This document shows, piece by piece, positions 1 to 64,000 of a stretch of DNA of 64,000 nucleotides. Within the stretch, counting starts at the first letter, position 1, and each line of letters begins with the position of its first letter. The translations under genes were made by a program, and so were the position numbers. Where the stretch lies: NCBI RefSeq assembly GCF_001465795.2, contig NZ_CP013659.2, positions 3,441,012 to 3,505,011 on the forward strand, read 5' to 3'. Below the pieces are notes generated by a model. That model searched no databases and was not told the DNA's origin. It worked only from the letters and a program-made list of their open reading frames with translations. This stretch comes from Planococcus rifietoensis (GTDB lineage Bacteria > Bacillota > Bacilli > Bacillales_A > Planococcaceae).

Positions 1-141
1 GAGCGCTTCAGCGAGTTCGGTGTCAACCAGTTTCTCACCAGGCTGTAAGGTGCCGTCAATGATCCATTGCTGCAATTGTAAGTGGGCACTTTCTTTAGCG
101 GAAACGCGTACCGGCCTTGTATGGTCTACAGGAATCGGCAT
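1..141 (-). CDS. GntR-family transcriptional regulator, first 47 residues (gene runs off the left edge)
   Basis: The 47 visible codons begin with ATG behind an AAAGGAG ribosome site 10 nt upstream. The segment LQQWIIDGTLQPGEKLVDTE is the classic start of the GntR winged-helix domain, in which a helix is followed by G-x-L-x-P-G-x-x-L and then the first residues of the E-x-x-L-A helix. GntR proteins of this type are ligand-responsive repressors. The effector domain lies outside the window, so the subfamily (FadR/VanR-like is suggested by the short N-terminus) and the target cannot be given. The gene is divergent from the SpoIIAA-like pair. Confidence 0.8.
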   Translation of the reverse strand, partial: MPIPVDHTRPVRVSAKESAHLQLQQWIIDGTLQPGEKLVDTELAEAL

Positions 142-243
142 AGTAAATCTCCTTTCGAAATTATCTGACTCCATTATACACTAATCTGCAAAGCAATAAA
201 ATGCAGAATGCAATATATCTAAAACGCTGATTTGCGAATGTCA

Positions 244-268
244 GTTTGATGCCCTCTGTAAAGGGAAT
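244..268 (+). promoter_or_regulatory. Sigma-B-type promoter for the SpoIIAA-like pair
   Basis: GTTTGA at 244-249 and GGGAAT at 263-268 are separated by 13 nt. This fits the Bacillales sigma-B consensus GTTTAA-N13..15-GGGTAT with one mismatch in each box. The start codon lies 37 nt downstream. The same two hexamers with the same spacing recur at 44932-44956. Confidence 0.6.
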
Positions 269-304
269 AACAGCATTATCAGGAAACTTTAAGGAGGAGC
301 CGCC

Positions 305-664
305 ATGCTATCATTCTTTACCAGTAAAGACGAACAAACCTTTGCTATCGAAGTCGAGGGCAAAGTAACCAAAGACGATTTGAAGAAATTTGACAATGTG
401 GTGTTCGAAAAATTCCGCAACGATCAGAAATTTAATGTGTACGCCGTGATCGGCGATATCGACACGCCTACAGCGGGCGCCATGTTCGAAGAGTTGGCCA
501 TCGATGCCAAACGCTGGAGCCAATACAATAAACTCGCGGTCGTCAGTGAAAAAGACTGGCTCGACAAAGTATCGGGCGCACTCGACAAACTGCCTGGCGT
601 GCAAGCCAAACATTTCCCAATGGACCAGATGGAAGCAGCCTGGGATTGGATAAAGGAGAGGTGA
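305..664 (+). CDS. SpoIIAA-like (STAS-fold) small protein, copy 1
   Basis: A 119-residue soluble protein with the pattern of the SpoIIAA-like family: an N-terminal strand with A-I-E-V-E-G-K-V, then K-D-D-L-K-K-F-D, and a C-terminal W-D-W-I. The fold resembles STAS anti-sigma-factor antagonists, but no conserved phosphorylatable Ser/Thr loop is obvious. The function of the family is unknown; a lipid-binding or stress role has been suggested for relatives. The start is fixed by AAGGAGGAG 7 nt upstream. A paralogue follows after 6 nt in the same transcript, and the pair sits behind a sigma-B-type promoter, so a general-stress role is inferred. Confidence 0.7.
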   Translation: MLSFFTSKDEQTFAIEVEGKVTKDDLKKFDNVVFEKFRNDQKFNVYAVIGDIDTPTAGAMFEELAIDAKRWSQYNKLAVVSEKDWLDKVSGALDKLPGVQAKHFPMDQMEAAWDWIKER

Positions 665-670
665 CGAGAT

Positions 671-1027
671 ATGTTGTCAATTGTACCGAGCAAAGACATC
701 GAAACGATTGCGATTGAAGTGGAAGGGCGTGCCAGCAAAGCCGATATCGAAAAACTGGATCATGTCATCCGCGACAAAGTGAGCGAAAAAGGACATTTCA
801 ATATGTATGCCATCATTTACAAAGTGGAAGATTCAACTTTGTTCGATGCGGCAGATAGTGCGGTAATCGACCGGCACAGCTGGAGCCAAGCGCGCAAATT
901 CGCGGTTATCAGCGAAAGGGACTGGACCTCGGCAGCGAGCGGCTGGCAAGGCTTCGCGGACGGCCTGGAAACTCGCCATTTCAACCTCGACGAAATGAAC
1001 GATGCATGGGAATGGATGCAAGAATAA
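671..1027 (+). CDS. SpoIIAA-like (STAS-fold) small protein, copy 2
   Basis: A 118-residue paralogue of the preceding protein. Both share the I-A-I-E-V-E-G core, a central R-x-S-W-S-Q motif, the V-I-S-E-R/K-D-W strand and a terminal W-E/D-W. The two genes are 6 nt apart and the ribosome site (GGAGAGG) overlaps the end of copy 1, so they are co-transcribed and probably coupled. Tandem duplication followed by divergence is the simplest history, and the products could form a heterodimer. No catalytic residues are recognised. A strong terminator follows. Confidence 0.7.
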   Translation: MLSIVPSKDIETIAIEVEGRASKADIEKLDHVIRDKVSEKGHFNMYAIIYKVEDSTLFDAADSAVIDRHSWSQARKFAVISERDWTSAASGWQGFADGLETRHFNLDEMNDAWEWMQE

Positions 1028-1040
1028 CCAATGAATACAA

Positions 1041-1075
1041 AGCGTTCCGCATTGCTGCGGAGCGCTTTTTTCTTT
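1041..1075 (+). terminator. Rho-independent terminator after the SpoIIAA-like pair
   Basis: An 11-bp stem (AGCGTTCCGCA paired with TGCGGAGCGCT, one mismatch) with a 4-nt loop, followed by a T run. Confidence 0.85.
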
Positions 1076-1138
1076 TGAGAGGATTATGCAGATATAAAGA
1101 TAGAAGTTGAAATTTAGTGATTACAATAGCTTGCGCTA

Positions 1139-1285
1139 TGAGACTTCGTTTCAGGGGGCTGCTTTCCGAGGGGCGGGTGTTGAGCCAATGTGCGGCAAAG
1201 AGAGCCGCACATTTGTCTCGCCAGCCCGCGCGGTCCCTCAGGAGTCAGCCCCCTTCCACTCCGTCTCTAGTTTTAGAGTGAAAGA
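1139..1285 (+). repeat. Structured intergenic element A, copy 1
   Basis: About 147 bp that fold as nested stems: AGGGGGCTG (1153-1161) with CAGCCCCCT (1246-1254), GAGGG with CCCTC, GCGGG with CCCGC, and an apical hairpin AATGTGCGGC/GCCGCACATT. A second copy lies at 10733-10886 and a more distant relative inside the element at 28307-28543. Between copies the apical stem changes from GTGCGGC/GCCGCAC to GTACGGC/GCCGTAC, and the outer G run and its C partner both gain one base. The pairing is therefore conserved while the sequence varies. There is no coding potential of note. Similar GC-rich stem repeats are known between genes in Bacillales; the function is unknown. Confidence 0.75.
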
Positions 1286-1430
1286 TCATTTTTTGCTCAT
1301 TAAATATTAAATGTAGAAACAATTCAGGTTTTCTAGCTCAAGTTATCTTTGGAGTAGAGAAGCGAGCTAATCCTGATACTGCCACCAACATTTTCGACTA
1401 AAGCACAAATGTGCCAGACACTACATCACA

Positions 1431-1680
1431 GGAGGCGATTCCCCCGCTAGCCGGCAACTGACTAAAGAAGCAGACCTAGTTGAACGCACCTTAGGCAATG
1501 AAATCACTCAGCCGCCGAGCGACAAGGGTGAGCCGACGCAGTAAGACAAGTGTCCTTCTTGGCTTGCTGCCAAAGGCCAACCCAAAGCACGGCGGCGACT
1601 ACTCAGGCGAAACTCAAACAAAGGCAAAAACAATTCGACAAGTAAACTCTCACTAGCTTCTAGCTTCTTATACATTTCTT
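1431..1680 (+). repeat. Structured tandem unit U1 (GCGA-loop hairpin plus 86-nt hairpin)
   Basis: The unit opens with GGAG-GCGA-TTCC and carries a long imperfect hairpin at 1511-1596. From outside in, the stems are GCCGCCG/CGGCGGC, GGGTgaGCC/GGCcaACCC, and GCAGTAAGACAAG (1538-1550) with CTTGGCTTGCTGC (1558-1570) closing a 7-nt loop TGTCCTT. Three further units in the window share this layout with compensatory changes (see U2-U4). The GNRA-type GCGA loop appears only when the plus strand is read as RNA, which favours that strand. The unit lies 145 bp downstream of element A, as at the second locus. It could be a non-coding RNA gene or a structured mobile repeat. Confidence 0.6.
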
Positions 1681-1915
1681 CCGGGAAGCGATTCCCCAAC
1701 TAGCTACAGAAGCCGGACTGACTAAACATTCTTCACTCAATGAAATCACTCAGCCGCCGAGCGTAAAGGGGTGAGCCGATGCCGTAAGCCAAGTGTCCTT
1801 CTTGGCTTACGGCTAAAGGCCAACCCAAAGTCCGGCGGCGACTACTCAGACGAAACTCAAACAGAAGCAAAAACAATTCAACATCTAAACTCCCACTATC
1901 TTTTCCAATCATGTC
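1681..1915 (+). repeat. Structured tandem unit U2
   Basis: The tetraloop hairpin GGGAA-GCGA-TTCCC is at 1683-1696 and the long hairpin at 1753-1839 (87 nt). The inner stem GCCGTAAGCCAAG/CTTGGCTTACGGC is perfect over 13 bp. Relative to U1, the third pair has changed from A-T to C-G on both sides. The outer stem GCCGCCG/CGGCGGC is kept. U2 follows U1 head to tail with a period of about 245 bp. Confidence 0.6.
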
Positions 1916-1985
1916 CCGGGAAGCGATTCCCCTACTAACCTGAAGCTCCGATAGAACATCAAACACATTTCCACAAGTTAACCCT
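1916..1985 (+). repeat. Orphan start of a third tandem unit
   Basis: A third GGGAA-GCGA-TTCCC hairpin (1918-1931) is followed by unit-like sequence ending in CTCGCTATCTTC, but the 86-nt hairpin is absent. It looks like a truncated unit. Confidence 0.5.
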
Positions 1986-1996
1986 CGCTATCTTCA

Positions 1997-2200
1997 CTAA
2001 GCTTCTTCAATACGCACAAGCTCAGCACGCACGATGTGGAAGAGGTTCAAGACAAGCGTCTTGCCCGCTGTATCTTCAACCGGAAGCAGGCTGACGGCAA
2101 TGCCGATGAAATGGTCTTCCAGTGCGCCTTCAATGCGGATGCCTTCCAGCATGTCGCCATTGGTCAGCAGGATGTTGTAGATGTAGTATTTCTTTTTCAC
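1997..2200 (-). CDS. Small conserved-looking protein of unknown function (67 aa, GTG start)
   Basis: The reading frame is open far upstream, but the start is set by GGAGGAG 6 nt before GTG at 2200. The protein begins V-K-K-K-Y-Y-I-Y-N-I-L-L-T-N-G-D and ends R-A-E-L-V-R-I-E-E-A. The alternating strands and N-G-D-x-x-E-G turn resemble a small beta-barrel (Sm- or SH3-like), but no family is assigned. It has no signal or membrane segment. It is divergent from the methyltransferase gene and its 3' end abuts the structured repeats. Confidence 0.55.
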   Translation of the reverse strand: MKKKYYIYNILLTNGDMLEGIRIEGALEDHFIGIAVSLLPVEDTAGKTLVLNLFHIVRAELVRIEEA

Positions 2201-2321
2201 GACGGCTCCTCCTTTCCTTATCCAATTCAATGAAAAGGGCCTTTGAAAGTGGGCAGGGCGACGGATTTCCTTTACACTGATTATAATGCAAAACGCAACG
2301 GCATAGATAGGATGAGGAATT

Positions 2322-3512
2322 GTGAGAAACGAAATGACGGTAACAGTGAAAGATGTTTTGAGAAATGAATTGGCGAAAGGGTCTCCGCTCATCACAAAAT
2401 ACGGATTGATGAGTGAAATCGATGCACCGGAAGGCACATTGCTGCGCCTCGTTGATAAAGATGGGGAATATTTGGGCACAGGTTATTACGGCGAACAGAA
2501 CAAAGGCGCTGGCTGGATCTTGACGAGAAACCAAGACGAGGCAGTCGGCCAAGCCTTTATCGAACGCAAGCTGGAATTGGCGTTCAGCCGCCGCGAGAAA
2601 TTCTTCAACAATCCGGAGACGACCGCTTTCCGTGTCTTCAACGGCGAAGGCGATGGTTTCGGCGGGTTGACGATCGATTATTATGCCGGATTCTACCTGC
2701 TGTCCTGGTATAGCGAAGGCGTCTATTCGTTCCGCGAAGACGTCGTGGCAGCTTTGGAGAATGTAGTGGAATGCATCGGAATCTATGAGAAAAAACGGTT
2801 TGATACGAAAGGCCAGTATATCGAAGACGATGATTTCGTATCGGGCGAGCGTGGGGAATTCCCATTGATCGTCCAAGAAAATGGCATGAATTTTGCGGTG
2901 TATTTGAACGACGGCGCAATGACCGGCATCTTCCTCGACCAGCGCGATGTGCGCCAGGCGATCCGCACGAAATACGCAGACGGCAAAACGGTGCTCAATA
3001 CCTTTTCTTACACAGGGGCCTTTTCAGTAGCGGCGGCGCTTGGCGGAGCGGACAAGACGACGAGCGTGGATCTCGCGAAGCGCAGCTCGGCGAAAACGAT
3101 CGAGCAGTTCAGCATCAACGGCATTGATTTTGACGAGCAGGACATTCTGGTGATGGATGTCTTCAATTATTTCAAATACGCGAAGCGCAAAAACCTAAAC
3201 TTTGATATGGTCGTCCTCGATCCCCCAAGTTTTGCGCGCTCGAAAAAGCACGTTTTCAGTGCGGCGAAAGATTACACTAATTTGATGAAAGAAACGATCG
3301 ATATTACGGCGCCGGAAGGCTTGATCGTCGCTTCGACCAACAGCGCTTCATTCAATATGAAGAAGTTCACCCAAATGATCGATAAAGCTTTTAAAGATAA
3401 AAACCAGAAATACAAAGTGGTGGAGACTTATAGCCTGCCGGTCGATTTCCATGTCGACAGAAGATTCCCGGAAGGCGATTATTTGAAAGTGCTTTTCCTC
3501 CGTTTACTGTAA
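2322..3512 (+). CDS. Class I SAM-dependent rRNA methyltransferase, RlmI-like (COG1092)
   Basis: A 396-residue protein with an N-terminal PUA-like RNA-binding domain (about 1-80), a central domain and a C-terminal Rossmann methyltransferase. The SAM loop is F-S-Y-T-G-A-F-S-V-A-A (about 228-238) and motif IV is V-L-D-P-P-S-F-A-R (about 300). Relatives methylate 23S rRNA. In E. coli RlmI, a m5C enzyme, the motif VI region reads F-S-C-S; here it reads S-T-N-S-A-S, so the catalytic Cys appears to be missing and a different product base is possible. The GTG start is chosen because AGGA lies 9 nt upstream; an ATG 12 nt further on is the alternative. Confidence 0.85.
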   Translation: MRNEMTVTVKDVLRNELAKGSPLITKYGLMSEIDAPEGTLLRLVDKDGEYLGTGYYGEQNKGAGWILTRNQDEAVGQAFIERKLELAFSRREKFFNNPETTAFRVFNGEGDGFGGLTIDYYAGFYLLSWYSEGVYSFREDVVAALENVVECIGIYEKKRFDTKGQYIEDDDFVSGERGEFPLIVQENGMNFAVYLNDGAMTGIFLDQRDVRQAIRTKYADGKTVLNTFSYTGAFSVAAALGGADKTTSVDLAKRSSAKTIEQFSINGIDFDEQDILVMDVFNYFKYAKRKNLNFDMVVLDPPSFARSKKHVFSAAKDYTNLMKETIDITAPEGLIVASTNSASFNMKKFTQMIDKAFKDKNQKYKVVETYSLPVDFHVDRRFPEGDYLKVLFLRLL

Positions 3513-3533
3513 GGCGGGCTCATAAGCAGAAAC

Positions 3534-3583
3534 AAAGAGCGCAGATGGGCATTCAAAGGCGAATGTGCAACTGCGCTTTTTGT
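3534..3583 (+). terminator. Terminator after the rRNA methyltransferase gene
   Basis: A long stem: GAGCGCAG pairs with CTGCGCTTT and an inner CATTC/GAATG pairs across a 6-nt loop, followed by TTTTT. Confidence 0.75.
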
Positions 3584-3656
3584 GCATTTTATTGCTGGAT
3601 CAGATTGGTTTATAATGGAAAAAAAGAACGTGATTACTTAATTTGGAGGCGGCATA

Positions 3657-4871
3657 ATGGCAAAAGCAATATCCTCATCTTCGCTCGCAGGGAACCCGGT
3701 TTATCCGGTGATGTTCGCGATCGGCGGTGTCCATTTACTGAATGATTCCTTGCAGGCAGTGATTCCAGCAATGTTCCCGATTTTAGAGAAGGACCTGGGC
3801 TTGTCCTTCACACAGCTCGGGCTGATCGCTTTTGCGCTCAATATGGTGGCGTCTGTCTTGCAGCCAGTCATCGGGTTTGCAAGCGATAAAAAGCCGATGC
3901 CTTATGCATTGCCGCTTGGTATGGTGTTCTCGTTCATTGGGATCGCAGGCTTGGCGTTTGCGCCCGAGTATTGGCTCATCTTATTGTCGGTCATTTTTCT
4001 CGGTTTCGGTTCTGCGGTCTTTCATCCGGAAGGTTCGCGCGTGTCGTATATGGCAGCGGGATCAAGACGCGGCTTGTCGCAATCGATTTACCAAGTCGGG
4101 GGCAATTCTGGGCAAGCGCTGGCGCCTTTGATCAGTGCCTTTATCCTGGTGCCGCTTGGGCAACGGGGAGCGGCCTTGTTTCTTTTTGTCGCAGCACTCG
4201 GCATTTTCGTATTATCCAAAATTTCCGCCTGGTACAAGGCACAGTTAGAGCGCGATAAGCTGGAGAAAGTGAAAAAAACGGTGCTGTCTTCTTTGCCGCC
4301 TTTGACGAAAAAGCAGGTGGGCACTGCTTTGACTTTGCTGTTGTTGATCATTTTCGCGCGCACTTTTTACATAACGACGATCACCAGTTTTTATATTTTC
4401 CATTTAATGGATAATTATGGTGTGACGATTCAGCAAGGGCAAATGTTCATCTTCCTATTTCTCGGAATCGGGGCGTTCGGGACCTTTTTCGGCGGCCCAC
4501 TTGCAGACCGCATCGGCCGCAAGCGCGTCATTGTGCTGTCGTTGCTCGTACCGATTCCGTTGGCGCTGGTGCTGCCGTATGTGGCCTTGCCGATTGTCGC
4601 TGTCATTCTTGCCGTATTGGGCTTTTTCCTTATGTTGAGCTTTTCTGTCATGGTCGTCTACGCCCAGGAACTCGTACCGAGCAGAATCGGCACGATGTCC
4701 GGGCTGACAGTCGGCTTGGCATTTGGCATGGGGGCCATTGGAGCGGTCGCGATCGGTGTGTTGATGGATTCGATCGGCGTTTATGAAACGATGGTCATTA
4801 TTTCCGTGCTGCCGATACTCGGGCTGGTTGGCCTCGCTTTGCCGAAAGACCGGAAAATTGCTGCCGCGTAA
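3657..4871 (+). CDS. MFS efflux transporter, fosmidomycin-resistance (Fsr)-like
   Basis: A 404-residue protein with about 12 hydrophobic segments and a basic central loop (about 185-215), the usual MFS two-half layout. The segment G-G-V-H-L-L-N-D-S-L-Q near residue 23 and F-H-P-E-G-S-R near 122 are typical of Fsr-type transporters, which export fosmidomycin and related compounds by proton antiport. The second-half loop D-R-I-G-R-K is the MFS signature. The GGAGG site lies 7 nt upstream, and a -10-like TATAAT lies at 3611-3616. It is followed 32 bp later by an ABC exporter gene, so a joint drug-export unit is plausible. The real substrate is unknown. Confidence 0.85.
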   Translation: MAKAISSSSLAGNPVYPVMFAIGGVHLLNDSLQAVIPAMFPILEKDLGLSFTQLGLIAFALNMVASVLQPVIGFASDKKPMPYALPLGMVFSFIGIAGLAFAPEYWLILLSVIFLGFGSAVFHPEGSRVSYMAAGSRRGLSQSIYQVGGNSGQALAPLISAFILVPLGQRGAALFLFVAALGIFVLSKISAWYKAQLERDKLEKVKKTVLSSLPPLTKKQVGTALTLLLLIIFARTFYITTITSFYIFHLMDNYGVTIQQGQMFIFLFLGIGAFGTFFGGPLADRIGRKRVIVLSLLVPIPLALVLPYVALPIVAVILAVLGFFLMLSFSVMVVYAQELVPSRIGTMSGLTVGLAFGMGAIGAVAIGVLMDSIGVYETMVIISVLPILGLVGLALPKDRKIAAA

Positions 4872-4903
4872 ATGGCTTGGCCGGATAGATAGGAGATGGA
4901 GTT

Positions 4904-6643
4904 ATGGAATCAATTCAGAAAAAACAAAGCATCAAGCCGTTTTTCACACTGTTAACGTCGATTAAAATCCCGAAATGGGCGCTCGTTTTTGGGCTGGCGA
5001 CCAGTTTAGTCACGACCATCGTCGGCTTGCTTGTCCCGTTGCTGACGAGAGAGTTAGTGGACGGGTTTTCAGTGGAGGCATTGAGCGGAGGATTGATTGC
5101 CGCGCTTGCCGCTGCTTTTATCGTGCAGGCGGTCATTAACGGCGTATCGATTTATTTATTGAGCATGGTCGGGCAGCGGATTGTGGCTGGGCTGCGCGAG
5201 CGCATGTGGCTTCATTTGCTACGTTTGCGTGTTGGCTATTTCGACCAGCACGCAAGCGGGCAAACGGTGAGCCGTGTCGTCAACGATACCGGCATCGTCA
5301 GGAATCTCATCACCGATCATTTCCCGAATTTCGTGACCGGCATCATTACGATCATCGGGGCGGTCGCGATCCTTCTGGTGCTGGACTGGAAAATGACTTT
5401 GATCATGATGCTCGCAGTGCCGTTGACAATTGCCATCATGATTCCTTTAGGACGCAAGATGGCGAAGATTTCCCGCAGCTTGCAGGATGAAACCGCCGTA
5501 TTCACGGGCGACGTCCAGCAGACGCTCGGGGAAATCCGCTTGATGAAATCATCGACAGCGGAACGAGTGGAAGAACAGCGCGGGTTGTCGGGCGTCCAGA
5601 AATTATACGGGCTCGGCATGAGAGAAGCGAAAGTCTATGCTTTGATCGGCCCGCTGATGTACTTGGTTGTTATGGTCGTTATCGTGATGATCATCGGCTA
5701 CGGCGGTATCCGTGTATCGGAAGGGTCGATGTCGACCGGATCCTTAGTCGCTTTTCTTCTGTATTTGTTCCAGATTGTTGTGCCGCTCGCTACGTTTGCG
5801 CGGTTCTTTACAGAGTTGCAAAAAGCCAGAGGGGCGACAGAACGCATTATCGATATTTTGGAACTGCCACGTGAAGAACAACATCGCGGCATCGAACTGG
5901 ACATCACCGGCAAAACACTGCGCCTTGAAGACGTCAGTTTTGCATACGAAAACGGCGAGCCAGTGTTGCAGGGCGTGTCGTTTGAAGCGCGGCCTGGCCA
6001 GAAGATTGCGTTTGCTGGGCCGAGCGGTGGAGGCAAGACCACCATTTTCGGATTGATTGAGCGCTTTTACGAACCGACCGCCGGCACCATTACAATCGGT
6101 GATGTGCCGATTGGGGATGTGGCGATCGCTTCTTGGCGCGACCAGATCGGCTATGTATCACAGGAAAGTGCCATGATGGGCGGGACGATCCGTGCCAATC
6201 TGACTTATGGCTTGCCGGATGCGGACAGTTATGCAGATGAAGAGTTGTGGCGCGTCTCCCGCATGGCGTACGCTGAGGAATTCATCGCTTCGTTTCCGGA
6301 CGGATTGGATACACAAGTCGGGGAGCGCGGCGTCAAATTGTCCGGTGGGCAAAGACAGCGCATTGCCATCGCCCGCGCATTTTTGCGCGATCCAAAATTA
6401 TTGATGATGGACGAGGCGACAGCGAGCCTCGACAGCCAGTCGGAAGGCATCGTCGGCCAGGCGCTTGGCCGCTTAATGGAAGGGCGCACGACATTGGTCA
6501 TCGCCCATCGGTTGTCGACAATCGTCGATGCCGATCAGATTGTCTTTATCGAAGGTGGTCGGGTCACCGGCATCGGGAACCACCGAGAACTGACCGGGAA
6601 GCATGCACTATACCGCGAATTCGCCGAGCAGCAATTAACCTAA
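4904..6643 (+). CDS. ABC multidrug half-exporter, BmrA/LmrA-like
   Basis: A 579-residue half-transporter. An N-terminal six-helix exporter domain (about 25-315) is fused to an ATPase domain with Walker A G-P-S-G-G-G-K-T-T, Q-loop Y-V-S-Q-E, signature L-S-G-G-Q-R-Q-R, Walker B L-L-M-M-D-E-A-T and switch His in I-A-H-R-L-S. The length and the N-terminal pattern match B. subtilis BmrA, a homodimeric drug exporter. It lies 32 bp behind the MFS gene. A TipA-type MerR regulator gene starts 62 bp after its stop, which suggests a drug-inducible locus. Nothing in the family motifs is missing. Confidence 0.9.
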   Translation: MESIQKKQSIKPFFTLLTSIKIPKWALVFGLATSLVTTIVGLLVPLLTRELVDGFSVEALSGGLIAALAAAFIVQAVINGVSIYLLSMVGQRIVAGLRERMWLHLLRLRVGYFDQHASGQTVSRVVNDTGIVRNLITDHFPNFVTGIITIIGAVAILLVLDWKMTLIMMLAVPLTIAIMIPLGRKMAKISRSLQDETAVFTGDVQQTLGEIRLMKSSTAERVEEQRGLSGVQKLYGLGMREAKVYALIGPLMYLVVMVVIVMIIGYGGIRVSEGSMSTGSLVAFLLYLFQIVVPLATFARFFTELQKARGATERIIDILELPREEQHRGIELDITGKTLRLEDVSFAYENGEPVLQGVSFEARPGQKIAFAGPSGGGKTTIFGLIERFYEPTAGTITIGDVPIGDVAIASWRDQIGYVSQESAMMGGTIRANLTYGLPDADSYADEELWRVSRMAYAEEFIASFPDGLDTQVGERGVKLSGGQRQRIAIARAFLRDPKLLMMDEATASLDSQSEGIVGQALGRLMEGRTTLVIAHRLSTIVDADQIVFIEGGRVTGIGNHRELTGKHALYREFAEQQLT

Positions 6644-6652
6644 TGTTTTTTC

Positions 6653-6683
6653 TTGAGATTGACGCAACGTCAAGGTTTATGAT
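6653..6683 (+). promoter_or_regulatory. MerR-type promoter/operator with 19-bp spacer
   Basis: The -35 TTGAGA (6653-6658) and -10 TATGAT (6678-6683) are 19 bp apart, the stretched spacing that MerR-family activators untwist. The spacer holds a perfect 15-bp palindrome TTGACGCAACGTCAA (6659-6673). It lies just upstream of the MerR gene, as expected for autoregulation. Confidence 0.8.
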
Positions 6684-6705
6684 GAAGTCATCAGGAGGTG
6701 GCGGT

Positions 6706-7467
6706 ATGTATACCGTGCAGAAATTGGCAACGCTTGCCGGCGTGAGTGCGCGGACTTTGCGCTATTACGATTCGATCGGCTTATTGACGCCGCAAAAAAA
6801 CGACTCCGGCTACCGGGTGTACGGAAGTGCAGAAATTGATCGTCTCCAGCTCATCTTATTTTACCGAGAGCTCGGTTTTGGGCTTCATGATATCGCGAAG
6901 CTGTTGGACGAGCCGGGTTTTGATGAAACCGAAGCATTGATCGGGCAGCGGGAACAATTGATGCGGGAACGCAGCCGCCTGGACCTTTTGATTACAAATG
7001 TGGAGAAAACGATTTCCACAAAACAAGGGGAGAGTCGAATGGCAGATCATGAAAAGTTCGAAGGATTCAAGAAGCAGCTGGTTGAGGGCAATGAAGCGGC
7101 TTACGGGAAAGAAATCCGCGAGAAATACGGCGACGCGGAAGTCGACCGTTCAAACGCCAAAATGCTCGGCATGGGCCAGGAACAATATGAAGCATTCAAA
7201 CGCCTTGAGCAAGAGATACTGAAAAAGTTGGAGCATGCACTGAAAGAAGGCGAACCAGCGGGAACCGCGGGACAGGAAATTGCCGATTTACACCGACAGT
7301 GGCTGGGGTTTACATGGGGCAGCTATGAACCGAAAGCTCACGCTGGACTGGCGGAAATGTATGTCGCGGATGAACGCTTCGCAGCCTATTATGAAAAAGC
7401 CGGCGAAGGGGCAGCGAAATATTTGCGGGATGCGATCATTGCCTATACAGATCAGCAAGATGAATAA
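6706..7467 (+). CDS. MerR-family regulator with TipAS-type ligand-binding domain
   Basis: A 253-residue protein. Residues 1-70 are the MerR winged helix (V-Q-K-L-A-T-L-A-G-V-S-A-R-T-L-R-Y-Y-D), followed by a dimerisation helix to about 115. A C-terminal helical domain of about 130 residues matches TipAS, the drug-recognition fold that binds thiopeptides and other antibiotics. The frame is open back to 6643, but that extension would cross the promoter; the GGAGGTG site 7 nt before 6706 sets the start. The position next to an ABC exporter, together with its own 19-bp-spacer operator, suggests it senses a drug and activates this locus. Confidence 0.88.
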   Translation: MYTVQKLATLAGVSARTLRYYDSIGLLTPQKNDSGYRVYGSAEIDRLQLILFYRELGFGLHDIAKLLDEPGFDETEALIGQREQLMRERSRLDLLITNVEKTISTKQGESRMADHEKFEGFKKQLVEGNEAAYGKEIREKYGDAEVDRSNAKMLGMGQEQYEAFKRLEQEILKKLEHALKEGEPAGTAGQEIADLHRQWLGFTWGSYEPKAHAGLAEMYVADERFAAYYEKAGEGAAKYLRDAIIAYTDQQDE

Positions 7468-7473
7468 AAATGG

Positions 7474-7498
7474 GCCCGCTTGCTTGCGGGCTTTTTTT
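7474..7498 (+). terminator. Terminator after the MerR gene
   Basis: GCCCGC/GCGGGC stem with a 6-nt loop, followed by T7. Confidence 0.8.
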
Positions 7499-7563
7499 GG
7501 TTTCAATCGGCAAGGCGCGGGAATGGAAGTAAACAATAATAAGAGAAGATGGGGGTGGGGAAG

Positions 7564-8310
7564 ATGCTGACAGTGATGAGCTTTAATATTGCATCAGGCA
7601 AGCGGATCGACGGAAAGCTGGATCTTGAACTAACGGCTCAGGCGATTGAACAAGGACAAGTGGATGTCGCTGGATTGCAGGAAGTGGACCGAAACTTTTC
7701 TTCCCGCAGCCGTTTTTGGGACCAGGCCAAATGGCTTTCCAACCGGCTTGGCATGCACATGGCGTACGGGCCGAATTTGGTTGACAGGGGAGCCGGAGGT
7801 GCACGGCCGAAGCGTGAATACGGCAACGCCATTTTGAGCCGCTATCCGATCCTGTCATTCCGCAACCATGATTTGAGCGCAGTCGAAGTCCATCCCGAAG
7901 AGTTCGAGCCGCGCGGGATGCTCGAAGCGATTATTGAAATGGAGGGGTTCCGGTTTTCTTTCTATAACACGCATCTATCGCTTATTGATGAGGAAGTGGA
8001 CCGCAACTTGACGGAAATCATCGCCATCACTACCGATAATCCGCTGGCGCAAGTGCTGGTGGGGGATTTCAATGCTGCGCCATCCACCAAACATATCCAG
8101 CGATTTTCCAAGCATTTTTATAACGGGTTCGGTTCGGGACCTTATCCCGATACGTATAAAAAACAAGGCGACCACGGCCAAAAAATCGATTATATTTTCC
8201 ACGATGCCCATTTTCAAGCATTGGAAGCGTGGACCATCGATACCGATGCATCGGATCATGTTCCAATTGTGGCAAAAATCAGAAATTTACAAAACTCTAA
8301 CAATTTTTAA
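7564..8310 (+). CDS. Endonuclease/exonuclease/phosphatase (EEP) fold hydrolase, copy 1
   Basis: A 248-residue protein with the complete EEP active site: S-F-N-I (Asn), L-Q-E-V-D-R (metal Glu), N-T-H-L, G-D-F-N-A-A-P (Asp/Asn), I-D-Y-I-F and the catalytic S-D-H-V-P-I near the C-terminus. EEP enzymes cut phosphodiester or phosphomonoester bonds in DNA, RNA, phospholipids or inositol phosphates. The short size and missing signal peptide point to a cytoplasmic member of unknown substrate. GTG-rich sequence with GGGGTGGGG upstream favours ATG 7564 over ATG 7549. A paralogue follows about 100 bp downstream. Confidence 0.8.
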   Translation: MLTVMSFNIASGKRIDGKLDLELTAQAIEQGQVDVAGLQEVDRNFSSRSRFWDQAKWLSNRLGMHMAYGPNLVDRGAGGARPKREYGNAILSRYPILSFRNHDLSAVEVHPEEFEPRGMLEAIIEMEGFRFSFYNTHLSLIDEEVDRNLTEIIAITTDNPLAQVLVGDFNAAPSTKHIQRFSKHFYNGFGSGPYPDTYKKQGDHGQKIDYIFHDAHFQALEAWTIDTDASDHVPIVAKIRNLQNSNNF

Positions 8311-8343
8311 CCTGTTTTTAACTTACAAAAGCGCCATCCTTGC

Positions 8344-8349
8344 TATAAT
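8344..8349 (+). promoter_or_regulatory. -10-like TATAAT upstream of the second EEP gene
   Basis: A perfect TATAAT lies 58 bp before the start codon, in the gap between the two EEP genes. No convincing -35 is seen at 16-18 bp, so the promoter call is partial. Confidence 0.4.
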
Positions 8350-8406
8350 GAAGGGGACAATTGCAGCTGCCACTGATTCGTTTCAACCAGAAAAGGAGAT
8401 GGTCTC

Positions 8407-9255
8407 ATGCACGGCGATGCCAGCAGGACACCAACAGTGAAAGTGATGTCGTTCAATATTGCCCATGGAATGGGCATGGATGGCGAAGTGGATTTAGAAA
8501 GAACCGCACAAGTGATTGAAGCATCGGGAGCTACCGTAGTGGCACTTCAGGAAGTCGACCGTTATTTTTCAGCCCGTAGTTTTTATATGGATCAGGTCGA
8601 ATGGCTTTCTGAACGGCTCGGAATGTACGCCGCGTATGGCGCCAACCTGAACCAGGCACCGGATGATCCCGAACGCCCGAACCGCCAGTACGGCAATGCA
8701 ACGTTAAGCCTTTATCCAATCAAGTACGCAGAAAACCATTTTTTGACGCAAGTCGTAACAGACATCTACAATAATGAGCAGCGAGGCGTTCTCGAGACAG
8801 TAATTGAAGTCGGAGGCACTTACCTCAAAGTGTTGAATGCCCATTTAGCGTTGAAAGATGAAGAGCTTGAAATGAGCATTGCGGAAATATTGGAGATTGC
8901 CGGCAAGAGCCATTTCCCGAAAATCATCGCGGGTGATTTCAATGCACCGCCGACCCATCGTCATTTGGCGCATCTTCACCAGACCATGACAGATGTCTTC
9001 TTGAAAGCAAAGCGCGGCGATGCCTACACGTATCCATCTCCTTATGAAAATCATGAAACTGGCGAATCGTTCAAGCCGATGACGCGCATCGATTATATTT
9101 TTGCCGACCGCGGCTTTGACGTACGAGATGCAGAAAAAATCGAAACGGCTGTATCGGATCATTTGCCGATCACCGCAGAGCTCGTTTGGACACAGAAACA
9201 CGACTCGGCTGCGATCATCGTACCTGCAGCCCAACCAGCCAAACAAAAAATTTAA
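8407..9255 (+). CDS. Endonuclease/exonuclease/phosphatase (EEP) fold hydrolase, copy 2
   Basis: A 282-residue paralogue of the upstream protein with the same active-site series: S-F-N-I-A-H-G, L-Q-E-V-D-R, L-N-A-H-L-A-L, G-D-F-N-A-P-P-T-H, R-I-D-Y-I-F and S-D-H-L-P-I. It differs in a longer C-terminal tail and an 11-residue N-terminal extension. An AAAGGAG site lies 8 nt before the ATG. The gap of about 100 bp contains its own -10-like box, so the two copies may be expressed separately. All catalytic residues are intact; the substrate cannot be inferred. Confidence 0.8.
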   Translation: MHGDASRTPTVKVMSFNIAHGMGMDGEVDLERTAQVIEASGATVVALQEVDRYFSARSFYMDQVEWLSERLGMYAAYGANLNQAPDDPERPNRQYGNATLSLYPIKYAENHFLTQVVTDIYNNEQRGVLETVIEVGGTYLKVLNAHLALKDEELEMSIAEILEIAGKSHFPKIIAGDFNAPPTHRHLAHLHQTMTDVFLKAKRGDAYTYPSPYENHETGESFKPMTRIDYIFADRGFDVRDAEKIETAVSDHLPITAELVWTQKHDSAAIIVPAAQPAKQKI

Positions 9256-9261
9256 ACACAA

Positions 9262-9298
9262 AAGCCGCCGGCAATGTTTAACTGCCGGCGGCTTTTTT
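9262..9298. terminator. Bidirectional terminator between EEP copy 2 and the queuosine-precursor transporter gene
   Basis: A perfect 10-bp stem GCCGCCGGCA/TGCCGGCGGC flanked by A-rich and T6 sequence, placed between convergent genes. Confidence 0.85.
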
Positions 9299-9311
9299 AT
9301 GCATGGATCGA

Positions 9312-9941
9312 TTACGCGAAGCTTTTTTGAGTGGCTGTCTTGGAGCGGCGCGCGAGTTTGACGAGCAAGTAGACAAGCGGCGTGTCCGCTGCTGCAACGA
9401 CCCATTTGAACAAATACTGCGTCAAAATCATGGCAGCCAACGCCGACAGCGGCATCGTCCCATAAAAAGCGATCGTGATGAAAATCGTCGTATCCACCAA
9501 TTGGCTAACCATCGTCGAGGCATTATTGCGCAGCCACAATTTCGACTCGCCGTTACGTGCTTTTAATTTATGGAAAATCGTGACGTCCAGGTTTTGGCTG
9601 ATGAAATAAGACACCAAACTCGCAAGCGTTACCCGGAAGCCGGCCGAGAAGATCGATTCAAACGCTGCCTGGTCCGCAAAAAATGGCGCAGAGGGCAAAT
9701 GAATGGCCGCAAAGATGAATGCCAGCGCTGCGAGTTGTGTGATAAACCCAGCCATGACCGTCTGGCGCGCGGCTTCTTTGCCGTACACTTCCGCAATCGT
9801 GTCGGTGATTGGGAACGTGAAGACATAGACGATGACTGCAGCCGGCAGTACGGCCCATTCGCTGATGGAAAATAGTTTTACGGCCAAGATATTCGACAGG
9901 ATGAGCAAACCGACAAAAGCGCCGTTCAAATAAAGTAGCAT
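9312..9941 (-). CDS. Queuosine precursor transporter (YhhQ/VUT family, COG1738)
   Basis: A 209-residue membrane protein with about six hydrophobic segments. It has family landmarks N-I-L-A-V-K-L near the N-terminus, F-P-I-T-D-T-I-A-E-V-Y-G-K, S-Y-F-I-S-Q-N-L-D and Q-L-V-D-T-T-I-F-I. YhhQ proteins import queuosine precursors such as preQ0/preQ1. It is the second gene of a unit with queF, 12 bp downstream of it, behind a preQ1 riboswitch. This matches the role: import and synthesis are shut off together when preQ1 is plentiful. Confidence 0.9.
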   Translation of the reverse strand: MLLYLNGAFVGLLILSNILAVKLFSISEWAVLPAAVIVYVFTFPITDTIAEVYGKEAARQTVMAGFITQLAALAFIFAAIHLPSAPFFADQAAFESIFSAGFRVTLASLVSYFISQNLDVTIFHKLKARNGESKLWLRNNASTMVSQLVDTTIFITIAFYGTMPLSALAAMILTQYLFKWVVAAADTPLVYLLVKLARRSKTATQKSFA

Positions 9942-9953
9942 GGACGGTTCTCC

Positions 9954-10448
9954 TTATCGGTTGGTGATCGTTTCCGGATTCATGTCGTGGTTCATCATCC
10001 GGTACGTCGCCATTTCTTCGTATTTCGTGCCTGGCTTGCCATAGTTCGTATACGGGTCGATCGACAAACCGCCGCGCGGAGTGAATTTGCCCCATACTTC
10101 GATATAGCGCGGGTCGAGCAGTTCGATCAAGTCATTCATGATGATGTTGACGACATCTTCATGGAAATCGCCATGGTTGCGGAAGCTGAATAAATACAGC
10201 TTCAAGGCTTTGCTTTCGACGAGTTTCTTGTCGGGAATGAAGCTCAAGTAAATTGTCGCGAAATCGGGCTGGCCGGTTTGCGGGCACAGCGAGGTGAATT
10301 CCGGGCAATTGAATTTAACGAAGTAATCGCGCGTGTGGAGATTGTCGATCGCTTCTAGAATGCCTGGGTCGTATTCGAATTTGTAGCGCGTGTTCTGGTT
10401 GCCGAGCAAAGACAAATGCTCGAGTGTTTCTTCATTTCTTCCTGCCAT
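9954..10448 (-). CDS. queF: NADPH-dependent 7-cyano-7-deazaguanine (preQ0) reductase QueF
   Basis: A 164-residue unimodular T-fold enzyme that reduces the nitrile of preQ0 to the amine of preQ1 in queuosine synthesis. The catalytic Cys is residue 55 (T-S-L-C-P-Q-T-G) and the Asp residue 62 (Q-P-D-F), the same numbers as in the B. subtilis enzyme. The QueF signature [16 protein letters not shown] is intact. AAGGAGG 8 nt upstream sets the start; the open frame beyond it overlaps the leader terminator and is not coding. A preQ1-I riboswitch lies in the leader. No queCDE genes are in the window. Confidence 0.95.
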
Positions 10449-10503
10449 GTGAGTGGCCTCCTTATATTCGGCCGGCTGGGGGAGAGCTATAAAAAATTCG
10501 GAC

Positions 10504-10588
10504 AAACGAAAAGCCGAATCGCATGTGGATTCGGCTTGATTTCAAAATCCATAGTTTTTTATAGAGGGTGGAATGCTATGAACCTCTC
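10504..10588 (-). ncRNA. preQ1-I riboswitch with terminator (aptamer 10549-10588, terminator 10504-10537)
   Basis: On the minus strand the aptamer starts AGAGGTTC, has a loop ending in CCACCCTCT and then an A-rich tail with ATAAAAAACTA. This is the compact class I preQ1 pseudoknot, as in B. subtilis queC. It is followed 11 nt later by the stem AAGCCGAATC/GATTCGGCTT and a T-rich tract, then by the queF ribosome site. The layout fits transcription termination when preQ1 binds. Confidence 0.92.
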
Positions 10589-10618
10589 CCGTTGCCGGGT
10601 TATTTAATTTCCTGCCTT

Positions 10619-10647
10619 ATCGTATAAGATAGGGGCGGTTCTGTCAA
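10619..10647 (-). promoter_or_regulatory. Sigma-A promoter of the queF unit
   Basis: On the minus strand, a perfect -35 TTGACA (10642-10647) and -10 TACGAT (10619-10624) are 17 bp apart. Transcription would start near 10612, about 25 nt before the preQ1 aptamer. Confidence 0.75.
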
Positions 10648-10732
10648 TTGTTGGTTTGTTATGGCTTAGAGTCTGCAATTTGCGGGTCATACGTTTTGAT
10701 GCATGATAAAGAGTGAGTAGAAAAGCTTCCGC

Positions 10733-10886
10733 TTCTCGACTTCGTTTCAGGGGGGCTGCTTTCCGAGGGGCGGGTGTTGAGCCAATGTACGGCAAAGAGC
10801 GCCGTACATTTGTCTCGCCAGCCCGCGCGGTCCCTCAGGAGTCAGCCCCCCTTCCACTCCGTCTTTAGTTTTAGAGTGGAAGAGCA
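10733..10886 (+). repeat. Structured intergenic element A, copy 2
   Basis: Nearly the same sequence as copy 1 at 1139-1285. Differences fall in paired positions and are compensated: the apical stem is AATGTACGGC/GCCGTACATT here, and the outer stem has an extra G matched by an extra C. It is followed by units U3 and U4 in the same order and orientation as at the first locus, so the whole cassette is duplicated, about 9.6 kb apart. Confidence 0.75.
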
Positions 10887-11031
10887 TTTCTTCATTCTAC
10901 TTGATAAAAGATGTGAAAATGTGTCGGGCTTTATAGCTCAAGTCATCTTGATTAATAAAGATGTAATTGTAAATTCTATTCCGATTATAAACTTTCTATT
11001 CAAGCATCTTAAACCTAGACGCCACATCCCA

Positions 11032-11275
11032 GGAAGCGATTCCCCCACTAGCCGGCAACCGATTATAGAAGCAGAGCTATCTAATCATGCTCCACACATT
11101 GAAATCTCTAAGCCGCCAAGCGCCACGGGTGAGCCGACGCCGTAAGACAGGCGTCCTTCCTGGCTTATGGCAAGAGGCCAATCCAAAGCAGGGCGGCGAC
11201 TACTAAACTGAAGCACAAATAGAATTACGGAACAATGAGACAAGCAACCCCTCGCTATCTTCTCACACGCTCGAT
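11032..11275 (+). repeat. Structured tandem unit U3
   Basis: GGAA-GCGA-TTCC hairpin at 11032-11043 and a long hairpin at 11112-11197 (86 nt). Inner stem GCCGTAAGACAGG/CCTGGCTTATGGC: the twelfth pair is G-C here against A-T in U1, U2 and U4, and the third pair is C-G as in U2. The outer stem keeps six of its seven pairs (GCCGCC/GGCGGC). GGGT now faces ATCC, giving a G-U wobble. The unit sits between element A copy 2 and U4. Confidence 0.6.
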
Positions 11276-11520
11276 CTGGGAAGCGATTCCCCCGCTAGCC
11301 GGCAACTTTATATAGAAGCAGATCAATTTAATCATGCTCGATACATTGAAATCTTTAAGCCGCCCAGCGCCACGGGTGAGCCGACGCAGTAAGACAAGTG
11401 TTCTTCTTGGCTTACTGCCAAAGGCCAACCCAAAGCAGGGCGGCGAATACCAACATGAAGCTCAACTAATGAACAGGAATGATTCCACAAGCAAACCCTA
11501 ACTATCTTCTTTTCCAGCAA
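11276..11520 (+). repeat. Structured tandem unit U4
   Basis: GGGAA-GCGA-TTCCC hairpin at 11278-11291 and a long hairpin at 11359-11444 (86 nt). The outer stem is GCCGCCC/GGGCGGC: the seventh pair has flipped from G-C (U1, U2) to C-G. The inner stem GCAGTAAGACAAG/CTTGGCTTACTGC has one mismatch. The unit ends just before the 3' end of the P450 gene. Confidence 0.6.
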
Positions 11521-11556
11521 ATAAAAAAAGCTAGAGACAGAATCTCTAGCCTTTCA
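11521..11556 (-). terminator. Terminator of the P450 gene
   Basis: Read on the minus strand, GGCTAGAGATTCTGTCTCTAGC (shown in part: CTAGAGA/TCTCTAG, 8-bp stem) is followed by TTTTTTTATT. Confidence 0.75.
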
Positions 11557-11559
11557 TTA

Positions 11560-12888
11560 TTAATGGAATGGGCACCCTGATTGAACAGTTGTGTTCTTCT
11601 GTTCGTGATAGAACACATTGTCTGGGCGGTTTTTCAGTTTTTGCACGTCTTTTAAGATTAAGCGGCTTTTTGGCATAGTTGGCATGCGGGACATGTCGTA
11701 GGACAAGTCTTGTTCAGGCACGCTGTATTTCAAGTTCTCCGCAAAATATTTGAAGATTGATTGCATATACATGACCGTCATCCATTCGCCTGCGCAGCGG
11801 TGTCCGGTATGGTGGTCGCCGCCTCCTTGCGGAATGAAAGAAAATGGGCTGCCGTTCCATGTGCTGAAACGTTCTGGGATGAATTCATCAGCGTTGTCCC
11901 AAGAATCCGGGTGATGGTTCGTGCCATAAAGGTCCAGAATGACGCGCATGTCTTTTTTGAAGTGAACGCCGTTCCAGTTGAAATCTTTTTTGGAGATCGC
12001 TGCCATGACCGGTGCGAACGGATAATAACGGCGCACTTCCTGGGCGAAATTGTGGCTGTAATTGTTTTCGTCTGCTTGGAGTTTGCCACGCGTGACTGGG
12101 TTTTCGTGCATCGCCATGACGCCGAAGACGATAAAGTAAGCTGTAGCAATCATCGGGCGGTAGGCGTTATTCAAGTCGACAGCTGCCGTCTCGAGGTCGA
12201 GCAGCTTGCCGTTCGGTGTCCGGTGGTGGGCGACTATATACGCTGCCGTATAGGCCGGCGGATTGTATTCGCCTTTGCGGATTTGCTTGATGATTTTTTT
12301 CAGCCAGTCTTCGTGCGCATTGCGCGCTTTCATGCCTTCAAGGTAGCGTCCTTCAGTAAGGCCGAATGAATCGACCATCGTCACGAGTTCCCATGTGCGC
12401 TGCTTGACTTCGCTTTCTTTCATCGGCAAACCAGCCCAGTGGATCATGGAGCGCGTGAAGATTTCTTCGATTTCATCCAATAGGACAACTTCGTCCATCT
12501 GCTCCCATTGTTCGGCCTTTGTTTCAAGTTCTTGGATTACCATGCGTTTGGCATCTTCTAAACGTTCAGGTGTCATCATCGACAGGAACATGCGCTTTTG
12601 TTGGTGATGGTCTTCGCCGTCGCGGCCGTGGACCGCACCTCGCCCGAATAGCGTTTGCTCAAGCGGAAGCGGCGCTGCGCCGCTGCGCTTGAAATAATCA
12701 TTATTGTAGAACAGTTCAGCCGCTTCTTCGCCGGCCATGCACACTACCTTTTTCCCGAGCAGGCGGGTTTCAAAAATATCCGAACCCAGCTCTTTGCGGC
12801 GGCCAGGCAGGAAATCAAATCCTTCTCCGAGAAGGGATAGGGTATTGTCCAATTCTTTTGCTTTCGGGATCGGGTGCTTCACTTTCAT
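11560..12888 (-). CDS. CYP152-family cytochrome P450 (fatty-acid peroxygenase/decarboxylase)
   Basis: A 442-residue P450 that aligns along its length with B. subtilis CypC (P450 BS-beta) and Jeotgalicoccus OleT. The heme Cys is residue 365 in G-G-G-D-H-H-T-G-H-R-C-A-G-E-W. Arg244 (N-A-Y-R-P) corresponds to the carboxylate-binding Arg of the family. At the site that is Gln85 in BS-beta and His85 in OleT, this protein has His87 (G-A-V-H), and Phe81 matches OleT Phe79. These enzymes use H2O2 to hydroxylate or decarboxylate fatty acids; the His favours terminal-alkene formation but does not prove it. No signal peptide is seen. AAGGAG lies 10 nt upstream. Confidence 0.92.
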   Translation of the reverse strand: MKVKHPIPKAKELDNTLSLLGEGFDFLPGRRKELGSDIFETRLLGKKVVCMAGEEAAELFYNNDYFKRSGAAPLPLEQTLFGRGAVHGRDGEDHHQQKRMFLSMMTPERLEDAKRMVIQELETKAEQWEQMDEVVLLDEIEEIFTRSMIHWAGLPMKESEVKQRTWELVTMVDSFGLTEGRYLEGMKARNAHEDWLKKIIKQIRKGEYNPPAYTAAYIVAHHRTPNGKLLDLETAAVDLNNAYRPMIATAYFIVFGVMAMHENPVTRGKLQADENNYSHNFAQEVRRYYPFAPVMAAISKKDFNWNGVHFKKDMRVILDLYGTNHHPDSWDNADEFIPERFSTWNGSPFSFIPQGGGDHHTGHRCAGEWMTVMYMQSIFKYFAENLKYSVPEQDLSYDMSRMPTMPKSRLILKDVQKLKNRPDNVFYHEQKNTTVQSGCPFH

Positions 12889-12923
12889 GTAACGTCAGCT
12901 CCTTCAGTATGTTCAATGCAGGC

Positions 12924-12940
12924 ACTTAACCTGTTTAAGT
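12924..12940. promoter_or_regulatory. Palindrome upstream of the P450 gene, possible operator
   Basis: ACTTAACCTGTTTAAGT is a perfect 6-bp inverted repeat around a 5-bp centre. It lies 36 bp before the P450 start codon, between it and the upstream small frame. It is a candidate site for a dimeric repressor; none is encoded next to it. Confidence 0.4.
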
Positions 12941-12947
12941 TGAAAAG

Positions 12948-13043
12948 TCATTGTAGGAAACCATACCCTTTTGGCGCTTCGGTAAACGCTTCCCGGATTT
13001 CTGGATGGCGCGTATCAAAAAACTGGAGTAGGCGTTTTTTCAT
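12948..13043 (-). CDS. Possible 31-residue peptide upstream of the P450 gene
   Basis: An ATG-started frame whose translation begins M-K-K-R-L-L-Q-F-F-D-T-R-H-P and ends K-G-Y-G-F-L-Q. The composition is protein-like, with a basic N-terminus followed by an acidic/aromatic body. No good ribosome site precedes it, so it may be a remnant or chance. It lies 60 bp before the P450 start on the same strand. Confidence 0.25.
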   Translation of the reverse strand: MKKRLLQFFDTRHPEIREAFTEAPKGYGFLQ

Positions 13044-13085
13044 GGTACACTTAAAGCAAAAGATAGGCTGAAAGGAGCGGCAAGG

Positions 13086-14015
13086 ATGACAAATGGATTC
13101 GGCGGCTTATCCCGCCAGGCACTCGATTGGGTCGAGTCGAAATGGCAAGGCGCTGTGCTAGAAGAAGCTGTTCCCTTAGAAGGCGGGACTTCTTCACTGC
13201 TTTACGAAATTCGCGCAAGCAAAGACGGAGAGCAGCAGAGTGTCGTTTTGCGGCTTCACCATAAAGGGGAGTGGCTAGACCAGGAACCGGACTTGGCGAG
13301 GCATGAAGCGATGAGCCTGGAGCTTGCAGAAAAATCGGGCATTGCCGCTCCGCGTATTTTGGCGTTTGACGAAAGCGGTGAAGCGTGCGGCATGCCGGCT
13401 GTACTGATGACGAAAGTTCCGGGAGCGGTCATCTTGCCTCCTGCGTACGATGCGGCTTGGCTTGACGGGCTTGCTGGAACACTCGCGGAAATACACCGCC
13501 ACAAAGCAGAAGGCTTTCCTTATGAATATTTTGCCTATAACGATGCTAGACGCCTCGAGCGGCCGAAATGGTCGCGCGTGGAAGGCGATTGGATGCGCGC
13601 ATTCTATATTGTGGCTGCAGGCGGGCCACCGGTTGAATATTGCTTGATTCATCGCGATTATCACCCGGGAAATATTCTATGGGAAGAGGGGCGTGTCAGC
13701 AGCGTCGTCGATTGGGTGAATACATGCCGGGGGCCTGCGGGTGTCGATGTTGGGCATTGCCGTGTCAACTTAGCGCAGCTTTACGGCACACGCATCGCCA
13801 ACGAATTTTTGGATGCTTACGAACGCCATGCCGGTGAATCGTTTGTGTACGATCCATATTGGGATTTGCTGTCACTGATCGATACCTTGGATGGCAAGCC
13901 GGCAGTCTACCCTGGATGGAAGACGTTTGGCATGGCCGGTTTATCCGATGAATTGGTCCGTTACCGCTTGGATGAGTATTTGATGAGCTTGATGGACCGC
14001 TTCGATGATTTCTAA
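13086..14015 (+). CDS. Aminoglycoside phosphotransferase-like (APH/choline-kinase fold) kinase
   Basis: A 309-residue protein with the APH fold: an N-lobe with E-G-G-T-S-S-L-L-Y-E, and catalytic H-R-D-Y-H-P-G-N-I-L-W near residue 193 with the Mg-binding V-V-D-W about 15 residues later. Family members phosphorylate small hydroxylated compounds, including aminoglycosides, fructosamines and choline; most chromosomal copies are not resistance genes. AAAGGAGCGG precedes the ATG. It stands alone, divergent from the P450. The substrate is unknown. Confidence 0.8.
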   Translation: MTNGFGGLSRQALDWVESKWQGAVLEEAVPLEGGTSSLLYEIRASKDGEQQSVVLRLHHKGEWLDQEPDLARHEAMSLELAEKSGIAAPRILAFDESGEACGMPAVLMTKVPGAVILPPAYDAAWLDGLAGTLAEIHRHKAEGFPYEYFAYNDARRLERPKWSRVEGDWMRAFYIVAAGGPPVEYCLIHRDYHPGNILWEEGRVSSVVDWVNTCRGPAGVDVGHCRVNLAQLYGTRIANEFLDAYERHAGESFVYDPYWDLLSLIDTLDGKPAVYPGWKTFGMAGLSDELVRYRLDEYLMSLMDRFDDF

Positions 14016-14029
14016 GCTATGCCCCTGAG

Positions 14030-14054
14030 GTTTGATTTCTCCGAGAAAGGCAAT
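14030..14054 (+). promoter_or_regulatory. Sigma-B-type promoter of the TraR/DksA-like gene
   Basis: GTTTGA (14030-14035), a 13-nt spacer and GGCAAT (14049-14054). This is one mismatch from the GTTTGA-13-GGGAAT sites at 244 and 44932. The start codon is 39 nt downstream. Confidence 0.5.
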
Positions 14055-14092
14055 ATATATAGCACAAGCGAGTATTTGGAGGAGGAGTCATA

Positions 14093-14644
14093 ATGACGGA
14101 CGAACAGCAAAAGAACTTGAAGCAAGAACTCGAAGCGCAATTGAAATCGCTCGAGGAACGGATGGAACAAACAGAGGAATTCGAAACTAGCGAACTATCC
14201 AATTACGATAATCACCCGGGCGATAACGCCACTGATCTGTATGACCAGGAACGCGGGATGGCGATGGAGCAGTTCAAGGAAGAAGAGCATGAAGACGTGC
14301 TCGCGGCGTTGAAAGCCATTGAAGACGGAACTTACGGCACATGTGCAGTGTGCGGCAAAGACATTCCGTATGAGCGGTTGGAAGCCATGCCGACCGCACT
14401 GACTTGCATCGACCACGCCGACCACAGCTTGGATTTGGAAAGCCGCCCATCAGAAGAAGATGTCATCGGCTCGTCGACAGACCGCCCGGCCAAAACGGAA
14501 GATAGCCGAATCCGCGATTACGACAACAGCTTTGAAGATGTCGAGAATTTCGGTTCCTCGGATGGCCCTCAAGACCAACCAGGGGAAGACCAGGAAGATT
14601 TCTACAAGGACGACGAGGCAGAGGAAGACGAACAATTTAAATAA
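14093..14644 (+). CDS. TraR/DksA-type zinc-finger protein, YteA-like
   Basis: A 183-residue protein with an acidic N-terminal coiled coil (about 1-75) and a zinc finger formed by Cys84, Cys87, Cys105 and, in place of a fourth Cys, probably His108 (C-A-V-C ... L-T-C-I-D-H). The C-terminal 60 residues are very acidic. It matches B. subtilis YteA, a DksA-superfamily protein annotated as a sporulation-associated protein; its role is unknown, and DksA itself binds RNA polymerase. The GGAGGAG site and the upstream sigma-B-type promoter support expression under stress. Confidence 0.8.
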   Translation: MTDEQQKNLKQELEAQLKSLEERMEQTEEFETSELSNYDNHPGDNATDLYDQERGMAMEQFKEEEHEDVLAALKAIEDGTYGTCAVCGKDIPYERLEAMPTALTCIDHADHSLDLESRPSEEDVIGSSTDRPAKTEDSRIRDYDNSFEDVENFGSSDGPQDQPGEDQEDFYKDDEAEEDEQFK

Positions 14645-14648
14645 GCTG

Positions 14649-14676
14649 GTCCCGGCGCTCGCCGGGGCTTTTTTTA
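14649..14676 (+). terminator. Terminator after the TraR/DksA-like gene
   Basis: CCCGGCG/GCCGGGG stem with a T7 run. Confidence 0.8.
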
Positions 14677-14703
14677 ATACAGATAGATGGAAGGGGGATT
14701 CGA

Positions 14704-15069
14704 ATGGAAAGCTTGCATAAACAATTTCTAGATTTAGAGAACAGCCATTTGGCGCCGGCTGCCAGGGAGTCGAACCGCAACATGGCAGAAATATTGGATG
14801 ACGAGTTTTTTGAATTCGGCATCTCCGGCGGGATTTGCCAGCGTTCCGATTTTAACGGAGACTATGCTTTGCAAGAAGATGACTATCACATTTCCCGCTT
14901 TGAAGCAAAATCTCTGGGGCCGGAGTCGGTTCTGACAATATATGTCTTGGAGAACCGGACAACAGGGGTATGGAGCCACCGCAGTTCAATATGGAAAAAA
15001 CGCGCGGACGGTTGGAAGCTATTCTTCCACCAAGGAACGAAGACAGATGGTTTCAAGAAATGGGAATAG
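14704..15069 (+). CDS. DUF4440-type (NTF2-like) protein
   Basis: A 121-residue single-domain cone-fold protein. The pattern L-x-x-L-x-x-x-H-L at the start, a central D-D-E-F-F-E-F-G and the terminal W-K-x-x-x-D-G-W-K-L-F-F-H-Q-G-T are typical of bacterial DUF4440 proteins. Their ligands are mostly unknown. AGGGGG lies 7 nt upstream. It is followed after 41 bp by the DCC protein gene, probably on the same transcript, since no terminator separates them. Confidence 0.75.
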   Translation: MESLHKQFLDLENSHLAPAARESNRNMAEILDDEFFEFGISGGICQRSDFNGDYALQEDDYHISRFEAKSLGPESVLTIYVLENRTTGVWSHRSSIWKKRADGWKLFFHQGTKTDGFKKWE

Positions 15070-15110
15070 GGAAAACGAAAGACAGGCATTAGTTTAAAGG
15101 AGGATCATCT

Positions 15111-15512
15111 ATGGAGCATGCGATTGTGTTATTCGATGGAGATTGCAATTTCTGCGATTCCAGCGTTCAGTTCATCATCAATCATGACCCGGCAGGTTAT
15201 TTTCAATTCGCTTCCCTGCAAAGCGAGATCGGACAGGAGCTTTCCAAAAAGCACAATGTGCCCGACGACGTCGACAGCCTGGTGTTGATTGAAGGCGGCG
15301 AAGCGTATGTGAAGTCAGAAGGTGCGCTCAAGATTTCACATCATTTGACGGGGCTTTGGAAATTGGCGTATCACCTACAGCCATTCCCGCGTGTACTTCG
15401 TGACGGCGCATACGACGTCATCGCAAAAAACCGCTATAAAGTATTCGGCAAGCTCGACAGCTGCATGCTGCCGCCTCCGCATATCCGCAAGCGTTTTTTG
15501 GATCAGTTTTAA
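15111..15512 (+). CDS. Thiol-disulfide oxidoreductase-like DCC-family protein (YuxK-like)
   Basis: A 133-residue protein with the family's defining D-G-D-C-x-x-C motif (residues 9-15), where the two cysteines form a thioredoxin-like active site, and the conserved C-terminal R-Y-K-V-F-G-K. Family members are predicted redox proteins of uncertain substrate. It is intact and of normal length. AAAGGAGG precedes the start. Confidence 0.85.
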   Translation: MEHAIVLFDGDCNFCDSSVQFIINHDPAGYFQFASLQSEIGQELSKKHNVPDDVDSLVLIEGGEAYVKSEGALKISHHLTGLWKLAYHLQPFPRVLRDGAYDVIAKNRYKVFGKLDSCMLPPPHIRKRFLDQF

Positions 15513-15515
15513 ATA

Positions 15516-15558
15516 TAAAAAAGGGCGGTTCCAGTTTTTCTGGAACCGCCCTTTTTTT
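15516..15558. terminator. Bidirectional terminator between the DCC gene and the DUF3238 gene
   Basis: A perfect 15-bp stem AAAGGGCGGTTCCAG/CTGGAACCGCCCTTT with A- and T-runs on either side, between convergent genes. Confidence 0.9.
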
Positions 15559-15583
15559 TATGGAACTGTTTTGCTCTTGTTCA

Positions 15584-16777
15584 TTACAGGAAGTTCGAGA
15601 AGCGCCAATAATGGGCTGCGATTGGATCGGCCATCCAGGCAAGCCCTTCGCTTTCGGTCTGGTGAAGCGGCTGCCATGCCCCGTCGTCCTCGAGTTTCAA
15701 GTAAATCTCGTGATTCGGCGACTGGTCATGGACGCCGATAAAATCATATACGCCGTTCCGGTAAAATGTCGCCGATAGTTCGTAATCGATATTCGGCGAT
15801 GTCGTCAACGGATTTCCGACGCTGTGGGTGATCAGGATTTCGGTTTTCAGAGGCGTTTCTTCCGTTATTTTGGCACTGACGCCTTCACTCGAAGCGACAT
15901 CCGCTTTACGGAATTTCCGGCGCCAATTATAGGCGATGCTGGTACCGATATCTTTGTCGAAATCGAACGTGCTCTGTTGTTCCACTAGATTGACAATGGA
16001 ATTGGTGAGCGAGCGGTAATGCTTGGAGTCTGGATCGAATGTGCGATTATCCCCTTGGAAATAGGGGTTCGGCGATGTCAGGTTTGGATTTTTCAAGACA
16101 TCATCGGGCAAGAAGGTCAGGTAGCGCAGATGCCATTTCAGCGCCGGCGGCTTGCCCTCGCCTTCCTTGAGCAATTGGTTGAGCGGGGCGATCTTTTTCG
16201 ACAGCCAGAATTTTTCTACCGCTGCTTGTTCTTGCGACGAACCTAAGTTCAAGGCTCCGAATATATTAGCGGCGAACGATTTGATCTTGCGCAATGGGCT
16301 TTCGGTCCGTTCGACTGGGCGCCTTGCACGCACCCAATAGACCACTTCACGGTCTTCCGGCACATCTCGGTCTGTGAATTGGGTCTTGGCGATTTTCGCT
16401 ACTTGCTCGCCGTCGCGGTAGATGTCGTATTCGTCGATGCCGTCGATTGCGCCCCAAGCAAGTGAGATCCGGTTGTGTGAAACGATGGTCGACAAGACGA
16501 TTTGCTCCAATTGATTGATGCAATCAGGGTCGCGCTTTTCGGTGCCGGTCAAAAGTTTCAAGGCCGGTACCCAGCTGCCTTGCGGGGTTTGGCGTTCAAT
16601 CGTGTAACAGAACAATTCACCGGCGCTTAAGCCTTCCTCGTGAAATGATGCTTGGGTGCCTGTATAGACGATCTCTCCGTCTTTTTTTATCCGTGAAACT
16701 TCATCTGTCGGGGTCCAGCTGAAAGAAATCATGCTATCGGTTTGTTCCAATAATTCAATGTCCCATTCTTTGTTCAT
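15584..16777 (-). CDS. DUF3238-like protein with fibronectin-III-like repeats
   Basis: A 397-residue protein without a signal peptide or membrane helix. The N-terminal ~160 residues hold two similar beta-sandwich repeats (I-S-F-S-W-T-P-T-D-E and I-S-L-A-W-G-A-I-D-G, each followed by Y-x-I-x-R/Y-x-G-E-x-V), as in fibronectin III domains. The C-terminal ~200 residues look like DUF3238, ending P-I-A-A-H-Y-W-R-F-S-N-F-L. The function of that domain is unknown. The GGAGGC site and a perfect GGGTAT box upstream support the start and point to stress control. Confidence 0.6.
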   Translation of the reverse strand: MNKEWDIELLEQTDSMISFSWTPTDEVSRIKKDGEIVYTGTQASFHEEGLSAGELFCYTIERQTPQGSWVPALKLLTGTEKRDPDCINQLEQIVLSTIVSHNRISLAWGAIDGIDEYDIYRDGEQVAKIAKTQFTDRDVPEDREVVYWVRARRPVERTESPLRKIKSFAANIFGALNLGSSQEQAAVEKFWLSKKIAPLNQLLKEGEGKPPALKWHLRYLTFLPDDVLKNPNLTSPNPYFQGDNRTFDPDSKHYRSLTNSIVNLVEQQSTFDFDKDIGTSIAYNWRRKFRKADVASSEGVSAKITEETPLKTEILITHSVGNPLTTSPNIDYELSATFYRNGVYDFIGVHDQSPNHEIYLKLEDDGAWQPLHQTESEGLAWMADPIAAHYWRFSNFL

Positions 16778-16807
16778 GGATGAGCCTCCTTTCGCTTGTG
16801 CTAAGGT

Positions 16808-16833
16808 ATACCCGATATTTGGAAATAATGAAC
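16808..16833 (-). promoter_or_regulatory. Sigma-B-type promoter of the DUF3238 gene
   Basis: On the minus strand, GTTCAT (16828-16833), a 14-nt spacer and a perfect -10 GGGTAT (16808-16813), 31 bp from the start codon. Confidence 0.5.
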
Positions 16834-16962
16834 ATGCTAAAAAAACTGTTTTTGTTACACAATTTAAACATTTCAGATATTAAAGAGCGCTATAATGAAG
16901 GAAGATAAAAGTATTGGCGTCATTTTCGGTTCAAGCATAAGTGGGAAAGGGGAGATGGCTGA

Positions 16963-17814
16963 ATGGTGAGAGGAAATCTGGAGAAAATAAGGGATTTCAG
17001 TGATTTCGATGAAGCGGCTTCATATATTCTCCAAATTCTCAGCAAGCAAGCAGGCATGAACAGCTTCTATATCGCAAAGCAGGAGGGCGGCGTCCAAAAG
17101 ATCGTCAAGGTACATAATACGAAGCACCATTTAATTGAAGAAGGCGAAGCATCCCCGCTGCCATGCATGTTGTCGGCTTTGAGCGTCGAGCATGGCGCAC
17201 AGGCATTGATCATTGAACATATCGGAGAGCATGAATTGACACGATCTCTAGGAATTGCGGATGGATTCGAAGCAGGTTGTTTTATCGGCGTGCCAATTTT
17301 TTATGAGGACGGCTCAAGCTATGGCACCGTTTGCGGTCTCGACGATGGCCCATGCGAGCTGTCGGCGGATTTGCCGTTCATTTTTGAAACCCTCGCTACT
17401 TTATTGACGTACGTCTTGGAACTGGAACGGGCATACGGGGAAATTGAATCGCTGGCTGCGCCGATGGTCCCCATTGTCGGGAAAGTGGCAATTTTGCCGA
17501 TCATCGGCGAAGTCAGGGCATTGAGGGCACAGGCGATCATCGACCATGCCATGCACGGTTGTGCAGAGAAAGGCATCGAAGTACTGGTGATCGATGTATC
17601 CGGTGTATCGCAGATCAACTCACAAGTCGGTGAATATTTATTGAAACTCGTGAAGGTGTTGGGCTTGATCGGCGTCCAGCCGGTCGTGACAGGCATCCAG
17701 CCTTTTATGGCGTTGAAAGTCCCCCATTTCGCCGAGGCCTTGAAAGGAACGATGATCGAAGCGAATCTTGAGACGGCGCTCAAGCGGCTCGGGTTTAGCT
17801 TCGAAAAAAATTGA
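16963..17814 (+). CDS. GAF-STAS regulatory protein, RsbR-like
   Basis: A 283-residue soluble protein. Residues 1-150 look like a GAF sensor domain (I-G-V-P-I-F-Y-E-D-G-S-S-Y-G-T-V-C-G-L-D), followed by a linker helix and a C-terminal STAS domain (about 165-280). This is the layout of RsbR-type stressosome co-antagonists, which pass signals to sigma-B. At the position of the first phospho-Thr of RsbR (D-T) this protein has N-S, and the second (A-Q-T) reads A-L-K, so control by RsbT-type phosphorylation may be altered. GGGGAG lies 9 nt upstream, and a -10-like TATAAT is at 16891. It stands alone. Confidence 0.75.
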   Translation: MVRGNLEKIRDFSDFDEAASYILQILSKQAGMNSFYIAKQEGGVQKIVKVHNTKHHLIEEGEASPLPCMLSALSVEHGAQALIIEHIGEHELTRSLGIADGFEAGCFIGVPIFYEDGSSYGTVCGLDDGPCELSADLPFIFETLATLLTYVLELERAYGEIESLAAPMVPIVGKVAILPIIGEVRALRAQAIIDHAMHGCAEKGIEVLVIDVSGVSQINSQVGEYLLKLVKVLGLIGVQPVVTGIQPFMALKVPHFAEALKGTMIEANLETALKRLGFSFEKN

Positions 17815-17853
17815 AATGCTCTATTTTGCCGATGCCGCCTATCTTCCGGCCAT

Positions 17854-17891
17854 AAAAAGGCCATTTCCTTTAAATCAGGAAATGGCCTTTT
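17854..17891. terminator. Bidirectional terminator between the GAF-STAS and phosphoesterase genes
   Basis: AAAAGGCCATTTCCT/AGGAAATGGCCTTTT stem, perfect over 15 bp, between convergent genes. Confidence 0.9.
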
Positions 17892-17892
17892 G

Positions 17893-18393
17893 TTAGTCTT
17901 CTTTATCGAAAAAAACATGTTTGAGCTCCCAAGTATCACTGATTTCAAGCAGCCCAAATGAGTATTGCGGTTCACGGCGTTTATCGGTCGGTGAGCCGGG
18001 GTTGAATAAAGTCAGGCCGTCCGTTTCACGCATGAGCGGCTGATGGGAATGGCCAAAAACAATGATGTCGACGTTTTCGCCTTCAAAACTATCAAGAGCC
18101 CGCTGTTCGGTCGTTTTGCGTATGCCATCTCCGTGGACAACGCCGATTTTCAAGTCGCCGAATGTGAAAATCTTTTTCCGCCCGAAACGGTCTACGATGT
18201 CCCAAGGGTCAACATTGCCGGCCACGCCATCCGTTTCAGCATAAGCTGATAATTCATGGTAGACATCAAGTATTTGCCAGTCGCCGGCATGGATGATGAA
18301 GTCGGCTCCATCACAGGCGTCGACAAGCGGTTGAGGGAGTTTTTTTCCGCGGTTCGGAATATGCGTATCAGATACGATGACTATTTTCTTCAT
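17893..18393 (-). CDS. Metallophosphoesterase, YfcE/MJ0936 type
   Basis: A 166-residue phosphodiesterase with the five calcineurin-like metal motifs in order: S-D-T-H (residues 8-11), H-A-G-D-W, G-N-V-D, V-H-G-D-G and G-H-S-H-Q-P. Small enzymes of this type hydrolyse artificial phosphodiesters; the natural substrate is not established. The frame is open further upstream, but GGAGG lies 8 nt before ATG 18393, which fixes the start. It is divergent from a small gene with a sigma-B-type promoter. Confidence 0.85.
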   Translation of the reverse strand: MKKIVIVSDTHIPNRGKKLPQPLVDACDGADFIIHAGDWQILDVYHELSAYAETDGVAGNVDPWDIVDRFGRKKIFTFGDLKIGVVHGDGIRKTTEQRALDSFEGENVDIIVFGHSHQPLMRETDGLTLFNPGSPTDKRREPQYSFGLLEISDTWELKHVFFDKED

Positions 18394-18416
18394 CAAATCG
18401 CCTCCAGGATCATTTT

Positions 18417-18443
18417 GTTTCACTTTACCAAACTCTGGGGCAT
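18417..18443 (+). promoter_or_regulatory. Sigma-B-type promoter of the 91-residue protein gene
   Basis: GTTTCA (18417-18422), 15-nt spacer and GGGCAT (18438-18443); each hexamer has one mismatch to GTTTAA/GGGTAT. The start codon is 77 nt downstream. Confidence 0.5.
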
Positions 18444-18519
18444 ACGTCTAAAACCTTCAGAGGTTAAGGCAATTGAAAAAGGGGAAGACACTTAGAAAGA
18501 ACAAGTTGGAGGGATCGTT

Positions 18520-18795
18520 ATGGGCATCGATATGAAAAAATTCATCGCATCTGGCGCGGCACTCGGCGCAGGATTGGTCTTGCTAAAAGCTTATAATGGC
18601 AGAAAGCGCAATGTGTGGGTATACGAAGACAGCGATATGCACAATAGCTACGAAATCGACCATGAGGAAAGCGTTAATGCTCCTTACGACCATGCAGAAC
18701 AAGGATTGACCCAATTGGATTCTGCGTATCGTTCGGAATGGCAGGCAAATGCATTCCCGCAAACAAAAAAACAATTGGAAGAACTGGAATCCTGA
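18520..18795 (+). CDS. Small protein of unknown function with N-terminal hydrophobic segment (91 aa)
   Basis: The first ~25 residues contain a short glycine/alanine-rich hydrophobic stretch (F-I-A-S-G-A-A-L-G-A-G-L-V-L-L), and the rest is hydrophilic and acidic. It may be a membrane-anchored stress protein. TTGGAGGG lies 7 nt before ATG 18520. An inner ATG (residue 5) is possible. The sigma-B-type promoter upstream is the main clue. No family is recognised. Confidence 0.65.
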   Translation: MGIDMKKFIASGAALGAGLVLLKAYNGRKRNVWVYEDSDMHNSYEIDHEESVNAPYDHAEQGLTQLDSAYRSEWQANAFPQTKKQLEELES

Positions 18796-18847
18796 TTGAA
18801 CAAATGACGAAGAAAGCGGCAGCAACCAACCACTGAAGGAGGCAATT

Positions 18848-19384
18848 ATGATGGCTGAACGGAAAGTCATTTGTTATATCGCGCAAAGTTTGGACGGTTA
18901 TATCGCTGATCCCGAAGAGACGTTGGACTGGCTATTGGATGTGGAAATGGATGGAGATGCGGGGTATGGGCAATTCATCGAAACGGTCGATACCATTCTG
19001 CTCGGCAGGCGCACCTATGAATGGGTGGTCTCACATGAAAGTGGGGAATTTCCTTACGTCGATCAGCGCTCCTATGTATTCACCAGCCATCCGAAAGAAA
19101 ACGAGGGCCAGATCACCTTTACTTCGGAAGACCCAGCTAGCATCGTGAAAAAATTGAAGCAGCAACCCGGCGGAACCATCTGGCCAGTCGGCGGCAGCTT
19201 GCTGCTGGAGCGCCTGTTGCAAGAAGACCTGGTCGATGAATTCATCATTTCCATTGCACCAGTAACACTTGGCGACGGTATCCCCTTATTTCAAAAAGCA
19301 CAGCGCCAACTTGGTTTCACTTTGGAAAATGTGGGGAAAGACGGTCAAGTTGCGCAATTGCATTACTCGAGACGAAGAAAGTGA
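18848..19384 (+). CDS. Dihydrofolate-reductase-fold protein (RibD C-terminal domain family, YyaP/YwjB-like)
   Basis: A 178-residue protein with the RibD_C signature: Y-I-A-Q-S-L-D-G-Y-I-A near the N-terminus, T-I-L-L-G-R-R-T-Y-E-W in the middle, and I-W-P-V-G-G-S-L-L-L-E-R-L-L and D-E-F-I-I-S-I-A-P-V-T-L-G-D-G-I-P-L-F near the end. These short homologues bind NADPH but are not the folate enzyme; their substrate is unknown. GGAGG is 5 nt before ATG 18848 and 8 nt before ATG 18851, so the first residue is uncertain. A terminator follows. Confidence 0.85.
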   Translation: MMAERKVICYIAQSLDGYIADPEETLDWLLDVEMDGDAGYGQFIETVDTILLGRRTYEWVVSHESGEFPYVDQRSYVFTSHPKENEGQITFTSEDPASIVKKLKQQPGGTIWPVGGSLLLERLLQEDLVDEFIISIAPVTLGDGIPLFQKAQRQLGFTLENVGKDGQVAQLHYSRRRK

Positions 19385-19402
19385 ATCGATGGAAAGTGTG
19401 GA

Positions 19403-19430
19403 AAGGCGGGCGTATAGCTCGCCTTTTTTT
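19403..19430 (+). terminator. Terminator after the DHFR-fold gene
   Basis: GGCGGGC/GCTCGCC stem (one G-T pair) with a 5-nt loop and T7. Confidence 0.8.
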
Positions 19431-19539
19431 CATTTCCCCGATTGTGCAAGTGCGTTTTTGTAGGTCTAAAGAATGCACTGGACATAGAAAGGCCTAGCGA
19501 GTTGATAGAAAAATTCGAAAACAAAGTAACTCCGTCATG

Positions 19540-19568
19540 TTGTTTTTGATATATGCCAAAGATATACT
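19540..19568 (+). promoter_or_regulatory. Sigma-A promoter of the cell-wall hydrolase gene
   Basis: TTGTTT (19540-19545), 17-bp spacer, TATACT (19563-19568), 52 bp before the start codon. Confidence 0.55.
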
Positions 19569-19620
19569 TTAAAAAGGAATCAATTGTCGATTCTTGTCAA
19601 AAAGGAAAAGGAGAGGAAGC

Positions 19621-20244
19621 ATGAAAACAATTAAAGTGCTCTTATTCAGTTTAGCAACGATTTTCTTTCTAACATTTTCATATTCAGCAGTTTCCGCCCA
19701 TGCGCCTGATCTACACGAAGGCGTTTCCGGAAGCGAAGTTACAGAACTACAAGCGAAGCTTCAAAAACTCGGTTATTTCCACCTCGCACCGACTGGCTAT
19801 TATGGCTCGATCACAAAAGATGCCGTAGTGCAGTTCCAACGTGATTTCGGCGTAAAAGCGACTGGCTTTACCGGCCCGTTGACACGCGAAAAGATGAAGC
19901 AAGTCGACATGATGGCACGCACTGTCCACGGCGAAGCCCGCGGTGAAATATTCGAAGGAAAAGTCGCGGTAGCGGCAGTCATTATGAACCGTGTGCAATC
20001 CCGCGTGTTCCCGAGCAGTACATATGGCGTCATTTTCCAGCGCAACGCTTTCACAGCAGTGAATGACGGGCAATACTGGCTGACGCCAAACGCTTCCGCT
20101 TACCGTGCTGTACGGGAAGCGGCGAAAGGCTGGGATCCATCTTCCGGCGCGACATATTATTACAACCCGGTCACGGCAACTGACCAGTGGATCTTTACTC
20201 GTTCGACCATCAAGAAAATCGGCAAGCATGTCTTTGCCAGATAA
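19621..20244 (+). CDS. Secreted cell-wall hydrolase, SleB/CwlJ type with peptidoglycan-binding domain
   Basis: A 207-residue exported protein. It has a signal peptide (1-26, cut after V-S-A), a PG_binding_1 domain (about 33-88, G-S-E-V-T-E-L-Q-A-K-L-Q-K-L-G-Y) and a Hydrolase_2 domain (about 95-205) with the catalytic Glu in H-G-E-A-R-G-E and the conserved Y-Y-Y-N-P. The layout matches B. subtilis SleB and YkvT, which cleave spore cortex or cell-wall peptidoglycan. No partner YpeB gene is next to it, so a vegetative wall role like YkvT is more likely. AAAGGAGAGG lies 5 nt upstream of ATG 19621. Confidence 0.88.
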   Translation: MKTIKVLLFSLATIFFLTFSYSAVSAHAPDLHEGVSGSEVTELQAKLQKLGYFHLAPTGYYGSITKDAVVQFQRDFGVKATGFTGPLTREKMKQVDMMARTVHGEARGEIFEGKVAVAAVIMNRVQSRVFPSSTYGVIFQRNAFTAVNDGQYWLTPNASAYRAVREAAKGWDPSSGATYYYNPVTATDQWIFTRSTIKKIGKHVFAR

Positions 20245-20247
20245 TAA

Positions 20248-20278
20248 GAAAAGCCTCCGGAAATTCCGGAGGCTTTTT
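20248..20278. terminator. Bidirectional terminator between the cell-wall hydrolase and sugar ABC genes
   Basis: AAAGCCTCCGGA/TCCGGAGGCTTTT stem, perfect, with a 3-nt loop, between convergent genes. Confidence 0.9.
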
Positions 20279-20279
20279 G

Positions 20280-21089
20280 TTATCCTTTGACGGCGCCGGC
20301 TGTGATGCCTGCGACGAAGTAGCGTTGCAAGAAGACGTAGGCCACGACCATCGGCGCTGAGGCGATGATGACGCCTGTGAACAGCATCGGATAATTGGTG
20401 GAATATTGCCCTTGGAACTCAAGAAGTGCGAGTGGCAAGGTTTTGTAGGCATTGTCTGTGATGAATAGGAGCGGGTACAAAAGGTCGTTCCAGTGCATGA
20501 CGAACAGGAAAATCGCGGTAGCCGAGAGGGAAGGCAAGGATAGTGGAATCGCCACTTTCGTGAACATCTTCCAATTGCCGGCCCCGTCGATTGTCGATGC
20601 TTCAAACAATTCTTTCGGCAAAGTTTTCATAAAGCCGGTCAGGATGAAAACAGCAATCGGCAAGGTCGAGGAAATGTTGACGAGAATCAGCCCAAGAAGG
20701 CTATTCGTCAGCCCCAAATCCAGCATGAGCGAATACAGCGGCACCATGATAACTTGTGCGGGTACCATCATGCCAAGCGTGAATACGGCGAACAGCACAT
20801 TGCCGATCCAGTTATTCATGCGCGTAATGCCAAATGCAACCATCGCGGCGAGCAGCAAAGTGAACGACACCGAGAACAAGGTGACGATGGTGCTATTGAG
20901 AAAATAGCCCGCCATCGTTTGTTCCTGGAATATCGCGACATAATTATCGAATTTAAAGCCGCCGTCTGGCAAGCCGAGCGGGTCGCGGAATGTTTCCTGA
21001 AGTGTTTTGACGGACGTCAACAGGACGACCACTAACGGAATCAGGATCAGCAGCGCATAGATGAGCAGTGAGAATTTCCTGAACAGCAA
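20280..21089 (-). CDS. Carbohydrate ABC transporter permease, MalG-type
   Basis: A 269-residue inner-membrane subunit with six predicted helices. The cytoplasmic EAA loop reads E-L-F-E-A-S-T-I-D-G-A-G-N-W-K-M-F-T-K-V-A-I-P-L, the surface that contacts the ATPase. The C-terminal G-I-T-A-G-A-V-K-G is typical of CUT1 permeases. It is the last gene of a three-gene unit and lies 16 bp after the MalF-type gene. It pairs with that gene as a heterodimer. The sugar cannot be told from the sequence. Confidence 0.9.
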   Translation of the reverse strand: MLFRKFSLLIYALLILIPLVVVLLTSVKTLQETFRDPLGLPDGGFKFDNYVAIFQEQTMAGYFLNSTIVTLFSVSFTLLLAAMVAFGITRMNNWIGNVLFAVFTLGMMVPAQVIMVPLYSLMLDLGLTNSLLGLILVNISSTLPIAVFILTGFMKTLPKELFEASTIDGAGNWKMFTKVAIPLSLPSLSATAIFLFVMHWNDLLYPLLFITDNAYKTLPLALLEFQGQYSTNYPMLFTGVIIASAPMVVAYVFLQRYFVAGITAGAVKG

Positions 21090-21105
21090 AGTTGCCGCCC
21101 CCTTT

Positions 21106-21981
21106 CTAGTAAGATACGCGGTCTGAGCGCAAGGCCTTGAATTGCAGATACGTAATCAATGCGATGATGACCATGAAAATGATGGAAATCGCAGAAGCGT
21201 AGCCGAATTGATAGCTCTTGAACGCGACATCGTAAATATACGTGGCGATGATTTCAGTAGAGTTGTTCGGCCCGCCGCCGGTCATGGCAAACACCAAATC
21301 AAAGGCTTTGAACGACTGGATGGTCGTATAGGCGACGACGATGGTGGCGGAAGGTGCAAGAAGCGGCCAAGTGACGCTTTTGAACGTCTGCCACTTGCTG
21401 GCGCCTTCGATTTTTGCCACTTCATACAGTTCTTCTGGAATGGCTTGAAGCCCCGCGACAAAGATGATTAGCATCTGTCCCGCATGGAACCACACTTGGG
21501 TGATAGCCAGCGAGTAAATCGCGATATTGGCATTGCCGAGCCAGTTTTGCGCAAGGAAATCAAGGCCGATGAGCTCGAGCACTTGATTCAGGATGCCCAT
21601 CGATGGGTCGTAAATGAACGCCCAGATGAACGCGACCGAGACCGAAGAAAGAATGGTCGGGAAAAAGTAAAGCGCCCGCAGGAACACATTCGTTTTCGTG
21701 TTTTTGATGACGATCAGCGCAAAAGCAAGCGCGACCAGCGTCTGGAACACGACGACCGTCAGCATGAACTTCAAGTTATTGCCGATCGTTTTCTGGAAAA
21801 TGGAATCCCCCGTAAATGCGCGGGTGTAATTGTCGATGCCGACAAACTGGAAGGCAGTGCTTAAACCATCCCAGTCGGTAAAGGAATAGAAAAGGGCGCT
21901 GATGGTTGGATATAGAAAGAACAAGCTGTATAAGACAAGCCCCGGAAGAAAGAACAGGTAGATGGATTTGGAGATTCTCAT
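21106..21981 (-). CDS. Carbohydrate ABC transporter permease, MalF-type
   Basis: A 291-residue membrane protein with six helices and the EAA loop E-L-Y-E-V-A-K-I-E-G-A-S-K-W-Q-T-F. The N-terminal F-F-L-P-G-L-V-L-Y-S-L-F-F-L-Y-P matches CUT1 permeases. It starts 7 bp after the binding-protein gene, so translation is probably coupled. There is no ATPase gene in the unit; in Bacillales such importers usually share the general ATPase MsmX, and that is inferred here. Confidence 0.9.
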   Translation of the reverse strand: MRISKSIYLFFLPGLVLYSLFFLYPTISALFYSFTDWDGLSTAFQFVGIDNYTRAFTGDSIFQKTIGNNLKFMLTVVVFQTLVALAFALIVIKNTKTNVFLRALYFFPTILSSVSVAFIWAFIYDPSMGILNQVLELIGLDFLAQNWLGNANIAIYSLAITQVWFHAGQMLIIFVAGLQAIPEELYEVAKIEGASKWQTFKSVTWPLLAPSATIVVAYTTIQSFKAFDLVFAMTGGGPNNSTEIIATYIYDVAFKSYQFGYASAISIIFMVIIALITYLQFKALRSDRVSY

Positions 21982-21988
21982 GGACTGG

Positions 21989-23248
21989 TTATTCCCTGTT
22001 TTCTTCTACGATTTGCTGGGCTGCTTCAGCCGCCGCCATTGGATCTTCGCCCCCAAGCACGTTTTCAATTGAGCTGAGGACCGCGTCTTCAATTTGGGCG
22101 TTGGTGATCAAAAAGCGCGGCTGGAAGCGCGTATTGCGCTCGTCGATCCAATACGAAGTGTTCTGCAGGGCTTCGGACTCGTATTCGACGTCGTTGACAG
22201 TCAAATGCTGTCCGGTTTCATTGGCGTATTTGGAAGCCACTTCCGGCTGGCTCAAATAGTCGATGAACGCTTTCGCCTGGTCTTTCTTATCAGAATTGCT
22301 GTTGACGGCCAGCATGAAAGTGGCAGTGTTGATGCCTTCATAAGTGGCTTCGCTTTCTTCCACTGTAATCGGCGCGAGCAAGTCGAGCTCAAGGTCCGGG
22401 TTCAAGTCGAGCAAGGAATTCATGTGGTAGGAACCAGTCGCAAGCATGGCCGCTTCCTCGTTTGCTACCATCGCCATGGCGGAATCTTGATTGGTGCCGA
22501 GGGCATCGTCCTGGATATAGCCTTTATCCGCGAGAAGTTTAAAGTCTTCCAGCGTCTTGACCCACCATTCATTCGTCAAGGATTCGTCGCCGTTCTGAAG
22601 TTTTTCGAAAATATCTTCGTCGGGCGCATTGTTCATCATCATGCTGTTCATGAATTGGTTCGGCCCGATATCAGCGCCTGGGAACGCGATTGGCGTGATG
22701 TCGTTTTCGAGCAAGGTATCAGCCATCTCCTGGAATTCCGTCCAGCTTTTCGGCACTTCTAGGCCAAGTTCGTCAAACATGCCTTTGTTATAGACGGGCA
22801 TATTGAATACCAATTGATAAGGCAACGCATACTGCGTGTCGTCTTTTTGACCCACAGCGATCAGGCTTTCGTCAAAATTCGAGACGAATTCTTCTCCGCT
22901 CAAGTCTTCAAAAAAGCCGGCGCTTTGGATCGATTCAAATTGCGCGCCCGGGAAAGAAGTGAAAACGTCTCCTGTCGAACCTTCCTGCAGCATGCGCTGT
23001 GCCGTCGCCTGGTATTGGTCGGACGGATAGATGTTCTGCTCTACGCGAATATCAGGGTTCGCTTCTTCGAAATCGGCAATGATTTCATCAAGCACGGCTT
23101 TGTCTTCTCCGCGCCAGTGCATAAAGCTGATTTGTGTCGCGTCGCCGCTCTCAGAAGAAGAGTCCTCGCCTCCGCTTTCGCCTGCACAAGCGCCGAGTAT
23201 AAGCCCAAGTCCTACTGTTCCTGTTGCCAGCCAAAGTCTGTTTTTCAT
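21989..23248 (-). CDS. Sugar ABC transporter substrate-binding lipoprotein (family 1)
   Basis: A 419-residue lipoprotein. It has a signal peptide with lipobox L-G-A-C at residues 18-21, an acidic Ser/Glu-rich linker, then a bilobed extracellular solute-binding protein family 1 domain (from about 40) ending in short acidic helices. It captures a carbohydrate outside the membrane and delivers it to the two permeases encoded downstream. GGGGG lies upstream of the ATG. The gene is divergent from the trpEG leader. No regulator or glycosidase gene is adjacent to hint at the sugar. Confidence 0.9.
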   Translation of the reverse strand: MKNRLWLATGTVGLGLILGACAGESGGEDSSSESGDATQISFMHWRGEDKAVLDEIIADFEEANPDIRVEQNIYPSDQYQATAQRMLQEGSTGDVFTSFPGAQFESIQSAGFFEDLSGEEFVSNFDESLIAVGQKDDTQYALPYQLVFNMPVYNKGMFDELGLEVPKSWTEFQEMADTLLENDITPIAFPGADIGPNQFMNSMMMNNAPDEDIFEKLQNGDESLTNEWWVKTLEDFKLLADKGYIQDDALGTNQDSAMAMVANEEAAMLATGSYHMNSLLDLNPDLELDLLAPITVEESEATYEGINTATFMLAVNSNSDKKDQAKAFIDYLSQPEVASKYANETGQHLTVNDVEYESEALQNTSYWIDERNTRFQPRFLITNAQIEDAVLSSIENVLGGEDPMAAAEAAQQIVEENRE

Positions 23249-23350
23249 TTTCTGATACCCCCTTCGATTTTAGAAACATTCTTCTACTATATTTATAACC
23301 CAAATCTTCTTATAAATACAGAATTATCTAAATTAAGCGTTTGCTTTCAG

Positions 23351-23379
23351 TTGACAGACGGCTCTGAATTCCATAAGAT
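23351..23379 (+). promoter_or_regulatory. Sigma-A promoter of the trpEG unit
   Basis: A perfect -35 TTGACA (23351-23356), 17-bp spacer and -10 TAAGAT (23374-23379). It puts the transcript start near 23386, about 80 nt before the first T-box stem. Confidence 0.7.
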
Positions 23380-23439
23380 GGTCACAAGCTTTTAAATGCG
23401 CGGCAACTTTACAGGACTGCGGATACAAAGCGCCACATG

Positions 23440-23681
23440 AAAAAACGTTGAATAAGAAAAGTAGCGCATGGATAGCTTCTGACAGAGAGCCGGGGAACAG
23501 CTGGAAACCGGTGTTGCACATGCGTGAATGGACTTATGAGTGGCCATCTGAAAAGAAGGCCCGTCTGCCCCGCGTTATTGGGGTTCAAGTGGAAGCTGAG
23601 AGCTTCAAGATGAGGTGGCACCGCGGTCGATCCGTCCTCTGTACGAAATGATCTTATTTCGTGCAGGGGGCTTTTTTTATT
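23440..23681 (+). ncRNA. T-box leader (tryptophan specific) with terminator
   Basis: The 3' half carries the T-box core TGGCACCGCGG (23615-23625), which pairs with the tRNA acceptor end. Stem I includes the AGAGA bulge (23484) and GGAAACCGG distal region. The specifier loop GAATGGAC has the codon TGG (Trp) at 23529-23531. A stem GTACGAAAT/ATTTCGTGC, flanked by CCTCT/AGGGG, with T7 (23634-23679) is the terminator. Uncharged tRNA-Trp would stabilise the antiterminator and allow trpE transcription. Confidence 0.93.
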
Positions 23682-23720
23682 GAACCGGCGGTGCCCAAAA
23701 GAAAGAGGAGTTGAGCCGAG

Positions 23721-25073
23721 ATGAGAAGAGATGTACAGATCAAGAAAGTAGAAGGAGATAGCTTGACGCCGATCATGGTGTTCCATCGTTTGCAAGGGCC
23801 TTACAAATGCCTGCTCGAAAGCTCGCTGAAAACGAGCGCAAGCGGCCGGTATTCATTTATTGCGGCAGATCCGTCAAAAGCATTTATCGGATTGAAGGAC
23901 CAGTTGGAAGTGATCGATTATCGGAGCGGCGAGCGTTCAACAGAACAAGGGCGCCCGCTCGAGCGGATCAAGGAATTGATGCCGAAAGACGATCGTGATA
24001 TAGAAGGCTTGCCATTTACCGGTGGGGCGATCGGTTATATCGGCTATGACGCCATCGCTGCGTATGAGCCGGTCGAGAGCGCCCGTAAAGACAGCCTGAA
24101 CATGCCGGACATCCATTTGCAGCTATATGAAACGATTGTCGTGTTCGACCATGTCCGCCATGATGTAACGGTCATTTCATTTGAAGGGCGCGCAGATGAA
24201 ATTGCAGAGCAGCTTGAGCAGGCAGCGGAGAAAGAACCGGGCGACCAGCCGGAAACATTAAGTTTCCATTCTGAAACGACGGCTGAACGGTTCCGCGAAC
24301 AAGTCGAACTGGCCAAACAGGAAATCCGTAAAGGAGAAGTGTTCCAGTTGGTATTGTCGCAGCGTTTGTCTGCGGATTACCGGGGCGATGCTTTCACCTT
24401 ATATCGGAAACTGCGCAAGCAAAATCCGTCGCCTTACCAGTTTTATATCGATTTCGGTGACTATGCCGTCGTCGGCGCTTCGCCTGAGAGCCTATTGACG
24501 ATCCGCGGCGGGGAGATGGTCACCAATCCCATCGCCGGCACGAGAAAGCGCGGCAAGACCGAAGCGGAGGATACAGCGCTTGAGAACGAATTGTTAGGGG
24601 ATGAAAAAGAGCGGGCAGAGCATCAAATGCTCGTCGACCTCAGCCGCAATGACGTCGGCCGCGTCGCAAAAGTCGGCACGGTCGCGATCCCGAAATACAT
24701 GGTCATCGAGAAGTACCAGCACGTCATGCACATTGTGTCGGAAGTGACCGGTGAATTAGAAGGTGCGATGCATCCACTAGATGCGCTCGTTTCCTGCCTG
24801 CCGGCTGGTACCGTATCGGGTGCGCCGAAAGTGCGTGCGCTGCAGCTCATCCAGCAGTTCGAAGAAGAGCGGCGCGGCGTCTATGGCGGCGCTGTCGGTT
24901 ACCTCGGTTTCAATGGCAATCTCGATGTGGCGCTCGCCATCCGAACATTCGTGGTCAAAGACGGCGCTGTCCACGTCCAAGCGGGAGCGGGCATCGTCTT
25001 CGATTCCGAACCGCAAGCCGAATACGAGGAAACGCTCCATAAAGCGCGTTCGTTGACGGAGGTGTTCGGATGA
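23721..25073 (+). CDS. trpE: Anthranilate synthase component I
   Basis: A 450-residue chorismate-using enzyme that makes anthranilate with the TrpG amidotransferase, the first step of tryptophan synthesis. L-L-E-S-S (about 33-37) is the tryptophan feedback-binding motif found in TrpE, and P-I-A-G-T-R-K-R-G carries the A-G-T of TrpE rather than the K-G-T of PabB. The C-terminal chorismate-binding domain is complete through A-G-A-G-I-V. It overlaps trpG by 4 nt (ATGA). The Trp T-box supports the trp assignment. The other trp genes are not in the window. Confidence 0.95.
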   Translation: MRRDVQIKKVEGDSLTPIMVFHRLQGPYKCLLESSLKTSASGRYSFIAADPSKAFIGLKDQLEVIDYRSGERSTEQGRPLERIKELMPKDDRDIEGLPFTGGAIGYIGYDAIAAYEPVESARKDSLNMPDIHLQLYETIVVFDHVRHDVTVISFEGRADEIAEQLEQAAEKEPGDQPETLSFHSETTAERFREQVELAKQEIRKGEVFQLVLSQRLSADYRGDAFTLYRKLRKQNPSPYQFYIDFGDYAVVGASPESLLTIRGGEMVTNPIAGTRKRGKTEAEDTALENELLGDEKERAEHQMLVDLSRNDVGRVAKVGTVAIPKYMVIEKYQHVMHIVSEVTGELEGAMHPLDALVSCLPAGTVSGAPKVRALQLIQQFEEERRGVYGGAVGYLGFNGNLDVALAIRTFVVKDGAVHVQAGAGIVFDSEPQAEYEETLHKARSLTEVFG

Positions 25074-25678
25074 TTCTGTTAATCGATCATTACGATTCAT
25101 TCACATATAATATCTATCAAGCAGTCGCAGCTCTCGGTGAAGAGGTGGAAGTTGTGCGTTACGGCCAATTGAGCCTCGACGAAATCCGCAACAAAGAAGC
25201 ACAGGCGATCATCCTGTCCCCAGGCCCGGGCCATCCGAGAGATGTACCCGAATCGATCGAGTTGATCCGTGCGCTCCACCGCGATGTGCCGATCCTTGGC
25301 ATCTGCCTCGGTCAACAATTGCTCGGAGAAGCATTCGGGGGACGCGTGACCGAGGCGCCGGTCATCCGCCACGGGAAAGTTTCCGAGCTGTCCCATAGCG
25401 GAACGGATTTGTTCGCAGGAATGCAAGAGCGCGTCCCAGTCATGCGCTATCATTCGCTGGCCATCGAAAAAGCATCGATGCCTGATTGCTTTGACGTGCA
25501 GGCGGAAGCGTTGGATGACGGCACCGTCATGGCAATCAAGCTTAAAGGGCATCCGGTCTACGGGCTGCAGTTCCATCCGGAATCGATCGGGACGCCGGAA
25601 GGCACCGATATGATGGCGAGGTTCGTGGAACTTGCGCGCGAAAGCCGGCTCCACATGCAGCAAGCCGATCTTGATTAA
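25070..25678 (+). CDS. trpG: Anthranilate synthase component II (glutamine amidotransferase)
   Basis: A 202-residue class I glutamine amidotransferase. The oxyanion strand is S-P-G-P-G-H-P, the nucleophile Cys is in G-I-C-L-G-Q-Q-L, and His/Glu of the triad are in Q-F-H-P-E-S-I. It supplies ammonia to TrpE. It overlaps trpE by 4 nt, so translation is coupled. Bacillus relatives often use one such protein for both anthranilate and 4-amino-4-deoxychorismate synthesis; sharing with PabB cannot be excluded, but location here is trp. Confidence 0.92.
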   Translation: MILLIDHYDSFTYNIYQAVAALGEEVEVVRYGQLSLDEIRNKEAQAIILSPGPGHPRDVPESIELIRALHRDVPILGICLGQQLLGEAFGGRVTEAPVIRHGKVSELSHSGTDLFAGMQERVPVMRYHSLAIEKASMPDCFDVQAEALDDGTVMAIKLKGHPVYGLQFHPESIGTPEGTDMMARFVELARESRLHMQQADLD

Positions 25679-25688
25679 AGATAGACAC

Positions 25689-25720
25689 AGAAAAAGCTGC
25701 CCCATCGGGCAGCTTTTTCT
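25689..25720. terminator. Bidirectional terminator between trpG and the DDAH-like gene
   Basis: AAAAAGCTGCCC/GGGCAGCTTTTT, perfect 12-bp stem with a 4-nt loop, between convergent genes. Confidence 0.9.
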
Positions 25721-25722
25721 GT

Positions 25723-26577
25723 TTAGCCTCTAGCAACAGGCATCGTGCAGCAGCGGAAAGCGCCGCCGGATTTGATGATTTCCGAAAAATCGGTTTCGAT
25801 GACGCGGAAGCCGTGTTCGCGCAGCTGTTTATTGACTTTGGTGTTTTGCGGCTGGCTGAAGACGCGACGGTCGCCAATCGACAGTACATTCGTGCCGAGC
25901 TTGAATTGCTCATCGGATTCGACAGGAATCAGCGTATAGCGCTCACTCAGCATGTCAATTGACGTTTGTTCCAACGCTTCCGGGAAAATCAGCGCTTCGG
26001 TCGGCGATAAAATATTGAAGACGCAATCAAGATGCAAATATTTTTCGTTCAATTGGATAGGAATCACGCGGAAATTTGGCATATGCCGCTGCAATTCTTC
26101 GATCGCTTGTTCAGAAGTTCGGCTGCTGATGCCGATGAATACCGTATCGTGATCCACCATGACATCTCCGCCTTCGATGCGGTGTCCCGGCAAATGCTTG
26201 AAGCGGACGCCTTTTTCAGCGAGCCAGGTTTGCAGCACCTGTTCTTCTCCTTGGCGGACATTTGCAGCCATCTCACTGATGAATACGGTATCGCCGATCG
26301 TGAAGCCGATGTCGCGTGTAAACACTTGCTCCGGATATTCTTCAGACGCCTCCAGAAAAGCGGTGTCAACGCCTTCTGCAACCAGTGCCTCCACAAAGGC
26401 GTTGTGCTGACGTAAAGCTTCCGTAACGTCAATGTTTTCCTCTTTATAACGTTTTTGTACATCGTTGATGACGTCTCGAATTTCCATGAAGCGTGGTGGG
26501 CATAGGAGCACATGGCGCAGGGTATCGTATTCGCTGCGGCAATCGGCCGCTGGGACTGGCTTGGCGTGTGTAGACAT
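25723..26577 (-). CDS. Dimethylarginine dimethylaminohydrolase-like protein (amidinotransferase fold, YkgA-like)
   Basis: A 284-residue single-domain pentein. It has the expected acidic and His residues (V-F-T-R-D-I-G-F, E-G-G-D-V, H-L-D-C-V-F-N) and a C-terminal catalytic Cys in G-G-A-F-R-C-C-T-M-P-V; two adjacent Cys make the exact nucleophile ambiguous. Family members hydrolyse dimethylarginine, arginine or related guanidines. GGAGGA 8 nt before ATG 26577 sets the start. A sigma-B-like GTTTTA-14-AGGAAT pair lies upstream. No arginine-pathway genes are adjacent, so the substrate is open. Confidence 0.85.
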   Translation of the reverse strand: MSTHAKPVPAADCRSEYDTLRHVLLCPPRFMEIRDVINDVQKRYKEENIDVTEALRQHNAFVEALVAEGVDTAFLEASEEYPEQVFTRDIGFTIGDTVFISEMAANVRQGEEQVLQTWLAEKGVRFKHLPGHRIEGGDVMVDHDTVFIGISSRTSEQAIEELQRHMPNFRVIPIQLNEKYLHLDCVFNILSPTEALIFPEALEQTSIDMLSERYTLIPVESDEQFKLGTNVLSIGDRRVFSQPQNTKVNKQLREHGFRVIETDFSEIIKSGGAFRCCTMPVARG

Positions 26578-26613
26578 AATGAGTTCCTCCAAAGAGCATG
26601 ATTTTACAGTACT

Positions 26614-26639
26614 ATTCCTTTTTCGCAGTCTCATAAAAC
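26614..26639 (-). promoter_or_regulatory. Possible sigma-B-type promoter of the DDAH-like gene
   Basis: On the minus strand, GTTTTA (26634-26639), a 14-nt spacer and AGGAAT (26614-26619). Weaker than the other sigma-B-type sites. Confidence 0.35.
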
Positions 26640-26710
26640 CTGGAAAAGGGTTTATTTAAATCTGGCTGGGTGCAGTTTACAAAAGGCATGTGTTTAAAAG
26701 TCAATAATAG

Positions 26711-26745
26711 AAAAAACGGGCGCTCTATCGAGAGCGCCCGTTTTC
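26711..26745 (-). terminator. Terminator of the GIY-YIG gene
   Basis: AAAACGGGCGCTCT/AGAGCGCCCGTTTT, perfect 14-bp stem with a 4-nt loop. Confidence 0.85.
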
Positions 26746-26746
26746 C

Positions 26747-27124
26747 TTAGTCGCGATAAAATGCTTTATCGACGTTGTATTTCGCTTTTCCTGTATTGAT
26801 CAGGTAAGTCTCATAAATTTCGCGTTCCATCGGGTCTTCCACAATGGAAACCGCAATGCGATGGACTTCATCGCGATGGTTTTTCAATGGCGAGACATTG
26901 TCTTCGAAATGCTTTTTCACGCGCTGGCGCAGTTTGCGGGCTTTGCCGACAAACAGCAGCTCGCCGCTGTGGTTGAAGAATTGAATGATGCCGCCTTTGT
27001 CGCGTGGAATTTCATGCAAATCGATAAACCCATATAGCGGTTTGATGACTGCTTCATCGCCTTGAATTTCTTGTTTGCGCTGAGTGATGGTAATGTCAGC
27101 TTTCGGTGCTTGAATATTAATCAT
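26747..27124 (-). CDS. GIY-YIG domain protein, UvrC N-terminus-like (YurQ-like)
   Basis: A 125-residue protein. Residues 38-115 match the GIY-YIG nuclease of UvrC: G-G-I-I-Q-F-F-N-H-S-G-E-L-L-F-V-G-K-A-R-K-L-R-Q-R-V-K-K-H-F, ending with the E of E-T-Y-L-I. The first tyrosine of the GIY motif is replaced (G-I-I-Q), and Y-V-G has become F-V-G. UvrC-like nucleases cut near DNA lesions; stand-alone versions such as B. subtilis YurQ have no proven role. It has no other UvrC domains. Confidence 0.8.
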   Translation of the reverse strand: MINIQAPKADITITQRKQEIQGDEAVIKPLYGFIDLHEIPRDKGGIIQFFNHSGELLFVGKARKLRQRVKKHFEDNVSPLKNHRDEVHRIAVSIVEDPMEREIYETYLINTGKAKYNVDKAFYRD

Positions 27125-27194
27125 GTTATCACGTCCTCTATTATCGTAAAGCTAGTCTACCATAGAAATGCCGTGAACGCCATCCGCCTAAAGC

Positions 27195-27839
27195 TTACAG
27201 ACGGTCGAGTTCCTGGGAGATTTCAGCTTCGCCTTGGAGGATCTCAAAGACTTTTCCGTAAGTGTTTTTACGGTCGACCACCTCAGCAAGTGTGCGTGCT
27301 ACATCTGCGCGTGGGATCGAACGGTTGTCGAAAGACTCAAAGTGTGTGGCTGCTTCGATATGGCCAGTTTTTTCATCATCCGATAATGGGCCGGGACGGA
27401 CAATCGTATAGTCGAGACCGCTTTGTTCAAGAAGGTCATCGGCTGTACGCTTAGCTACGAGGTAAGGTTTCATTTCCTCGCCGCCGGCATCCGGGTCATC
27501 AGATCCGACCGACCCGAGCTGTACGAAACGTTTGACGCCTTTTTGCTTCGCGTAATCCGCTGCTTTGACAGAGCCCCATAGATCGATGGTCAGAGTTTTG
27601 TCAGCGCCTGTTTTCGGGCCTGAGCCTGCTGCGAAAATGACCGCGTCGACATCGTCGAATGCATGGCTGAAGTCTTTTTCCAAATCGCCAAGGACGATTT
27701 TCTTCGCACCGCGTTTTTCCATTTCCCCGCGCTGCTCTTCTTTGCGGATCATCGCGACCGCGTCATGGCCTTTTTCGGTTAATTCTTCTATAATATTGCG
27801 GCCCACTTGGCCATTTGCTCCTAAAACTAATACGTTCAT
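27195..27839 (-). CDS. NAD(P)-binding SDR-type oxidoreductase, YhfK-like
   Basis: A 214-residue atypical short-chain dehydrogenase. It has the nucleotide motif G-A-N-G-Q-V-G-R, a V-D-A-V-I-F-A-A-G-S-G strand, K-R-F-V-Q-L-G-S-V-G, the Y-L-V-A-K-R-T-A-D helix carrying Tyr/Lys, and T-I-V-R-P-G-P-L. It matches B. subtilis YhfK; the substrate is unknown. AGGAG lies upstream of ATG 27839; a TTG one codon earlier is the other option. The sigma-B-type promoter upstream suggests stress induction. Confidence 0.85.
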   Translation of the reverse strand: MNVLVLGANGQVGRNIIEELTEKGHDAVAMIRKEEQRGEMEKRGAKKIVLGDLEKDFSHAFDDVDAVIFAAGSGPKTGADKTLTIDLWGSVKAADYAKQKGVKRFVQLGSVGSDDPDAGGEEMKPYLVAKRTADDLLEQSGLDYTIVRPGPLSDDEKTGHIEAATHFESFDNRSIPRADVARTLAEVVDRKNTYGKVFEILQGEAEISQELDRL

Positions 27840-27877
27840 CAAAATCCACTCCTAATTTTTTTATGTCTGTTTGGTGT

Positions 27878-27902
27878 TTTCCCGTATCTACTGCACTTAA
27901 AC
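27878..27902 (-). promoter_or_regulatory. Sigma-B-type promoter of the SDR gene
   Basis: On the minus strand, a perfect GTTTAA (27897-27902), 13-nt spacer and GGGAAA (27878-27883), 39 bp before the start codon. Confidence 0.5.
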
Positions 27903-27971
27903 GCCAAACCTTCCCTCCATGCTATTCAAATGGCAAGATGAAAGCTAAAATAGAGCAATGGAGGTGCAATA

Positions 27972-28256
27972 ATGGAAATCATTAATTATGAAGTTGAAAA
28001 ATTGCAAGACCCGACTGGCATCCTGACAGGTGAGCGCTATGAGTACACAATGGCAATCAAAGTGGACGAGGAAGACGAACTGTACCGCCCGGGCGGACTT
28101 GACTTGCGCCTGATTCTGGCGATAGAAGATGGCAATGCACGCATTGCCGATTATCATTTTATCGACAATGACAGTGAGAAGCCGCTCGATTTTGCGTTGG
28201 ACGAAGAGGAAGAGCAGGAAGTTTTGGCGTTTTGCAAAGAGCGTCTCGCTGAATAG
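27972..28256 (+). CDS. Conserved hypothetical protein, acidic (94 aa)
   Basis: A soluble protein whose middle forms strands around Y-E-Y-T-M-A-I-K-V-D-E and L-D-L-R-L-I-L-A-I-E-D, with a Glu-rich C-terminal helix. It resembles small Bacillales proteins of the DUF6509 kind, but I am not certain of that assignment. GGAGGTG lies 5 nt upstream. It is divergent from the SDR gene and convergent with the SurA-like gene across two terminator copies. Confidence 0.6.
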   Translation: MEIINYEVEKLQDPTGILTGERYEYTMAIKVDEEDELYRPGGLDLRLILAIEDGNARIADYHFIDNDSEKPLDFALDEEEEQEVLAFCKERLAE

Positions 28257-28271
28257 CTAATGGCCGTAAGA

Positions 28272-28306
28272 CCAAAAAAACCCCTACCGGTTATGGTAGG
28301 GGTTTT
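28272..28306. terminator. Terminator copy 1 (between convergent genes)
   Basis: AAAAAACCCCTACC/GGTAGGGGTTTTT stem. The same 33-nt sequence returns at 28544-28577, so a terminator has been duplicated on both sides of an inserted element. Confidence 0.9.
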
Positions 28307-28543
28307 TCAGGCTGTCGAGAAAGGTGGAAAGCCGTATTTTCCGAAGCTTATCGCTCGCTTTCCGTGGGGCGGGAATCGAGCCTCCTCGTCACTGCGTTCC
28401 TGCGGGGTCTCTCAAACCCGCTAGTCCCACAGGAGTCGAGCGAATGCTTCTCCAAATACTCAGATAGAACATTGATTTTTGAATGTAGAAAAGGTGATTC
28501 CCTTTTTCATTCATAGCGTATTATAGACTTCTTCAACACTCTG
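28307..28543. mobile_element. MITE-like structured element between duplicated terminators (element A superfamily)
   Basis: About 237 bp starting CAGGCTGTCGAGAAAG and ending CTTCTTCAACACTCTG. The ends are imperfect inverted repeats (11 of 16 positions). Inside are CGCTC/GAGCG, GTGGG/CCCAC and GCGGG/CCCGC stems in the same order as in element A, where the middle stem is GAGGG/CCCTC: a swapped base pair, so the fold is conserved. There is no gene inside. Flanking copies of the terminator act like a long target duplication or a recombination footprint. Confidence 0.55.
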
Positions 28544-28577
28544 AAAAAACCCCTACCGGTTATGGTAGGGGTTTTTG
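28544..28577. terminator. Terminator copy 2 (3' end of the SurA-like gene)
   Basis: Same sequence as the copy at 28272-28306, now serving the minus-strand SurA-like gene. Confidence 0.9.
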
Positions 28578-28581
28578 AAAA

Positions 28582-29355
28582 TTAAAGTTTTACTTCGACT
28601 TCAGCTTCTTCACGCAATTCCTCTACGCGCGCGAAAGTAGCTTCCTGGTCTTTTTGCTCTTGTAATGATTGGCGGATGGTTGGTTCCATTTCTTCAAAAG
28701 CGGGTGCTTCTTCTTCTGAGCTTTCAACGAATTGGTCATACGCGGCCTGGACTTCTTCGTCCGTCACTTCAGGTGAGTCGATTTCTTCTTCCATATAGCT
28801 CTCATAAACAAGCTGCTCGCGCAATTGCTCTTCCATTTCTTCAAGAGTGAAGCCTGTTTCAGCCAATGCTTCGTTCATGGCTTCTTCGTCCTCGAAGTTG
28901 GCTTTCAATTCTTCCATGCGCTCTTCGACGACTGCATCATCGGCTTCGTGGCCTTTATCCTTGGCATCTTGCAATAGCACGGCGTTGCCGATGACGACGG
29001 ACATCGCTTCGTCTTCAATCAATTGAAGGTTCTCTTCAGTTGAAGGATCCTGTCCTTGTGATGCCAATGTCGATTCGAACTGGCGGGCGACACTATTGTA
29101 CACTTTGCCTTGAATTTCTTCGCCGTTGACAACTGCTACGACGGCGTCTTCTTCAGGAAGTTCGAGCGCCGATTCAGCAGGTGCTGCTTCTTCGCTTCCT
29201 GCAGCCTCTTCAGTGTTTTCTTCAGTTCCTTCTGCCTGTTCGGTCTCAGGAGCCGCGGCTTCTTCGTTTGCGGTGGATTCTTCATTATCAGAACATGCGC
29301 CGAGCACTAAGGCGAGGGCGAATGGGGCAAAAACAAATGTCATTTTTTTAATCAT
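28582..29355 (-). CDS. SurA N-terminal-like lipoprotein lacking a PPIase domain
   Basis: A 257-residue lipoprotein. The signal peptide has lipobox L-G-A-C (18-21). An extremely acidic Ala/Glu linker follows (about 25-70), then a SurA/PrsA-type chaperone domain (about 75-250) starting V-A-V-V-N-G-E-E-I. PrsA and SurA help secreted proteins fold, but this protein has no parvulin domain between its helical halves, so it can only be a holdase-type chaperone. Length and composition suggest adaptation to salt. GAGGAG lies 9 nt upstream. Confidence 0.8.
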   Translation of the reverse strand: MIKKMTFVFAPFALALVLGACSDNEESTANEEAAAPETEQAEGTEENTEEAAGSEEAAPAESALELPEEDAVVAVVNGEEIQGKVYNSVARQFESTLASQGQDPSTEENLQLIEDEAMSVVIGNAVLLQDAKDKGHEADDAVVEERMEELKANFEDEEAMNEALAETGFTLEEMEEQLREQLVYESYMEEEIDSPEVTDEEVQAAYDQFVESSEEEAPAFEEMEPTIRQSLQEQKDQEATFARVEELREEAEVEVKL

Positions 29356-29455
29356 GTGAAAACTCCTCTTTCGTCAGTCTCGTTAAAGTAAACCACATTT
29401 AGGTAAGGGTTTCAAATTGTAGGCCGTGTCCCTTTCAGGAAACGGATTTTTCTGT

Positions 29456-29474
29456 AATAATAGAGACTATTATT
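29456..29474. promoter_or_regulatory. Palindrome between the SurA-like gene and hisC, possible operator
   Basis: AATAATAGAGACTATTATT is a perfect 8-bp inverted repeat around AGA. It lies 111 bp before hisC and 101 bp before the divergent lipoprotein gene. It is AT-rich like Fur-family sites but does not fit the Fur or PerR consensus. Confidence 0.4.
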
Positions 29475-29584
29475 TTGCTTTAACTAAGGTGAATATGCAG
29501 GAAATCCAGCTTTAATGGTATCATTATTGATGGCAGTACATATTCATTCAATATTATTAAAAATAGATGACGGAGGCGTACATA

Positions 29585-30688
29585 ATGGCGAATTTGGAGA
29601 ATATCAAAGCACGCAAAACCTTGGATCAAATCCAGCCTTACTCACCAGGCAAGCCGATTTGGGAAGTGCAGGAAGAATTGGGCTTGGAGCGCGTCATTAA
29701 GCTGGCGTCCAATGAAAATCCGCTTGGCCCGTCGAAAAAAGCAGTGGCAGCCATCGAACAGGGCGTTCTTGGCTTGAACCGCTACCCGGATGCGGATGCC
29801 AGTGATCTGAAAATGGCAATCGCCAAAGAACATGGTGTCGAAAAAAACCAAGTCATTCCGACAAACGGCGCGGACGAATTGATCACGCTTATTTCGGAAG
29901 CGTTCTTGGAGCAGGGCGATGAAATTGTCGTGCCGGACCCATCATTCAGCGAATACGATTTCGGTGCGCACATCATGGGCGCAAAAGTCGTGAAAGTGCC
30001 CTTCGCACAAGGCTTTGCATTTGATGTCGATGCCATGATCGCGGCAGTGACCGACAAGACAAAGATCATTTACATCTGCTCGCCTAACAACCCGACCGGC
30101 ACTTATATGAAGAAACAGGATGTCCAAAAATTATTGGACGCTGTGGGAGATATATTGGTAGTGTTTGATGCTGCGTATAGCCATTACGCGGACGCGGACG
30201 ATTATACGGACGGCACTGAATTCATCCGCCAAGGTTATCCGTTGCTGACCTTGAAAACTTTCTCGAAAATCTATGGCATTGCCGGAGTGCGCGTCGGTTT
30301 CGGCATCGCGGCGGATTCGATTATCACGTCGATCCTGAAAGTGAAAGAGCCGTTCAACGTCAATACGCTAGCACAGCTCGCTGCGACGGCGGCAGTGACA
30401 GACCATGAACACGTGACGCAATCCCGCGAGGCGAATAGCCGCGGGCGCGAGTTCCTTTATGAAGCATTCGAAGAACTGGGTCTTCCGTATACGAAAAGCA
30501 TGGCGAACTTCGTATTGGTCAAATTGGGGGAAGAAGGAGAAGCACTTTATCAAGACCTGATGAAAAAAGGCGTTATCGTCCGCTATGGCAAAGGGTGGGG
30601 CCTTCCAGAATACGTGAGGGTTTCAGTCGGCACCGAGGAAGAAAACGAATTCTTTGTCGAGGCATTGCGTGAATTGATCCAAAAATAA
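29585..30688 (+). CDS. hisC: Histidinol-phosphate aminotransferase
   Basis: A 367-residue class I/II PLP aminotransferase that converts imidazole acetol phosphate to histidinol phosphate; in Bacillus it also serves phenylalanine and tyrosine synthesis. L-A-S-N-E-N-P-L-G-P and N-R-Y-P-D near the N-terminus are HisC hallmarks. The PLP Lys is in T-F-S-K-I-Y-G-I-A-G, and S-P-N-N-P-T-G is present. CGGAGG 8 nt before ATG 29585 rules out the upstream in-frame start. It is a single-gene unit with its own terminator, not in a his or trp cluster. Confidence 0.93.
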   Translation: MANLENIKARKTLDQIQPYSPGKPIWEVQEELGLERVIKLASNENPLGPSKKAVAAIEQGVLGLNRYPDADASDLKMAIAKEHGVEKNQVIPTNGADELITLISEAFLEQGDEIVVPDPSFSEYDFGAHIMGAKVVKVPFAQGFAFDVDAMIAAVTDKTKIIYICSPNNPTGTYMKKQDVQKLLDAVGDILVVFDAAYSHYADADDYTDGTEFIRQGYPLLTLKTFSKIYGIAGVRVGFGIAADSIITSILKVKEPFNVNTLAQLAATAAVTDHEHVTQSREANSRGREFLYEAFEELGLPYTKSMANFVLVKLGEEGEALYQDLMKKGVIVRYGKGWGLPEYVRVSVGTEEENEFFVEALRELIQK

Positions 30689-30711
30689 AGCGTGGGGCAC
30701 GAAGCCTGCGT

Positions 30712-30756
30712 TAAAAAACCGATTGTCCGGGAGATCCTGGGCAATCGGTTTTTTTA
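30712..30756 (+). terminator. Terminator after hisC
   Basis: AAAACCGATTG/CAATCGGTTTT outer stem with an inner CC-GG/CC-GG part and T7. Confidence 0.85.
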
Positions 30757-30768
30757 GGCTGTCCCTCT

Positions 30769-30794
30769 GTTTAATGCAGATGCGAAGGGGGAAG
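30769..30794 (+). promoter_or_regulatory. Possible sigma-B-type promoter of the TrxR-like gene
   Basis: A perfect GTTTAA (30769-30774) and GGGAAG (30789-30794) with a 14-nt spacer, 36 bp before the start codon. Confidence 0.4.
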
Positions 30795-30830
30795 AGGGGA
30801 GGAAAACGAAATTAGAAAAGGATGAACGCT

Positions 30831-31739
30831 ATGCTATACGATTGTGCCATTATCGGCGGAGGCCCTGCAGGTTTGAATGCTGCATTGGTGCTTGGCCGTT
30901 CGAGAAAGAATGCTGTGTTGTTTGATGATGATAATGGGCGCAATTTAGTGACCCGCGAAGCGCATGGGTTCATTACAAGAGACGGCATTTGTCCAGAAGA
31001 ACTCAAGCGGCTCGGGCATGAGGAGATCCGCAAATACGGAAGCGTCAAAATGGAAAACGAGCGTGTCGTCAACATCGACCGTATTTCTGAAACCCACTAC
31101 GAATTGACGACCGCCAGCGGACAGGTTTTTCATAGCATCAAAATCATCATCGCGGCGGGATTGAAAGAGGAGCTTCCGAATGTGCCGGATATCGAGAAAT
31201 TTTACGGTACGACTCTGTTCAGTTGTCCTTATTGCGATGGTTGGGAAATGCGCGATCAGCCGCTCGCGGTCATTGCCGATAAAAAAGTATTTACGCTAGC
31301 GAAGGAAGTCTATACGTGGAGCCGGGATTTGGCGGTCTTTACGAACGGTGAAGGGCGTCTGGAAGAAGAGGAAAAGCAAAAGCTGCTCGCTAAGGGAATC
31401 AAAGTTTACGAAGATACGATTTCCGGCCTGGAAGGGGAAAACGGCAAGCTGCAAAGCGTCCGGCTGGAAGATGGCACATTGATCGACCGCAGTGCCGGGT
31501 TCGTCACGCCTTTATGGAGCCATGCGACCAATTTCGCTAAAGAACTCGGCTGCAAACAAAACGAGCACGGCGGGATCTTGACCGATGATTACGGGCGCAC
31601 GAATGTGTGGAATGTTTATGCGGCAGGAGATGCTTCGCTGATCGTTCCGTCACAGCTCGTCATCGCCGCGGGTGAAGGCAGTGCCGCAGCCATCGGGGTA
31701 TGCGGGGATTTGATAAACGAATATTTCGATGAAATGTAG
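30831..31739 (+). CDS. FAD-dependent thioredoxin-reductase-like oxidoreductase with CxxC
   Basis: A 302-residue low-molecular-weight TrxR-type flavoprotein. It has the FAD motif G-G-G-P-A-G-L-N-A-A, redox pair F-S-C-P-Y-C-D-G-W-E near residue 132, and the C-terminal FAD motif A-G-D-A-S. The NADPH-binding loop that reads G-G-G-D-S-A in TrxR is replaced by V-I-A-D-K-K-V-F-T-L-A. The family therefore resembles disulfide oxidoreductases such as GliT/HlmI rather than a true TrxR. AAAAGG suits ATG 30831; ATG 30822 is possible. Confidence 0.8.
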   Translation: MLYDCAIIGGGPAGLNAALVLGRSRKNAVLFDDDNGRNLVTREAHGFITRDGICPEELKRLGHEEIRKYGSVKMENERVVNIDRISETHYELTTASGQVFHSIKIIIAAGLKEELPNVPDIEKFYGTTLFSCPYCDGWEMRDQPLAVIADKKVFTLAKEVYTWSRDLAVFTNGEGRLEEEEKQKLLAKGIKVYEDTISGLEGENGKLQSVRLEDGTLIDRSAGFVTPLWSHATNFAKELGCKQNEHGGILTDDYGRTNVWNVYAAGDASLIVPSQLVIAAGEGSAAAIGVCGDLINEYFDEM

Positions 31740-31809
31740 GCGCCGTATCAGTTGCATAGTCGCGCGCAGGTGCAGTAGACTTTAGGAAAACAGCCGGGAG
31801 GCGAACCGA

Positions 31810-32109
31810 ATGGATCCGAAAAGTTTACTGTCTTCCATCACTTATGTCGACACGGAACGCTCGATCGTTGCCGGCCAGATGAAAATCATCCACACCGAAT
31901 ACGAAATTCACCTCTACGAAGATAAATTGACCGCTTCGACAAATGAATTCAAATTGATGCATGTTTGGGACATTTCCTATAAGACCTTTTCCGACGATGC
32001 CAATTTATTGTATTTGCACACGCATCGTGGTGTCTTGACCTATAAAGTGCCAAGAGATCCTGACCGTTTCGTCAAGACCTTTAAAAAACTGAAAAATGCT
32101 AATTATTGA
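31810..32109 (+). CDS. Conserved small protein of unknown function (99 aa, PH-like pattern)
   Basis: A soluble protein rich in beta strands (I-I-H-T-E-Y-E-I-H-L-Y-E-D-K-L-T-A-S, then W-D-I-S-Y-K and L-L-Y-L-H-T-H-R-G-V-L-T-Y-K-V) with a C-terminal helix, F-V-K-T-F-K-K-L. This looks like a PH-type barrel with its capping helix. No family is named with confidence. GGGAGGCG lies 6 nt upstream. It is a single-gene unit with a terminator. Confidence 0.65.
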   Translation: MDPKSLLSSITYVDTERSIVAGQMKIIHTEYEIHLYEDKLTASTNEFKLMHVWDISYKTFSDDANLLYLHTHRGVLTYKVPRDPDRFVKTFKKLKNANY

Positions 32110-32143
32110 GAAGCCGGAATTTTTTTCGGCTTCTTTTTTTTTC
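32107..32143 (+). terminator. Terminator after the PH-like gene
   Basis: AGAAGCCG/CGGCTTCT stem with a T9 run. Confidence 0.85.
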
Positions 32144-32173
32144 GAGTAGAATGGAAGAAAAGGGGGAATGGAT

Positions 32174-32356
32174 ATGGGAAACGAATACGCAGTCGGATGG
32201 GGAACACTTGCGTTGATCAATGCAGGGCTCGCCCAAGGCAAAAACCGGAGCGGCCTTATGTGGTTCCTGGCGTCGCTCCTTCTGGGGCCCATTGCTACGC
32301 TGGCCTTGGTGATATTCGAAAAATTACCAGAAGAAGGGGGCACACATGATGATTGA
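32174..32356 (+). CDS. Small membrane protein (60 aa)
   Basis: It contains one or two hydrophobic segments (G-W-G-T-L-A-L-I-N-A-G-L-A, then M-W-F-L-A-S-L-L-L-G-P-I-A-T-L-A-L-V-I-F) with N-R-S-G between them, typical of short inner-membrane proteins. AGGGGG is 7 nt before ATG 32174, so this start is preferred over ATG 32168. Its last 11 nt overlap the NTF2-like gene, so the two are coupled. Confidence 0.65.
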   Translation: MGNEYAVGWGTLALINAGLAQGKNRSGLMWFLASLLLGPIATLALVIFEKLPEEGGTHDD

Positions 32357-32717
32357 ACCGATCAAGCTTGCGGAACGCTTTACCGATTACGTCAATGAAC
32401 AGAATGTCGACGGGGTTCTTTCCGTCACGGACCATAATGTTGAATTGATCAGTCCCGGAAAATCAGCTGCCGGCCACGAAATGCTTGCCGAATGGGTGAA
32501 AGGGTCTGGCATGCAATTGGAGACGCTCAACAAATTCGCCAAAGGCAATCGGGTCATCTTCGAACAGCTCGCCAAAAAACAAGGCGAGCCGGGAGAATCC
32601 CACATCTTCCATTATTTTGAGATGGACGATAAGAAAATCCACCGCATTGGGCGCTTTGATGAACGGGATGAAGCTTTCGGGGAAAGCGGATTGAGCGAGA
32701 GTGATCAAGTAAAATAA
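32346..32717 (+). CDS. SnoaL/NTF2-like small protein
   Basis: A 123-residue cone-fold protein: an N-terminal helix (K-L-A-E-R-F-T-D-Y-V-N-E-Q-N), V-D-G-V-L-S-V-T-D-H-N-V-E-L-I-S-P, and later strands V-I-F-E-Q-L-A and H-I-F-H-Y-F-E-M-D-D-K-K-I-H-R-I-G-R-F-D-E. Such proteins bind small hydrophobic ligands or act as isomerases. No catalytic pair can be assigned. AAGGGGG sits inside the upstream gene. It overlaps that gene by 11 nt. Confidence 0.7.
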   Translation: MMIEPIKLAERFTDYVNEQNVDGVLSVTDHNVELISPGKSAAGHEMLAEWVKGSGMQLETLNKFAKGNRVIFEQLAKKQGEPGESHIFHYFEMDDKKIHRIGRFDERDEAFGESGLSESDQVK

Positions 32718-32751
32718 GTGGAGCAATTCCTTCCATTTATGGGAACAGGAT

Positions 32752-32802
32752 AGGCCCTTCTGCAAGTTCCAACTGGAATTTGCAGAAGGGCTTTATTATT
32801 TT
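32752..32802 (+). terminator. Terminator after the NTF2-like gene
   Basis: A 17-bp stem GCCCTTCTGCAAGTTCC/GGAATTTGCAGAAGGGC (one G-U pair) with a T-rich tail. Confidence 0.85.
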
Positions 32803-32815
32803 TTAAAGATTTTAA

Positions 32816-32830
32816 TGATAATTATTATCG
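32816..32830. promoter_or_regulatory. Fur-box-like 7-1-7 palindrome upstream of fetAB
   Basis: TGATAATTATTATCG matches the Bacillus Fur-type 7-1-7 core TGATAATNATTATCA at all but the last base. It lies 69 bp upstream of the -35 box of the fetAB promoter. Two copies of ATTCTCAATTA (32869-32879 and 32887-32897) lie between it and the promoter. Confidence 0.6.
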
Positions 32831-32898
32831 TTTAAAAACGGCGTGAAAACGCATTAATTGATATGTATTCTCAATTAAAAATAGTTATTCTCAATTAC

Positions 32899-32927
32899 TT
32901 GGTTCGTTCATAAAGTTGTGCTATGAT
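32899..32927 (+). promoter_or_regulatory. Sigma-A promoter of fetAB
   Basis: TTGGTT (32899-32904), 17-bp spacer, TATGAT (32922-32927), 55 bp before fetA. A direct repeat ATTCTCAATTA ends at the -35 box, a good place for a repressor. Confidence 0.65.
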
Positions 32928-32981
32928 ATCTACATTAGAATAATTATAAATAAGAAACTTGAGAATTTGGGAGGTGTGGGC

Positions 32982-33713
32982 ATGAGCACCCAGTACAAAC
33001 CTGCGATCCACTTTCAGCATGTGGATTATCGCATTGGAGACTTAGAAATATTGAACGATATTACCGGTTCATTTCCACAAGGCCGCATCACGACTTTGGT
33101 AGGGCCTTCTGGCGCCGGGAAGTCGACGCTGCTTAAATTATGCAATGGCCTTATCTCCCCGGCAAATGGAGAAATTTTCGTAAAGGATAAAGCAATCGGC
33201 GACTACGACCCGGTGGAATTGCGCCGGATGGTCGGGATGGCGTTGCAGAGCGCCCCGATGATCAGCGGCACTGTCTACGAGAACCTGAATTTGCCTTTGG
33301 AATTGCAAGGGCAGCAATTGGCGAAAGAACAGGCCGTTGAATTGCTCGAAGATGTCGGCTTAAAAGGCGATTTGCTGGACCGTAAAGTGAAAGAGCTGTC
33401 AGGCGGGCAGCGCCAGAAAGTTTCCATCGCGAGAACGCTTGTCAACAAGCCAGAGATTTTATTGATGGATGAAATTACTTCTTCGCTCGACCGCGCTTCA
33501 AAGCTTGAAGTCGAAGAGTTGATCAGCAAAATCAATCGAAAATACAAGACGACAATCATTTGGATTACCCATAATCTTCAACAAGCGCTCGAGATCGGTG
33601 ATTACACATGGGTCATGATGGACGGCCAAGTGGTAGAGACCGGCGAGAGTTCGCTTCTTGAAGATCCACAGAACCAGCGCGTTAATGAATTTGTGAAAGG
33701 GGTGGTGTCATGA
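32982..33713 (+). CDS. fetA: ABC transporter ATPase, iron-export FetA/YbbL-like
   Basis: A 243-residue ATPase with Walker A G-P-S-G-A-G-K-S-T, signature L-S-G-G-Q-R-Q-K, Walker B I-L-L-M-D-E-I-T-S-S-L-D and switch His in W-I-T-H-N. It is paired with a FetB-type permease gene that overlaps it by 4 nt. E. coli FetAB exports iron and protects against peroxide. The site TGATAATTATTATC upstream suggests iron or peroxide control. GGGAGGTG 6 nt upstream sets ATG 32982; the frame upstream of it is non-coding promoter. Confidence 0.85.
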   Translation: MSTQYKPAIHFQHVDYRIGDLEILNDITGSFPQGRITTLVGPSGAGKSTLLKLCNGLISPANGEIFVKDKAIGDYDPVELRRMVGMALQSAPMISGTVYENLNLPLELQGQQLAKEQAVELLEDVGLKGDLLDRKVKELSGGQRQKVSIARTLVNKPEILLMDEITSSLDRASKLEVEELISKINRKYKTTIIWITHNLQQALEIGDYTWVMMDGQVVETGESSLLEDPQNQRVNEFVKGVVS

Positions 33714-34459
33714 GTTACTGGGCTTTATCGCTGACGCTCATTTTTGTCCTCATCCCGCTAGTATTGTCGAAAACATTGAATTTAGGGCTGGGCCGCGATA
33801 TGACGGTCGCAACAATTCGCTCAATCATCCAGCTGCTGGCTGTCGGATATGTCTTGAAATTCGTCTTCGACTCCGAAAGCTTGCTCTACATCTTCTTGAT
33901 GGTCGCGCTGATGATCGTGGCGGCAACCCATAACGCGCAGAAAAAAGGCGCAGCTATCCAAGGGATTACGTGGAAGATTGCCGTGACCTTAATCTTTGTG
34001 GAAGTATTGACGCAAGGGATTCTCATCGGCTTCAACATCACACCGGCAACAGCACAATACATCATTCCCATCAGCGGCATGGTAGTCGGCAACTCGATGG
34101 TGCTGTCGATTCTGTTCTTGAACCGTTTCACGGCGGAAGTCGAAGACCATCAGGACCAGACGGAATTGATCCTGTCGCTTGGCGGAACACCGAAACAAGC
34201 CATTCACCGCCAATTGATCAACTCGATCAAGGCGAGCATGATCCCGACAATCGAGAGCCAGAAAACGGTTGGCCTCGTCCAATTGCCGGGTATGATGAGC
34301 GGGCAGATCATCGCGGGCGCAGACCCGATACAGGCGGTGCAATTCCAGCTGCTCATTATGTTCCTGCTATTGACGACCGCTGCAGTAACGAGCGTGTTCC
34401 TCGGCTACTTGTCCTATCCAACCTTGTTCAATAAACGCATGCAATTATTAAAAGGCTGA
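33710..34459 (+). CDS. fetB: ABC transporter permease, iron-export FetB/YbbM-like (UPF0014)
   Basis: A 249-residue membrane protein with about seven hydrophobic segments. The UPF0014 landmarks are present: T-V-A-T-I-R-S-I-I-Q-L-L-A-V-G-Y, I-S-G-M-V-V-G-N-S-M, L-S-L-G-G-T-P-K-Q-A, and L-V-Q-L-P-G-M-M-S-G-Q-I-I-A-G-A-D-P. It is the partner of the upstream ATPase, sharing ATGA at the junction. Homology to E. coli FetB implies metal export, but some relatives are annotated only as putative exporters. Confidence 0.88.
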   Translation: MSYWALSLTLIFVLIPLVLSKTLNLGLGRDMTVATIRSIIQLLAVGYVLKFVFDSESLLYIFLMVALMIVAATHNAQKKGAAIQGITWKIAVTLIFVEVLTQGILIGFNITPATAQYIIPISGMVVGNSMVLSILFLNRFTAEVEDHQDQTELILSLGGTPKQAIHRQLINSIKASMIPTIESQKTVGLVQLPGMMSGQIIAGADPIQAVQFQLLIMFLLLTTAAVTSVFLGYLSYPTLFNKRMQLLKG

Positions 34460-34482
34460 CGCTATGTCAGCCTTTTTGTTTT
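34449..34482. terminator. Terminator after fetB, between convergent genes
   Basis: AAAAGGCTGAC/GTCAGCCTTTTT stem with a 5-nt loop. Confidence 0.85.
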
Positions 34483-34490
34483 GGATAGAT

Positions 34491-35561
34491 CTAGTTGGCG
34501 GTTCCCGGATAAAAGCTGTCGATTTCAAAGCGCCCCGAGCCGGGCAGGCTTTCGAGCAGCTCTGGGCCGAACAATGCGGCCGGTGTCCAGCTGCCGCCAG
34601 GATAGTCGCCCGACAGTAAGCGCTGTGTCACTTCGAGCGCGCCGTAAACGGTCAGATCATAGACGTTTGCGGTACCAATTCGGCATGTCTTAATGACACC
34701 ATCTGCATTTTTGGCTTGCCCCCAAATATATGCAGAGCTGCCGGCGCGCTCTTCCTCGTTTGGGCCTTTGACGCGCCGGTCGATCCAGTCCAGCAAAGGT
34801 TTTTTCACTTTTTCTGAAGACAGCAGTGGACTCGCCACATTCATGAGCCGTGCCGCTTTAGCAGCGGGTTTCGGTGTCGGAATCCACGCCGTGATATTGG
34901 GAATACCGGTGGTGTAATAAGCAGTAGCCACATCACCCCAAGGAATCGCCATGGCGGATTTCCGGCCGCGCCCGAAATCGATCATCCGCTGGTGCTTGCC
35001 GATCGCGACGGCAGTGAGCTGCCCGTCTTTACGGATGATATTGCCTCCGCCAAGCCCTTCGACCATCGTTTTCATCGTGCCCGGCGAGATGCCGGAATCC
35101 GAATCGAAGCCGAGTGCAAGCTCGACGGCATCGGGCAACGCTTGTTTCAGCTTTAATGCCGTGCAATCAGTTGGAATGACATCGAAACCTACCCCGGAAC
35201 ATAAAATGATCTCTCTCTTTTGCGCTGCTTCATGTAAAGAATGGGTATGTTCGAAGACACTGATCTCCCCAGTGATGTCGAGATAATGGGCACCGGCTTC
35301 CAAGCAGGCGTGAATCATCGGCTTGCTGGTTTTTTCGAATGGTCCGGCGCAATGCAATACAAGACCGATCCCTTCCAAATGCCGGGCTGCTTGGTTATCC
35401 AATTCAAAAATGCGGAATTCCAAGCCGAGTTCTTCGGCGATTGGCTGCACTTTTTCCTTGCTGCGCCCAGCTAAAATCGGCCGCAATCCACGTTCGACTG
35501 CTTGTTGTGCAATCAATTTCCCTGTATAGCCTGTCGCTCCGTACAATAGCCATGTAGTCAT
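34491..35561 (-). CDS. Saccharopine-dehydrogenase-family NAD(P)-binding protein
   Basis: A 356-residue protein with an N-terminal Rossmann domain (L-Y-G-A-T-G-Y-T-G-K-L-I-A) and the family pattern V-L-H-C-A-G-P-F ... C-L-E-A-G-A-H-Y-L-D-I-T-G-E. The C-terminal part resembles trans-acting enoyl reductases of this family, which act on lipids or polyketides rather than lysine. No signal peptide is seen. GAGGAG lies 10 nt upstream. It is a monocistronic gene convergent with fetAB, and the substrate is not known. Confidence 0.82.
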   Translation of the reverse strand: MTTWLLYGATGYTGKLIAQQAVERGLRPILAGRSKEKVQPIAEELGLEFRIFELDNQAARHLEGIGLVLHCAGPFEKTSKPMIHACLEAGAHYLDITGEISVFEHTHSLHEAAQKREIILCSGVGFDVIPTDCTALKLKQALPDAVELALGFDSDSGISPGTMKTMVEGLGGGNIIRKDGQLTAVAIGKHQRMIDFGRGRKSAMAIPWGDVATAYYTTGIPNITAWIPTPKPAAKAARLMNVASPLLSSEKVKKPLLDWIDRRVKGPNEEERAGSSAYIWGQAKNADGVIKTCRIGTANVYDLTVYGALEVTQRLLSGDYPGGSWTPAALFGPELLESLPGSGRFEIDSFYPGTAN

Positions 35562-35679
35562 TGTTTTTGGTCTCCTCGTTATTCGGCATCTTTCATGTGT
35601 TCTTCAATAAGCAGGAAATTCCTGTCTCTTTCTTGAAACTAATAAGAACAACTTTCCAATTCAAAATGCGAACAAATGT

Positions 35680-35709
35680 TTGATTTTAGTTGCTGCAGTC
35701 AGGTAGAAT
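35680..35709 (+). promoter_or_regulatory. Sigma-A promoter of the subtilisin gene
   Basis: TTGATT (35680-35685), 18-bp spacer, TAGAAT (35704-35709), 30 bp before the start codon. Confidence 0.55.
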
Positions 35710-35739
35710 GAAGGAAACGATCTGAAGGAGGAATTTTCG

Positions 35740-36729
35740 ATGAAAAATATTCATTTGATTCCATATCGCGTCGAACAAGTGACGGCCGCACCGCCGCACA
35801 TACCGGAAGGCGTACGGATGATCCAGGCTCCTGAAGTGTGGGAAAGCGCCGAACATGGCAAAGGCAACGTGGTGGCCGTACTGGATACAGGCTGCCAGAC
35901 CGATCACCCCGATCTGGAGGCGCGGATTGTGGGCGGCCGCAACTTTACGCATGATGACGGAGGGGACCCAGAACGATTCGAGGATTATAACGGGCACGGT
36001 ACCCATGTCGCCGGGACGATCGCGGCTTCCTTAAGAGATGAGGAAGGGGTAGTGGGCGTAGCGCCGCTTGCTGATCTGCTCGTTGTCAAAGTGCTTGATA
36101 AAGAAGGCAGCGGCAGCTATGAAGGCATCATTGGAGGCATCCATTATGCTATTGATTGGCGCGGTCCCGAAGGGCAAAAGACCACGGTCATTTCAATGTC
36201 GCTCGGCGGCCCTGAAGACCATCCTGAATTGTACGAAGCCGTGAAACGTGCAGTCGATACCGGGATCCCGGTCATCTGTGCAGCGGGCAATGAAGGAGAC
36301 GATGCGCACGATACCGATGAATTCGCCTATCCTGGCGCGTACGGCGAAGTCATTCAAGTCGGCGCTGTCGATTTCGACCGGCGCATCGCCCCGTTCAGCA
36401 ATACCAATAACGAGATCGATTTGGTAGCGCCGGGCATCAATATCTATTCGACCTACTTGGAAGGGAAATATGCGAGTCTTTCCGGCACTTCGATGGCGAC
36501 CCCGCATGTGTCGGGAGCCTTGGCGTTGATCCGCAATATTTCCGAGCGTGACTTTGACCGTGAGCTGACAGAGGCGGAATTGTATGCGCAGCTTGTCCGG
36601 CGCACGATTCCACTTGGTTATCCGAAAACTGCGGAAGGCAATGGTTTATTGGCGCTCGATATCCTCAATAAATTTGAACAATTGTTCAAGATTCTCAGCA
36701 ATTCCTATGCTAATGGATTGGACCGCTAA
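35740..36729 (+). CDS. Intracellular serine protease, subtilisin family (ISP)
   Basis: A 329-residue S8 protease with the complete triad: Asp in A-V-L-D-T-G-C-Q-T-D-H, His in N-G-H-G-T-H-V-A-G-T, Ser in G-T-S-M-A-T-P-H-V-S-G, and the oxyanion Asn in A-A-G-N-E-G-D. There is no signal peptide. The N-terminal L-I-P-Y motif (6-9) is the hallmark of intracellular subtilisins, where the short propeptide blocks the active site until it is cleaved. The protein aligns along its length with B. subtilis IspA. GAAGGAGG lies 8 nt upstream. The role is cytoplasmic protein turnover. Confidence 0.92.
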   Translation: MKNIHLIPYRVEQVTAAPPHIPEGVRMIQAPEVWESAEHGKGNVVAVLDTGCQTDHPDLEARIVGGRNFTHDDGGDPERFEDYNGHGTHVAGTIAASLRDEEGVVGVAPLADLLVVKVLDKEGSGSYEGIIGGIHYAIDWRGPEGQKTTVISMSLGGPEDHPELYEAVKRAVDTGIPVICAAGNEGDDAHDTDEFAYPGAYGEVIQVGAVDFDRRIAPFSNTNNEIDLVAPGINIYSTYLEGKYASLSGTSMATPHVSGALALIRNISERDFDRELTEAELYAQLVRRTIPLGYPKTAEGNGLLALDILNKFEQLFKILSNSYANGLDR

Positions 36730-36741
36730 GTGAAACCATTC

Positions 36742-36774
36742 AAAAACCCCCAGACGCAAAGTCTGGGGGTTTTC
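36742..36774. terminator. Terminator after the subtilisin gene, between convergent genes
   Basis: AAAACCCCCAGAC/GTCTGGGGGTTTT, perfect 13-bp stem with a 5-nt loop. Confidence 0.9.
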
Positions 36775-36780
36775 TTGCAT

Positions 36781-36987
36781 TTAATCCGTCACTAATTTAT
36801 CCGTTTTCCGCTGCTCTTCAATCCACCACTCAATGTGGTTTTCGTCGAACAGGATCATATCGCCATAAGGCCGGGCATGCGGAATTGTTCGTTCCGACAG
36901 GAGCTGCTGAATCTGCTCTTCTGTCATGGGGCAACTTCGCTGCTCCAGATATTCGAGCAATTTCGGTATTCCCTGGATCTTCCCCAT
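36781..36987 (-). CDS. Small protein of unknown function (68 aa)
   Basis: A charged protein, I-P-K-L-L-E-Y-L-E-Q-R-S then M-T-E-E-Q-I-Q-Q-L-L-S-E-R-T-I-P-H, ending W-W-I-E-E-Q-R-K. The helix-turn pattern with P-M-T-E-E-Q-I could be a small winged-helix-like domain, but no family is recognised. A strong GGGAGGTG site 6 nt before the ATG supports real translation. Confidence 0.6.
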   Translation of the reverse strand: MGKIQGIPKLLEYLEQRSCPMTEEQIQQLLSERTIPHARPYGDMILFDENHIEWWIEEQRKTDKLVTD

Positions 36988-37116
36988 TTAATCACCTCCC
37001 ACAAAACCTTCCTTACCTAAGCAAAGAAAATTCAGCACGAGTTATTAAACGGTTTGCTGAAGATTCTATTCCCATATTTTCAAGTGGTTAATCCTAAAAA
37101 CTGAAAAACTTTTAAA

Positions 37117-37158
37117 GCGCAAAGTGGAACGGGACAAACTCCTCCCGCTCACTGCGCG
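37117..37158. other. Imperfect hairpin in the intergenic region before coaW
   Basis: GCGCAAAGTGG and CCGCTCACTGCGC can pair imperfectly around CGGGacaaactcctCCCG. Otherwise the 249-bp gap 36988-37236 shows no gene and no clear promoter. Confidence 0.3.
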
Positions 37159-37236
37159 AATATGTTAGAATTTCCCCATATGTTAAAAACTATGTAAGGC
37201 AGTAAAAGTGCTTTTAAGAAGAGAAGGTGCAGATAG

Positions 37237-38040
37237 ATGAAAGTCGGAATAGATGCGGGCGGGACACTGATCAAGGTGGCCTATACCGATGGGGGGCCGA
37301 TTCATTTTGCGAAACATCCGATTGCTGAAATCGGTTTGGTAGCGGAGTGGATCAACGGGCTTTCGGCTAGTGAAGTATGTGTGACCGGCGGTAAATCAGG
37401 TGTGCTTGCATCTTTACTGGAAAAGTCCGTCCAAGAAATGGTGGAATTTGAAGCGACTCATTTGGGCGTCCAAGTGCTGCTTGAACGCATGGGGCTTCAC
37501 GAGGAAGCTTATTTGGTCACCAATGTCGGAACCGGCACATCGATCCATTGCGTGCAGGATAATACGCAGGAGCGTCTCGGCGGTACCGGAATCGGGGGCG
37601 GCACGCTGATCGGCCTTAGCCATTTATTGACGGGGATCACCAGCTTCGATGAAATCGTTGAACACGCCAAGCGCGGCTCGCGTGAACGCATCGATTTGAA
37701 AGTGAAACATATCTATGAGGGCAAAGAGCCGCCGATTTCGGGTGAGTTGACTGCCAGTAATTTTGGGCAAGACCTCTTTTCCATTTCACATGAGTTGTCG
37801 AAAGAAGAATTGCTTGCGACGGTCATCGGCTTGGTCGGTGAAACAGTCAGCACGGTCAGTGTTCATGCAGCGCGCCAATGCCGCAGCTCGACGATTGTCT
37901 ATATCGGATCTTCATTCAGCGACAACCCCCTGTTGAAAGAAGTTGTCACAAGCTACACCATTCTGCGCGGCTCGACGCCACTGTTCCCGGATAACGGTGA
38001 ATATTCCGGTGCAGTCGGGGCGTTATCTGTTTTGGAATAG
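37237..38040 (+). CDS. coaW: Type II pantothenate kinase
   Basis: A 267-residue ASKHA-fold kinase that phosphorylates pantothenate in the first step of coenzyme A synthesis. It has the nucleotide phosphate loop I-D-A-G-G-T-L-I-K-V, the V-T-G-G-K turn, and the G-T-G-I-G-G-G-T-L-I-G-L-S adenosine motif. Type II enzymes are typical of staphylococci and some Bacillales and are not feedback-inhibited by CoA. GAAGGTG lies upstream of the ATG. It is a single-gene unit with a terminator. Confidence 0.9.
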   Translation: MKVGIDAGGTLIKVAYTDGGPIHFAKHPIAEIGLVAEWINGLSASEVCVTGGKSGVLASLLEKSVQEMVEFEATHLGVQVLLERMGLHEEAYLVTNVGTGTSIHCVQDNTQERLGGTGIGGGTLIGLSHLLTGITSFDEIVEHAKRGSRERIDLKVKHIYEGKEPPISGELTASNFGQDLFSISHELSKEELLATVIGLVGETVSTVSVHAARQCRSSTIVYIGSSFSDNPLLKEVVTSYTILRGSTPLFPDNGEYSGAVGALSVLE

Positions 38041-38071
38041 AAAAAGAGCATCAGCCTTGATGCTCTTTTTC
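38041..38071. terminator. Terminator between coaW and the nitroreductase gene
   Basis: AAAAAGAGCATCA/TGATGCTCTTTTT, perfect stem with a 4-nt loop, between convergent genes. Confidence 0.9.
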
Positions 38072-38075
38072 TTCG

Positions 38076-38633
38076 TTATTGATCGATGATTTCCAGTTTT
38101 TCGCGAATATCGGTGCGGGCTTGTTTTTCCGGTACGTGGGCAGGGTAGCCCATCATCATGGTGGCGACGATTTTCTCGCCCGGTTCTACCCCGATGGCTT
38201 CACGGAAGACGGGGTTGTAAATCCAGTCGTTCGAACGCCAAATCATGCCGATGCCGCGCTGCCAAGCAGCCAATTGGAAATTTTGCAGCATGGAACTAAG
38301 TGCGCCGTAATCTTCATCGAAGCGTCGCTGGCGCGGGTCGACCGGCATGATGGCGACCAAGTGGAGCGGGATGTCACGGAAATACTGGGCTTTATTGAGC
38401 GCTTTTTGCGGGATGTCGCCGTCCGGTGTTTTCATCGAATCGAGGAATGCCTGGACGAATTTTTCTTTGCCAGCACCCGCATAGAGTTGGAAGCGCCAAG
38501 GTTCGTTCACTTTATGGTTAGGTGCCCATTTGGCGATATTCAGCAAGTCGATGATCTCTTCGACATCGACAGTATCTGGTTTGAACTTTTTGATCGATCT
38601 TCTTTCCATGATCAATTGATCAATCGGATTCAT
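38076..38633 (-). CDS. Nitroreductase-family FMN oxidoreductase, YdjA-like
   Basis: A 185-residue FMN-binding protein. It has E-R-R-S-I-K-K-F at the N-terminus (FMN phosphate binding), W-A-P-N-H-K-V-N-E-P-W-R-F, and a C-terminal M-M-M-G-Y-P-A. The short length and W-A-P-N-H motif match the YdjA-like group. Such enzymes reduce nitro groups or quinones; the physiological substrate is unknown. GGAGAGG 10 nt before ATG 38633 is preferred over the TTG one codon earlier. Confidence 0.85.
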   Translation of the reverse strand: MNPIDQLIMERRSIKKFKPDTVDVEEIIDLLNIAKWAPNHKVNEPWRFQLYAGAGKEKFVQAFLDSMKTPDGDIPQKALNKAQYFRDIPLHLVAIMPVDPRQRRFDEDYGALSSMLQNFQLAAWQRGIGMIWRSNDWIYNPVFREAIGVEPGEKIVATMMMGYPAHVPEKQARTDIREKLEIIDQ

Positions 38634-38840
38634 CAATTTGAACCTCTCCTATCCTTTAAATGCTTTCGGTTAAATCCTACCACGAATGGCGAAAATCGTG
38701 TTGAAAATGACATATTGATGGATGGGAAATGTGCAGCTTCTTGGTAAAATATAGATAGAAGCAGTAAGCTGAATAAATTCATTTACGACTATTTCCGTTA
38801 TAGAAAATGTGGAATTATATATAAGCAAGGAGTGATTCGG

Positions 38841-40235
38841 ATGAAGAAAGCCGTGGTCATCGGCGGAGGGATTACAGGCCTTTCCGCTATGCACTATTTA
38901 GAGCGGATGAAAAAGCAGCACGGGCTCGAGTTGGAATTAGAGCTTGTTGAAAAAGACGCGGAGCTGGGCGGGAAGATCCGCACGGTGAAAAAAGAGGGCT
39001 TTACGATGGAGGTGGGAGCGGATTCCATCGTCGCTCGCCATGCCAGCGTATTGCCGCTCATTGAAGAGCTCGGGCTTGAAGAACAGATGGTCTACAATGG
39101 GACCGGCATTTCTTATCTGTATACCGACAATCAATTGCATGCCATCCCGAAAGATACAGTCTTCGGTATCCCGATGGACCGCGAAGCGCTGTTCAGCTCG
39201 ACGCTCGTGTCGGAACAGGGGAAAGAGCGGGCGATGGAAGACTTTGAAACCGTAAACGACCGCTTTACGAAAGACAGCTCGATCGGGGAATTCTTGGAAG
39301 CGTTTCTCGGCAAAGAATTAGTGGACCGCCAGATTGCGCCTGTCTTATCCGGCGTCTATTCGGGTTCGTTGCGTGAACTGACCTTAGCGTCCACTTTGCC
39401 ATATTTGATCGATTATAAAAATGACTACGGCAGCATCATTAAAGGCTTCGAAGCGCATAAGGAAACATTCCAAGGGGCAGCGAACAAGAAATTCATTTCA
39501 TTCGACGGGGGGATGGCGGCCTTGATCGACCGTCTCGAAGAACAGTTGGAAACTGCGCTTGTCCGAAAAGGCGTCGAGACGAACTCGTTGGAGAAGCGAG
39601 ACGGGCGCTATGAGCTGGGTTTCTCGGATGGTACATCAAGCGAGGCGGATTTCATCGTGCTGGCGATACCGCACCAGCAAGCACAAGCATTGGTGAAGGA
39701 CGACACGCTTGATGAGGAATTTGGCCAATTGATCAATTCGTCGTTGATCAGCGTATATCTGGGATACGACTTGCCGGACGAACAATTGCCGGCGGATGGC
39801 ACCGGCTTTATCGTGTCAGAAGGCAGCGATTTGGCGTGCAACGCCTGTACGTGGACGAGCCGTAAATGGCCGCATACCTCGGCGCAGCAAAAACTATTAG
39901 TGCGTTTATTCTATAAGAGCACGAACCCGGTATTCACTGAACTGCAAAACAGCTCTGATGAACAGATTGCAACTATAGCGAAAGCGGATATCCAGAAAAG
40001 CCTGGGCATCGAACAAGCGCCCGCGGTCATCGAAATCACGCCGTGGAATGAGCTCATGCCAAATTACCATATGGGCCATAAAACAGCGGTCCTGTCACTT
40101 GAAGCGCGGCTATCCGGCGCCTATCCAGGTGTCTATCTGGCCGGCTCTTCCTATTACGGGGTCGGCATTGGCGCCTGCATCCAAAACGGCAAAGACTTGG
40201 CGCAGAAAATCGTACAAGCGGTGAGCGAAAAATAA
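38841..40235 (+). CDS. hemY: Coproporphyrinogen/protoporphyrinogen III oxidase (HemY/CgoX)
   Basis: A 464-residue FAD enzyme that oxidises coproporphyrinogen III to coproporphyrin III in Gram-positive haem synthesis. It has the dinucleotide motif G-G-G-I-T-G-L-S-A, E-V-G-A-D-S-I near residue 57, and a C-terminal FAD motif around Y-L-A-G-S-S-Y-Y-G-V-G-I. AAGGAG 9 nt before ATG 38841 sets the start. In B. subtilis the gene sits with hemEH; here those genes are absent from both sides, so the cluster is split. Confidence 0.9.
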   Translation: MKKAVVIGGGITGLSAMHYLERMKKQHGLELELELVEKDAELGGKIRTVKKEGFTMEVGADSIVARHASVLPLIEELGLEEQMVYNGTGISYLYTDNQLHAIPKDTVFGIPMDREALFSSTLVSEQGKERAMEDFETVNDRFTKDSSIGEFLEAFLGKELVDRQIAPVLSGVYSGSLRELTLASTLPYLIDYKNDYGSIIKGFEAHKETFQGAANKKFISFDGGMAALIDRLEEQLETALVRKGVETNSLEKRDGRYELGFSDGTSSEADFIVLAIPHQQAQALVKDDTLDEEFGQLINSSLISVYLGYDLPDEQLPADGTGFIVSEGSDLACNACTWTSRKWPHTSAQQKLLVRLFYKSTNPVFTELQNSSDEQIATIAKADIQKSLGIEQAPAVIEITPWNELMPNYHMGHKTAVLSLEARLSGAYPGVYLAGSSYYGVGIGACIQNGKDLAQKIVQAVSEK

Positions 40236-40255
40236 AAATACTGTCATCAACACGC

Positions 40256-40289
40256 AAAAAAGCTCCGGAAACATTCCGGAGCTTTTTTT
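40256..40289. terminator. Terminator between hemY and the NlpC/P60 gene
   Basis: AAAAAGCTCCGGAA/TTCCGGAGCTTTTT stem with a 3-nt loop, between convergent genes. Confidence 0.9.
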
Positions 40290-40297
40290 ATATACTG

Positions 40298-41335
40298 CTA
40301 TCTCATGGCGTTGAGGCGCTTGTAGCTATCGAAATGCTTGCCCCAATAGCTGTCGTTAAGGCTAGTAATTTGGACGCGGTCTCCGCCGGCATGGATAAAG
40401 CTATTGTTGCCGACGTAGATGCCGACATGGGAAATTCCGGGGCGGTACGTGTTTTTGAAGAACACCAGGTCTCCCAATTGGGGAGAGCTGACCGTAAACG
40501 AACTTGCGTAATAGCCGATCGTGTTCGTGCGTGGAATCGTGATGCCTGCGCGGTTGTAGACATAGTATAAATAGCCGCTGCAATCAAAGCCGCTTGAAGT
40601 CGCGCCGCCCCATGCATAAGGCACTCCGAGTTGTGTGCGTGCGATAGAAAGCACTTGGTCCACTTTCGAAGAGGCAGCCGGTTTGGACACTTGGATTGGC
40701 GAAGGGGCAGCAACTGCGCCTCCTTGGAGTTTCAACACTTGGCCAACGCGGATATTACTAGTACTCAAATTATTCCAGCTCATTAATTGCGCAACGGATA
40801 CCTTATAGCTTCTGGAAATTTTGCTGAGCGTGTCGCCTGAGACAACGCGGTATGTAGTCGTATTGGTTTGTGCTGGCGGTGCAGCGGGAGCCGGTGAAGG
40901 CGATGCAATGACGGCTGATGCCGTGCCGCTGACTTTCAACTTCTGACCGATGCGGATAGTGGAGTTGCTCAAATTGTTCAATTGCTGGATTTTTGCGACA
41001 GATGTGGAGTGTGCCTTGGCAACTTTATAGAGAGTATCACCGGCTTTGACAGTATAAGTGCTAGTCTTTGCGGCAGCTGGTGCGGCCGGGGCGGATGGCG
41101 CCGGAGTGCTCGCTGCAGCTGGTGACGTCAAGCACAGCACTTGATTTGGATAGATGGCATCCGTGCTCAGGCGATTCCATGTTTTCAAGTTGGCAACAGA
41201 TACGTCGTTGCTTGAAGCCACTTTCCATAATGTGTCGCCTGGTTTGATTTTATACGAACTTGCTTCTGTATCCGCAGCCCCTATTGCCAAGGATAGGACT
41301 CCTGCCGTGATTGCCATGCCGATCAGCTTCTTCAT
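40298..41335 (-). CDS. Secreted DL-endopeptidase: three LysM domains plus NlpC/P60
   Basis: A 345-residue cell-wall hydrolase. It has a signal peptide (1-26), LysM domains at about 27-71, 93-137 and 161-205 separated by Ala/Pro/Ser linkers, and a C-terminal NlpC/P60 domain (225-345) with Cys in F-D-C-S-G-Y, His in I-S-H-V-G-I-Y and His in I-H-A-G-G. It matches B. subtilis LytE/CwlS, which cut the D-gamma-glutamyl-meso-diaminopimelate bond during growth or cell separation. ATG 41335 has GGGG 7 nt upstream and is preferred to ATG 41341. Confidence 0.9.
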   Translation of the reverse strand: MKKLIGMAITAGVLSLAIGAADTEASSYKIKPGDTLWKVASSNDVSVANLKTWNRLSTDAIYPNQVLCLTSPAAASTPAPSAPAAPAAAKTSTYTVKAGDTLYKVAKAHSTSVAKIQQLNNLSNSTIRIGQKLKVSGTASAVIASPSPAPAAPPAQTNTTTYRVVSGDTLSKISRSYKVSVAQLMSWNNLSTSNIRVGQVLKLQGGAVAAPSPIQVSKPAASSKVDQVLSIARTQLGVPYAWGGATSSGFDCSGYLYYVYNRAGITIPRTNTIGYYASSFTVSSPQLGDLVFFKNTYRPGISHVGIYVGNNSFIHAGGDRVQITSLNDSYWGKHFDSYKRLNAMR

Positions 41336-41599
41336 GCTCATTCCCCTTTTGGTATCCGCAACATAACTTGCGTATGCAATTTTCTTTAAGTGTATTCAGT
41401 TTCACGAATATAGGCAATAAGTTTTATATTACATTTGTGTTACAAAAATCTAAAGGCTTAATTTATAGTTTTATTTTGACTATAAAAATAATAATGGTAA
41501 AAATTTCTTCTAGTCTATTAGATGTGGATCGTAACAAGCTATTCCCAAAACAGTTGTTGAAATATTTGTTCTAATCTGACATTATGGAAGTAGTTTGTT

Positions 41600-41615
41600 G
41601 GTGAATCACCATTCA
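41600..41615. promoter_or_regulatory. Inverted repeat before the acyl ligase gene
   Basis: GGTGAATCACCATTCA holds two overlapping dyads (GGTGaatCACC and TGAATcaccATTCA), 19 bp before the start codon. It resembles half-sites of FadR-type TetR operators, and a TetR gene lies downstream, but the spacing differs from the B. subtilis FadR consensus. Confidence 0.3.
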
Positions 41616-41634
41616 GTAGAGGGAGGAAAAAATA

Positions 41635-43191
41635 ATGTATGCGACACTTGGAAGTATATTTGACCATACGGTTTCCCTGCACCCGGAACGTGAAGCGTTT
41701 GTTGATTTAAGAAGAAATAAGCGCTGGACATATGCGCAGTGGCGGGATGATGTGCATCGCTTGGCGAACGCGCTGACGGCAGCTGGCGTCGCTAAAGGGG
41801 ATCGCGTTTCAACGTACCTTTTCAATAATCAAGAGTTGGCGACTGCATTATTTGCCTGTGCCAAAATCGGCGCAATCTTCAACCCGATCAACTTTCGCCT
41901 GAAAGCGGAAGAACTGGCATTCATCTTAGAAGATGCCAAGCCTGAAGTGGTGCTGTTCGAAGCAGTGCTAGAAGGCGTCGTACAGACGATTGCGCCGCAG
42001 TTTCCAGCGATCCAGTTCTGGACAATCGATGACAAGACGCCATCGTTTGCAAAGAATTATCATGAACAAGTCGCGGTGGCTTCAGCCGAAGATCCGGGTG
42101 TCGAGTTGGATGAATCGGATACATATGCGATTATGTATACGAGCGGAACGACAGGGCGTCCGAAAGGCGTCATCCACCGGCATCGCAGCATGGCCGAACA
42201 AAGCATGATGTGCATCGCCATGCTCAAAACGACAAAAAACGATGTCGGTTTGGTCGCCGCGCCGATGTTCCATTGTGCGGAGTTGCATTGCAATATCATT
42301 CCACGCGTCCAGGCAGGCGCATCGAGCATCATCATGCACCAATTCGATCCGTTTTTAGCGCTGGATACGATTGAAAAAGAACAAGTGACGGTGATGTTCG
42401 CGGTGCCGACGATGTGGAGCATGATTGCCGAAATCGACGGTGCGCAGCAGAAAGTGAAGAGCTTGACGCGCGGTCTTTATGGTGCCGCCCCGATGGCACC
42501 TGTGCTTGTAAAACGCGTCAAAGAGGTGCTCGGCATCGATTTGATCCAAGCTTATGGACAGACGGAAATGGGCCCGGCCATCACTTTTTTGTCGGAAGCA
42601 GACCAGCTGACGAAAGCAGGCTCTGCCGGACAGCCCGCCTATAATCATGAAATCCGCGTCGTGCGGCCGAATGAGGACGGCCCGTCAGAACCGGAAGATG
42701 TGCTTGCGCCTTTTGAAGTCGGAGAAATTATCGTGCGCGGGCCCAGCATGATGGCAGGGTACTTCCAACGCGAAGACGCGACAGAAAAAGCGCTTTATAA
42801 AGGCTGGTACCATTCGAGCGACTTGGGCTATATGGATGAACAAGGGTATTTATACGTCGCTGACCGCGTCGATGATATGATTATCAGCGGCGGAGAGAAT
42901 ATCTATCCGCGTGAAGTGGAAGATGCGCTCCATGGCCATGATAAAGTACAGGACGTGGCAGTGCTTGGCGTCCCGGACGAGAAATGGGGCGAATCGGTGT
43001 TGGCTTTTGTCGTCTCGAAAGACCCATCATTGACTGAGCAGGATTTGGAAGAATACTGTGTCAATCACGAAAATCTCGCGCGCTACAAGCGCCCGCGCTC
43101 GTATCGTTTTGTCGAGGAACTGCCGCGCAATGCCAGCGGAAAGATCCAGAAATTCCTGCTGCGCGAACAATATCGAGAACTATCGTCTTGA
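41635..43191 (+). CDS. Fatty acyl-CoA ligase (AMP-forming), FadD-like
   Basis: A 518-residue ANL-superfamily enzyme that activates a carboxylic acid as an AMP ester and then a CoA thioester. The P-loop is Y-T-S-G-T-T-G-R-P-K-G, then Y-G-Q-T-E-M-G-P, the hinge G-W-Y-H-S-S-D-L-G-Y, and the catalytic Lys in P-R-N-A-S-G-K-I. It is similar to YngI/YhfL-type ligases; chain length is not predictable. GGGAGG lies 9 nt upstream. It forms a unit with a hotdog thioesterase 27 bp later, and a TetR gene follows, suggesting fatty-acid metabolism. Confidence 0.88.
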   Translation: MYATLGSIFDHTVSLHPEREAFVDLRRNKRWTYAQWRDDVHRLANALTAAGVAKGDRVSTYLFNNQELATALFACAKIGAIFNPINFRLKAEELAFILEDAKPEVVLFEAVLEGVVQTIAPQFPAIQFWTIDDKTPSFAKNYHEQVAVASAEDPGVELDESDTYAIMYTSGTTGRPKGVIHRHRSMAEQSMMCIAMLKTTKNDVGLVAAPMFHCAELHCNIIPRVQAGASSIIMHQFDPFLALDTIEKEQVTVMFAVPTMWSMIAEIDGAQQKVKSLTRGLYGAAPMAPVLVKRVKEVLGIDLIQAYGQTEMGPAITFLSEADQLTKAGSAGQPAYNHEIRVVRPNEDGPSEPEDVLAPFEVGEIIVRGPSMMAGYFQREDATEKALYKGWYHSSDLGYMDEQGYLYVADRVDDMIISGGENIYPREVEDALHGHDKVQDVAVLGVPDEKWGESVLAFVVSKDPSLTEQDLEEYCVNHENLARYKRPRSYRFVEELPRNASGKIQKFLLREQYRELSS

Positions 43192-43218
43192 ACGGGCGAT
43201 GAGAAAAGAGGGGCAACT

Positions 43219-43620
43219 ATGGTGAAGATGAAGCCTGTGGAAGAAACGATTATGGGGGTGCTTGGCATCGAGCTGACGGAGCAGTCCAGTGAACGGATCG
43301 TCGCGACGATGCCCGTCCATGCAGCGACGCATCAGCCATTCGGCCTGTTACACGGCGGTGCATCGGTGGTTCTTGCAGAGACGGTAGCAAGTTTCGGGAC
43401 CTGGCATGCGATTGACCAGCAAAACGAAATAGCGGTCGGGCTGGAAATCAATGCCAATCATATCCGCGGAAAAAAAGATGGCGTCGTGACAGCCATCGGC
43501 ACGCCGCTTCACAAAGGGCGTACGACGATGATTTGGGATATCAAAATCCTGGATGAAGAAGAGCGGCTCATTTGCGTGTCGCGCTGCACGGTGGCGATTG
43601 TCCAAAAACCAACTGAATGA
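43219..43620 (+). CDS. Hotdog-fold thioesterase, PaaI/MenI type
   Basis: A 133-residue 4HBT thioesterase. The family pattern H-Q-P-F-G-L-L-H-G-G-A-S-V-V-L-A-E-T includes the conserved His-Gly-Gly and the catalytic Glu. These enzymes hydrolyse acyl-CoA or aryl-CoA thioesters. Linked to the acyl ligase gene by a 27-bp gap, it could reverse or balance that reaction. The terminator follows directly. Confidence 0.85.
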   Translation: MVKMKPVEETIMGVLGIELTEQSSERIVATMPVHAATHQPFGLLHGGASVVLAETVASFGTWHAIDQQNEIAVGLEINANHIRGKKDGVVTAIGTPLHKGRTTMIWDIKILDEEERLICVSRCTVAIVQKPTE

Positions 43621-43624
43621 TGGC

Positions 43625-43662
43625 GAAAGGCCGGACCTCGCACTGAGGCTCCGGCCTTTTTA
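43625..43662 (+). terminator. Terminator after the thioesterase gene
   Basis: AAAGGCCGGA/TCCGGCCTTTTT stem with a 14-nt loop that can partly pair (CCTC/GAGG). Confidence 0.85.
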
Positions 43663-43746
43663 GCCGCTCTGGACATTAAGTCAGCGGGGCGCCATGTTAT
43701 AATGGAGGAACAAGGAATCCGGGGTCCGGAAAGGCAGTGACAGGTT

Positions 43747-44325
43747 TTGAAAAGAGAAATTATGCAACAGAGCATTGCGTTGTTTGTCGACAAAGGCTAT
43801 AGCGCCACTTCGATACAGGATATTGTAGATGCGCTCGGCGTGACAAAAGGCTCTTTCTACTATCATTACAAAAGCAAAGACGCATTGTTGATGGACATCC
43901 ATCAGCAATATATCGATGAATTGCTCACCAGGCAGGAATCGATCCTGCAGGAGGCGGCGCCGGCAAAGGATAAACTGGCAGCGATTGTCCGCTTATTGAT
44001 CGGCGACATGGAAAAGCAAGGACCGATCGCCAATATCTATTTCCGCGAACTGCGTCATTTAAAAGAAGAAAATGCTAAAACGATCCGTGCAAAACGGGCA
44101 GAATTCCGCGAACAGATCGAATCGGTCCTGTTGGCAGGGATTGAAAGCGGCGAGTTCCGCAAAGAGTTGAACCCGAAGATGATCGCTTTCGCCGTACTCG
44201 GCGTGACCAACTGGAGCTATCAATGGTTTCAGCCAGGGGGTGAACTGGCGACTGGTGAACTGGCCGAGCTGTATACCGATTTCATCCTCCATGGCGTTAC
44301 GCCAGTGCATCCTCGAAAGCCGTGA
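43747..44325 (+). CDS. TetR/AcrR-family transcriptional regulator (TTG start)
   Basis: A 192-residue repressor-type protein. The HTH (about 1-47) reads Q-Q-S-I-A-L-F-V-D-K-G-Y-S-A-T-S-I-Q-D-I-V-D-A-L-G-V-T-K-G-S-F-Y-Y-H-Y-K-S-K. The rest is a helical ligand-binding domain, similar to fatty-acid regulators of the FadR type. No ATG with a ribosome site exists at the usual position, so TTG 43747 or ATG 43762 (six residues later) must be used; a TATAAT lies at 43695. Position suggests it controls the neighbouring acyl ligase unit. Confidence 0.8.
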   Translation: MKREIMQQSIALFVDKGYSATSIQDIVDALGVTKGSFYYHYKSKDALLMDIHQQYIDELLTRQESILQEAAPAKDKLAAIVRLLIGDMEKQGPIANIYFRELRHLKEENAKTIRAKRAEFREQIESVLLAGIESGEFRKELNPKMIAFAVLGVTNWSYQWFQPGGELATGELAELYTDFILHGVTPVHPRKP

Positions 44326-44350
44326 TCCGTTTTTTCGGATCACGGCTTTC
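44314..44350. terminator. Hairpin between the TetR and ogt genes
   Basis: CGAAAGCCGTGATCCG/CGGATCACGGCTTTCG, a perfect 16-bp stem with a 5-nt loop. It starts inside the TetR stop region and lacks a long T run on either side, so termination strength is uncertain. Confidence 0.55.
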
Positions 44351-44356
44351 GAACGC

Positions 44357-44860
44357 TTAATTTTGTTCCGTCTTCAGTAAATGGTGTTTCAATTCCATGC
44401 CGCCCCGAAAGCCTGTCGCATCGCCGTTTTTCCGGATGACCCGGTGACACGGGATGAACAGGAGCAAAGGGTTTGCGCCCACTGCAGAACCGGCTGCACG
44501 GATTGCTTGCGGCTTGCCGATGCGTTCAGCCAATTCAGAATAGGAAACGGTTTGGCCGTAAGGAATTTCCTGCAAGGCTTGCCAGATGGAACGTTGAAAT
44601 TCAGTGCCTGCGACATCAAGAGGCAGCGAATATGTTTCGCGTGAACCTGCAAGCCAAGCTTCGATCGTATATTGATATTCCGTCAATGCTTGCGGGTCTT
44701 GGACGAAATCGGCGCTTGGAAATCGTTTTGCGCAATGCTGCTGCATTTCAACAAGGCCTTCGCCCGGCGAACCGACATAACAAAGACCCTTGCCACTTTT
44801 GGCGAGAAGCAGGCGGAATCCATGTTGCTCAGCGTATGCCCAGCGGATGGTCTGTGCCAT
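44357..44860 (-). CDS. ogt: Methylated-DNA--protein-cysteine methyltransferase (Ogt)
   Basis: A 167-residue DNA repair protein that takes the methyl group from O6-methylguanine onto its own Cys. The active site is I-P-C-H-R-V-I, preceded by the DNA-binding helix R-A-A-G-S-A-V-G-A-N-P and the F-Q-R-S-I-W-Q-A-L motif. The full frame is open upstream with a membrane-like stretch, but GGAAGG lies 9 nt before ATG 44860, giving the normal Ogt length. The upstream extension overlaps another gene region and is rejected. Confidence 0.9.
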   Translation of the reverse strand: MAQTIRWAYAEQHGFRLLLAKSGKGLCYVGSPGEGLVEMQQHCAKRFPSADFVQDPQALTEYQYTIEAWLAGSRETYSLPLDVAGTEFQRSIWQALQEIPYGQTVSYSELAERIGKPQAIRAAGSAVGANPLLLFIPCHRVIRKNGDATGFRGGMELKHHLLKTEQN

Positions 44861-44931
44861 AGCCATCATCCTTCCGTATTTTAGTTTCAGTATACGCCCA
44901 GCTACGCCGTTTTTCAGCAAGTAGATTTCTT

Positions 44932-44956
44932 GTTTGAGCTTTTGGAGAACGGGAAT
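44932..44956 (+). promoter_or_regulatory. Sigma-B-type promoter of the 47-residue peptide gene
   Basis: GTTTGA (44932-44937), 13-nt spacer, GGGAAT (44951-44956). It has the same hexamers and spacing as the site at 244-268. The start codon is 31 nt downstream. Confidence 0.6.
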
Positions 44957-44986
44957 ACGGGGGATAAGACTTAAGGAGGGATCTAC

Positions 44987-45130
44987 ATGGCAAGAGACAA
45001 AAACAAAGAAAGACTGGAAGAAGAGCGCCGCGAACAAGAGTTGCGTGAAGAACAACAGGCTTTTAAGGACAGTGCCAGAAACCTCGACGAACAGAACCGG
45101 ATGAACGATACACAGAACCAGCAAAAATAA
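44987..45130 (+). CDS. Small charged helical protein (47 aa)
   Basis: A 47-residue protein, M-A-R-D-K-N-K-E-R-L-E-E-E-R-R and onward, composed almost only of Glu, Arg, Lys, Gln and Asn; it would form one long helix. AAGGAGGG 6 nt before ATG 44987 is an excellent ribosome site, and a sigma-B-type promoter and a terminator frame it, so it is very likely a real gene. No family is assigned; it has the look of small stress-induced proteins. Confidence 0.7.
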   Translation: MARDKNKERLEEERREQELREEQQAFKDSARNLDEQNRMNDTQNQQK

Positions 45131-45145
45131 GCCATATGCCAAAAC

Positions 45146-45186
45146 TAGCTCGCGCACCGAAAAATCCGGTGGGCGGGCTTTTTTCA
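45146..45186 (+). terminator. Terminator after the 47-residue peptide gene
   Basis: AGCTCGCGCACCG/CGGTGGGCGGGCT stem (two mismatches) with T6. Confidence 0.8.
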
Positions 45187-45246
45187 CTATGTGTGCAAGC
45201 GTGGTAGTATGGTACATAATACTTTTTTTAGGAAAGAGTGGTTTTC

Positions 45247-46188
45247 ATGTTTGACACCCTTGAACAATTGATGGAAGAAAAAGGAATAAACAGCAAGCGT
45301 TCGGTCGCATGGAAGAAAATCAGTGAAGAAGAGCGCTTATCGGAAAGATTTCTCGTTGAAAATGCGCGTAATGTCCATTGGCAGCTGGTTTCTAAACATC
45401 AACCGCTGTCCGAAGAGTTTATCCGCCAATACAGCGGATTTCTTTACTGGGATGAAATTCTCCGCCATCAGCAAGTATCGGAGCGCTTTTTGGAGGAGTT
45501 TTCAATCCCTGAAAAGTGGCAGCCGGAAGAAAGCCAGCTATCTCCAAAGCAGTTGAAAACTTTAGAAGCGCATGGCCAGCCTTTTGACGAACAGCAATAC
45601 TGGAGGCTCGTATCCGCCAAACGCTTATCGCCGATGTTCATCGAGAAACATCATGACCGAGTCGATTGGCAGACGCTCAGCGACCAGCAGGAATTGCCGA
45701 TGACTTTAATTGGCCGCCACGCCGATAAAGTCGACTGGCTCGCTGTGACGCGTGGGCAAAAATTGACAGAACGGTTTATCGAAAAGCACAAAGGCCAAGT
45801 GGAATGGGAAACGCTAACGTTCCATCAAGAGTTGTCGGAGCGATTCATCAATCGGCATAGTGATAAGATGGCGGCAATCTCTGCAGAGCAGCCGCGCTCA
45901 GAAGCTTTTCTCTATATGCATCTGGACAAGATGGACCCAGAGACGATTCTGGCGTGCCAGCAGATTGGCCAGGCAGTGGAATACGAGAGTTTTAAAGTCT
46001 ATAGCATTTCACGCAATAGCCGGAAAAAATACATTGTGGAGTTCTATCATTACGATGAACCGGATTCCCCGCGTTTTCTGAAACTGGACGATGAAGGCTT
46101 CTATGATTTGCTGGAAGAGTACGAGTTGCAGGATCATATTGAAGCGGATTTCCCGGAACTTTTGTTCATCGAAGAAATGCGCTTCTGA
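45247..46188 (+). CDS. Repeat protein with about eight ~24-residue modules
   Basis: A 313-residue soluble protein. Residues about 25-235 are built of modules with the pattern L-S-x-x-F-I-x-x-H-x-x-x-V-x-W-x-x-L-x-x-x-Q-x (for example L-T-E-R-F-I-E-K-H-K-G-Q-V-E-W-E-T-L-T-F-H-Q). Each can form two short helices, so an elongated solenoid-like surface is likely. The last ~75 residues are a separate acidic domain. No catalytic motif is seen. AGGAAAG 10 nt upstream sets ATG 45247. It is a single-gene unit of unknown function. Confidence 0.65.
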   Translation: MFDTLEQLMEEKGINSKRSVAWKKISEEERLSERFLVENARNVHWQLVSKHQPLSEEFIRQYSGFLYWDEILRHQQVSERFLEEFSIPEKWQPEESQLSPKQLKTLEAHGQPFDEQQYWRLVSAKRLSPMFIEKHHDRVDWQTLSDQQELPMTLIGRHADKVDWLAVTRGQKLTERFIEKHKGQVEWETLTFHQELSERFINRHSDKMAAISAEQPRSEAFLYMHLDKMDPETILACQQIGQAVEYESFKVYSISRNSRKKYIVEFYHYDEPDSPRFLKLDDEGFYDLLEEYELQDHIEADFPELLFIEEMRF

Positions 46189-46191
46189 TCG

Positions 46192-46221
46192 AACGCACCC
46201 AAATGCGGGTGCGTTTTTTAT
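46192..46221 (+). terminator. Terminator after the repeat-protein gene
   Basis: AACGCACCC/GGGTGCGTT stem with a 6-nt loop and T6. Confidence 0.85.
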
Positions 46222-46253
46222 ATGGCTGAGGATTTTTCGGGATGCTAGCAGGC

Positions 46254-46281
46254 TTGTGTTTTCCGGCATCCCGTTTATAAT
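46254..46281 (+). promoter_or_regulatory. Sigma-A promoter of fhs
   Basis: TTGTGT (46254-46259), 16-bp spacer, perfect TATAAT (46276-46281). The leader to the fhs ATG is short, about 24 nt. Confidence 0.6.
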
Positions 46282-46311
46282 GGGAAGAAAAATTGAAAGT
46301 TGGGACTATGC

Positions 46312-47976
46312 ATGGCGATGACCGATTTGACGATTGCAAAAGAAGCGGCTATCCGGCCGATCCAGGAAATTGCACAGCAAGCCGGGATTGCGGAAGACGC
46401 TTTGGAATTATACGGGAAATACAAAGCGAAAATCGATGTGAACAAATTGCCGAAAACCACGAAGGACGGCAAAGTCGTGCTTGTGACGGCGATCAGCCCA
46501 ACACCAGCCGGCGAAGGCAAATCGACGGTGACAGTGGGGCTTGCGGATGCATTGAAACAAAGCGGCGAGTCGGTCATGGTGGCGCTTCGTGAACCTTCAC
46601 TTGGCCCGGTCATGGGTGTCAAAGGCGGTGCGACAGGCGGCGGCTTTGCACAAGTATTGCCGATGGAAGATATCAACCTTCATTTCACGGGCGATATCCA
46701 CGCCATCACGTCGGCGAACAACGCGCTCGCGGCATTGATCGATAACCATTTGCACCAGGGAAATGTGCTTCACATCGACCCAAGGCGCATCACATGGAAG
46801 CGTGCATTGGACATGAACGACCGGGCGCTGCGCCACGTGACGATCGGTCTCGGCGGCCCTGCGCAAGGCGTGCCGCGTGAAGATGGCTTCGATATTACGG
46901 TCGCATCGGAAATCATGGCGGTGCTGTGCCTCGCCACTTCTCGGGAAGACTTGAAAGAACGCTTGGCCCGCATGGTCATCGGCTATACGTATGACCGCGA
47001 GCCCGTCACAGTGAGAGATTTGGAAGCACAAGGTGCACTCGCGCTGCTCTTGAAAGAGGCATTCAAGCCGAATTTGGTGCAGACGATCGAAGGAACGCCT
47101 GCGATCATTCACGGCGGCCCGTTTGCCAACATTGCCCATGGCTGCAATTCCTTGATGGCGACGAACACGGCGAGAAGCCTGGCGGATGTCGTCGTCACAG
47201 AAGCTGGCTTCGGCGCGGACCTTGGCGCTGAAAAATTCATGCACATCAAATCAAGAAAAGGCGGCTTCCATCCGGATGCGGTCGTCATCGTTGCGACAGT
47301 GCGTGCGCTGAAAATGCACGGCGGCGTGGATAAGAAAGAGCTCGGCGCAGAAGACGCGGATGCGGTGCGCCGCGGCATCGTCAATTTGGCGAAACACGTG
47401 GAGACAATCCGCCAGTTTGGCATCGAGCCGGTCGTAGCACTCAATCGCTTCACGGGCGATAGCGATGCGGAACTCGCGCAAGTGATGGACTGGGCGGAAG
47501 CGGAAGGAGTCGCGATTGCCCTGACAGAAGTATGGGGCAAAGGCGGAGCTGGCGGGCTTGACCTTGCGGCACTGGTCAAACGCCAACTGGATAAAGGCGC
47601 TGATTTTGGCTATTTGTATGCTGAAGAAGATACGGTCGAAGAAAAGCTGCGGGCAATCGTTCAGAAAGTTTATGGCGGTGCGGATGTCCAGTTGACGGAT
47701 AAAGCGCAGAAGCAATTGGCCGAACTGAAAAAATACGGCTGGGACGCATTGCCGATCTGCATGGCGAAAACGCAATATTCCTTGTCGGATCAACCGAAAT
47801 TGCTCGGCCGTCCGGAAGGCTTCACGGTAACGATTCGAGAATTGATCCCGAAACTTGGCGCAGGATTTATCGTCTGCCTGACAGGAGATATCATGACCAT
47901 GCCTGGCTTGCCAAAATCGCCTGCTGCACTGAATATGGATGTAGCAGAAGACGGGCAAGCGCTCGGTTTGTTCTAA
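46312..47976 (+). CDS. fhs: Formate--tetrahydrofolate ligase
   Basis: A 554-residue enzyme that makes 10-formyltetrahydrofolate from formate, ATP and tetrahydrofolate for one-carbon metabolism. It has the P-loop [10 protein letters not shown] (about 61-70), [25 protein letters not shown] and the C-terminal P-G-L-P-K-S-P-A-A. The length is normal. No clear Shine-Dalgarno site precedes ATG 46312; the inner ATG 46318 or TTG 46300 are other options. The stop overlaps the ATG of a 73-codon gene. Confidence 0.95.
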
Positions 47977-48197
47977 TGACAGTCAGCGTGCAAATCGTGG
48001 ATTATGTCGAACAAGGCCAATCACTTTATATTCAATTGAAAGTGGTGGATGCGGAAGCTGGGACGGCAGTTGAGGGCGAGGTCCGTTTTCTTGGAGAGTT
48101 GCTATACGGAGACTTGATCCACGAAAAGAAGTCGCCGCTGACGGATCCGGCGCGCATTGAAACAATCGATTATTTGAAAACCCATTTCGGAAGATGA
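47976..48197 (+). CDS. Small protein coupled to fhs (73 aa), unknown function
   Basis: Its ATG overlaps the fhs stop (TAATGA), so translation would be by reinitiation. The protein reads V-Q-I-V-D-Y-V-E-Q-G-Q-S-L-Y-I-Q-L-K-V-V-D and later V-R-F-L-G-E-L-L-Y-G-D-L-I-H-E-K, a beta-rich pattern, and ends I-D-Y-L-K-T-H-F-G-R. The terminator begins inside its last codons. Its coding status rests on the coupling and the protein-like composition. Confidence 0.5.
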   Translation: MTVSVQIVDYVEQGQSLYIQLKVVDAEAGTAVEGEVRFLGELLYGDLIHEKKSPLTDPARIETIDYLKTHFGR

Positions 48198-48217
48198 TTT
48201 CCGGAGTGGGTTTTTAT
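48176..48217 (+). terminator. Terminator after the fhs unit
   Basis: AAAACCCATTTCGGAA/TTCCGGAGTGGGTTTT stem (two mismatches) with a 6-nt loop and T5. Confidence 0.75.
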
Positions 48218-48331
48218 TTAGTTTTCATGACTGAATATTCAATTATTAATGGTCGCTTCCATGTCGAATGTGCTAAGGTGAAAGAAATGAATAGACTGAA
48301 TGAATAATCGATTCAAAAAGGAGCGGTTGCC

Positions 48332-49624
48332 ATGAAACTGCAGTCTACACGAAGCGAGCAAAAACATTTATCGGTGGCGGCGTATAACGGAGGATTTGCG
48401 CTTGTGCGGGAGGCGCGTTATTTGAAATCGGACGGGCCCGTGGAAGAAGTGCAATTTTTGGATGTTGCTGAACGGGTGGAGACGGATTCGATCATTGTGA
48501 AAGGGCTCGATGTCCTGGAGCAGAACTACGATTATGACCTGGTTAGCAAAGGGAAATTATTGGAACGCTATATCAATCGCCACGTCCATGTGCGAAACAA
48601 CGAAACCGGGGAAGAACTGGAGATGCGCCTGCTCAGCGTATCGGAATGCATCATTGGCGAACGGGCCGATACGAAAGAAATCGTCATCGATCCGGCCGGC
48701 GAACTGATTCTTCCGGCATTGCCGGAAGGCTTATTGCTGAAGCCGGCATTGGTGTGGAAAATAGCGCCGGCTGAGGTGGACCAGGAAATCAGGGTATCGT
48801 ATTTGACGAAAAGCCTGGAATGGCACGCCCATTATACATTGGAAATCAAAGATAATGGCTTCCAATTTGACGGCTGGGTGAAAATTTTGAATCGTAGCGG
48901 CGCCCATTACGAAAAAGCAGAACTTGCTTTGGTGGCTGGGGATGTCCACCGGGAACTGGAAATGAATAATGGCGATTCACCGATTTTGTATTCGCGCATG
49001 CAAGAGACGATGGTTACAGCTGAAGCCTTGCCGGACCGTCTCGTCTACAGGATCAATCGGCCGGTCACCATCATGAACGAGCAGCTGAAGCAATTATCGC
49101 TATTCTCGGCGTACGGCGCACAAGTCAAGCGTGCTTATCAAGTGAGGTCAGGCGATACACATGCCGATGTCCAAATCGAATTTCCCAACTCGAGCGAAAA
49201 CGGGCTCGGCATGCCGCTTCCGGAAGGTGTGGTGAAAGTATACGAAGCCGGGGATTCAGGTGAAACGTTTTTCACAGGCGAAGAGCGAATCGAACATACC
49301 GCACCAGGCAAAAACCTGCGCATCCATATCGGAAAAGCGCTGGATATTACTAGCGACAGCCATGAAAAATTGCGTGAAAAGCATGGCGTTCATGAATACA
49401 TCACCTATGTGTATAAACTCGAAAATGAAAAGGCGGAAAGCATCCGTTTGCTGGTCGAGCATGTTATTTTTGATCCCATTTGGGAAATGGAATCGTCGAG
49501 CCACGATTATGAACGGAAAAGCAGTTCAAAAGTGGAATTCGTCGTGAGAATCCAGCCCAAGGCAACCGTGGAATTGGAGTTTACGTACAAAGCCGATAAT
49601 CGGCGAGAAGGGCGAGACTATTAG
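48332..49624 (+). CDS. DUF4139-type protein (COG5316)
   Basis: A 430-residue soluble protein. The N-terminus L-S-V-A-A-Y-N-G-G-F-A-L-V-R-E-A-R, the middle V-S-Y-L-T-K-S-L-E-W-H-A-H-Y-T-L and the C-terminal beta-sandwich with Y-V-Y-K-L-E-N-E are the pattern of DUF4139 proteins. Many relatives are secreted or membrane-linked, but this one has no signal peptide. The function of the domain is unknown. AAAAGGAGCGG lies 7 nt upstream. It is 17 bp from the TspO gene and probably co-transcribed. Confidence 0.75.
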   Translation: MKLQSTRSEQKHLSVAAYNGGFALVREARYLKSDGPVEEVQFLDVAERVETDSIIVKGLDVLEQNYDYDLVSKGKLLERYINRHVHVRNNETGEELEMRLLSVSECIIGERADTKEIVIDPAGELILPALPEGLLLKPALVWKIAPAEVDQEIRVSYLTKSLEWHAHYTLEIKDNGFQFDGWVKILNRSGAHYEKAELALVAGDVHRELEMNNGDSPILYSRMQETMVTAEALPDRLVYRINRPVTIMNEQLKQLSLFSAYGAQVKRAYQVRSGDTHADVQIEFPNSSENGLGMPLPEGVVKVYEAGDSGETFFTGEERIEHTAPGKNLRIHIGKALDITSDSHEKLREKHGVHEYITYVYKLENEKAESIRLLVEHVIFDPIWEMESSSHDYERKSSSKVEFVVRIQPKATVELEFTYKADNRREGRDY

Positions 49625-49641
49625 CAAAGGAGGAGAACGTC

Positions 49642-50139
49642 ATGGAAGTCGCATCAGTCAATGGCCGCATTCATGGAAAGAATCTCGCGGCAAGCATACT
49701 CGTTCCGGTTGTGGGCGGGGCGCTTGTCGGAGCGCTTGCCAATAGAGGTACCCGCGAGCAATACGAGAGGCTAAAAAATCCTTCATTTGCGCCGCCCGGT
49801 TGGGTGTTCCCGGTCGTCTGGACAGCGCTATACAAAATGATGGGCGTCGCCAAATACCGCGCGCAAGAAACAGCCAAACCGCTCGGGCGGGAGCGTCAGG
49901 TGCTGGCCCCGTATGAACTTCAGCTCGGCTTGAATTTCCTGTGGTCATTTTTATTCTTTAAATGGGGGCTGCGGGGAACGGCGCTCATCGAAATGGCAGC
50001 GCTTCTCGGCGCAGTCATCTGGGCGGCATATGAATTCTATCAAATTGACCAACTGGCCGGAGTGTTGATGGTGCCTTATATCGCTTGGGTAGCGTTTGCG
50101 CTCGGGTTGAATTATTCATTTTGGCAGTTGAATAAATGA
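49642..50139 (+). CDS. TspO/MBR-family tryptophan-rich membrane protein
   Basis: A 165-residue protein with five predicted helices. Family landmarks are L-K-N-P-S-F-A-P-P-G-W-V-F-P-V-V-W-T-A-L-Y, E-L-Q-L-G-L-N-F-L-W-S-F-L-F-F and Y-I-A-W-V-A-F-A-L-G-L-N. TspO proteins bind porphyrins and are stress-linked in bacteria. Relative to the consensus, the loop P-P-G-W-V-F is intact. AAAGGAGGAG lies 7 nt upstream. It follows the DUF4139-type gene in the same transcript. Confidence 0.9.
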   Translation: MEVASVNGRIHGKNLAASILVPVVGGALVGALANRGTREQYERLKNPSFAPPGWVFPVVWTALYKMMGVAKYRAQETAKPLGRERQVLAPYELQLGLNFLWSFLFFKWGLRGTALIEMAALLGAVIWAAYEFYQIDQLAGVLMVPYIAWVAFALGLNYSFWQLNK

Positions 50140-50144
50140 TCGCC

Positions 50145-50190
50145 CAAGTGTCGGAATCCCCAGCGGTTTCGGCACTTTTGTCTATTTTTT
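50145..50190 (+). terminator. Terminator after the TspO gene
   Basis: AAGTGTCGGAATCC/GGTTTCGGCACTT stem (imperfect) with a T-rich tail. Confidence 0.65.
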
Positions 50191-50354
50191 GACCTGGTTT
50201 TAAAAAAGTATTTCAAACACTGCAAACTGTTAAAAAATTATGATGCATAGTGGTAAGAAAACGACTACAATGAAGGAAGTTGACAACGTTCGAGGCATGG
50301 CCTTTTTGGGACTGTTGAAATCAACGCAGTTGAATGGTATCAGGAGGGAAATCA

Positions 50355-51326
50355 ATGTTAAAAGATGTGTTTATCGGCTTGTCTCAAAACCGTCTCCTTA
50401 CGGCTGCGGCCAAAAAGTACGGCTTGAAATTGGGTGCCCAAACCGTAGTGGCCGGGACCAATATCGAAGAGACCATTAAAAGTATCCGCAGTTTGAATGC
50501 ACAGGGAATCAGCGCGACTGTCGACAACCTGGGTGAGTTCGTTTTCGAAAAGGAAGCAGCGCTCGAAGCGAAAGAGAATATCATGGATATGATCGAAGCG
50601 ATCCATAAGAATAAAGTCGATGCCCATATTTCCTTGAAACCGACCCAGCTCGGCTTGGATATCGATTATGATTTCTGCTTGGAAAACTTGAAAGACATTG
50701 TCGCACTTGCCCATAACTACCATATGCACATCAATATCGATATGGAAGATTACGGACATGTCCAGCCGTCGTACGATCTTTTGAATGCGCTTTCGAAAGA
50801 CTATGATAATATCGGAACGGTCATCCAAGCCTACTTCTTCCGTGCCATGGACGATCTGCAGGAACATAAGGACTTGCGCTTGCGCATCGTTAAAGGTGCT
50901 TACAAAGAGCCAGCGGATGTGGCTTACCAGACACGTGAAGAAATTGATGAAAACTTCATCAAATTGATCGAATATCATTTGCTGAACGGTAAATTCACGT
51001 CGATTGCGACACACGACCACAACATCATCAATCATGTCGAAGCTTTCATCAAAGAACATGATATTTCATACGATAAATTTGAATTCCAGATGCTTTACGG
51101 ATTCCGCAAAGAATTGCAACGCGAGCTAGCGAATAAAGGCTATAACTTCTGCACATACGTGCCGTTCGGCGATGACTGGTACGCGTATTTCATGCGCCGC
51201 CTGGCAGAGCGCCCTCAAAACTTGAATCTCGTATTCAAGCAAGTGTTCACGAAAAAGAACAATATCGCCATCGGGGCGCTTGCTGGAGCATTCATCCTGG
51301 GCCGCGCGACCAAAAAGCGCAAATAA
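50355..51326 (+). CDS. Proline dehydrogenase, copy 1, with hydrophobic C-terminal tail
   Basis: A 323-residue monofunctional proline dehydrogenase (PutB type) that oxidises proline to pyrroline-5-carboxylate using FAD. It has H-I-S-L-K-P-T-Q-L-G-L-D, the substrate loop L-R-I-V-K-G-A-Y-K-E-P, I-A-T-H-D, and R-R-L-A-E-R-P-Q-N. The last 20 residues form a hydrophobic stretch (I-A-I-G-A-L-A-G-A-F-I-L-G) with a basic end, absent from copy 2, which suggests a membrane anchor. CAGGAGGG 7 nt before ATG 50355 sets the start. No pyrroline-5-carboxylate dehydrogenase gene is adjacent. Confidence 0.9.
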   Translation: MLKDVFIGLSQNRLLTAAAKKYGLKLGAQTVVAGTNIEETIKSIRSLNAQGISATVDNLGEFVFEKEAALEAKENIMDMIEAIHKNKVDAHISLKPTQLGLDIDYDFCLENLKDIVALAHNYHMHINIDMEDYGHVQPSYDLLNALSKDYDNIGTVIQAYFFRAMDDLQEHKDLRLRIVKGAYKEPADVAYQTREEIDENFIKLIEYHLLNGKFTSIATHDHNIINHVEAFIKEHDISYDKFEFQMLYGFRKELQRELANKGYNFCTYVPFGDDWYAYFMRRLAERPQNLNLVFKQVFTKKNNIAIGALAGAFILGRATKKRK

Positions 51327-51359
51327 AAAAAGGCGTCTCTTCCGGAGGCGCTTTTTTCA
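51326..51359 (+). terminator. Terminator after proline dehydrogenase 1
   Basis: GCGTCTC/GAGGCGC stem within flanking A6 and T6 runs. Confidence 0.75.
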
Positions 51360-51386
51360 ATTCCGAAAAAATGAAGGGGTGTAGGC

Positions 51387-51803
51387 ATGTACAAAACGAT
51401 AATTACGCCGCGTGTCTCTGAGACCGATGCGGTCGGCCATATCAACAACACGAGTTTGCCGGTCTGGTTCGAAGCTGGCCGCAACCCGCTGTTTGAATTA
51501 TTTACGCCGGACCACGATTTCACCAAGTGGAAAATGGTCATCGTCAAAACGACGCTCGAATTCACCGGGCAAGTATATTTCGGAAAAGACGCCGAAGTCC
51601 ATACTTGGGTCGAGCGCATTGGCAACAGCAGCCTCGAGCTGTATGAGGAACTGCATCAGGAAGGGCGCTTATGCGCAAAAAACCGTGCCGTTTATGTTAA
51701 TTTTAACTTAGAAAATCAGCAGAGCGAGCCGATTCCAGACCCGATCCGTGTCGAACTGACCGAACATTTGATTAAGACTAGCGAACACAAAGAGGGAGTC
51801 TGA
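51387..51803 (+). CDS. Acyl-CoA thioesterase, 4HBT/YbgC type
   Basis: A 138-residue hotdog protein with the 4HBT pattern V-S-E-T-D-A-V-G-H-I-N-N-T-S-L, where Asp is the catalytic residue, then T-T-L-E-F-T-G-Q-V-Y-F-G-K and W-V-E-R-I-G-N-S-S. It cleaves acyl-CoA thioesters; substrate unknown. GAAGGGG lies upstream. Single-gene unit directly before the guanine riboswitch promoter. Confidence 0.85.
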   Translation: MYKTIITPRVSETDAVGHINNTSLPVWFEAGRNPLFELFTPDHDFTKWKMVIVKTTLEFTGQVYFGKDAEVHTWVERIGNSSLELYEELHQEGRLCAKNRAVYVNFNLENQQSEPIPDPIRVELTEHLIKTSEHKEGV

Positions 51804-51827
51804 ATAGTTTTTTAATTAATGCGGCTC

Positions 51828-51855
51828 TTGAAAGGCCATTTGGACATGCTATAAT
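51828..51855 (+). promoter_or_regulatory. Sigma-A promoter of the xpt-pbuX unit
   Basis: TTGAAA (51828-51833), 16-bp spacer, perfect TATAAT (51850-51855), ending 20 bp before the aptamer. Confidence 0.75.
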
Positions 51856-51872
51856 AAGTCCATTCAAAAGAA

Positions 51873-52687
<815 letters not shown>

Positions 52688-52688
<1 letters not shown>

Positions 52689-54010
52689 TGAAAAAAGCAT
52701 TCGGAGAAGCGGCACTCGGCCTTCAACATGTCCTGGCAATGTATGCAGGAGCGATTCTTGTTCCCTTGATTGTGGGGGCAGCGCTCGGGTTGACCCCGGA
52801 GCAATTGACCTACCTCGTTTCGATCGATATTTTGCTGTGCGGCGTTGCGACGCTGCTGCAAGTGTTCAATTCGCGCTTTTTCGGCATCGGCTTGCCGGTC
52901 GTGCTGGGCTGTACATTCACGGCGGTCGGCCCGATGATTGCCATTGGCGGCCAATATGGCATTTCGGCGATTTATGGGTCGATTCTCGTTTCCGGCCTCT
53001 TCGTCATTGTCGTTTCCGGATTTTTCGGCAGCCTCGTGCGCTTTTTCCCGCCAGTCGTGACCGGTTCAGTGGTCACCATCATCGGCATCACACTTATTCC
53101 GGTCGCCATCAATAATATGGGCGGCGGGCAAGGCGCTGCGGATTTCGGTTCGCTGCCCAATATTGCCCTAGCTTTCGGGACACTAGGCTTTATCATTTTC
53201 CTTTATAAATTCTCACGCGGCTTTATGCGCGCCGTGTCGATCCTCGTCGGCTTGATTGCCGGAACGGTCGTTGCCGGATTTATGGGCAAAGTCGATTTCA
53301 CGCCAATCGCAGAAGCATCGTATTTCCACATGGTGCAGCCGTTCTATTTCGGGATGCCGACATTCGAATGGTCCGCGATCCTCACCATGATTTTGGTGGC
53401 GCTTGTGTCGCTCGTCGAATCGACAGGGGTCTATTTCGCGCTCAGCGATATCACAAAAAAAGACATCAACGAAAAAGATTTGGCGAAAGGCTACCGTTCT
53501 GAAGGCTTGGCGATTGTCCTCGGGGGGATTTTCAACGCCTTCCCGTATACGGCCTACTCGCAAAACGTCGGGTTGATCCAAATGTCCGGCGTGAAGTCGC
53601 GCAAGATCATCTTTATCGCGGCCATCATGTTAATCGTTCTCGGGTTCGTACCGAAAATCGGCGCCATGACGACGATTATCCCGACACCGGTGCTTGGCGG
53701 GGCTATGATCGCAATGTTCGGCATGGTCATCGCACAAGGCATTAAAATGCTCAGCGGCGTCATCTCGGAATCGCAGGAAAACTCCATGATCGTCGCTTGT
53801 TCTGTTGGCATCGGGCTCGGCGTCACGGTAGTTCCGGAATTGTTCGCGCTCTTGCCCGCAGGCGTCCAGATCTTGACGAGCAATGGCATTGTTGCCGGGA
53901 GCTTGACGGCGATCGGCTTGAACATCGTTTTCCATATGTTGCCGTCCCGCAAGCGAAAACGCGAGGCGCAAGCGGTACAATCCAATCAAGCAGTTACACC
54001 TCATGGGTGA
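52688..54010 (+). CDS. pbuX: Xanthine permease (nucleobase:cation symporter, NCS2)
   Basis: A 440-residue membrane protein with about 12-14 helices. It has the N-terminal G-L-Q-H-V-L-A-M-Y-A-G-A-I-L-V-P motif of NCS2 permeases, V-E-S-T-G-V-Y-F-A with the substrate Glu, and the Q-N-V-G-L-I-Q element of the xanthine/uracil group. It imports xanthine for Xpt; both are shut down by guanine through the riboswitch. The ribosome site GGGGAGG lies inside xpt. It is followed by a terminator. Confidence 0.93.
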
Positions 54011-54013
54011 ATA

Positions 54014-54058
54014 GAAAAAGCTGTCCCTTCGTAACGCGAGGGGACAGCTTTTATTTTT
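54014..54058. terminator. Terminator between pbuX and the lipase-like gene
   Basis: AAAAGCTGTCCC/GGGGACAGCTTTT stem with a 12-13-nt loop, between convergent genes. Confidence 0.85.
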
Positions 54059-55043
54059 GTACCTGGCTTTTTTCGAGCAGGAATTCCAATGTCTTCTGGA
54101 GAGTTTCCTGGCCATCGTTCGTGTCCAAGGCGTATTGGTATTCATGCTTCAGGTTCTTATCGGTGCCGCGGAAAAAGACATCGGTGACATCGACGCCTTT
54201 GAGGCGCAGGTTATCGGCGAGTGCGACTGATTGCGGCTCAAGGGGGTCGCCGTCGCCGGCTGAAATAAAGACGTCCGGATAAGCAGGTGTTACATGCTGG
54301 ATGGTCGACATTTCGTGGATGTTGCCGAATGTCTCAAAACTTTCGGCACCCGTATAGGCGTTCAAAAAGAAATCGATATTCGGGAAGCCGGATTCGCGCA
54401 CGGTGGCCATATCGTATAATCCGCAGAATAATATTGCCCCGCGCAATTGTTCAGAGGCAACGGCTGGCGACAAGCCCATCGTTTCAGCCAGATCCGGGTT
54501 GGTCTGCAGGGCGGCCACTTGGCTGGAAATCTGCGCCCCAGCGGAATCACCGCCGACAAAAATCCTCTCCATATCACCGCCATACTGCGCGGCAGATTCG
54601 CTCAAAAACTTCAAAGCCTCATTGGCCTGAATGACAGGTCCCGGATACAATTGGCCAGGCGCCAGTGCATAGTCGATATTGGCGACCAGATAGCCGGCAT
54701 TCGCCAACGTCATGCCGTAATCCTGGCGGCTGTCTTTGGAACCGCCGATAAAGCCGCCCCCGTGGATCCATAAGATAACCGGCAAGGGGCCGGTAGCGTC
54801 TGCCGGGTAATAGAGGTCCATAAAGGCGTTATCGGACGCATGGTAGCGGATGTCTTTGACAACCTCGACATGGGAAGCGACTTCCGCAAAATTCGGAGGC
54901 GGGCTATATATGGCAGAGCCGATAATCGGGGCGGCTGTTGGCTCTTCCGTTAAATGGCTGGCCAGCACGAATCCGGCAGAAGCTAAGAACACCGCTGCGA
55001 CAAGTGCGAGTATTTTCTTGGAAATGAATTGTTTATGCTTCAT
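54051..55043 (-). CDS. Exported alpha/beta-hydrolase (esterase/lipase, HSL-like)
   Basis: A 330-residue protein. The N-terminus has a signal or anchor helix (about 8-28). The hydrolase core has the oxyanion motif I-H-G-G-G-F, nucleophile G-G-D-S-A-G, a C-terminal Asp in A-G-D-G-D-P and His in L-K-H-E-Y-Q. This is the layout of carboxylesterases of the hormone-sensitive lipase type. The substrate is unknown. AGAGG 9 nt before ATG 55043 is preferred over GTG 55061 and ATG 55052. Confidence 0.85.
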   Translation of the reverse strand: MKHKQFISKKILALVAAVFLASAGFVLASHLTEEPTAAPIIGSAIYSPPPNFAEVASHVEVVKDIRYHASDNAFMDLYYPADATGPLPVILWIHGGGFIGGSKDSRQDYGMTLANAGYLVANIDYALAPGQLYPGPVIQANEALKFLSESAAQYGGDMERIFVGGDSAGAQISSQVAALQTNPDLAETMGLSPAVASEQLRGAILFCGLYDMATVRESGFPNIDFFLNAYTGAESFETFGNIHEMSTIQHVTPAYPDVFISAGDGDPLEPQSVALADNLRLKGVDVTDVFFRGTDKNLKHEYQYALDTNDGQETLQKTLEFLLEKSQVQK

Positions 55044-55172
55044 GCGTTCCATCCTCTGCACGGCAAATACACCGAAATTTCAATTAAGCTTATTGTCATC
55101 CTATCACGTGCCAACCTGCTCCTCAAAAGATTTACTGTCATGAAATTGAAATGGAACTGTAAGGTTTTAAAG

Positions 55173-55197
55173 GTTCGGTGCCACCCAAAGCGGGTAT
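55173..55197 (+). promoter_or_regulatory. Possible sigma-B-type promoter of the M50-like gene
   Basis: A perfect -10 GGGTAT (55192-55197) with GTTCGG (55173-55178) 13 nt upstream. The -35 is weak. The start codon is 49 nt downstream. Confidence 0.35.
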
Positions 55198-55246
55198 TTA
55201 AAGGAGAGGCCGATGGGTCATTTTAACAGTTGAAGGAGAGGTTTTC

Positions 55247-55984
55247 ATGTTCGGGTTGAGCGATTTGATAGCGCTGGCCATATCTGCATTCATCATCTTG
55301 CCAGTCGTTGTCTTTATCCGAGAAGCAGGCTATCTGGTCGTCAGTGCCTTGCTTGGCGCGAAGAATCCGCGTTTAACAATCGGCTCAGGTCCCCGAGTCT
55401 TCAAGATCGGCATGTTTGACGTGAGGAGATATTATCACTTATATAGTTGGTTTGCCTACGATGATTTAAAACGGCAAAGCAAGTTCGCATATATCATGTT
55501 GTACGCCGGGCCGATTTTAGCGAATGTAATTGTGGCATTTATTGTCAACGCGCTAGTCGCCAATGGGGTATTGGATCAATACGAGACGTTCTGGAACCGG
55601 TTTGTGTTCTACGGTTTCTATTTTGTGCTGTTTGATGCACTTCCGATGAAGACGGCAAACGGCATGCCGAACAATGGCATGATCATCTATGAAATGCTGC
55701 GTTACGGAAAACGCACCGATTTCAACGATGAGCCGTTCTTGCCATCGACAACCGAAGTCGAAGAGCAATATGAAGAAGAAATGGAAAAAGTAGAAGAAAT
55801 GAAGGAAAATCAAAAAGAAATTATCGAAGATGACGAAGACAACTCACCTGAACAGCAGGAAAAAGAACGCCGTGAGAAAGAGGATATCGAAGAAAGTAAG
55901 CAACGCGACAAAGAGGATTTGGAAAGAGCGAAGAATTTGACGATCAAACAGCGGCACGAAGCAAAGGAAGAAAACAAGGATTAA
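55247..55984 (+). CDS. Degenerate M50 (site-2-protease)-like membrane protein with acidic coiled-coil tail
   Basis: A 245-residue protein. Residues 1-150 have three or four hydrophobic segments laid out as in M50 peptidases: V-F-I-R-E-A-G-Y-L-V-V-S where H-E-x-x-H would be, I-G-S-G-P-R-V-F-K after it, M-L-Y-A-G-P-I-L-A-N in the middle and a late F-D-A-L-P-M-K. Both metal-binding His are lost, so it cannot be a normal protease. Residues 160-245 are a Glu/Lys-rich coiled coil. A regulator or scaffold role is inferred. AAGGAGAGG lies upstream. Confidence 0.55.
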   Translation: MFGLSDLIALAISAFIILPVVVFIREAGYLVVSALLGAKNPRLTIGSGPRVFKIGMFDVRRYYHLYSWFAYDDLKRQSKFAYIMLYAGPILANVIVAFIVNALVANGVLDQYETFWNRFVFYGFYFVLFDALPMKTANGMPNNGMIIYEMLRYGKRTDFNDEPFLPSTTEVEEQYEEEMEKVEEMKENQKEIIEDDEDNSPEQQEKERREKEDIEESKQRDKEDLERAKNLTIKQRHEAKEENKD

Positions 55985-56049
55985 AGAGAATATGTACGAA
56001 GGCGCACCATGATATGATGGTCATGTCGAAAACGAGGGAGTGAATATAC

Positions 56050-56988
56050 ATGGGTGAAAAAACAAAAGGAATTCATCACATTACAGCGATTGTTGGGGAA
56101 GCGCAGGAAAACACCGATTTTTACGCAGGGGTGCTCGGCATGCGCCTTGTCAAGAAGACGGTGAATTTCGATGATCCGGGTACGTATCATTTATATTTCG
56201 GAAATGATCAAGGGTCACCTGGTACCATCATGACCTTCTTCCCGTGGGGCAAAGCTTATCAAGGGAAAGTGGGAGACGGCCAAGTCGGCGTCACGGCTTT
56301 TGCCGTACCTGAAGGTGCTTTTACATTTTGGCGAAGCCGGCTGGAAAGCTATGGTGTTTCGTTTGAAGAGCATCAGCGATTTGGCGAATTGTATCTGAAG
56401 TTTGAAGATCCCCATGGCCTTCAGCTGGAACTGGTGGAACGTGGGATGGGTGAAGCAAGTGGATGGACCGGGGGCGGCATTACGCAAGACAATGCCATTA
56501 AAGGTTTTGCCGGAGCTGTATTGTACACGGCCAATGCGGCCAAAACTGCCGAATTATTGGAAGAAGTGGTCGGCTTCGTCCGCAAAGAAGAGCAAGGCGA
56601 TTATGTGCGTTTTGTTTCGGACAGCGAGCTTGGGAACATATTGGACATCAAACAGACCCGTGTCGGTACGGGTCAAATGGGTGTCGGCACTGTCCATCAC
56701 ATCGCTTTCCGAGCGGATGATGACGTCGATCAACTGGAATGGAAAAATCGGATCGAAGCTTACGGGCTCGGCGTTACGCCTGTCCAAGACCGCAATTATT
56801 TCCGGTCGATTTATTTCCGTGAATATGGCGATCTGCTCTTTGAAATTGCCACTGACCCACCAGGCTTCACGATTGACGAAAGCCCGGACGCGCTCGGTGA
56901 GGAATTGAAATTGCCGAAGCAATACGAGCAATACAGAAAACGCTTATTGGCGGAACTGCCGCCAGTGTATGCGCGACCGCTTAAATAG
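56050..56988 (+). CDS. Ring-cleaving dioxygenase, VOC/glyoxalase fold (MhqO/MhqA-like)
   Basis: A 312-residue protein with two vicinal-oxygen-chelate domains: G-I-H-H-I-T-A-I-V-G near the N-terminus, V-H-H-I-A-F-R-A-D-D at about 215, and the third metal ligand Glu in L-L-F-E-I-A-T-D-P-P-G-F. It matches the Bacillus hydroquinone-specific dioxygenases controlled by MhqR. It probably cleaves quinone- or hydroquinone-like rings and helps against electrophile stress. GAGGGAG lies upstream. No MhqR gene is adjacent. Confidence 0.88.
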   Translation: MGEKTKGIHHITAIVGEAQENTDFYAGVLGMRLVKKTVNFDDPGTYHLYFGNDQGSPGTIMTFFPWGKAYQGKVGDGQVGVTAFAVPEGAFTFWRSRLESYGVSFEEHQRFGELYLKFEDPHGLQLELVERGMGEASGWTGGGITQDNAIKGFAGAVLYTANAAKTAELLEEVVGFVRKEEQGDYVRFVSDSELGNILDIKQTRVGTGQMGVGTVHHIAFRADDDVDQLEWKNRIEAYGLGVTPVQDRNYFRSIYFREYGDLLFEIATDPPGFTIDESPDALGEELKLPKQYEQYRKRLLAELPPVYARPLK

Positions 56989-56991
56989 CAA

Positions 56992-57033
56992 AGAAAAAAG
57001 CAGCACGGATTAAAACCCGGGCTGCTTTTTTGA
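56992..57033. terminator. Terminator between the dioxygenase and proline dehydrogenase 2 genes
   Basis: AAAAAAGCAGC/GGCTGCTTTTTT stem with an internal loop, between convergent genes. Confidence 0.8.
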
Positions 57034-57035
57034 TG

Positions 57036-57947
57036 TCATGAAGATTTAGAGAGCGCGCCTTTTAACACCAATTGGATATTCTGCGGCCGTTCAGCCAGCC
57101 GTCTCATGAAATAGCCGTACCAGTCTTTGCCGAACGGAACATAAGACGTCACCTGGTATTCTTCTGACAGCTCCTTCAACAAATCCGTGCGGAAGCCGTA
57201 GAGCATTTGGAATTCAAAACGGTCGTTTGGAATGCCTTGCTCTTTTACATAGTCGATCGCCGCATTGATAATATGATGGTCATGCGTGGCGATTGACGTG
57301 AACACTGGCTGGTCAAGCCGTAGCTTGATGAGCTTAAGGAAATTGGAATCCACTTCCTCTGCGGACTGGTAGGCCACTTGTTCGCTTTCCTGATAGGCAC
57401 CTTTCACAAGCCGCAGCCTGACGTTTTGAAGGGCATCCAGATCTTGTTCCGAGCGGAAAAGATAAGCTTGGATGACGGTTCCGACACTGTCGAATTCTTC
57501 TCTCAAAGTATGCAATATATCGAGGGTCGGTTGAAGGTGCTCATAATTTTCCATATCCAGGTTGACGTAAATCCTTCGCTGTTCTGCTTCAGCCGCAATT
57601 TCCCGTATGTTTTCCAAGCAGAATTGTTCGTCGATATCGAGCCCGATTTGTGTTAATTTGACGGATAAATGGGCATCTACGCCAGCTTCTGTGATAGCTT
57701 CAGCCGTCTGGATGATTTCGTTTTTTGCTTGTGTGGCTTCTTCGCGGCTGGTGACGAATTCCCCGAGCCGGTCAATGGTGGCGGAAATACCATCCTCATT
57801 CAATGCGCGAACGGACGCCATCATATTCGGAATATCGGTTCCAGCAACGACTTTTGCAGCGCCCAGCTGAAAGCCCCATTTTTTAGCACCGCTGTTCAAT
57901 AGCCGGTTATTGGATAATGCGATAAAAAAACTCCTTGTGATTCCCAT
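57036..57947 (-). CDS. Proline dehydrogenase, copy 2
   Basis: A 303-residue proline dehydrogenase, clearly paralogous to the one at 50355: both start with F-I-x-L-S-x-N-R-L-L and share V-V-A-G-T, H-L/I-S-x-K-x-T-Q-I/L-G-L-D, V-K-G-A-Y, T-H-D and R-R-L-A-E-R-P-Q-N. It lacks the hydrophobic tail of copy 1. GGAGGG 6 nt before ATG 57947 sets the start; an in-frame stretch of about 45 codons upstream is also open (see findings). The two copies may serve different conditions, such as proline as food and as osmolyte. Confidence 0.9.
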   Translation of the reverse strand: MGITRSFFIALSNNRLLNSGAKKWGFQLGAAKVVAGTDIPNMMASVRALNEDGISATIDRLGEFVTSREEATQAKNEIIQTAEAITEAGVDAHLSVKLTQIGLDIDEQFCLENIREIAAEAEQRRIYVNLDMENYEHLQPTLDILHTLREEFDSVGTVIQAYLFRSEQDLDALQNVRLRLVKGAYQESEQVAYQSAEEVDSNFLKLIKLRLDQPVFTSIATHDHHIINAAIDYVKEQGIPNDRFEFQMLYGFRTDLLKELSEEYQVTSYVPFGKDWYGYFMRRLAERPQNIQLVLKGALSKSS

Positions 57948-57982
57948 TACTAGCCCTCCAGTAAAATAAAATATCCATGGCA

Positions 57983-58006
57983 ATCCGCTCCCGAATAGGA
58001 GCGGAT
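57983..58006 (-). promoter_or_regulatory. Leader hairpin before proline dehydrogenase 2
   Basis: ATCCGCTCC/GGAGCGGAT, a perfect 9-bp stem with a 6-nt loop, located 36 bp before the start codon. It lacks a clean T run, so it may be an attenuator or translation-control hairpin. The rest of the 372-bp gap 57948-58319 shows no gene on the plus strand. Confidence 0.45.
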
Positions 58007-58319
58007 CTAAGCGTGAATCAACCCAGTAGAACCAGCGGGTGCTGAGCTTCTGCAAGGGATCGTTCTCCGTGTGGCTAGAGCATATCATAGAAATGACTGA
58101 AAATAAAAACAACTATTGAAATAATTATATTTCTTATTGTCTACCTTCCACTTATTGGGTTTTCATAAACAAATTATTCAAAAAAGTTTTTCTAGAAAAT
58201 GAAAATCCTGTCTTTTGAATGAAAAGAAAGCCTTTGTAGCCGCAACGGACAGGCAAAAGGTGTAAAATAGGCGGTATGTGTTTACAACTATTTGCCATAT
58301 ACGGAAGGAGGGCTTGCAG

Positions 58320-59735
58320 ATGAGGGCATTAGCGAAAAAAGGATTCACTTTATCTGTACTTATTTATGCCATTCTTCATTTCATCCATTACTTCTATGCC
58401 AATTCATGGACCGAGGTGCTGTTGCCGATTGCCGGCTTATTCAGTTTGGCGTTTGCGTTCGGCGTGCTGCCGCTTCGCAAGTTGCAGCTGCAGACATTTC
58501 TCACAGTCACTGCAATCGGCGTACTGGCGGCGACGAGCCAGAATTTCTGGCAGGATCTGGCGTCAGCGCTCGTCCAGATGAAAAGCCTGATTGCCTTATT
58601 GCTGATTGTCCCGATGATCAGCTGGGTGCTTAGGGAAGAGCCCTATATAGAAGAGATTATGAGCTTCGGCAATAAATGGCTGAACAAGAGCCAAACGTTT
58701 TACGCAGGGCTGATGGGGATGACGCAAATCATTTCGCATTTCCTGTTGTTCGGGGTCGTGCCGATGATGTACAGGTTCATCGATTCATTTTTGAAAGATC
58801 ATAAAGACGAAGCATGGGAAAATTACAAGGGCACAGCGATTCTCCGCGGCTTCGCCTTGTCGACCATGTGGGTCATCAGCATTCCGAGCTTCATCTTCGC
58901 GGTTGGGGCGATGGATGCAGTGTTATGGAAGTCGATGCTGCTCGGCCTCGGCGCAGCCATTGCCGGGACCTTGCTGTCGGTGGCCTTTGCGACGGCAGAT
59001 GAGAAGCGCTACGGCAAGGATTTTTCGGCCGTGCTGACGAACGAAATCGATAAAGCGGTGGCGAACTCCCGAAATGCGGGCAGCTGGAATAAAGACGTAG
59101 CGGAATTCGCTTTTCTGTTCATCTCGCTGTTTGGCACGATTTTCATTCTCCACGAATGGACGGGGGCTGACTTTCTTGTCGTCATCCCGCTCGTCATTCT
59201 CGTCTGGACCTTCCTGTACTTTCTGCTCAAGAGACGGACAGGAAACTATGCGCGGGAAGCGGCGATTTATTATAGAGAGGGCGTATCGAAACAAGCCCAG
59301 CAGTTCAGCATCCTGCTCGCTGCTGGCTTGCTGATTTATGCGCTCAATCAATCGGCAGTCGGCGATTATGTCATCGGGGCGATGAATTATTTGACCGGCC
59401 ATGTGCCGTTTTTGAACTTGTTGTTCCTGATTCCGTTTATCGTCATCTTCCTGGGCTTTATCGGGCTTGGGCCGCTGCCGGTCATCGTTCTCGTGACAGG
59501 GGTATTGGAATCGGCGGTCCTGCCGTTTCCGCCCGAACTGATCGTGCTTGCGGTGACCTCGGGAAGCGTCATCTCGATCATCCTGTCGCCGTTTGTCATG
59601 CCGGTGATCATCTTAAGCAGCGTCAATGGGCTGAGTGGCATCCGCAATGGCTTGCGCTTCAATTTAAAATTCGCCATTGCTTTTTATATCATGATTCAAG
59701 TATTCGTTCAGACTTTATTGTATTTCTGGAGTTGA
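58320..59735 (+). CDS. Polytopic membrane protein of unknown function (471 aa)
   Basis: About ten to eleven hydrophobic segments, with a hydrophilic loop near residues 232-258 (E-K-R-Y-G-K-D-F-S-A-V-L). The repeated pattern F-L-G-F-I-G-L-G-P-L-P and I-I-L-S-P-F-V-M-P-V-I-I is reminiscent of ion-transporter superfamily or nucleoside-recognition (Gate) proteins, but I cannot assign a family. GGAGGG lies 6 nt before ATG 58320. It is a single-gene unit ended by a strong terminator. Confidence 0.65.
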   Translation: MRALAKKGFTLSVLIYAILHFIHYFYANSWTEVLLPIAGLFSLAFAFGVLPLRKLQLQTFLTVTAIGVLAATSQNFWQDLASALVQMKSLIALLLIVPMISWVLREEPYIEEIMSFGNKWLNKSQTFYAGLMGMTQIISHFLLFGVVPMMYRFIDSFLKDHKDEAWENYKGTAILRGFALSTMWVISIPSFIFAVGAMDAVLWKSMLLGLGAAIAGTLLSVAFATADEKRYGKDFSAVLTNEIDKAVANSRNAGSWNKDVAEFAFLFISLFGTIFILHEWTGADFLVVIPLVILVWTFLYFLLKRRTGNYAREAAIYYREGVSKQAQQFSILLAAGLLIYALNQSAVGDYVIGAMNYLTGHVPFLNLLFLIPFIVIFLGFIGLGPLPVIVLVTGVLESAVLPFPPELIVLAVTSGSVISIILSPFVMPVIILSSVNGLSGIRNGLRFNLKFAIAFYIMIQVFVQTLLYFWS

Positions 59736-59776
59736 AAAAATGCCCGAAGAACCGACCGGTTCTTCGGGCATTTTTG
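59735..59776 (+). terminator. Terminator after the membrane-protein gene
   Basis: AAAATGCCCGAAGAACCG/CGGTTCTTCGGGCATTTT, an 18-bp perfect stem with a 2-nt loop. Confidence 0.9.
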
Positions 59777-59843
59777 GGTCTTCATTGAAAACAGAGTTCT
59801 TTTGTCATATAATTTAGAAAATATAGAAAAGGGAGGCTGTCTA

Positions 59844-59995
59844 ATGTTCGAAAGGCTATCGATGCCTTTAAGGTCAAGTCAGGCAATTGAAGGCTGGACC
59901 GTCACCCAGGCGTGGTCACGGTGACGTTCTTGGCACCGGAAAGCTATTTGAAAAAAGCGGGCTTATTCGACCTTGCGAAAGCGCAATATGGATAA
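59844..59995 (+). pseudogene. Gene remnant with in-frame stop and frame conflict
   Basis: GGGAGG and ATG 59844 give a 26-codon frame only. The neighbouring frame (from 59846) reads V-R-K-A-I-D-A-F-K-V-K-S-G-N, a TGA at 59888-59890, then R-L-D-R-H-P-G-V-V-T-V-T-F-L-A-P-E-S-Y-L-K-K-A-G-L-F and ends A-Q-Y-G at TAA 59995. Both halves look like protein. A deletion or nonsense change in a small gene is the simplest reading. The gene has a start site and a terminator of its own. The original family is not recognised. Confidence 0.5.
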
Positions 59996-59998
59996 TAG

Positions 59999-60036
59999 GA
60001 AACCCGCCATTCAAGTGCTGAATGGCGGGTTTTTGT
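59999..60036. terminator. Terminator between the gene remnant and aroK
   Basis: AAACCCGCCATTCA/TGAATGGCGGGTTTTT stem with a 5-nt loop, between convergent units. Confidence 0.9.
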
Positions 60037-60043
60037 TCACCTG

Positions 60044-60598
60044 TCACGCTTGCGGCGCATGGATGTCCCAGGACAATTTCAATGAATCGGCCAAATACTC
60101 GGCAGCCTCGGTGGCTTCAAAATTATCGACTTGAAACTCTGAGTGGTTGGCTGCATAAATCGATTGGCGCTCGCGGAAAAGCTGCTCCATCTCTTGTAAG
60201 GTTTTATCTTTCAAAAGCGGCCGTGTTTCTGTCAGTACATGGATGCGTTCTTTCCAGGAATCCCAGGAAATATCGAAAAACAGGACGATGCAATTGGCCA
60301 GGCAATAATTGCGGTTTTCTTCCTTTAGAAAAGCACCGCCCCCGACAGAAATCACGAGCAACGGTTGGCTGCCGAAAGCCTGGATCAGTTCGCGCTCTTT
60401 ATCGCGAAACGCTTTTTCCCCGTAGGTCTTAAAAATTTCCGGGATCGGCAAGCCGAATGCCTTTTCGATTTCTTCATCGATGTCAATAAAATCGCGGTAA
60501 AGCCGGCGTGCCAGTAATTTACCGACTGTCGTTTTTCCGGCTCCCATAAAACCTGTGCAGACGATGCTTTTCTCACGGACGGACAAAGGGAAATTCAA
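60044..60598 (-). CDS. aroK: Shikimate kinase
   Basis: A P-loop kinase of about 184 residues that phosphorylates shikimate in the aromatic pathway. It has the Walker A loop G-F-M-G-A-G-K-T-T-V-G, the substrate Asp in F-I-D-I-D, G-G-G-A-F, and the lid Arg in T-R-P-L-L. The body matches B. subtilis AroK well. The start is uncertain: TTG 60598 aligns with the family start (L-N-F-P-L-S-V-R-E-K), while GTG 60640 would add 14 residues. It is a single gene, unlinked to other aro genes here. Confidence 0.85.
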   Translation of the reverse strand: MNFPLSVREKSIVCTGFMGAGKTTVGKLLARRLYRDFIDIDEEIEKAFGLPIPEIFKTYGEKAFRDKERELIQAFGSQPLLVISVGGGAFLKEENRNYCLANCIVLFFDISWDSWKERIHVLTETRPLLKDKTLQEMEQLFRERQSIYAANHSEFQVDNFEATEAAEYLADSLKLSWDIHAPQA

Positions 60599-60766
60599 CG
60601 CAACCACTCTCTTTCTGTTTTGGATATTGTAAGTTTTCACTTCACCACTTTACCGCACTGCATCGACGAATTGAAAGAGGAAAGTGAAAATATAAAGAAC
60701 GTCACACTGCAGTTTGGTGGATCATTGGCAGGAGATAAAGGGTAAGAGAAAAAAAGGAGGGATAGG

Positions 60767-61801
60767 ATGAGCAGCACATACATATTGAGCGGATCCTATG
60801 CGACTGCTGAACAGGCGGGTATCACGCTTTGGGAATTAGAATCTGCAACAGGGAAATTGACAAAACAAGCAGAGGCAGCGGGGGTGGAGCGCCCTTCATT
60901 CCTGGCGGTCCATCCCAATGGCACCAGCTTTGTCGCTGTCAGTGAAACAGGCGACGGGGAAGTGGTCGCTTATTGGTTAAACCCCCAAAAAGGCTTGATT
61001 CAAGAACTGAACCGCCAAAAAGCGGGTGGTGACCATCCAGCCCATATCACGATCGATGAAGACGGGCAATGGGCGGTTTCCGTCACGTATTCAGGAGCAC
61101 ATGTGACGGTTCATCCGCTTTCTGCGGACGGGTCGATTCGTGAAATGACCGATTCCAAGCGCCATAAAGGAAGCGGGGCGAATCCAGATCGCCAAGACGC
61201 CGCCCATCCGCATTCGGCTTTTCAGTTGCCGGGAACGAATCGCTTTTTCGTCTCCGATCTCGGAATGGACGCAATTGTCCGCTACCGTCTTGAACTTCAT
61301 TCAGGAATACTTGAGCAGGAAGCTGTGACCAAGACGGCTCCCGGTGCAGGACCAAGGCATCTGGCGTTTCATCCATCCGAAAATTTCGCTTACGGGGTGA
61401 ATGAGCTCGATTCGACCGTTTCCGTTTATGCGCTGGAAAGCAAGGGCTTGAAAGAGGTACAGAACATTTCCGCACTGCCGGAACATTTCACAGGAACTAA
61501 TACTTCCGCTGAAATCGCCGTATCGGGAGACGGGCGCTTTGTCTATGTTTCAAATCGAGGCCATGACAGTATAGCCGTGTTCCGGGTTGCAGAAGGCTTG
61601 CTGGAATCGGTCGGCCAGGCGGATGCTGGCGGAGCGGGGCCGCGGCATTTCACGCTGGTGCCTAACAGCCCGTGGATTGTCATTGCGCATGAAGAGTCGG
61701 GAACGATCGCCGTCAAGAAAATAGGCGAAGACGGGCTGCCAGGCGAGACAGCCGATAGTGTCGACACGGTCACTCCCGTCTGCGTGCGCTTGCTGAAATA
61801 A
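60767..61801 (+). CDS. Lactonase family protein (6-phosphogluconolactonase-like, YkgB type)
   Basis: A 344-residue seven-bladed propeller of the lactonase family (COG2706). It has S-G-S-Y and G-I-T-L-W-E-L-E at the start, H-P-N-G-T, P-A-H-I-T-I-D, A-H-P-H-S-A near 146, and G-A-G-P-R-H-L-A-F-H-P with a later G-G-A-G-P-R-H-F. B. subtilis YkgB of this family hydrolyses 6-phosphogluconolactone in the pentose phosphate pathway. AAGGAGGG lies 8 nt upstream. It is a single-gene unit. Confidence 0.87.
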   Translation: MSSTYILSGSYATAEQAGITLWELESATGKLTKQAEAAGVERPSFLAVHPNGTSFVAVSETGDGEVVAYWLNPQKGLIQELNRQKAGGDHPAHITIDEDGQWAVSVTYSGAHVTVHPLSADGSIREMTDSKRHKGSGANPDRQDAAHPHSAFQLPGTNRFFVSDLGMDAIVRYRLELHSGILEQEAVTKTAPGAGPRHLAFHPSENFAYGVNELDSTVSVYALESKGLKEVQNISALPEHFTGTNTSAEIAVSGDGRFVYVSNRGHDSIAVFRVAEGLLESVGQADAGGAGPRHFTLVPNSPWIVIAHEESGTIAVKKIGEDGLPGETADSVDTVTPVCVRLLK

Positions 61802-61828
61802 CAAAAGACAGAGCCGAAGCCCTGCCGA

Positions 61829-62158
61829 TTACCAATCAGTTTGCGTTTTTTCCATCAGCCCAAGTTCTTTCAATAGCCGGACTGCTGGGCTATCCTGATT
61901 GCTTTCGAACGCTTTTTCCGTACATTCGGAATGCGGCGGGTAATTCAATTCCTGTGCATGGCCAAGCGTCGATTCTTCCAGAAAATTCGTCGGGTCGGAT
62001 TCTTCGAAGCAGGACGGTGCGATAAACGTGCGATGTGTATGTTCAAGCACGATCCGGCTTTCTGTGGAAGGTTCGTTTTCCTGAGGCATGAAAAACCAGG
62101 CAGCCGCAGCAGCAACGAGTACCACTACGGCCACTAGGACTAGCGGTTTGCGTTTCAT
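61829..62158 (-). CDS. Small membrane-anchored protein coupled to the Sco gene (109 aa)
   Basis: The N-terminus has a basic start and one hydrophobic helix (L-V-L-V-A-V-V-V-L-V-A-A-A-A-A-W-F-F), then a soluble acidic domain with two cysteines (P-S-C-F-E-E and S-E-C-T-E-K) that face the outside. The ATG overlaps the stop of the Sco gene (ATGA), so both are co-translated. In B. subtilis ypmQ (Sco) also has small neighbours. The two Cys and the partnership hint at copper or redox work. The family is not recognised. Confidence 0.65.
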   Translation of the reverse strand: MKRKPLVLVAVVVLVAAAAAWFFMPQENEPSTESRIVLEHTHRTFIAPSCFEESDPTNFLEESTLGHAQELNYPPHSECTEKAFESNQDSPAVRLLKELGLMEKTQTDW

Positions 62159-62742
62159 CCTTCCGCCTCCTCGACGAGGATCTCCGCATCGCGGACGATG
62201 TCTTCAACTGGGGGGTTCAGGCCGTCATAATCTTTCATGATGACGCCTTCGTGGTCGATCAAATAAAACGAAGTGCCATGGATGACTTGATCGTCATCTT
62301 GCGGCTTCTGGGCAATCGCCTTGAAGTTCTCAAGCGCAAAGTCGGCGATCTCTTCTTGGGAGTAGCCCGTCAGCAGATGCCAACTGGTCAAATCGACATC
62401 GTAGCTTTCCGCATACGATTTCAAGGTTTCCGGCGTGTCGACGGTCGGGTCCACGCTGAATGAAACAATCTCCACATCAAGCCCTTGCGCTTGAAGCTCT
62501 TCCTGGACGCCTTTCATATTCGCCATCATCGGCAGGCAGACAGTCGTGCAATTGGTGAAGACAAAATCAGCCAGCCAGACTTTTCCTTCGAGGTCGCTGG
62601 ATCCGAAATCTTCATTATTATGGTCAGTGAAAGTGAATTCTTCTGTTTCCCAATTCAATGGGTCGTCAATGCCTTGGCCGCAGGCAGCCAAAAACAAGAT
62701 GCCAATCAGCAAGAGGCTCAGTAAATAAGTTTGGGCTCGCAA
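62155..62742 (-). CDS. SCO1/SenC-family lipoprotein (cytochrome oxidase assembly, YpmQ-like)
   Basis: A 195-residue lipoprotein. It has a signal peptide with lipobox L-A-A-C (18-21), then a thioredoxin-fold Sco domain with the copper ligands N-C-T-T-V-C and His in V-I-H-G-T-S-F-Y. Sco proteins deliver copper to, or reduce, the CuA site of cytochrome c oxidase on the outer face of the membrane. The start is TTG 62742 with AAAGGA 11-12 nt upstream; no ATG fits. It overlaps the next gene by 4 nt. Confidence 0.9.
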   Translation of the reverse strand: MRAQTYLLSLLLIGILFLAACGQGIDDPLNWETEEFTFTDHNNEDFGSSDLEGKVWLADFVFTNCTTVCLPMMANMKGVQEELQAQGLDVEIVSFSVDPTVDTPETLKSYAESYDVDLTSWHLLTGYSQEEIADFALENFKAIAQKPQDDDQVIHGTSFYLIDHEGVIMKDYDGLNPPVEDIVRDAEILVEEAEG

Positions 62743-62901
62743 AAAATTCGCGTCCTTTCTATGTTGAAGCTAGTCTTTCTTTAGCCTATTCCAAACCGTG
62801 CCTGACGACAAGCCGTTAGATTACGAAAAATATGAAGACATTGCGACATTGAGGCCGTTTGTGGAATTTCTTGGCAGCGATCGGCATCTTAACAAGGACT
62901 T

Positions 62902-62916
62902 TACATTTCAAATGTA
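62902..62916. promoter_or_regulatory. Palindrome upstream of glgB, possible operator
   Basis: TACATTTCAAATGTA is a perfect 7-1-7 dyad, 42 bp before the glgB start. A TAGAAT (-10-like) overlaps its right end at 62915-62920, so a protein bound here would block a promoter. Confidence 0.45.
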
Positions 62917-62958
62917 GAATAGAAACTAAACTTGGTTTTGGCCAAAAGGAGGCGCTGC

Positions 62959-64000
62959 ATGGAATTTTTGTTGAATACATGGACAAAAGAACGGTTGCAA
63001 GCTTTTCATGGAGGACAAATGGTCGATGGCTATTTGTATTTCGGCGCACATGCATTTGGGGAAGAAACTACATTTTCGGTTTGGGCTCCTGACATTGAAG
63101 GCATCAACGTAGTCTGCGTGAACCCCGAGACGGAAGACACATCCACTTATCCGTTAGAGCAGCATCCGCATGACGCGAGCATATGGGGAGTGAGCATCCC
63201 GGAAAATTTGGAAGGCCAACTTTATGAATATGCACTTCGGACGCCAAGGGGCGAAGTGCTATGGAAATCGGACCCGTATGCACGGCAAAGCGAGAAACGG
63301 CCGTTCACCAAATCGATCGTCTCGGGTCCCGAAGAATACGCTTGGCCGCTTGAAGTCTTGAAGCGCAAGCAAACGATCAACGATAAGCATCTGGAACGGG
63401 CGATGGCCATTTACGAAGTGCATATCGGTACGTGGCGACGCAAGGAGAATGGGGAATTTTATACGTACCGTGAAATTGCAGATCAGCTGATTCCGTATGT
63501 TATCGAGATGGGCTTCACGCATATTCAAATTTTGCCGATTACTGAACATCCGCTTGATGAATCCTGGGGCTACCAGACAACGGGTTATTTTTCGCCGACA
63601 GGACGTTACGGAACAGCCGAAGACTTAAAGTATTTTGTCACATCCTGCACAGAGCATGGCCTCGGCTTGTTCTTGGACTGGGTCCCCGGCCATTTTTGCG
63701 TCGACCAGCACGGATTGGCGAATTTCAACGGTCAGTTGCTTTACGAAGAAGCACGTGAAGAGCGCCGCATGAACCCGGATTGGGGCACCTTGAACTTTGA
63801 TATCAATAAAGGCGAAGTGGTGAGCTTTATCTTGTCGAGTGCCCATTATTGGCTGGAGGAATTCAAATTCGACGGCTACCGGATGGATGCGCTCGTTAAT
63901 CTATTGTTCATCCCGAATATCAAGGAGCGCCCGCATAATGCGGAGGGGGCGAATTTTCTCAGAAAGCTGACGGCTAGTTTGAAGCTCCATTATCCGGAGA
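62959..64000 (+). CDS. glgB: 1,4-alpha-glucan branching enzyme, N-terminal 347 residues (runs off the right edge)
   Basis: The first 347 codons of a GH13 enzyme that makes alpha-1,6 branches in glycogen. A CBM48-type domain (about 25-115) precedes the barrel. Y-E-V-H-I-G-T-W, S-W-G-Y-Q-T-T-G-Y, D-W-V-P-G-H-F and D-G-Y-R-M-D-A-L are the conserved GH13 blocks; the Asp of R-M-D-A is the nucleophile. Block II reads D-G-Y-R-M-D-A-L-V-N-L-L-F instead of the usual D-G-L-R-V-D-A-V-A-S-M-L-Y. AAAAGGAGG 6 nt before ATG 62959 sets the start. The rest of any glg cluster lies outside the window. Confidence 0.88.
   Translation, partial: MEFLLNTWTKERLQAFHGGQMVDGYLYFGAHAFGEETTFSVWAPDIEGINVVCVNPETEDTSTYPLEQHPHDASIWGVSIPENLEGQLYEYALRTPRGEVLWKSDPYARQSEKRPFTKSIVSGPEEYAWPLEVLKRKQTINDKHLERAMAIYEVHIGTWRRKENGEFYTYREIADQLIPYVIEMGFTHIQILPITEHPLDESWGYQTTGYFSPTGRYGTAEDLKYFVTSCTEHGLGLFLDWVPGHFCVDQHGLANFNGQLLYEEAREERRMNPDWGTLNFDINKGEVVSFILSSAHYWLEEFKFDGYRMDALVNLLFIPNIKERPHNAEGANFLRKLTASLKLHYPE

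Follow-up and report, generated by a model that had tools for sequence, protein, structure and literature searches.

What are the tandem structured units that occupy the start of this stretch of the Planococcus rifietoensis chromosome, and is their fold of any use to the cell? The window analysed here covers 64,000 nucleotides (positions 3,441,012 to 3,505,011) of the 3.5-Mb chromosome NZ_CP013659.2. The original prediction, made from the letters alone, described four units of about 240 bp at two loci, each with a GNRA-type hairpin followed by a larger hairpin of three stacked stems, and suggested that the base pairing is under selection. On balance, we favour the view that the units belong to a BOX-like, formerly mobile, modular repeat of the Planococcaceae, that their plus-strand fold is still selected, and that they probably act as RNA.

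Two arrays share one architecture

All features of the two window arrays lie on the plus strand. Array 1 begins with a palindromic leader element, which we call PAL, at 1141-1277 (nhmmer 158.9 bits; 96% identity to the PAL of array 2), and the corresponding PAL of array 2 lies at 10738-10875 (nhmmer 163.9 bits; fold -69.3 kcal/mol, z -6.1). The leaders that separate PAL from the first unit, at 1278-1424 and 10876-11024, were delimited by eye from words shared between loci set side by side. Unit 1 of array 1 spans 1431-1680 (nhmmer match 1431-1670); it starts with the GNRA hairpin GGAG-GCGA-TTCC, read directly in the sequence at 1431-1442, and carries its structured core at 1507-1601 (covariance model R1 102.1 bits; fold -46.8 kcal/mol, z -5.3). 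Unit 2 lies at 1682-1915 (match 1682-1912), with the hairpin GGAA-GCGA-TTCC at 1684-1695 and the core at 1749-1844 (98.9 bits; -55.0 kcal/mol, z -7.9). It is followed by a coreless remnant of a third unit (1918-1999; nhmmer 21.5 bits), which has an orthologue in a relative. In array 2, unit 1 spans 11032-11275 (match 11032-11269), with its GNRA hairpin at 11032-11043 and its core at 11108-11202 (97.0 bits; -43.5 kcal/mol, z -3.3). Unit 2 spans 11276-11520 (match 11277-11515), with the hairpin at 11279-11290 and the core at 11355-11449 (106.3 bits; -47.7 kcal/mol, z -6.1).

The four units and their coordinates were confirmed in the sequence and in an alignment, and so were the covarying pairs that had been singled out. 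Naming the units by their predicted starts (1431, 1681, 11032 and 11276), the third inner pair is A-T in 1431 and 11276 and C-G in 1681 and 11032, while the twelfth is A-T in all except 11032, where it is G-C. The seventh outer pair is G-C in 1431 and 1681, unpaired in 11032 and C-G in 11276. The apical loops are nearly constant, as claimed (TGTCCTT, TGTCCTT, CGTCCTT and TGTTCTT in the same order), and each of the four plus-strand cores, folded alone, takes the three-stacked-stem shape (-43.5 to -55.0 kcal/mol, z -3.3 to -7.9).

The expectation that this shape belongs to no named RNA family was borne out: no family of Rfam 15 reached its gathering score on the arrays. Over the whole window, the Rfam matches were T-box, purine and PreQ1 elements outside the arrays; a search of positions 1100-2000 with E up to 10 gave five chance-level matches far under the cut-off, and none came from five further loci that represent other subfamilies or species. 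The structured element is uncatalogued in that it matches none of the Rfam families checked, and we found no paper on these repeats in the open-licence PMC literature. The ordinary Rfam matches are a T-box leader at 23439-23642, a purine riboswitch at 51860-51961 and a PreQ1 riboswitch at 10545-10592, which directly precedes array 2 on the opposite strand.

The units belong to a dispersed modular family

The count of two loci proved far too low. A one-unit BLAST query gave at least 84 matches in the P. rifietoensis genome (40 of 50 candidates scored), and a sequence profile gave 89 matches in 31 stretches and the window, which, grouped with the help of a second profile, make up at least 38 array loci. 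Among them are 53 near-full units of about 245 bp, all of one subfamily (A), which in this genome repeats with a period of about 245 bp in arrays of one to six units. Other matches belong to diverged subfamilies, which have the core in common but lack the GNRA start. The number of inner units varies from locus to locus and between species at one site, a modularity of the kind described for BOX repeats. With the 53 units read in three frames, stop codons in 156 of the 159 unit-frames ruled out protein coding. The structured repeat is a dispersed modular family. Among the matches listed, no unit falls within positions 1316394-2133148 of the chromosome (about 0.8 Mb, possibly the terminus side), and the at least 84 matches are spread elsewhere. 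Several subfamilies and species also hold nested hairpin modules: a module of about 100 nt (containing ACATCTGC..GCAGATGCGTCGCAAATGAAT) stands in place of the core's apical part or at another point inside the core (L087:4545-4862, L088:13186-13513, L064, L075, L099:776-1106 and L130:996-1320).

PAL, a palindrome of about 138 bp, stands 5' of the first unit and in the same orientation in 27 of the 38 arrays (nhmmer; a few of these matches are weak). Conversely, 25 of its 28 BLAST matches in the genome adjoin the 38 array loci, and the leader between PAL and the first unit holds words that, by eye, are common to several loci. The arrangement of this clade would be PAL followed by one to six units of about 245 bp, each made of a GNRA hairpin and a three-tier core of about 90 nt. 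A BLAST query with one PAL against 121 genomes of the family gave strong matches in P. rifietoensis and one congener (G009) only, a query that diverged PAL forms escape. By eye, a different-looking palindrome stands 5' of several cores in other Planococcus, and in genus g36 a palindrome 5' of the core is clear in two of six loci (partly by eye). Five such palindromes (L047, L048, L049, L050 and L181, from other Planococcus and g36) have the words CCCGCAGGAGTC or GCTTTCC in common and differ in their arms. Similar palindromes are common in other Bacillales. At five loci (L060, L065, L071, L077 and L086), a hairpin module (GGGGCTCGCAGGATGCGAGTCATGCAGCTGATGCG...) is inserted at the same point of one PAL arm.

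Covariation supports selection on base pairing in the core

Selection on pairing, the central claim of the original prediction, was supported by comparisons of units within the genome, of diverse Planococcus cores, of one site between species and of cores of other genera. Across the 53 own units, 96.3% of 1462 pair cells were paired. Two-sided changes occurred in 13 pairs against 5.5 +/- 1.4 in kinship-blind shuffles, and in 80 cells against 27.5 +/- 4.6; none of 500 shuffles reached either count. Sliding the structure by one or two columns reduced the paired fraction to 25-46%. In a set of 50 diverse cores from Planococcus, pairing held in 99.0% of 1050 cells, with two-sided changes in 11 pairs and 111 cells and a covariation of 0.341, compared with 0.151 +/- 0.009 in kinship-blind shuffles. 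These cores came from a pattern search with a built-in condition on inner and apical pairing (87 cores, 70 of them non-redundant and 50 aligned, two of the 70 being antisense and the rest omitted for length), and helix 3 was therefore partly selected for in this set. That bias does not affect the 53 units or the units of the species comparison below, which a sequence profile had identified.

At one orthologous site, we compared 13 of the 14 close species, as the fourteenth (G021) has no full unit there. There, 355 of 364 cells were paired, and 114 double changes were counted where independence would predict 22.6, in 2184 comparisons that are not independent of one another. Identity was 0.899 in the core pairs, 0.853 in the GNRA block and 0.685 in both spacers. 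Spacers jump between types, which indicates that units exchange sequence; some paired changes may thus have travelled together as exchanged blocks, a point that counts against our main reading. In other genera, 110 cores (106 distinct), found and aligned by the model at 56 chosen loci, were 88.0% paired overall and 97.2-99.7% paired in helices 2 to 4; one example pair was UA in 54, GC in 42 and CG in 9. The fit was poor in the outer helix (72.2%) and in one apical helix (72.3%). Overall, the covariation is of the kind that marks structured RNAs and supports a conserved fold.

The core is widespread and its sites are stable among close species

The covariance-model search of the Planococcaceae proposed with the original prediction found the core, with strict filters and at most 16 matches counted per genome, in 95 of 261 family genomes; these belong to 5 of 19 genera and include all 46 congeners. 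The other 166 genomes had no match at these filters. When 150 candidates were scored, six genomes of four other genera held 100, 115, 59, 12, 19 and 2 matches. A pattern scan of named genomes, non-exhaustive and with one pattern, returned 82 stretches, of which the 80 listed were from Planococcus, Planomicrobium, Sporosarcina or Paenisporosarcina. The core is a well-supported structured element with tens to more than 100 copies per genome in one bacterial family, and with its covariance model many intergenic regions that now lack an explanation could be annotated.

Both window arrays have counterparts in all 14 close species. At each site, the core is kept in 13 of them and PAL plus a remnant in one; at site 1, PAL was not seen in one further species. 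Unit number differs between close species at the same site. For the other arrays, 29 orthologous sites were examined in two relatives, and the array persists at 25 of them (L240 was left out as a match to a paralogous gene). The four sites without array, one of them with PAL only, count against the main reading. Among more distant congeners, 31 loci with the same flanking genes, the weakest of which may be paralogues, held no core at that place.

Inverted ends surround the core in Sporosarcina

In genome G231 (genus g27), the cores stand as divergent pairs, one partner often internally deleted, inside elements bounded by TATATATGTTGAA at one end and the reverse complement at the other; of 26 loci, 17 contained both end regions. 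Cores in named Sporosarcina contigs are flanked by 13-bp inverted ends of the same type, starting with TA and mostly 450-700 bp apart, and because identical ends flank the cores in both, we call g27 Sporosarcina. Terminal inverted repeats, a feature of MITEs, are present in g27 and Sporosarcina, and by eye none were seen at the Planococcus arrays. A clean empty site for a Planococcus array was not found, as the array-less sites in two congeners (G011 and G009) differ across the whole 5' flank; like the lack of inverted ends, this counts against the main reading. The dispersal of the arrays and the Sporosarcina carrier suggest past mobility in Planococcus as well. By this account, the repeat would have spread in ancestors as non-autonomous mobile DNA and would now be inherited at fixed sites in the close species compared, its units being gained, lost and exchanged by recombination.

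No candidate mobiliser found support among those considered. The Y1 transposase gene had no core nearby in 18 stretches around it, and a reverse transcriptase (RVT_1) was absent from P. rifietoensis and present in 11 of 46 congeners. As for a plasmid origin, the sole record matched was a 7-kb Planococcus sequence with five listed features, none of them a replication gene, which is probably a stray chromosomal contig, and the Sporosarcina-type element had no plasmid match. No phage match was obtained. Near 2.169 Mb of the P. rifietoensis genome (L349:3130-4320), a single-copy Y1 gene (3445-4050) is flanked, as judged by eye, by about six short repeats like GTCCCTGTGCACCACACAATT in both orientations. 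This is likely to be a RAYT that has a REP of its own and no relation to the arrays.

The plus strand is the likely folding strand

Pairing asymmetry was used to find the folding strand. G-T cells outnumbered A-C cells by 25:4 in one core tally and by 46:19 in the 53 own units, and by 13 to 4 in the stem of the GNRA hairpin of these units. Since G-T is in excess of A-C mismatches, the plus strand was taken as the folding strand. The tetraloop, which had been pointed out as a plus-strand feature, is of GNRA type in 53 of 53 units (46 GCGA, 6 GTGA and 1 GTAA). In the cores of other genera, the asymmetry over all 28 pairs was weak (G-T 74, A-C 57), which counts against the main reading; in helices 2 to 4 only, it was 33 to 7. 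A second point against it is that the single minus-strand core examined is likewise stable when folded (z -5.7), so that folding energy alone cannot fix the strand. Taken together, the G-T excess and the GNRA loop favour the plus strand, whether it folds as RNA or as single-stranded DNA, and the best reading is that this plus-strand fold is still under selection. Action as RNA is what we infer, given that single-stranded DNA of the same strand would give an identical asymmetry.

It is unlikely, in our judgement, that the fold works as single-stranded DNA, with the hairpins of the top strand serving as recognition sites of a transposase or recombinase and with no RNA function. Such a role would suit a dispersed, high-copy sequence that occurs in a carrier with inverted ends. 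G-T pairs are tolerated in DNA hairpins of one strand too, and 29 of 46 congeners, and 12 of the 14 close species, carry a gene for a Y1 transposase. Against this, none of 18 stretches around Y1 genes holds a core (E up to 1), the Y1 gene of P. rifietoensis is flanked by the other repeat described above, and 17 of the 46 congeners have cores but no Y1 match. Moreover, the arrays were unmoved in the 25 of 29 site comparisons, and a GNRA loop is a typical RNA motif.

Gene context suggests action at transcript ends

According to a simple gene finder, none of the 38 arrays lies between divergent genes, compared with 34 of the 165 gaps that these regions contain. The gene on the 5' side is co-oriented with the array in 31 of 38 cases (18 fully co-directional and 13 convergent) and oriented against it in 7. 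The co-directional context as such, 18 versus 7, is only weak, which counts against the main reading. The gene finder misses a small gene beside array 1 of the window; with that gene counted, the locus becomes convergent. By the same gene finder, the arrays avoid promoter regions and are enriched at the 3' ends of genes, as expected of a BOX-like repeat.

Returning to the favoured reading of a BOX-like repeat that acts as RNA, these positions, 3' of genes and mostly in the gene's direction, suggest that the units would act once transcribed. The folded domain would probably be held by a conserved partner, and the likeliest target would be the ends or the stability of transcripts, a role that has been proposed for BOX repeats. 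Action as RNA at transcript ends would, we think, be the most likely mechanism. A promoter scan recognised no plus-strand promoter in either window array region, which counts against the main reading and also bears on a stronger proposal, namely that the arrays are domesticated host genes for a true non-coding RNA with a dedicated function, PAL being its 5' domain or start region. We regard that as doubtful. Fixed sites in close species, a slowly evolving core, the constant position and orientation of PAL and the presence of the core in every congener would all be expected of such genes. The missing promoter, a unit number that varies between close species, copy numbers and sites that vary widely between genera, and the 166 family genomes without a match at the strict filter speak against them. 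As for mere debris of a dead repeat, with pairing inherited from the founders after selection had ended, the intergenic positions avoiding divergent genes, the freely varying unit number and the decay of some copies would fit, but the matched-pair changes and the slower evolution of paired core positions than of their own spacers at one orthologous site, the confinement of all 53 loop variants to GNRA and the 97.2-99.7% pairing of the central helices in the model-found set of other genera make this very improbable.

Tentatively, one may go a step further and see the PAL arrays as RNA genes in which a leader hairpin and tandem GNRA-plus-core domains form a large RNA of variable length that holds one conserved factor of the Planococcaceae. 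If true, a domesticated repeat would have given rise to multi-copy non-coding RNAs of a new bacterial class, with a core that has moved between unrelated carrier elements. Fixed sites and paired changes in close species, set against a mobile-looking carrier in a sister genus, would make the family a clean case for studying when a parasitic repeat turns into a host RNA.

Relation to known repeats

The family may work like BOX or bcr repeats, to which we liken it by description and not by sequence. The BOX repeats of Streptococcus pneumoniae (boxA-boxBn-boxC; PMC3049150) are likewise short, interspersed, intergenic and modular, with variable inner units. They too have a predicted RNA fold, show a bias towards convergent genes and are thought to be non-autonomous mobile DNA. 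Unlike them, the Planococcus family has a unit of about 245 bp, a GNRA hairpin, a covarying core of about 90 nt and a palindromic leader of 138 bp; it belongs to another genus and host family, and its core occurs in at least five genera in different carriers. The repeats bcr1-bcr18 of the Bacillus cereus group are likewise multi-copy intergenic repeats of the Bacillales, some of them MITE-like; bcr10 and bcr18 have a conserved secondary structure, and about half of the copies are transcribed (PMC3446304). Tandem arrays behind a palindromic leader and a three-tier core do not figure in the parts of that description compared here.

REP/RAYT systems likewise combine intergenic hairpins in high copy number with a Y1 transposase gene that occurs once in the genome. 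The family differs from them in that the 18 stretches around Y1 genes are free of cores and in that the resident Y1 gene has another short repeat at its side, which speaks against membership. REPs are also 20-40 bp long (PMC3733652), versus about 90 nt for the core. The elements of g27 and Sporosarcina resemble MITEs as outlined in PMC3049150, being mostly about 450-700 bp long with 13-bp inverted ends that start with TA; the Planococcus arrays are unlike MITEs in this respect, no such ends having been seen around them. In Sporosarcina sp. BP05 (L265:6230-7600), four cores follow one another on one strand at an exact spacing of 184 bp, with four more on the opposite strand just before them, and this cluster is a young tandem expansion facing its own mirror image.
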